DNA from: Curvibacter sp. | Lineage (GTDB): Bacteria; Pseudomonadota; Gammaproteobacteria; Burkholderiales; Burkholderiaceae_C | Length of the DNA stretch: 17,794 nucleotides | NCBI GenBank assembly: GCA_003500955.1 | Contig: DNQP01000187.1 | Span: forward strand, 1-17,794 | Reading direction: 5' to 3' | Shown: piece after piece, positions 1 to 17,794 of the stretch | How positions within the stretch are numbered: position 1 is the stretch's first letter | Layout of the letters: every line of letters starts with the position of its first letter | Notes under the pieces: generated by a model | The model's database searches: none | The model's input: only the letters and a program-made list of their open reading frames with translations | What the model was told of the DNA's origin: nothing | Program-made: the position numbers and the translations under genes

Positions 1-211
1 TGTTGCGGTTCATCATCATGAAGGGCGCCGAGACGCCGTTGACTGCCGGATCGCGGTAGCCGCGCGCGTCATCGCCACCGGGCATCTTTTCCACCTTGAT
101 CACGTCCGCGCCCATGTCGGCCAGCAGCTGGCCGCAGGTCGGGCCCGACATGATCTGCGTGAGTTCGAGCACGCGCATGCCGGCCAGCGGCCCTGTCTTC
201 TTCTCGCTCAT
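1..211 (-). CDS. CaiB/BaiF family CoA-transferase, N-terminal fragment
   Basis: The first 70 codons of a gene that leaves the window at its left edge. The translation begins MSEKKTGPLAGMRVLEL and continues through a segment reading SGPTCGQLLADMGADVIKVE, then GGDDARGY. That is the characteristic start of CaiB/BaiF (type III) CoA-transferases, which move CoA between acyl-CoA thioesters and free carboxylic acids in the cytoplasm. The catalytic aspartate lies further into the protein and is outside the window, so activity cannot be judged. The ATG overlaps the TGA of the upstream crotonase gene by one base (TGATG), so the two are almost certainly co-transcribed and translationally coupled. The substrate is unknown. 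The family call is strong because the N-terminal signature is highly conserved. Confidence 0.9.
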   Translation of the reverse strand, partial: MSEKKTGPLAGMRVLELTQIMSGPTCGQLLADMGADVIKVEKMPGGDDARGYRDPAVNGVSAPFMMMNRN

Positions 212-1002
212 CACTGTCCTTTCCACACGGGGGTACGTTTGTCGACAAAGGCCTGCACGCCCTCGCGGAAGTCGGCGCTGCCATAGGCGGTGCGGATCAG
301 GTCCGCGTCTTCCGGTAGCTGATGCATGGCGAGGCGGCGTAGCCCCTCCTTGCTGACACGCTGCGTCACAGGCGCCAGCGCAGCGAGCTTGCCCGTGAGC
401 GCCTGCGCCGCGGCGTCGAGCGCTGCGGGTTCGGCAATGGTCTGCAGGCAACCGCAGGCCAGGGCTTCGTCGGCGCCGATCATCTCGGCCAGCAACAGCA
501 TGCGGCGCACACGCTGGGCACCCCAGACCGATTGAAGGCGCGCGAGATTGGCCATGGACAGACAGTTGCCCAGGGTCCGGGCGATCGGTACGCCGAACTT
601 CGCCGTCGGCGTGGCGATGCGGAAGTCGCAGCCGGTGGCGATGGCCAGTCCGCCGCCCACACACCAGCCCTCGACCACGGCCAGCGTGGGTATGGGCAGG
701 CCGGTCAGCAGCTCCATGCAGGCATCGATCTGCTGTTCGTAGGCCACACCGTCCTCGCCGCCGTCGGCAGCGCTGCCGAAGCTCTGGAACTGCGCAATGT
801 CGGTGCCGGCCACGAAGGCCTCGCCCCCGGCGCCGCGGAAGGTCACGACGCGGACCGAGGCATCGGTCTGCAGCTGGCGGCAGATCGCCATCAGCTGCTC
901 ATACATGGTCCAGGTCATCGCATTGCGCGCCTGGGGACGGTCAAAGATCACCGAGGCCACACCGGCCTCGATGCGCAAGTGGACGTGGCCGCTGTCACTC
1001 AT
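211..1002 (-). CDS. Crotonase (enoyl-CoA hydratase/isomerase) superfamily protein lacking both hydratase glutamates
   Basis: A 263-residue protein of normal crotonase length. The oxyanion-hole loop is visible as EAFVAGTDIAQF (about residues 61-72), and the second conserved block as EGWCVGGGLAIATGCDFRIA (111-130). Against rat enoyl-CoA hydratase, the positions of the two catalytic glutamates (E144 and E164) align to Ala120 and Ile140, exactly 20 residues apart as expected. A classical water-adding hydratase mechanism is therefore unlikely. The family also contains isomerases, thioesterases, decarboxylases and lyases, and one of these fits better. The ATG at 1002 is chosen because the upstream in-frame extension has no family similarity. 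No Shine-Dalgarno is present; a 25-nt pure pyrimidine tract abuts the AUG. It lies between a Bug-type binding protein and a CaiB/BaiF transferase, so a role in CoA-thioester catabolism of an imported acid is inferred. Confidence 0.88.
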   Translation of the reverse strand: MSDSGHVHLRIEAGVASVIFDRPQARNAMTWTMYEQLMAICRQLQTDASVRVVTFRGAGGEAFVAGTDIAQFQSFGSAADGGEDGVAYEQQIDACMELLTGLPIPTLAVVEGWCVGGGLAIATGCDFRIATPTAKFGVPIARTLGNCLSMANLARLQSVWGAQRVRRMLLLAEMIGADEALACGCLQTIAEPAALDAAAQALTGKLAALAPVTQRVSKEGLRRLAMHQLPEDADLIRTAYGSADFREGVQAFVDKRTPVWKGQ

Positions 1003-1027
1003 AGGGGAGAAAAAAGAGAAAGGGAAA
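1003..1027 (-). other. 25-nt polypyrimidine leader directly before the crotonase AUG
   Basis: On the coding (minus) strand the 25 bases touching the start codon are all C or T; on the plus strand they are all A or G. This replaces a Shine-Dalgarno. Pyrimidine-rich leaders can bind ribosomal protein S1, which is established for other mRNAs; its use here is inference. Confidence 0.6.
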
Positions 1028-1073
1028 CCGAATGGAAGGAGGGGACGGCCGTGCAGCCCATTGGGCCAGCCCA

Positions 1074-1129
1074 CCGAGCGCCCGTGCACCGGCGCTCGGG
1101 GGCGGCTTGCCGCACACTGTGCGGCAAGC
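1074..1129 (-). terminator. Two tandem hairpins between the Bug gene and the crotonase gene
   Basis: Just downstream of the Bug stop codon is an 11-bp perfect stem with a 3-nt loop (arms 1105-1115 and 1119-1129, GCTTGCCGCAC and its complement). Next is a 9-bp perfect stem with an 8-nt loop (arms 1074-1082 and 1091-1099, CCGAGCGCC and its complement). Neither is followed by a U-run on the minus strand, so they are not classical intrinsic terminators. They may stabilise the 3' end, cause partial termination, or set the Bug/crotonase transcript ratio. Confidence 0.45.
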
Positions 1130-1138
1130 ACCGGGGGA

Positions 1139-2116
1139 TCAACTGTCCACCGTGACCTTGGCGTCCTTGATCACCTTGGCCCACTTCTGCTGCTCGACGC
1201 GGATGAAGTCGGCGAATTGCTGGGCCGTGCCACCGCCGTCCTCGGCGCCGTACTGGTCCAGCTTCTCCTTCACGTCGGGCATGGCGAGCACCTTGTTGAT
1301 GTCCTCGTTCATGCGCTGGGCCATGGCCGCCGGCATCCTGCCCGGACCCACGAGGCCGTACCAGGTGGTGGCCTCGAAGCCGGGGAAACCGGATTCGGCC
1401 ATGGTCGGCACGCTTGGGTGGCCCGAGGCGCGCTTGGCACGGGTCTGTGCGATGGCGCGCACCTTGCCGCTCTTGACGTGCGGGGTGGCGGCCGTCATGG
1501 TGTCGAAGGAGTACTGGATCTGGCCACCGATCAGGTCCACCAGCATGGGGCCCGAGCCCTTGTAGGGGATGTGGAGCGCGTCCACGCCGGCCGCCAGCTT
1601 GAAGGACTCCATGGCGAGGTGCTGGGCCGAGCCCTGGCCAGCCGAGCCGAAGCTCACCTTGCCCGGCTGCGCCTTGCAGTGCGCCACCACATCGGCCACG
1701 GTGCGGGCCGGCAGGTCGTTGTTCGCGATCAGCAGATTGGGCGTCACGCCCACCAGGGTCAGGGGGGTGAAGTCGCGCTCCACCACATAGCCCAGCTTGG
1801 GCATCAGGCCAGGGGCCAGCGCATGGCTGTTGATGTGGGCCATGAGCAGGGTGTTGCCGTCCGGTGCGGCCTTGGACACGAGGTCCGCGGCAATCACGCC
1901 CGAGGCACCGGCCTTGTTCTCCACCACCACGCTCAGGTTCCACATCGCCTGCAGCTTCTGACCCACGATGCGCGCAAGCGCATCGGTACCGCCGCCCGGC
2001 GCAAAGCCGACGACGATGCGCACCGGCCCGTTGGGCAGGGTCTGCGCCTTGATCATGGGGGCCGCCAGGGCGGCCGCGCTGGCCGCCGTGGCGGCGACAA
2101 AGGTTCTACGTTGCAT
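1139..2116 (-). CDS. Bug/TctC-type tripartite tricarboxylate transporter substrate-binding protein
   Basis: A 325-residue periplasmic solute-binding protein of the Bug family, which is greatly expanded in Burkholderiales. The N-terminus MQRRTFVAATAASAAALAAP is a signal peptide with a twin-arginine-like RRTF start, and cleavage is likely near AQ at residues 24-25. The mature protein opens with the family hallmark PVRIVVGFAPGGGTDALAR (about 31-49). Later blocks VENKAGASG, GSAGQGSAQHLAMESFK and HIPYKGSGPML are also typical. These proteins bind small organic acids, usually carboxylates, and either feed a TctAB-type membrane transporter or act as extracytoplasmic sensors; no tctA or tctB gene is in the window. 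A GAGGAG ribosome site about six bases upstream supports the ATG at 2116 over the longer open frame. The ligand cannot be predicted, but neighbouring CoA-transferase and crotonase genes suggest an acid degraded as a CoA thioester. Confidence 0.93.
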   Translation of the reverse strand: MQRRTFVAATAASAAALAAPMIKAQTLPNGPVRIVVGFAPGGGTDALARIVGQKLQAMWNLSVVVENKAGASGVIAADLVSKAAPDGNTLLMAHINSHALAPGLMPKLGYVVERDFTPLTLVGVTPNLLIANNDLPARTVADVVAHCKAQPGKVSFGSAGQGSAQHLAMESFKLAAGVDALHIPYKGSGPMLVDLIGGQIQYSFDTMTAATPHVKSGKVRAIAQTRAKRASGHPSVPTMAESGFPGFEATTWYGLVGPGRMPAAMAQRMNEDINKVLAMPDVKEKLDQYGAEDGGGTAQQFADFIRVEQQKWAKVIKDAKVTVDS

Positions 2117-2193
2117 GATGTCTCCTCGGGTCGTTGTAAAAAATCTGTGCCTCGTACCGCGGTGCTGTGGACGGCGGTGTGGCCACCTTAGCA

Positions 2194-2220
2194 GTCCGGA
2201 CCGCTCCCGCGGGTCCGGAC
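2194..2220 (-). terminator. Strong hairpin just after the aminotransferase stop codon
   Basis: A 9-bp perfect stem (2194-2202 GTCCGGACC with 2212-2220), extendable by two more pairs around a bulge, begins about seven bases after the aminotransferase stop codon. It has no U-tract. It probably ends or attenuates the aminotransferase transcript and separates it from the Bug gene, which starts 110 bases beyond the aminotransferase. Confidence 0.5.
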
Positions 2221-2226
2221 TTCCCC

Positions 2227-3462
2227 TCAGGCCGCCTTGCGCTGCGGCACGGCCGCCGGGTGGCCGGCGTAGTAGTCCATGATGGCCTGCACGCCCGAGC
2301 CGGCCAGCTTGACGCCCGCCAGCTTCAGACCCATCTCGCAGGCCGCCACGGTGCCGATCAGCGTCAGGTCGTTGCTGTCGCCCAGGTGGCCGATGCGGAA
2401 CATGCGGCCCTTGACCTTGCCCAGCCCCGTGCCCAGCGAGCAGTCGAAACGTTCGTAGATGATCTTGCGCACCGCGTCGGCGTCCACGCCCTCGGGCGTC
2501 ATCACGCCGGTGAGGATGGGCGAGTAGACACCGGCGTCGGCGCACTGGATGGGCAGGCCCCAGGCGTTGACCGCGGCGCGCACGCCCGCGGCCCAGCGCT
2601 GGTGGCGTGCCAGCACGGCGTCCATGCCTTCACCCAGCAGCATGTCGGCGGCCTCGCTCAGGCCGTACATGAGGTTGGTGTTGGGCGTGTAAGGCCAGTA
2701 GCCCGTCTTGTTCATCTCGATGATCTCGTCCCAGGCCCAGAAGCTGCGCGGCAGCTTGGCCGTCTTGCTGGCCTCGATGGCCTTGGGCGAAAGCGCGTTG
2801 AAGCTCATGCCCGGCGGCAGCATCAGCCCTTTCTGCGAGCCGCTGATGGAGACGTCCACACCCCACTCATCGTGGCGGTAGTCCGCGCTGGCCAGGCCCG
2901 AGATGGTGTCCACCAGCAGCAGGGCCGGGTGCTTGGCCGCGTCGATGGCCTTGCGCACGGCGGCGATGTTGCTGGTCACGCCGGTCGAGGTCTCGTTGTG
3001 CACCACGCAGACGGCCTTGATGGCATGGCCCGTGTCGGCCTTGAGGCGCTGCTCGATCAGGTCGGCCTGCACACCGCGGCGCCAGCTCGCGGGCACGCCG
3101 TTGTCGGTGCCGGCCAGGGCCAGCACCTCGGCCTTCAGGCCCAGGCGCGTGGCCAGGCGGTGCCAGAGGAAGGCGAAGTGCCCGGTCTCGTACATCAGCA
3201 CGTGGTCGCCGGGGCTCAGGGTGTTGGAGAGCGCCGCTTCCCAGGCACCGGTGCCCGAGGCCGGGTAGATCATGACCGGGTGCTTGGTCTTGAAGATCTT
3301 CTGGATATCGGCCAGCACCTTGAGGCCGAGCACGCCGAACTCGGGGCCGCGGTGGTCGATGGTGGGCAGGCTCATGGCGCGCAGCACGCGCTCGGGCACG
3401 GGCGAGGGGCCCGGAATCTGCAGGAAATGGCGGCCGGTGGGGTGGAAGTTGGTAGTCAGCAT
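2227..3462 (-). CDS. Serine/alanine-glyoxylate aminotransferase family protein (class V, PLP-dependent)
   Basis: A 411-residue fold-type I aminotransferase closely resembling methylotroph serine-glyoxylate aminotransferases. The N-terminal signature QIPGPSPVPERVLRAM then TIDHRGPEF is present. PASGTGAWEAALSNTL (67-82) forms the phosphate-binding turn, HNETSTGVTSNI lies at 155-166, Asp185 should contact the PLP nitrogen, and SISGSQKGLMLPPG places the PLP lysine at Lys211. FRIGHLGD (355-362) holds the arginine expected to bind the substrate carboxylate. The family transfers an amino group from serine or alanine to glyoxylate, giving glycine. It is divergent from a GntR regulator and a 2-hydroxyacid dehydrogenase, which could supply glyoxylate. 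No clear Shine-Dalgarno precedes the ATG at 3462. The leftward promoter (TTGACA at 3513-3518) overlaps an operator-like site, so control by the adjacent regulator is likely. Serine, alanine and other donors cannot be told apart from sequence alone. Confidence 0.9.
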   Translation of the reverse strand: MLTTNFHPTGRHFLQIPGPSPVPERVLRAMSLPTIDHRGPEFGVLGLKVLADIQKIFKTKHPVMIYPASGTGAWEAALSNTLSPGDHVLMYETGHFAFLWHRLATRLGLKAEVLALAGTDNGVPASWRRGVQADLIEQRLKADTGHAIKAVCVVHNETSTGVTSNIAAVRKAIDAAKHPALLLVDTISGLASADYRHDEWGVDVSISGSQKGLMLPPGMSFNALSPKAIEASKTAKLPRSFWAWDEIIEMNKTGYWPYTPNTNLMYGLSEAADMLLGEGMDAVLARHQRWAAGVRAAVNAWGLPIQCADAGVYSPILTGVMTPEGVDADAVRKIIYERFDCSLGTGLGKVKGRMFRIGHLGDSNDLTLIGTVAACEMGLKLAGVKLAGSGVQAIMDYYAGHPAAVPQRKAA

Positions 3463-3489
3463 GGTTCAACAACAGAGAAAGGTGAGTGG

Positions 3490-3518
3490 ATTTTTTGCAT
3501 ACAAAAGTTGTTTGTCAA
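3490..3518 (-). promoter_or_regulatory. Leftward sigma-70-like promoter for the aminotransferase
   Basis: On the minus strand a perfect TTGACA (3518 down to 3513) is followed after 17 bases by AAAAAT (3495 down to 3490, four of six to TATAAT). The candidate GntR operator at 3493-3506 overlaps the spacer and the -10, as expected for repression. Confidence 0.5.
3493..3506. promoter_or_regulatory. Candidate GntR operator, site 1
   Basis: TTTTGCATACAAAA is a near-perfect dyad (one mismatched pair) of the A/T-flanked GTATAC type typical of FCD-family GntR operators. It lies just upstream of the rightward -35 and over the leftward -10. It pairs with a related site at 3555-3568, centre to centre 62 bp, close to six helical turns. 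Confidence 0.6.
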
Positions 3519-3536
3519 GCAGAAAGACCCTAAAAT
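3508..3536 (+). promoter_or_regulatory. Rightward sigma-70-like promoter for the GntR gene and the dehydrogenase
   Basis: TTGTTT (3508-3513), a 17-base spacer, then TAAAAT (3531-3536). Transcription would start near 3543, about 36 bases before the GntR ATG. Operator-like site 2 falls just downstream of the start and site 1 just upstream of the -35. Confidence 0.55.
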
Positions 3537-3554
3537 CGCCAGAAATCAATCATT

Positions 3555-3568
3555 TTTTGAATACAAAC
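3555..3568. promoter_or_regulatory. Candidate GntR operator, site 2
   Basis: TTTTGAATACAAAC matches site 1 at 12 of 14 positions, and both are preceded by extra Ts. It lies between the predicted transcription start and the GntR start codon, where a bound repressor would block its own transcription. Confidence 0.55.
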
Positions 3569-3578
3569 GGAAAAGAAC

Positions 3579-4271
3579 ATGGCCGAGATCCTGAGCCTGC
3601 CTGGGGCTGTCCTGCACGGGCAGGTGGCGCAACGCCTGCGCCAGATGCTGGTGGAGGGGCTGATCGCCCCCGGCGCCAAACTCAACGAGCGCGAGTTGTG
3701 CGAGCAGCTCAAGATCTCGCGCACGCCGCTGCGCGAGGCCATCAAGACCCTGGCTGCCGAGGGCCTGGTGGAGCTGCTGCCCAACCGCGGCGCTTTTGCG
3801 GTGGCCTTGAGCGAAACCGACATCCTCAACACCTTCGAGGTCATGGCCGGGCTCGAGGGCCTGTCGGGTGAGCTGGCGGCGCAACGTGTCACGCCCGAGG
3901 AACTGGCCGAGATCGAGGCCATGCACTACGAGATGAAGGCCGCCTACGCGCGGCGCGATCTCTCGGCCTACTACCGGCTCAACGCCGCCATCCACCGCGC
4001 CTTCAACGCCGCAGCGCGCAACCCCGTGCTCACCGCCACTTACAACCAGGTCAACGCGCGCCTGCAGGCCCTGCGCTTCCGTTCCAATCAGGACGGCGAG
4101 AAATGGGCCCGTGCCATGCAGGAACACGACCGCATGATCGAGGCGCTGCAAAAGCGTGACGGCGCCGCCCTGCGTGCCGAACTGGTGGCCCATCTGGGCC
4201 ACAAGCGCGACGTGGTGGTTGAACAGATGCATACCGCCCACGCCGCAGCGCAGGCGCAAGAGAAACACTGA
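3579..4271 (+). CDS. GntR-family transcriptional regulator with FCD effector domain
   Basis: A 230-residue regulator of the FadR/FCD branch. Residues 12-75 form the winged helix-turn-helix, including LNERELCEQLKISRTPLREA and the wing ending PNRGAFAVAL. Residues about 82-215 are the all-helical FCD ligand domain. Its usual metal-site residues are visible as Asn135 and His139 (LNAAIHRAF), His183 (EHDRMIEAL) and His205 (AHLGH), so it probably binds a metal-chelated carboxylate. Family members commonly repress hydroxyacid and organic-acid genes and are released by the substrate. Here the gene sits between the aminotransferase (divergent) and the large dehydrogenase, whose ATG follows this stop codon after one base. 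Two similar operator-like sequences in the divergent promoter suggest that it controls both transcripts and itself. The effector is inferred to be a 2-hydroxyacid or 2-oxoacid, possibly glycolate or glyoxylate. Confidence 0.93.
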   Translation: MAEILSLPGAVLHGQVAQRLRQMLVEGLIAPGAKLNERELCEQLKISRTPLREAIKTLAAEGLVELLPNRGAFAVALSETDILNTFEVMAGLEGLSGELAAQRVTPEELAEIEAMHYEMKAAYARRDLSAYYRLNAAIHRAFNAAARNPVLTATYNQVNARLQALRFRSNQDGEKWARAMQEHDRMIEALQKRDGAALRAELVAHLGHKRDVVVEQMHTAHAAAQAQEKH

Positions 4272-4272
4272 C

Positions 4273-7200
4273 ATGAACGCTCCCCTGCCTCTGAACCTCT
4301 CTGCCTCCTCGCCCGAGGCGACCTACGACGCCGTCTCCCGCATCAGCAACGAGGTCGCCGGCCGCCTGGCCGCCCGCCTGCGTAGCGAAACCAAGGGCGA
4401 GGTGCTGTTCGGCGCCGCCGACCGCGGCCGCTACGCCACCGACGCGTCCATCTACCAGGTCATGCCCGTGGGTGTGTTCCTGCCGCGCGACGCCGCCGAC
4501 GTGCGCCTGGCCATCGACATCTGCCGCAGCTTGAGCGTGCCCATCGTGCCGCGCGGTGGCGGCACCAGCCAGTGCGGCCAGACCGTGGGCGCGGGCCTGG
4601 TCATCGACCACACGAAATACATGCGCAACATCCTCGACGTCAACGTCGAGCAGCGCACCGCCAAGGTCGAGCCCGGTCTGGTGCTGGACCACCTGAACGC
4701 CGCGCTCAAGAAGCACGGCCTCTGGTACCCGGTGGACGTGTCCACCAGCGCGCAGGCCACGCTGGGCGGCATGGCCGGCAACAACTCCTGCGGCAGCCGG
4801 TCGATTGCCTACGGCAATATGGTGCACAACGTGTTGGGCGCCCAGGCCTGGCTGCCCGATGGCGAGCTACTGAATTTCGGCCGCTACGACCAAGCCGTGG
4901 GCCGCGTGAAACAGATCGGGGACTTCGTGCGCGGCCTGGCCGGCCTGCACCGTGACGAGATCGAGGCGCGTTGGCCCAAGGTGCTGCGCCGCGTGGCCGG
5001 CTACAACCTGGACATCTTCCACAACCAGAACGAGAAGCCGTACACGGGCGACGGCTCGGTCAACCTGGCCCACCTGCTGATCGGCAGCGAGGGCACGCTG
5101 GCGCTCACGCGTTCCCTGTGCCTGCAGCTCAGTGAGCTGCCGCGCGCCAAGGTGCTGGGCGTGGTGAACTTCCCCACGTTCTATAAAGCCATGGACAGCG
5201 CCCAGCACATCGTCAAGCTGGGTCACAACATGCAGGGTGGGGCGCTCACGGCCGTGGAGCTGGTCGATCGCACCATGATCGAGCTTTCGCTGCAGAACCC
5301 GGCTTTCGCGCCCACCATCCGCACGGCGCTGGCCCCGGCCATCAAGGGCGGCCAGCCCGAGGCCATCCTGCTGGTGGAGTTCTCGGGCCAGAGCAAGGCC
5401 GAGATCGCGCCGAAGATCAAAGAGCTGGTGGAGCTGATGGGCGACCTGGGATTACCGGGCAGCGTGGTGGAGATGATCGACGACGCCCCGCAGAAAAACC
5501 TGTGGGAAGTGCGCAAGGCCGGCCTCAACATCATGATGAGCCTGCGCGGCGACGGCAAGCCCGTGAGCTTTATCGAAGACTGCGCCGTGCCGCTGGAGCA
5601 CCTGGCCGAGTACACCGACGCCCTCACGCAGGTCTTTGCCAAATACAGCAGCCGCGGCACCTGGTACGCTCATGCGTCCGTGGGCACGCTGCATGTGCGC
5701 CCCATCCTGGACATGCGCAAGGACGGCGCGTCCAAGATGCGCGCCATTGCCGAAGAAGCCAGCGAACTGGTGCGCAAGTACAAGGGCGCCTACAGCGGCG
5801 AGCACGGCGACGGCCTGTGCCGTGGCGAGTGGATCGAATGGCAGTTCGGCCCGCGCATCACCGAAGCCTTTGCCCAGATCAAGCAGCAGTTCGACCCGCA
5901 GGGTCTGCTGTGCCCGCAGCGCATGATCAGGCCGCCGCGCATGGACGACACCACGCTCATGCGCTATCCGCCCGGCCACAAGCAGCGCGTGGTGCCCATC
6001 CAGCCCGTGCTGGACTGGAGCGCCTGGAACGTGCACAACAACCCGGTGACCGAAGAAACCACCGCCCCCGGCACCGGTGACGACCCGGCCCAGGGCCTGG
6101 CCATGCATGTGGAGATGTGCAACAACAACGGCCACTGCCGCAAGTTCGACGCCGGCACCATGTGCCCGAGCTACCGCGTCACCCGCGACGAACAGCACCT
6201 CACGCGCGGCCGTGCCAACACCCTGCGCCTCGCGCTCAGCGGCCAGATCGACGGGCTGCGCGGCGAGGACGCGCTGGCCAGCGAGGAAGTGCGCGAGGCC
6301 ATGGATTTGTGCGTCTCCTGCAAGGGCTGCAAGCGTGACTGCCCCACGGGCGTGGACATGGCCAAGCTCAAGGTCGAGTTCCTGCAGCACTACAAGGCCA
6401 AGCATGGCCACACGCTCAAGGACAAGCTCGTGGGCCAGCTGCCCGACTATGCGCGCCACGCCGCGAAGATCGCCCCCGTGCTCAACCTGCGCGACAAGAT
6501 CCCGCTGATGGCCCAGCTGAGCGAAAAGCTCTTTGGCTTTTCCGCGAAGCGCAGCCTGCCTCAGTGGAAGAGCCAGCACTTCTTCAACACACCCGTGCAG
6601 AGCGTCAGCCGCGAGGAGGTGCTGACCGCTGCCAAGCCGGTGGTGCTCTTCGTCGACACCTTCAACGGTTACTTCGAATCCGAGAATGCCCACGCCGCCC
6701 TGCAGGTGCTGCAGGCCGCGGGCTACGCCGTGCACATCGCCAGCAAGACCACGGACGACGGCAAGCACCTCTGCTGCGGCCGCACCTTCCTCTCCGCCGG
6801 CATGGTGGACCAGGCCAAGGTGAAAGCGCGCGAGGTGGTGGAGAGCCTCTTGCCCTTTGCCGAAAAAGGCATCGCCATCGTCGGCCTGGAGCCGAGTTGC
6901 TTGCTCACCCTGCGTGACGAATTGCTGGTGATGGGCCTGGGCGAGGGTGCACAGGCTATCGCCAAGAGCGCGCTGCTGTTCGAGGAGTTCCTGGCCCGCG
7001 AGGCTAAGGCTGGCCAGCTGGAAATCTTCCGCGCCAAGCTCAAGCCCGTGAGTCAGCCCGTGCTGCTGCACGGCCACTGTCACCAGAAGGCCTTCGCCGC
7101 CGTCACGCCCGTGATGGAAGTGCTCTCACTGATCCCCGGCGCCAAGCCGGAGCTCATCGAGTCCAGCTGCTGCGGCATGGCCGGCAGCTTTGGCTACGAG

Positions 7201-7380
7201 GCCGAGCACTTTGATGTGTCCATGCAGATGGCGGAAGCCGCGCTGTTGCCGGCCGTGCGCGCCAAGGCCGATGCTATTGTGGTAGCGGACGGCACCAGTT
7301 GCCGGCACCAGATCCACGATGGCACGCAGCGCGAGGCGGTGCATGTGGCGAGGCTGCTGGCCGCACAGCTGGGCGGATGA
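4273..7380 (+). CDS. Fused FAD-binding and Fe-S/CCG-domain 2-hydroxyacid dehydrogenase (YdiJ / GlcD-GlcF-like)
   Basis: A 1035-residue protein, the usual size for this fusion family. The N-terminal half is a PCMH-type FAD domain: PRGGGTSQCGQTVG begins near 93 and GGMAGNNSCGSRSIAYGN follows near 170. The FAD-oxidase C-terminal lobe follows, with HASVGTLHVRP near 466 and SGEHGDGLCRGEW near 508. A ferredoxin-like segment carries C616 N-N-N-G-H C622 with C631-P, and C680-x2-C683-x2-C686-x3-C690-P, consistent with 4Fe-4S clusters. Two CCG domains follow (LCCGR near 834, SCCGMAGSFGYE near 965). The architecture is GlcD plus GlcF in one chain; characterised relatives oxidise D-2-hydroxyglutarate, D-lactate or glycolate and pass electrons toward the respiratory chain. 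The start at 4273 is fixed by one-base spacing from the GntR stop. The divergent aminotransferase favours a glyoxylate-producing substrate, but D-2-hydroxyglutarate or D-lactate remain possible. Confidence 0.93.
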   Translation: MNAPLPLNLSASSPEATYDAVSRISNEVAGRLAARLRSETKGEVLFGAADRGRYATDASIYQVMPVGVFLPRDAADVRLAIDICRSLSVPIVPRGGGTSQCGQTVGAGLVIDHTKYMRNILDVNVEQRTAKVEPGLVLDHLNAALKKHGLWYPVDVSTSAQATLGGMAGNNSCGSRSIAYGNMVHNVLGAQAWLPDGELLNFGRYDQAVGRVKQIGDFVRGLAGLHRDEIEARWPKVLRRVAGYNLDIFHNQNEKPYTGDGSVNLAHLLIGSEGTLALTRSLCLQLSELPRAKVLGVVNFPTFYKAMDSAQHIVKLGHNMQGGALTAVELVDRTMIELSLQNPAFAPTIRTALAPAIKGGQPEAILLVEFSGQSKAEIAPKIKELVELMGDLGLPGSVVEMIDDAPQKNLWEVRKAGLNIMMSLRGDGKPVSFIEDCAVPLEHLAEYTDALTQVFAKYSSRGTWYAHASVGTLHVRPILDMRKDGASKMRAIAEEASELVRKYKGAYSGEHGDGLCRGEWIEWQFGPRITEAFAQIKQQFDPQGLLCPQRMIRPPRMDDTTLMRYPPGHKQRVVPIQPVLDWSAWNVHNNPVTEETTAPGTGDDPAQGLAMHVEMCNNNGHCRKFDAGTMCPSYRVTRDEQHLTRGRANTLRLALSGQIDGLRGEDALASEEVREAMDLCVSCKGCKRDCPTGVDMAKLKVEFLQHYKAKHGHTLKDKLVGQLPDYARHAAKIAPVLNLRDKIPLMAQLSEKLFGFSAKRSLPQWKSQHFFNTPVQSVSREEVLTAAKPVVLFVDTFNGYFESENAHAALQVLQAAGYAVHIASKTTDDGKHLCCGRTFLSAGMVDQAKVKAREVVESLLPFAEKGIAIVGLEPSCLLTLRDELLVMGLGEGAQAIAKSALLFEEFLAREAKAGQLEIFRAKLKPVSQPVLLHGHCHQKAFAAVTPVMEVLSLIPGAKPELIESSCCGMAGSFGYEAEHFDVSMQMAEAALLPAVRAKADAIVVADGTSCRHQIHDGTQREAVHVARLLAAQLGG

Positions 7381-7425
7381 TCTGGTTGCAATAGCGTCGA
7401 CATGACTCACCCAGCTTGAAGCGAT

Positions 7426-7446
7426 AGCGGCCATCTCACGGCCGCT
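7426..7446 (+). terminator. Possible terminator hairpin after the dehydrogenase operon
   Basis: A perfect 7-bp GC-rich stem (AGCGGCC 7426-7432, GGCCGCT 7440-7446, 7-nt loop) lies 46 bases after the dehydrogenase stop codon. No U-run follows, so intrinsic termination is uncertain. The rest of 7381-7559 has no convincing ORF or promoter. Confidence 0.35.
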
Positions 7447-7559
7447 GTGACTGGCCATCAAGGCGCGCGGCGTATGCTATCTTCGTTCTGCGCTCATCAG
7501 CAGCTATTGCTCGTGTCGCGAAAAGTCATCGTTTCAAACAGAAAAATGAGGAATGCAGA

Positions 7560-8324
7560 ATGAAGATTGACGTGATCGTCCGGACGTTGCTGATATGTGG
7601 GCTCGGTTGGTTCCAGAGTGCGGGGGCTGGCCTGAACGAGGCCAAGACGAACTTCACGAAGATTTACGACATCCCGCCCACCGTAACATTCGAAGAGAGC
7701 CCGTTCGACGGCATTTACTTGCTGCGCAATGGCTCCGGAGCGGTCAACCTTATTGATGAGGCCGTCACCATCAACGGGTACGGTATGGGTTGGCGTGTTC
7801 GGGACGATATCAAGGCGACAAACTTCAAAGGCCTGTCTGCGCCTGAAGCGAAGGCTCTGCAGCAGGTGCTGCGCAAGAACCTCAAATCGAACTGGTTGGT
7901 GAAGTCCGATAAAGCGGGCGGCAGCAAGTCGGTGATCGTGATCTCGGCGCCCAACTGCGGGTATTGCCAGGAGCTCGAGAAAGATCTGCGTAAGCACGGT
8001 GCTGCGCTTGGGGCCACGGTCTATATCGTGCCGACCCTGCTCGGCCAAGGCGCTGATCGATTCACCAATGCCGTCTTGTGCGGTCCGAACCCCGATGCGG
8101 TGTGGAAGCAAAGCCTCAGCCAGCGCGGGAATTTTCCCCAATCGAATCAGGAATGCCAGAAGTCCAGGTGGGCAGAGATGGTCTTTGAGCACACCTTCGA
8201 GCGTGTCAACGCGAACTCGCGCCGCATCAGTACCCCCGCGATCATCCGGGCCGACGGCTCGGTGGTGTTCGGCTGGAGTCCCAACGCCACCCTAGCCGAG
8301 ACACGGCAGCGCTTGGGTCTGTGA
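7560..8324 (+). CDS. DsbC/DsbG-like periplasmic thiol-disulfide isomerase
   Basis: A 254-residue exported protein. Residues 1-23 are a signal peptide (VIVRTLLICGLGWF core, likely cleavage after SAGA). Residues about 25-115 match the position of the DsbC N-terminal dimerisation and linker region. The thioredoxin-fold domain carries the DsbC-type active site C133-G-Y-C136 in ISAPNCGYCQELE and the cis-proline loop STPAIIRADG (Pro226). Cys174 and Cys199 match the spacing of the second, structural disulfide of DsbC. Such enzymes reshuffle wrong disulfides in periplasmic proteins and are kept reduced by DsbD. GAGGA seven bases upstream supports the start. Base composition is clearly lower in G+C than the genes on either side, and the gene stands alone, which suggests acquisition. 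DsbC-like proteins also occur on conjugative elements, but no other element gene is present here. Confidence 0.82.
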   Translation: MKIDVIVRTLLICGLGWFQSAGAGLNEAKTNFTKIYDIPPTVTFEESPFDGIYLLRNGSGAVNLIDEAVTINGYGMGWRVRDDIKATNFKGLSAPEAKALQQVLRKNLKSNWLVKSDKAGGSKSVIVISAPNCGYCQELEKDLRKHGAALGATVYIVPTLLGQGADRFTNAVLCGPNPDAVWKQSLSQRGNFPQSNQECQKSRWAEMVFEHTFERVNANSRRISTPAIIRADGSVVFGWSPNATLAETRQRLGL

Positions 8325-8729
8325 GCGTGGCTCGGCCTTTGAGCGAGCGACTGTTCGGTACGGCTTTGCCAGAGCGCCCTGCGATTGCACGTTACCGTCG
8401 CCCAGGCAGCCTACGGTAATGAGGCCACGGGCCCAAGCGCGCCGCACTTGGGCTTGAACAGATAGCGCCAGGGGGAGCCGTAGCTCCGGGTTTGGTCGCG
8501 GTGAGACGAGCGTCGTCGGCACCACTCATCACGCGGGTGGGCACGCTGGCGAACTTATGAGGGGCTCGGCAGGTGGTCCGTGGACCTGCCAGCGCATGGG
8601 GGGAGAGTCCAACGTTCGTCAGCCCAGCTATCGCCCCGTGTGCTCCGCATGGACGCGAGCCGGCTTAGGCGGGGTCGACCGAGCGACCATGGCCCGCCGC
8701 GATGGCTGGGTCACGCATCGAAGCGCCGC
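8325..8729. other. 405-bp gap without a convincing gene
   Basis: The open frames crossing this stretch are either extensions of shadows or show no recognisable protein features. Three hairpins are visible: a 7-bp stem with 9-nt loop (GCCCAAG 8431-8437 with 8447-8453), a 5-bp stem with 4-nt loop (8474-8487), and a 7-bp stem with 9-nt loop (GGCAGGT 8568-8574 with 8584-8590). None has a following U-tract. Composition is intermediate between the low-GC dsbC-like gene and the flanks. It could be a remnant of the segment that brought in the dsbC-like gene, a small structured RNA, or simple spacer. Confidence 0.5.
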
Positions 8730-9617
8730 TCAGCCCAGTGTCACCTGCTGTAGGCGCTCGACAAACCACCGCGCCGCTGGCCCCGCCCCCTGCGGGCGCC
8801 AGGCCACGCTGAGCTGCAGCCGCGGCTTGGGGGCGGCGACCTTGAGGGGCACGAGGCGGCCCTGGTCGATGGCGGGCTGGGCGATCCAGCTGGGCAGAAA
8901 GCCCACGCCCAGACCGGCGGCCTGGGCGTGCAGCTTGGCCTGCAGGCTGGCCACCGTCAGCACATCGGCCGCGCCCTCGATGCCGCTGGAGCGCGGGCCC
9001 ATGCTGCGTGAGGAGTCGGCGATCACCACCCAGCGTTGCTGGCGCAGCGCCGTGAGCTTCACGGGCTGCGGCTCGCGCGTGAGCGGGTGGTCCGGCGCCA
9101 CGGCGAAGACGAAGGGCAGTTGGCCCAGGGGGCGGTGGGAAATGCCCATGGCGCCGCTGGCGCTGACTTCGGTCAGTGCAATATCCGCGCGCTGGGTCAC
9201 CAGCGCTTCCCACACGCCGCCCAGCACTTCCGAGAGCAGGCGGATGCGCGTGGGATGGCCTTCGGCATAGAAGTCCCGCACGACCTGCAGCAGCGCGTCC
9301 ACGGGCAGCAGCTCGTTGCTGGCGATCACCAGCTCCGATTCCCAGCCCTGGCCCAGGGTGCGCATGCGCCGCTCTAGCGCGCTGGCGCTCTCCAGCAGGG
9401 CGCGGCCCTCTTCCAGCAGCAGGCGACCGGCCTCGGTGAGCAGGGCGCGGTGGCCGCTGCGGTCGAACACCTGCACGCCCAGATCGTCCTCGAGCTTGCG
9501 CACGGTGTAAGAGAGGGTGGAGGTGGTGCGGTGCAGCTCCTCGGCCGCGGCGGCAAAGCTGCCGCGCCGCGCGATGGCGTCCAGCACCTGCAGGGCATCG
9601 AGGGTGAGACGGGGCAC
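8730..9617 (-). CDS. LysR-family regulator divergent from the EamA/pirin operon
   Basis: A 295-residue LysR-type regulator of standard length. Residues 4-63 are the winged helix-turn-helix (LDALQVLDAIARRGSFAAAAEELHRTTSTLSY, then VRKLEDDLGVQVFDRSGHRALLT). Residues about 90-290 are the two-lobed periplasmic-binding-like effector domain, with a typical AGLGVGFLPSWIA block near 245. The start is GTG at 9617, supported by an AGGAG ribosome site five bases upstream; no ATG fits as well. A TATATT -10 candidate (9660 down to 9655) lies upstream and a 15-bp dyad (9629-9643) lies between it and the start codon, so negative autoregulation is plausible. By the usual LysR divergon logic it should activate the EamA transporter and pirin genes in response to a metabolite. 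The effector is unknown. Confidence 0.93.
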   Translation of the reverse strand: MPRLTLDALQVLDAIARRGSFAAAAEELHRTTSTLSYTVRKLEDDLGVQVFDRSGHRALLTEAGRLLLEEGRALLESASALERRMRTLGQGWESELVIASNELLPVDALLQVVRDFYAEGHPTRIRLLSEVLGGVWEALVTQRADIALTEVSASGAMGISHRPLGQLPFVFAVAPDHPLTREPQPVKLTALRQQRWVVIADSSRSMGPRSSGIEGAADVLTVASLQAKLHAQAAGLGVGFLPSWIAQPAIDQGRLVPLKVAAPKPRLQLSVAWRPQGAGPAARWFVERLQQVTLG

Positions 9618-9628
9618 CGGATCTCCTG

Positions 9629-9643
9629 TTCGAAAAATTCGAA
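9629..9643. promoter_or_regulatory. LysR-box dyad, proximal site
   Basis: TTCGAAAAATTCGAA: two TTCGAA arms around AAA, containing the T-N11-A core of LysR operators. It overlaps the predicted leader of the lysR mRNA and abuts its ribosome site. A copy with 13 of 15 matches, inverted, lies at 9711-9725. Confidence 0.6.
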
Positions 9644-9654
9644 GAAGTCAGGCA

Positions 9655-9660
9655 AATATA
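9655..9660 (-). promoter_or_regulatory. Candidate -10 element for the lysR gene
   Basis: The minus strand reads TATATT (five of six to TATAAT). No good -35 is seen at 16-18 bases. The start would fall near 9648, placing the 9629-9643 dyad immediately downstream. Confidence 0.35.
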
Positions 9661-9710
9661 TCCGCTTTCATTGCCGTGGGTTGGTCTCTACATTCCCTGC
9701 ATCCACCCAC

Positions 9711-9725
9711 TTCGGATTTTTCGTA
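9711..9725. promoter_or_regulatory. LysR-box dyad, distal site
   Basis: TTCGGATTTTTCGTA equals the reverse complement of the site at 9629-9643 at 13 of 15 positions. Centres are 82 bp apart. Two such sites between divergent genes fit a LysR tetramer bridging recognition and activation sites. Confidence 0.5.
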
Positions 9726-9805
9726 TGAGTCAACTCACTTTGCTCTCCTGGCGGTTGCGCGCCGCCGCGGGGTCGCCGCACCTCCTCCTGGGGCTGATGC
9801 CATGA
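9725..9805 (+). CDS. Possible 26-codon leader ORF overlapping the EamA start codon
   Basis: ATG at 9725 opens MSQLTLLSWRLRAAAGSPHL and ends after 26 residues with TGA at 9803-9805, which overlaps the EamA ATG (9802-9804) as ATGA. The EamA start itself lacks a strong ribosome site, so translation of this short frame could deliver ribosomes to it. Against this, no Shine-Dalgarno precedes 9725, and one such frame is not unlikely by chance. It resembles no known leader peptide. Confidence 0.25.
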   Translation: MSQLTLLSWRLRAAAGSPHLLLGLMP

Positions 9806-10677
9806 GCCTGTTGCTGCTTCTGCTCAACGGCACGCTGATCGCCGGCATCTATGTGCTGGCCAAGCTGGCGCGCGCGGACGGGCTCTCGGCCCTGGGCGTG
9901 CTGGCCTGGCAGCTGCTGATCGCCGCGCCGGCGGTCACCGTGGTGGCGGCCCTGGCGGGCCGCCTGCCCACGCTCAACCGCGCGACGCTGCGCTATGCCG
10001 CCGTGGCCGGGGCGCTGGGCATCAGCGCACCCAATGCCATCACCTTCACGGCCCTGGCCCATATCCCGGCCGGCGTGGTGGGCGTGATCGGCGCGCTCTC
10101 GCCGCTGTTCACCTACCTCATCGCGCTGGCCATGCGCGTGGAGCGGCTGCGGCGCTGGGGCCTGGTGGGCGTGTTGCTGGGCCTGGCGGGCACGCTGGCG
10201 CTGGTGCTGCCGCGCAGCGACGGCATCGACGCGCACATGCTGCCCTGGGCCCTGCTGGCCGTGGCCGGGCCGCTGTTCCTGGCGGCGGGCAATCTCTTCC
10301 GTTCCCTGGCCTGGCCGCCGGGTCTGCAGCCGCTCTCGGCCGCCAGCCTGATGCTGATGATCCAGGCCCTGGTGCTGGTGCCGGCCGCATTGCTCAGCGG
10401 GCATCTGCCTGGCCTGGACACGCTGGCGCTGGACACGCGCCTGGCACTGGTGGCCGCGGGCCTGCTGACCACGCTGTTCTACCTCACGGCCTTCGAGCTG
10501 CAGCGCATCGCGGGGCCGGTGCTGGTGGGGCAGCTGGGCTATGTGATCACGCTGGCCACGATCGCCCTGGGCGTGCTGATCTTTGGCGAGCGCCACGGCG
10601 CCGCCACAGTGGCGGCCATGCTCACCGTGCTCGTGGGCATTGCGTTGCTGCACGCCAGCGCCGGGCGCAAGTCATGA
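9802..10677 (+). CDS. EamA/DMT-superfamily transporter (RhaT/YdcZ-like permease)
   Basis: A 291-residue integral membrane protein with about ten hydrophobic helices arranged as two EamA repeats, the standard length and fold of drug/metabolite transporters. Characteristic loops are seen: APNAITFTALAHIPAGVVG near residue 75 in the first repeat, and FYLTAFELQRIAGPVLVGQLGYVITL near 225 then FGERHGAATVAAMLTVLVGIALL at the end of the second. Family members export amino acids, metabolites or toxic compounds across the inner membrane, normally driven by ion gradients. The ATG at 9802 is chosen because hydrophobic sequence begins there and the longer in-frame extension is not membrane-like. The next gene overlaps this stop codon by four bases. 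Divergent LysR control is likely. The substrate cannot be read from sequence. Confidence 0.9.
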   Translation: MSLLLLLLNGTLIAGIYVLAKLARADGLSALGVLAWQLLIAAPAVTVVAALAGRLPTLNRATLRYAAVAGALGISAPNAITFTALAHIPAGVVGVIGALSPLFTYLIALAMRVERLRRWGLVGVLLGLAGTLALVLPRSDGIDAHMLPWALLAVAGPLFLAAGNLFRSLAWPPGLQPLSAASLMLMIQALVLVPAALLSGHLPGLDTLALDTRLALVAAGLLTTLFYLTAFELQRIAGPVLVGQLGYVITLATIALGVLIFGERHGAATVAAMLTVLVGIALLHASAGRKS

Positions 10678-11375
10678 TGCGCCTGCGCCGCTCGTCCGAG
10701 CGCGGCCGCTTTCGCAATGCGTGGCTGGACGCGCGCTTCTCCTTCAACTTCGGCACTTACCAGGAGCCGGGCTACGCGGGCTACTCTGACCTGCTGGTGC
10801 TCAACGAGGACCATGTGGCGCCCGGCGGCGGCTTCACGGCCCACGGGCACGCGGACGTGGAGGTCATGTCCTATCCGCTGGCCGGCGTGGTGGAGCACCG
10901 CGATTCCCTGGGCCACCGCGAGCTCATGCGCCCGGGCGATGTGCACCTGATGCGCGCGGGCCGCGGCATCGTGCACAGCGAGATGAATGGTTCGGCCGAG
11001 CTGCCGGAGCAGCATCTGCAGTGGTGGATCCGCCCGGCCGTGACCGGTCTGGCGCCGGGCTACGACAAGCTACGCCTGACGCGCGCGGACAAGCTCAACC
11101 AGTGGCGACTGCTGGCTGCGCCCGAGTGGCAGCCCGGGGTGCTGCCGCTGGCACAGGACGCGCGCGTCTGGGTGACGCTGCTCGAAGACCATGTGCTGCC
11201 CTGGCGGCCGCGGCCCGGGCGCCGCAGCTATGTGCATGTGGCGACCGGCGCGCTGGCGCTCAACGGCGCGTTGCTGCAGGCCGGCGACGCAGCCTTCGTG
11301 GAGGGGGAGGAGCGGCTGGAATTCCGCGCCGGCCCCGAGGACTCGGCCGAGCTGCTGCTGTTCGATCTGCGTTGA
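10674..11375 (+). CDS. Pirin-family bicupin (YhhW-like quercetinase-related) protein
   Basis: A 233-residue cupin protein of the bacterial pirin/YhhW type. The N-terminal cupin contains the metal-binding set His57 and His59 (FTAHGHADVEVMSY) and His101 with Glu103 (GRGIVHSEMN), matching the His-His-His-Glu iron site of pirin. DSLGHRELMRPGDVHLMRAG is the usual intervening block. The C-terminal half is a degenerate second cupin (VHVATGALALNG, AGDAAFVEGE). Relatives show quercetin dioxygenase activity in vitro or respond to redox state; the physiological role is poorly known. The ATGATG start overlaps the EamA stop codon (ATGA), so translation is coupled; the second ATG at 10677 is an alternative. 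Pairing with an exporter suggests dealing with an electrophilic or aromatic compound, which is inference. Its stop lies only 12 bases from the convergent LysR gene. Confidence 0.92.
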   Translation: MMRLRRSSERGRFRNAWLDARFSFNFGTYQEPGYAGYSDLLVLNEDHVAPGGGFTAHGHADVEVMSYPLAGVVEHRDSLGHRELMRPGDVHLMRAGRGIVHSEMNGSAELPEQHLQWWIRPAVTGLAPGYDKLRLTRADKLNQWRLLAAPEWQPGVLPLAQDARVWVTLLEDHVLPWRPRPGRRSYVHVATGALALNGALLQAGDAAFVEGEERLEFRAGPEDSAELLLFDLR

Positions 11376-11387
11376 AGCGCCGACCCC

Positions 11388-12272
11388 TCAGCGCGCGCCC
11401 TCGATCAGGCGTTCCAGCCGTTCGATGCGGTGGCGCTGCGCGGTGGTGATGGCGTAGAAATGTTCCTGCAGCTGCGTGGACTGGCCCACGCGCACCAGGC
11501 TGCCGGTGCGCAGCTCGTCCTGCACCACCACCTCGGGCAGCAGGGCGAGCCAGCCGCTGTCGCGCGCGATCAGACGCAGCATGGCCATGTCGTCCACCTC
11601 GGCGCGCAGCCTCGGCTTGGCGCCGGCCGTGAGGCACAGCGCGTCGAACTGCGCGCGCAGCGCATGGCGCGGGCCGGGCAGGGCGATGTCGATGCCGTCC
11701 AGGTCTTCGGGGATGCGCAGGTTGCGGCCGGCCCAGGCGCTGGCCGGGCCCACGACCGAGATGGCCTGGCTGCCCAGGAAGCGGCAGTGCAGGGCGCGCT
11801 CCGGGTCCGAGGTCACGGCCTCGTTGGCCAGCACCACGTCGAGCTGGTGCTGCAGCAGCCGCGCGAGCAGGCCTTCGAGCTGGCCGGACTCCAGCGTGAG
11901 CACCACCGAGGGATCGGCCAGCAGGGGACGGATCCAGTTCTCCTGGTAGTTGCGCGAGAGCGTGGACACGCTGCCCATGCGCAGGCGCTCCATGCCCTCG
12001 CTGCGGCCCTGCAGCCGCCCCAGCAACTCCTGGCCCAGGCCGAAGATGTTCTCGGCATAGGCCAGCACCAGGTGCCCGGTCTCGGTCAGCACCAGGCGGC
12101 GGCCATCGCGCTCGAACAGGGCCTCGCCCAGCCGCTCCTCCAGCTGGCGGATCTGGGCCGAGAGCGCGGACTGCGAGATGTGCAGGGCCTGGGCCGCGCG
12201 CGTCAGGTGCCCTTCCTTGGCCACGCGCCAGAAATAGAGCAGGTGGTGGAAATTGAGCTGTTCGAGGTTCAT
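11388..12272 (-). CDS. NhaR-like LysR regulator divergent from the dab operon
   Basis: A 294-residue LysR-type regulator. Its N-terminus NFHHLLYFWRVAKEGHLTRAAQALHISQ, then LSAQIRQLEERLGEALFER, resembles the NhaR subgroup. Residues about 90-290 form the effector domain (MGSVSTLSRNYQENW at its start; SGWLALLPEVVVQDEL near 247). ATG at 12272 is used because the upstream in-frame extension (to 12431) crosses the divergent promoter and has no family similarity. Two inverted repeats between this gene and dabB (12274-12290 and 12295-12322) are the obvious binding sites. LysR regulators such as CbbR and CcmR govern inorganic-carbon genes in autotrophs, so a DIC- or pH-linked effector is reasonable but unproven. 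NhaR itself answers to sodium and pH in E. coli, which may matter because DabB belongs to the Mrp/NuoL ion-transporter family. Confidence 0.92.
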   Translation of the reverse strand: MNLEQLNFHHLLYFWRVAKEGHLTRAAQALHISQSALSAQIRQLEERLGEALFERDGRRLVLTETGHLVLAYAENIFGLGQELLGRLQGRSEGMERLRMGSVSTLSRNYQENWIRPLLADPSVVLTLESGQLEGLLARLLQHQLDVVLANEAVTSDPERALHCRFLGSQAISVVGPASAWAGRNLRIPEDLDGIDIALPGPRHALRAQFDALCLTAGAKPRLRAEVDDMAMLRLIARDSGWLALLPEVVVQDELRTGSLVRVGQSTQLQEHFYAITTAQRHRIERLERLIEGAR

Positions 12273-12273
12273 G

Positions 12274-12290
12274 GTTCTATAAAAAAGAAC
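12274..12290. promoter_or_regulatory. LysR-box dyad next to the lysR start codon
   Basis: GTTCT (12274-12278), seven A/T bases, AGAAC (12286-12290): a perfect 5-bp inverted repeat with an embedded T-N11-A. It lies immediately before the lysR ATG, so binding should block lysR expression. Confidence 0.55.
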
Positions 12291-12294
12291 AAAA

Positions 12295-12322
12295 CATTCT
12301 GAACAATGTATTTTACAGAATG
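12295..12322. promoter_or_regulatory. Perfect 7-bp inverted repeat in the lysR/dabB divergent promoter
   Basis: CATTCTG (12295-12301) and CAGAATG (12316-12322) are exact complements separated by 14 A/T-rich bases. The half-sites share the TTCT/AGAA core with the dyad at 12274-12290. This is the likely primary LysR site for dabB activation. Confidence 0.6.
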
Positions 12323-12337
12323 AATGCTGCGGGGCAA
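12310..12337 (-). promoter_or_regulatory. Leftward promoter candidate for the dab-linked lysR
   Basis: On the minus strand TTGCCC (12337 down to 12332), 16 bases, then TAAAAT (12315 down to 12310), preceded by CTG. The start would fall near 12303, about 30 bases before the ATG, within the inverted repeat at 12295-12322. No comparable rightward promoter was found, which fits an activator-dependent dabB promoter. Confidence 0.4.
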
Positions 12338-12369
12338 CATCACGCCCATCTTCCGCAGAACCCCGCACC

Positions 12370-13914
12370 ATGAACACCCCAGCCTTCCTTTTGCTCGCCT
12401 GCACCCTGGCCCCGGCGGCCTTCATGCTCACGGTGGCGCTGCGCGCCTGGTTGGCGCCGCAGGCCGTGGCTCCCCTCTGGCAGCACTACCGCCGCCTGGC
12501 CGGCCTGGCCCTGCTGCCGGCGCTGGCCAGCCTGGTGGCGCAATGGAGCGGCGCCGCCCCCGCGCTGCCCGGCAGCCCCTGGCTGGCCGCCGGGCCGCTG
12601 AGCGCGGCCGTGGCCCTGCTGGTGCAGCTGCTGGGTACGGTGATCGGCGCCTTCTCGGCGCGCTACCTTGAAGGCGAGCCGGCGCAGGCGCGCTACATCG
12701 CGGCCCTGGCCGGTGTGCTGGGCGCGGTGCACCTGCTGCTGCTGGCCGATCACTGGCTGCTGCTGATCGCCGCCTGGGCGGCCGTGGGCCTAGTGATGCA
12801 GACCCTGCTGTGCTTCTATCCCGAGCGTCCCTTCGCCCAGCTGGCCGCGCACAAGAAGCGCCTGGCCGATCTGCTGGCCTGGGCCCTGCTGGCCGTGGCC
12901 GCGGGCCTGGCCTGGTCCGAGGTGGGCAGCGGTTCGCTGTCGGACCTGGCGCGCCATCTGGCCGAGGGCCAGGCCTCGGCGGCGCTGCAGTGGAGCGCGG
13001 TCTGTCTGGTGGCGGCGGTGATCCTGAGCACGGCGCTGCTGCCCGTGCACGGCTGGCTGATCCAGGTGATGGAGGCGCCCACGCCCGTGTCCGCGCTGAT
13101 GCATGCGGGTGTGGTCAACCTCGGGGGTTATGTGCTGATCCGCTTCGCGCCGCTGCTGGAGGCGGCGCCGGCAGCGCGCTGGCTGCTCGTGGTCTTCGGC
13201 CTGGGCACGGCCCTGCTCGCGGGCCTGGTGATGCTCACGCGCATCAGCATCAAGGTGCGGCTGGCCTGGTCCACGGTGGCGCAGATGGGCTTCATGGTGC
13301 TGGAATGCGGCCTGGGCCTGTACACGCTGGCCGCGCTGCACCTGATCGGCCATTCGCTCTACAAGGCGCATGCCTTCCTCTCGGCCTCCAGCGTGGTGGC
13401 CGACACCCGCCTGCAGGATCTGCACGGCCGTCACACCCTGGCGCCTGCCAGCCTGTGGCTGGCGCCTCTGCTGGCGCTGGCGCTGGTGGGCGCGGTGGCG
13501 CTGACGCTGCCCGGGGCCAGCTGGCCCTGGTGGTGGAGCGTGGTGCTGGCCCTGGCCTGGGCGCCGCTGCTGTGGCTGCCGCGCGCGAGCGACCCGGTGC
13601 AGGCCCGCCTGCGCTGGAGCCGCCTGGGCGCAGGCCTGGGCATGGTGCTGGGCCTGGCGACGCTGGCGGCCGCCGTGCACCTGCTTCCCCTGGGCGTGCA
13701 CGACCAGCCGAACCAGGCTGCGGGCGTGGTGGCCGCGCTGGGCATGGGCGTGATGTACCTCGCGCTGCTCACCCTGCAGTGGCGTGCGCCCCTGCTCGAG
13801 GGCTGGCGGCGCTGGAGCTACGCCGGCTTCTATGTGGACGAGGTCTACACCCGCGTGGCGCTGCGCGTCTGGCCCACGGCCTGGGCCCCGAACGCCACCA
13901 AGTCCGCCCGCTGA
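12370..13914 (+). CDS. dabB: DabB, NuoL/MrpA-like membrane subunit of the inorganic-carbon accumulation complex
   Basis: A 514-residue membrane protein of the Proton_antipo_M family. The hallmark LLPVHGWLIQVMEAPTPVSA (223-242) then LMHAGVVNLGGYVLIR is followed by ISIKVRLAWSTVAQMGFM (292-309) and HLIGHSLYKAHAFL (324-337). It is taken as DabB rather than a complex I subunit because the next gene encodes DabA (DUF2309) and no nuo or mrp genes are nearby. In the DAB system this subunit is thought to let ions flow down their gradient to power the CO2-hydrating DabA. Aligned by eye to E. coli NuoL, channel residues Glu144 and Lys229 correspond to Ala137 and Ser220, while Lys332 (SLYKA) is kept. The ribosome site is weak. 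Divergent LysR control through the inverted repeats just upstream is likely. Confidence 0.9.
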   Translation: MNTPAFLLLACTLAPAAFMLTVALRAWLAPQAVAPLWQHYRRLAGLALLPALASLVAQWSGAAPALPGSPWLAAGPLSAAVALLVQLLGTVIGAFSARYLEGEPAQARYIAALAGVLGAVHLLLLADHWLLLIAAWAAVGLVMQTLLCFYPERPFAQLAAHKKRLADLLAWALLAVAAGLAWSEVGSGSLSDLARHLAEGQASAALQWSAVCLVAAVILSTALLPVHGWLIQVMEAPTPVSALMHAGVVNLGGYVLIRFAPLLEAAPAARWLLVVFGLGTALLAGLVMLTRISIKVRLAWSTVAQMGFMVLECGLGLYTLAALHLIGHSLYKAHAFLSASSVVADTRLQDLHGRHTLAPASLWLAPLLALALVGAVALTLPGASWPWWWSVVLALAWAPLLWLPRASDPVQARLRWSRLGAGLGMVLGLATLAAAVHLLPLGVHDQPNQAAGVVAALGMGVMYLALLTLQWRAPLLEGWRRWSYAGFYVDEVYTRVALRVWPTAWAPNATKSAR

Positions 13915-13945
13915 GACCCCGACGATGAACACCCTGGAGTCCGTG

Positions 13946-16504
13946 ATGAACCTCGACGAAACGACCCTACTCGCACCGCAGCCCACGGCGGCCCCGCTCG
14001 ACGCCCAACGGGCCCGCGCCATCGACGCGGCCTGCGCCCAAGCCTGCGAGGCCATCGCCCCGGCTTGGCCGCTGGACCGCGCGATCGCCGTCAACCCGCA
14101 CTGGGGGCGCATCGGTCGCCCGGTGCGCGAGGTGGCGGCGCGCATGGCGGTGCTGGGCGGCATCTGTGTATTCCCGGCGCGCGACTACCTGCAGCAGGCC
14201 TGGGACAGCGGCCGCGTGAGCGAGGCGGACCTGGAGGCCGCGCTGCGCACCCTGCCCGCGGCGCAGCTCGCCCAGCTCACGGGGGCCGACTGTGTGGCGG
14301 CGCTGCGCGCGCCTCTGCCCGCGCACCAGCTGCCGCTGCTGATCGACGTGCTCGACGACGACCCCGACCGCGACACCCGCCTGTCCTGGCGCCAGGCCGT
14401 CACGCACCAGGTCAGCCAGACCTGCGCGGCCTACTTCGACGAGCACCAGGCCGACTGGCAGCCCGAGCAGGCGCAGGGGCTCTACGCCTTCTGGCGCGAC
14501 ACGCTGACGCACGACCACGGCATCGGCCTGCTCATGGGCCTGCCCCATCTGGGCCGCGCGCTGCACGCGCTGCCCGCCACGCGGCAGGACGCCGAGCGCT
14601 GGGTGTTGCAGCGCCTGGGCCTGCCCGAGGCGGTGTGGGCGGACTACCTGGAGTCGGTGCTGCTCACCGTCAATGGCTGGGCCTCGTGGTGTGCCTACCT
14701 CGGCTGGCAGGCCAAGCTGGAGGACCGAAGCGACACGCACCTGCGCGAGCTGCTGGCGATCCGCCTGGCCTGGGGTGCCATCCTGCTCGAATGCAAGGAC
14801 GACGACAGCGCGCACCGTGCCTTCGCCAACCTGCAGGACGAATGGCGCCACGCTGGCGAACACCTGCAGCGCGCAGCCCAGGACCTGCTGGTGGACGAAG
14901 TCTGGCAGCAGGCCCTGGAACTGGCGTACCAGCGCGTGCTGTCGCGCAAGCTGCTGGCCGTGGGCGGCACGCGTCCGGTTACGGGCGTCGAGGGCATCGA
15001 AGTGCAGGCCGCCTTCTGCATCGATGTGCGCAGCGAGCCGCTGCGCCGCGCGCTGGAGGCCGCCTGGCCCGCCATCCAGACCGTGGGTTTTGCCGGCTTC
15101 TTCGGCCTGCCCGTGGCTTACACGCCGCTCGCGACCGAGGCCCGCCGGCCGCAGCTGCCGGGCCTGCTGGCGCCGGCCATCGAGGTGCAGGACCGGGTGC
15201 GCCCGGCGGTACCTGCGAAGCGCGACGAGACGGCCGATGCCGCACTCGCACGCCGCCAGCGTTTTGCCTGGTCCGAGCAATGGGCGGCCAGCAGCCGCTG
15301 GCCCAGCGCGGCCTATTCCTTCGTCGAGGCCGCGGGCCTGGGCTATTTGAGCAAGCTCGGTGAATGGTTCCGGCCCTCGACGCGCGAGCGCGAACGCAGT
15401 GACCAGAGTGGCCTGCCCGCGCGCTACCGGCCGGTCTGTCGGCCCATGCTGATGGGCCTGGACCTCGAGGCCAAGGTGGCGCTGGCGCAGCGCGTGCTGC
15501 ACGCCATGGGCCTGGACCACGGGCTGGCGCCCTTGGTGCTGCTGGTGGGCCACGGCAGCCAGAGCGCCAACAACGCCCACGCTGCGGCGCTGGACTGCGG
15601 CGCCTGCTGCGGCCAGACCGGCGAGGTCAATGCGCGCGTGCTGGCCCAGCTGCTCAACGACCCGGCGGTGCGCGCCGGCCTGAGCGCGCAGGGCTTGGTG
15701 ATCCCCTCGGCCACGGTCTTCGTCGCGGCGCTGCACAACACCACGACCGACGAGATCGAGGGCCACGACCTGGACCTGCTGCCCACCCAGGCGCGCGAGC
15801 GCTGGCAGCGGCTGCAGCCCGTCTTCGCCCAGGCCTGCGACCAGGTGCGGCGCGAGCGCGCGCCGCTGCTGGGCCTGGACCCCGCCGCACCCCACGAGGC
15901 GCTGTACGAGCAGTTGCGCCGCCGCGCCAACGACGGCGCGCAGACCCGGCCCGAGTGGGGGCTGGCGGGCAACGCGGCTTTCATCATCGGGCCGCGCTGG
16001 CGTACGCTGGGCGCGGTACTCGAAGGCCGCAGCTTCCTGCACGACTACGAGGCGGCACGCGACACCGACGGCAGCGTGCTGGAGCTGCTGATGACCGCGC
16101 CCATGCTGGTCACGCACTGGATCAACTGGCAGTACCACGCCTCGACCTGCGAGCCGGCGCGCCTGGGCAGCGGCAACAAGGTGCTGCACAACGTGGTCGG
16201 TGGTACGCTGGGCGTGTTCGAGGGCAACGGCGGCGACCTGCGCATCGGCCTGTCGGAACAGTCGCTGCACGACGGCCAACGCTGGGTGCACGAGCCGCTG
16301 CGCCTGACGGTGGTGATCGACGCGCCGGCGCCGGCCATCGAGGCGGTGATCGGCAAACACGCGGTGGTGCGCCAGTTGCTGGACAATGGATGGCTGCACC
16401 TGTGGCGCTACGACGGTGATCAGCTCCTGCGCTACGCCTCAGGGCATTGGCAGGAACTGGAGACCGGATGTCGCGCTACCGAGGGCAAAGCATCGCCCTA
16501 CTGA
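13946..16504 (+). CDS. dabA: DabA (DUF2309), beta-carbonic-anhydrase-like catalytic subunit
   Basis: An 852-residue cytoplasmic-side protein of the DUF2309/UPF0753 family. The N-terminus contains the conserved IAVNPHWGRIGRPVREVAAR block. The active-site set described for DabA is complete: Cys358 and Asp360 in AAFCIDVRSEPLRRAL, His536 in LLVGHGSQSANN, and Cys551 in ALDCGACCGQ. Spacing matches the H. neapolitanus protein (C351, D353, H524, C539). With DabB it is proposed to convert CO2 to bicarbonate unidirectionally, trapping carbon in the cell. ATG at 13946 is preferred because GGAG lies six bases upstream; an in-frame ATG at 13925, ten bases after the dabB stop, adds seven residues but has no clear ribosome site. 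The C-terminal WINWQYHASTCEPARLGSGNK block is also typical. The next gene starts inside its last 37 bases. Confidence 0.93.
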   Translation: MNLDETTLLAPQPTAAPLDAQRARAIDAACAQACEAIAPAWPLDRAIAVNPHWGRIGRPVREVAARMAVLGGICVFPARDYLQQAWDSGRVSEADLEAALRTLPAAQLAQLTGADCVAALRAPLPAHQLPLLIDVLDDDPDRDTRLSWRQAVTHQVSQTCAAYFDEHQADWQPEQAQGLYAFWRDTLTHDHGIGLLMGLPHLGRALHALPATRQDAERWVLQRLGLPEAVWADYLESVLLTVNGWASWCAYLGWQAKLEDRSDTHLRELLAIRLAWGAILLECKDDDSAHRAFANLQDEWRHAGEHLQRAAQDLLVDEVWQQALELAYQRVLSRKLLAVGGTRPVTGVEGIEVQAAFCIDVRSEPLRRALEAAWPAIQTVGFAGFFGLPVAYTPLATEARRPQLPGLLAPAIEVQDRVRPAVPAKRDETADAALARRQRFAWSEQWAASSRWPSAAYSFVEAAGLGYLSKLGEWFRPSTRERERSDQSGLPARYRPVCRPMLMGLDLEAKVALAQRVLHAMGLDHGLAPLVLLVGHGSQSANNAHAAALDCGACCGQTGEVNARVLAQLLNDPAVRAGLSAQGLVIPSATVFVAALHNTTTDEIEGHDLDLLPTQARERWQRLQPVFAQACDQVRRERAPLLGLDPAAPHEALYEQLRRRANDGAQTRPEWGLAGNAAFIIGPRWRTLGAVLEGRSFLHDYEAARDTDGSVLELLMTAPMLVTHWINWQYHASTCEPARLGSGNKVLHNVVGGTLGVFEGNGGDLRIGLSEQSLHDGQRWVHEPLRLTVVIDAPAPAIEAVIGKHAVVRQLLDNGWLHLWRYDGDQLLRYASGHWQELETGCRATEGKASPY

Positions 16505-17310
16505 CTCAACATGGCAAGGAGCGGGTGATCGCCCCCGCGCTCGAACCCGCGCTGGACTGCCGCGTGCAGCTCGTGACGGGCTATGACACCGACCAGCTCG
16601 GCACGTTTACGCGGGACAAGCCGCGTCCGGGCACGCAGCTGGAGGCGGCCCGGCGCAAGGCCCGCGTCGGCATGACGCTCTCGGGCTTGCCCGTCGGCTT
16701 GGCCAGCGAGGGCAGCTTCGCGGCCGATCCCTGGACCGGCATGTTCGCCTGGAACGTGGAGATGGTGGTACTGCTCGACGACCGGCTCGGTCTCGAGGTG
16801 GTGGGCATGGCCCAGGGCGCGGCGCGCAGCGCGCAGCTGCAGACGGCGGACTGGGCCGCGCTGGAGCAGTATGCGCAGCAGCAGGGCTTTCCCGAGCACC
16901 AGCTGGTGCTGCGGCCCGAGGGCCCGGACGATCCGCGCCTGGACAAGGGGCTGGCCGACTGGGCCGCGCTGCGCGCGAGCTTCGAGCGCTGCCGCGCCGA
17001 GGCGGCCAACGGCCAGGTCTATGCGGAGAACGATCTGCGCGCCCACGCCAATCCCACGCGCATGCAGCGCATCGCCGAGGCCACGCGCGATCTGCTGCAA
17101 CGCCTGCAGACCGCCTGCCCCGCCTGCGATGCGCCGGGCTACGGCCTGGTCGGGCGCGAGCCCGGTCTGCCCTGCCGCGATTGCGGCAGCCCCACGCAGA
17201 TCTACCGTGCCGAGGTGCTGCAGTGCCCGGCCTGCCAACACCGCGAGGTGCGGCCGCGCAGCGACCGGCAGTTTGCCGATGCAGCGCAGTGCGCGCACTG
17301 CAATCCCTGA
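16468..17310 (+). CDS. DUF6671-like protein with C-terminal four-CxxC zinc-ribbon region, coupled to dabA
   Basis: A 280-residue soluble protein with no signal peptide or membrane segment. Residues 1-190 form a conserved-looking domain of unknown function (ALLTQHGKERVIAPAL near 10, VTGYDTDQLGTFTRDKPRPG at 36-55, ARRKARVGM, LASEGSFAADPW). The motif ENDLRAHANPTRMQRIAE (187-204) precedes a cysteine-rich tail. That tail carries four CxxC pairs at 217/220, 236/239, 253/256 and 275/278, enough for two zinc-ribbon or rubredoxin-like knuckles. It resembles proteins I recall as DUF6671; the name is less certain than the description. The ATG at 16468 has GGAG five bases upstream and overlaps dabA by 37 bases, so it is the third cistron of the dab operon. 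No enzymatic function can be assigned. A metal-related, assembly or regulatory role for DAB is inferred from context only. Confidence 0.85.
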   Translation: MSRYRGQSIALLTQHGKERVIAPALEPALDCRVQLVTGYDTDQLGTFTRDKPRPGTQLEAARRKARVGMTLSGLPVGLASEGSFAADPWTGMFAWNVEMVVLLDDRLGLEVVGMAQGAARSAQLQTADWAALEQYAQQQGFPEHQLVLRPEGPDDPRLDKGLADWAALRASFERCRAEAANGQVYAENDLRAHANPTRMQRIAEATRDLLQRLQTACPACDAPGYGLVGREPGLPCRDCGSPTQIYRAEVLQCPACQHREVRPRSDRQFADAAQCAHCNP

Positions 17311-17346
17311 GGGGCGCCGCGGCTGCACGTTAGACTGGCGGCCCCT
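17310..17346 (+). terminator. Weak terminator candidate after the dab operon
   Basis: AGGGGC (17310-17315) pairs with GCCCCT (17341-17346), extendable by three pairs past a bulge, with a loop of about 18 bases and a short TTT run after it. It is placed correctly after the third dab cistron but is much weaker than a classical intrinsic terminator. Confidence 0.3.
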
Positions 17347-17370
17347 TTGTGATCGGTCTGGCCACACCGC

Positions 17371-17794
17371 ATGTCCCCACCTTCCTCACCATCGGCGTCC
17401 CGGCCCGCCACGCCCCCACCTCGTCGCGAGGGCATCGGGCGTCGCATCGCCATCGTCCTGAGCTGCGCGGCCTTGCTGGCCACCCTCTGGTGGCTGGTGG
17501 AGCGTCGCATCGCGCTCGAACGCCAGCAGGCGCTCGCGGTGTCCCTGCAGTCAAGTGCCCAGCTGGCGGCGGCCTATGAGCAGCAGGTCTACCGCACGCT
17601 CAAGGCGGCTGAACAGGTGGCCGCTTTCGTGCGTGAGCAGTACCTGCGTCAGGGCGCGCGCCTGCCGCTCAGTGCCTGGGTGGAGCAGGGCGTGATCCGC
17701 GAGGCCATGTTCAACATCATCAGCGTGGTGGACGAGCGCGGCGAGATCGTCAGCAGCAGCCAGGCGACGGGCCGCGTCAACTACGCCGACCGCG
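17371..17794 (+). CDS. Membrane-anchored sensor protein, N-terminal fragment (histidine kinase or GGDEF/EAL type)
   Basis: The first 141 codons of a gene that runs off the right edge; the frame stays open to the end. A proline/serine-rich cytoplasmic start (1-24) is followed by one transmembrane helix (about 25-43, IAIVLSCAALLATLWWLV). A periplasmic helix-rich sensor segment comes next (LAAAYEQQVYRTLKAAEQVA), then FNIISVVDERGEIVSSSQA, which is the entry strand of a Cache/PAS-like fold. This arrangement is common at the front of betaproteobacterial hybrid histidine kinases and diguanylate cyclases, but the output domain is outside the window. No strong ribosome site precedes the ATG at 17371. 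It begins 60 bases after the DUF6671-like gene and could be independently transcribed; a link to the dab operon is not shown. Confidence 0.7.
   Translation, partial: MSPPSSPSASRPATPPPRREGIGRRIAIVLSCAALLATLWWLVERRIALERQQALAVSLQSSAQLAAAYEQQVYRTLKAAEQVAAFVREQYLRQGARLPLSAWVEQGVIREAMFNIISVVDERGEIVSSSQATGRVNYADR

What the first reader, a model, noticed from the sequence alone, without database searches (positions are those of the whole stretch)
16468..17310. An uncharacterised CxxC-rich protein is the third cistron of a DAB inorganic-carbon operon
The gene starts 37 bases inside dabA with its own GGAG site, so it is made in step with DabA. It carries four CxxC pairs, suggesting bound zinc, and an N-terminal domain of unknown function. 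DabA is a zinc enzyme that would be wasteful or harmful if mis-metalated or uncoupled. A zinc chaperone, maturation factor or gate for DAB is a testable role. The characterised DAB system is described as two proteins, so this may be an undescribed accessory component.
Basis: partly seen in the sequence, partly recalled or inferred. Interest (0 to 1): 0.8.

Follow-up and report, generated by a model that had tools for sequence, protein, structure and literature searches.

The report
Shared partner of bicarbonate importers
The gene behind the carbon-dioxide uptake genes dabB and dabA encodes a protein of unknown function that, in other bacteria, sits just as tightly beside an unrelated bicarbonate importer and looks like a nucleotide-handling enzyme, so it is probably a general helper or regulator of bicarbonate supply rather than a zinc chaperone for one enzyme.

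Summary
In detail: window 16468-17310 is an intact gene, its ATG lies 37 bases inside dabA behind a GGAG, and it has four CxxC pairs. It is DUF6671 (PF20376). The DabA-specific zinc-chaperone reading is unlikely. In a 349-genome order sample, 38 genomes carry DUF6671; 24 have DabA, but 53 of 77 DabA genomes lack DUF6671. Of the other 14, 10 carry SbtA, an unrelated Na+/bicarbonate importer with no zinc site that I know of, and DUF6671 repeatedly abuts sbtA. The swap occurs within the window's own genus: dabA-DUF6671 in four genomes, sbtA-DUF6671 in one, an intact DUF6671 behind a dabA remnant in another. A quick tree needs at least 10 Dab/Sbt partner changes. The AlphaFold model shows an ITPase/HAM1/YjjX-like core, an inserted ATP-grasp B-lobe and a C-terminal CxxC ribbon, which one of 53 diverse members truly lacks. 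Residues found in every member lie in core and lid. Best reading: a nucleotide-binding, perhaps nucleotide-hydrolysing, accessory protein that adjusts inorganic-carbon import, similar in role (not sequence) to SbtB. A low-CO2 housekeeping enzyme is the main rival. No paper in the library holds 'DUF6671' or 'PF20376'. Function remains untested.

The parts
16468..17310 (+). DUF6671 gene, 280 aa; third cistron after dabB-dabA
   Evidence: PF20376 E 5.2e-39, 134.7 bits vs cut-off 23.8
16459..16462 (+). GGAG ribosome-binding-like site, 5 bases before the ATG, inside dabA
16468..16504 (+). 37-base overlap of dabA end and DUF6671 start, in different frames
16468..16821 (+). ITPase/HAM1/YjjX-like core, residues 1 to about 118, with conserved TxHxK (13-17), DTDxLGTF (40-47), R53, K64, SEG (80-82), E98, D104
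16822..17040 (+). insert, about residues 119-191, ATP-grasp B-lobe-like; K160 in all 53 diverse members
17041..17115 (+). last core helix, about residues 192-216
17116..17307 (+). zinc-ribbon-like tail with four CxxC pairs (codons at 17116-17127, 17173-17184, 17224-17235, 17290-17301)
   Evidence: zinc itself not tested
13925..16504 (+). dabA (PF10070)
   Evidence: start codon by inspection
12370..13914 (+). dabB (Proton_antipo_M; NCBIfam PRK08168 NuoL-like)
11388..12272 (-). divergent LysR-type regulator, a recurrent neighbour of the dab or sbtA cassette (LysR cluster in 37 of 80 named-genome loci)

Best explanation
DUF6671 is a soluble accessory protein of dissolved-inorganic-carbon (DIC) supply that is not tied to one importer: it is encoded with DAB in some lineages and with SbtA in others. 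It combines an ITPase/HAM1/YjjX-like nucleotide-enzyme core, an ATP-grasp B-lobe lid inserted in that core, and (almost always) a C-terminal zinc-ribbon-like tail. Most likely it binds, and perhaps hydrolyses, an adenine-type nucleotide, and the nucleotide state decides whether it acts on the importer or the pathway it serves; the ribbon would be a structural or docking module. Shown: gene, operon, repeated linkage to two unrelated importers, partner swapping, fold of core and insert (predicted models), invariant core residues. Inferred: nucleotide identity, hydrolysis, physical contact with DabA/DabB/SbtA, regulatory role.
Confidence: 0.45

Rival explanations
1. Low-CO2 housekeeping enzyme: it processes a nucleotide or metabolite that builds up when bicarbonate-dependent biosynthesis stalls, and is only co-regulated with importers without touching them.
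For: Enzyme-like invariant core; HAM1/YjjX proteins sanitise ITP/XTP (my knowledge). Recurrent neighbours in the 80 named-genome loci (duplicates not removed) include dihydroorotase-type (17 loci), Sua5 (14), BioA-type aminotransferase (6), PurK (5), BioD-type (4), PurE (3), several of which belong to CO2/HCO3- using pathways (one representative each checked by Pfam; the pathway link is my knowledge). Intact in G503 behind a decayed dabA and in loci near neither importer.
Against: Overlap or near-abutment with dabA and sbtA is tighter than mere co-regulation needs. FBA, PurE, PurK and Sua5 may simply be a conserved gene string into which it fell. IlvD (16 loci), and isocitrate dehydrogenase seen by eye, do not fit the theme.
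Confidence: 0.27
2. DabA-specific zinc chaperone, maturation factor or gate.
For: Four CxxC, 37-base overlap with dabA; DabA2 is a zinc enzyme (PMC13144422, passages); 24 of 38 genomes have DabA.
Against: 53 of 77 DabA genomes lack it. It abuts sbtA in other loci. Kept after dabA decay. A CxxC-free member. mpsAB rescues a CA-free E. coli without its third gene mpsC (PMC6689103, passages; mpsC was not compared with DUF6671 here).
Confidence: 0.07
3. Passenger of a mobile or LysR-controlled DIC cassette; linkage reflects shared transfer and regulation only.
For: Patchy: 2 of 150 in the phylum sample (the window's genome included), 7 of 21 within the genus. LysR genes are frequent neighbours (37 of 80 loci).
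Against: Linked to two unrelated importers with at least 10 swaps; strongly conserved core residues.
Confidence: 0.1
4. Zinc-ribbon nucleic-acid-binding regulator of the cassette.
For: C-terminal CxxC tail; weak, non-significant sequence similarity to RPB12 ribbons (E 0.14).
Against: The residues found in all 53 diverse members are in core and insert, not the tail; one member lacks the tail. A LysR regulator is already present.
Confidence: 0.06

Closest known systems
Pfam PF20376 (DUF6671)
   Same: The protein is a member well above the cut-off.
   Different: The Pfam match starts at residue 65 and misses the conserved TxHxK and DTDxLGTF motifs; the name states no function.
ITPase/HAM1 (RdgB) and YjjX
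   Different: Sequence similarity near the limit (P 2.6e-4, prob 42%; nothing with single sequences); carries an ATP-grasp-like lid and a ribbon; activity unknown.
ATP-grasp B subdomain (cyanophycin synthetase, biotin carboxylase, carbamoyl-phosphate synthetase, PurK)
   Different: The whole-protein Pfam scan finds no ATP-grasp domain; no profile match to PurK beyond controls.
SbtB, the PII-like partner of SbtA
   Same: Soluble and encoded with a bicarbonate importer; SbtB binds adenyl nucleotides and has apyrase activity (PMC10991534, passages).
   Different: No P-II domain. In 15 of 23 Sbt-linked loci a PII-like gene is also present, in 8 none was found.
MpsC of S. aureus and hneap_0908 of DAB1
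   Same: Third genes of DAB-type operons (PMC6689103 passages; PMC13144422 introduction).
   Different: hneap_0908 is described as a small transmembrane protein and mpsC as dispensable; I made no sequence comparison with either.

Membership tests
DUF6671 (PF20376) | score above the curated cut-off | tested here: met
   134.7 bits vs 23.8
DAB complex subunit | present wherever DabA is | tested here: not met
   24 of 77 DabA genomes carry it
DAB complex subunit | physical contact with DabA/DabB | not tested
   the structure tool takes single chains only
ITPase/HAM1/YjjX superfamily | fold | tested here: met
ITPase/HAM1/YjjX superfamily | sequence homology | tested here: inconclusive
   HAM1 profile P 2.6e-4, prob 42%; single RdgB/YjjX not significant
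ITPase/HAM1/YjjX superfamily | NTP pyrophosphohydrolase activity | not testable with these tools
   needs an assay
ATP-grasp enzyme | B-lobe fold | tested here: met
ATP-grasp enzyme | complete ATP-grasp domain | tested here: inconclusive
   no ATP-grasp Pfam domain found; the rest of the protein's core matches ITPase-like folds
zinc ribbon protein | paired CxxC motifs | tested here: met
   four pairs, invariant in 32 aligned sequences, window included; cysteines in 50-51 of 53 diverse members: L149 truly lacks them, L036 only because my gene call stops short
zinc ribbon protein | bound zinc | not testable with these tools
   needs metal analysis
CobW/COG0523-type zinc chaperone | P-loop GTPase domain | tested here: not met
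   Pfam scan gives only DUF6671 and a sub-cut-off Chorion_S16 match
SbtB/PII | P-II domain (PF00543) | tested here: not met
   no such match; ITPase-like fold instead

The most novel reading that the evidence does not exclude
DUF6671 is a previously unrecognised class of inorganic-carbon regulator: an ITPase-fold nucleotide hydrolase with an ATP-grasp lid that reads the adenylate state and gates whichever DIC importer the cell owns, DAB or SbtA, doing by another fold what the apyrase-active SbtB does for SbtA.
Probability: 0.28. Interest if true: 0.8.

Novelty: new variant of a known kind. Interest (0 to 1): 0.62.

Why it matters
How DAB-type complexes are regulated and kept from futile cycling is named as a key question in the DAB2 structure paper (PMC13144422, introduction). 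A single soluble protein that swaps between DAB and SbtA points to a shared control step for two unrelated importers and gives direct tests. It may also matter for efforts to move DIC uptake into other hosts, which as far as I know have used importer genes without it.

Tried and rejected
Rejected: a DabA-only zinc chaperone (see rival). A universal DAB subunit (24 of 77 DabA genomes). PII/SbtB membership (no domain). Chance ORF (1,994 homologues at E <= 0.001 among 7,999 scored candidates; strong conservation).

Led nowhere: hhalign against single RdgB, YjjX and PurK; profile alignment and hmmsearch against single E. coli proteins; profile comparison of the insert and of the tail with 17 profiles (best P 0.077 for the insert, 0.048 for the tail); PDB sequence search (best E 0.14). 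A first crude gene caller mis-called antisense ORFs and its script failed; replaced. The C-terminal tail was not modelled or searched alone. An Actinobacteria sample could not be drawn. Literature: 'DUF6671' and 'PF20376' returned 0 papers; the DabA/DabB/DUF2309 search listed 30 of 335, of which I opened PMC13144422 (introduction, passages); the Mps search listed 20 of 707, of which I opened PMC6689103 (passages); the SbtB search listed 7 of 7, of which I opened PMC10991534 (passages); 'DUF2309/SbtA/LysR' listed 15 of 45, none opened.

Limits of the counts. Gene calls in loci are my own codon-usage calls. Of 118 loci, 10 gave no called DUF6671 protein (L005, L015, L029, L070, L113, L114, L115, L117, L118, L123) and drop out of the residue counts and tree; they stay in the locus labels. 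Sub-cut-off matches were dropped: G156 (DUF6671), G316 (DabA), G159 and G392 (SbtA). The 80 named loci are the best 80 of 566, so biased to close relatives. Some named loci carry the same or nearly the same contig (L023-L027; probably L053, L059, L060, L063), hence counts on 90%-identity representatives; of the 91 tree rows, window/L002 and L004/L194 are near-duplicates, and L004/L194 are labelled Dab on a dabA tail alone. L058 and L074 show only part of dabA. One of the 200 or more label shuffles also reached 10 changes. G503 has 8% contamination, so its SbtA genes are less sure. One of the 11 genus SbtA matches is a fragment (G496). Labels such as BioA for an Aminotran_3 protein, BioD for AAA_26, dihydroorotase for Amidohydro_1 are my reading of Pfam hits.
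Full report
What is there. Window 16468-17310 (+) encodes a 280-aa protein whose ATG lies 37 bases inside dabA and follows a GGAG by 5 bases. It is DUF6671, PF20376, E 5.2e-39. Upstream are dabA (PF10070) and dabB, and a LysR gene diverges from dabB. The host genome (3.3 Mb, 308 contigs, 89% complete, probably a metagenome bin) has no match to the RuBisCO large subunit and one beta-carbonic anhydrase, so here DAB probably serves a heterotroph's bicarbonate need, as far as an incomplete genome can say. The genus is probably Hylemonella: the same-genus genome G506 has a contig of the same length (522,727) as a named Hylemonella record carrying the locus.

How common and where. In an even sample of 150 genomes of the phylum the family is in 2, the window's genome included. 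In 349 genomes of the order it passes the cut-off in 38, DabA in 77 and SbtA in 104; matches below the cut-off were dropped (G156; G316; G159 and G392). DabA is in 24 of 38 DUF6671 genomes and 53 of 311 others (p 6e-9). SbtA alone is 16 of 38 vs 88 of 311 (p 0.06). DabA or SbtA is 34 of 38 vs 132 of 311 (p 1e-8). Among genomes without DabA, SbtA is in 10 of 14 vs 79 of 258 (p 0.003). These p values ignore phylogeny and include the window's own genome.

Neighbourhood. Of the 38 order genomes, 20 have DabA within 8 kb of DUF6671 and 5 others have SbtA within 8 kb (the window's genome counted). Four more have one of them on the same contig at 10-16 kb (G237 DabA; G195, G238, G406 SbtA). Of 80 loci from named genomes (the best 80 of 566 relatives, so biased to close relatives), 38 are Dab-type, 16 Sbt-type, 11 neither and 15 cut by contig ends; L004 counts as Dab on a dabA tail only. 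Over 91 tree rows: 39 Dab (L004 and L194 on the tail only), 20 Sbt, 15 neither, 16 cut, 1 both. Dab-type rows other than the window: 37 of 38 same strand, 28 of 38 also within 150 bases; Sbt-type: 14 of 20 same strand, 7 of 20 also within 150 bases, with DUF6671 behind sbtA in some and in front of it in others. The sbtA label was confirmed by Pfam on one representative (PF05982, E 2e-112) and PII on another; the order-wide SbtA search used the Pfam model itself. Among 23 Sbt-linked loci, 15 also hold a PII-like gene and 8 do not. In four of those eight (L113, L115, L142, L193) the order is LysR< sbtA> DUF6671> with the last two genes abutting, DUF6671 standing where sbtB usually stands (the usual place is my knowledge).

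Partner swap inside one genus. In 21 genomes of the window's genus DUF6671 is in 7. G000, G506, G510 and G511 have DabA next to it and no SbtA match. G505 has no DabA match, and its sbtA stop lies 15 bases before the DUF6671 start. G503 has an intact DUF6671 preceded only by a dabA tail (70 codons, 70% identical) and two SbtA genes elsewhere, in a genome with 8% contamination. In G498 DUF6671 is cut by a contig end and neither importer was found in an 80% complete genome. SbtA is in 11 of 21 genomes (one a fragment) and in none of the 4 with DabA above the cut-off. On a quick maximum-likelihood tree at least 10 Dab/Sbt changes are needed on 59 rows; 200 label shuffles need 17 on average, minimum 10, so partners cluster but have swapped often.

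What is conserved. In 53 members chosen at under 70% identity from 108 proteins, the residues found in all 53 are T41, D42, G45, T46, F47, K64, E81, G82, E98, D104, P142 and K160; the CxxC cysteines are in 50-51 of 53. L149 ends without any CxxC, and no other frame just downstream supplies one; L036 lacks them only because my gene call stops short, its tblastn match running to residue 280. This puts the working part in the nucleotide-enzyme-like core and lid, with the ribbon as an add-on.

Other neighbours. Dihydroorotase-type amidohydrolase (17 of 80 loci), IlvD (16), Sua5 (14), BioA-type (6), PurK (5), BioD-type (4) and PurE (3) recur (duplicates not removed; one representative each checked by Pfam). 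Several belong to pathways that consume bicarbonate or CO2 (my knowledge), which keeps the housekeeping rival alive; the FBA-PurE-PurK-Sua5 string may simply be a common gene order.

Mechanism. The best-supported reading is a nucleotide-responsive accessory protein of DIC supply. SbtB offers the closest working analogy: it binds adenyl nucleotides, hydrolyses ATP and ADP to AMP, and partners SbtA (PMC10991534, passages). DUF6671 is not related to it by any test made here. For DAB-type operons third genes are on record (hneap_0908 in DAB1, PMC13144422 introduction; mpsC, reported dispensable, PMC6689103 passages), but the searches for DUF6671 and PF20376 found no paper.

Verdict. Observation confirmed; the DabA zinc-chaperone reading is unlikely; a wider and more interesting pattern takes its place. 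Function is unproven.

Noticed in passing
L004:3338-4353 and L194 (G503): dabA reduced to about its last 70 codons in front of an intact DUF6671; in L004 the next called gene upstream is an opposite-strand ORF of 1031 aa: a natural dabA loss.
   Followed up: partly
L074:4635-6794: dabB, then only the first 290 or so codons of dabA matched, then DUF6671: another truncated or broken dabA before DUF6671, or an assembly fault.
   Followed up: no
L126 and L127: DUF6671 near a LysR gene and what looks by eye like a SulP-type transporter, a possible third importer partner; SbtA lies about 16 kb away on the same contig.
   Followed up: no
L129/L198, L131, L055: A recurrent neighbourhood of some of TerB, Na/Ca exchanger, TerC and Usp genes around DUF6671 in loci away from dabA.
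   Followed up: no
L023-L027; L053, L059, L060, L063: Same-looking DUF6671 contigs filed under different genera (Ralstonia, Burkholderia, Rhodoferax, Paraburkholderia; Pollutimonas, Luteimonas, Azoarcus): probable assembly contamination or very recent transfer.
   Followed up: no
window 2227-7380: Class-V aminotransferase (-) beside a GntR/FCD regulator and a 1035-aa FAD-linked oxidase with Fe-S/CCG domains (+), with a TctC receptor nearby: looks like glyoxylate/2-hydroxyacid metabolism.
   Followed up: no
window 7560-8324: 254-aa protein with a weak thioredoxin-like match below the Pfam cut-off and a CGYC motif, DsbC-like by eye.
   Followed up: no
PF20376 model: The Pfam model's match omits the first 64 residues, which hold two of the most conserved motifs of the family.
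   Followed up: yes
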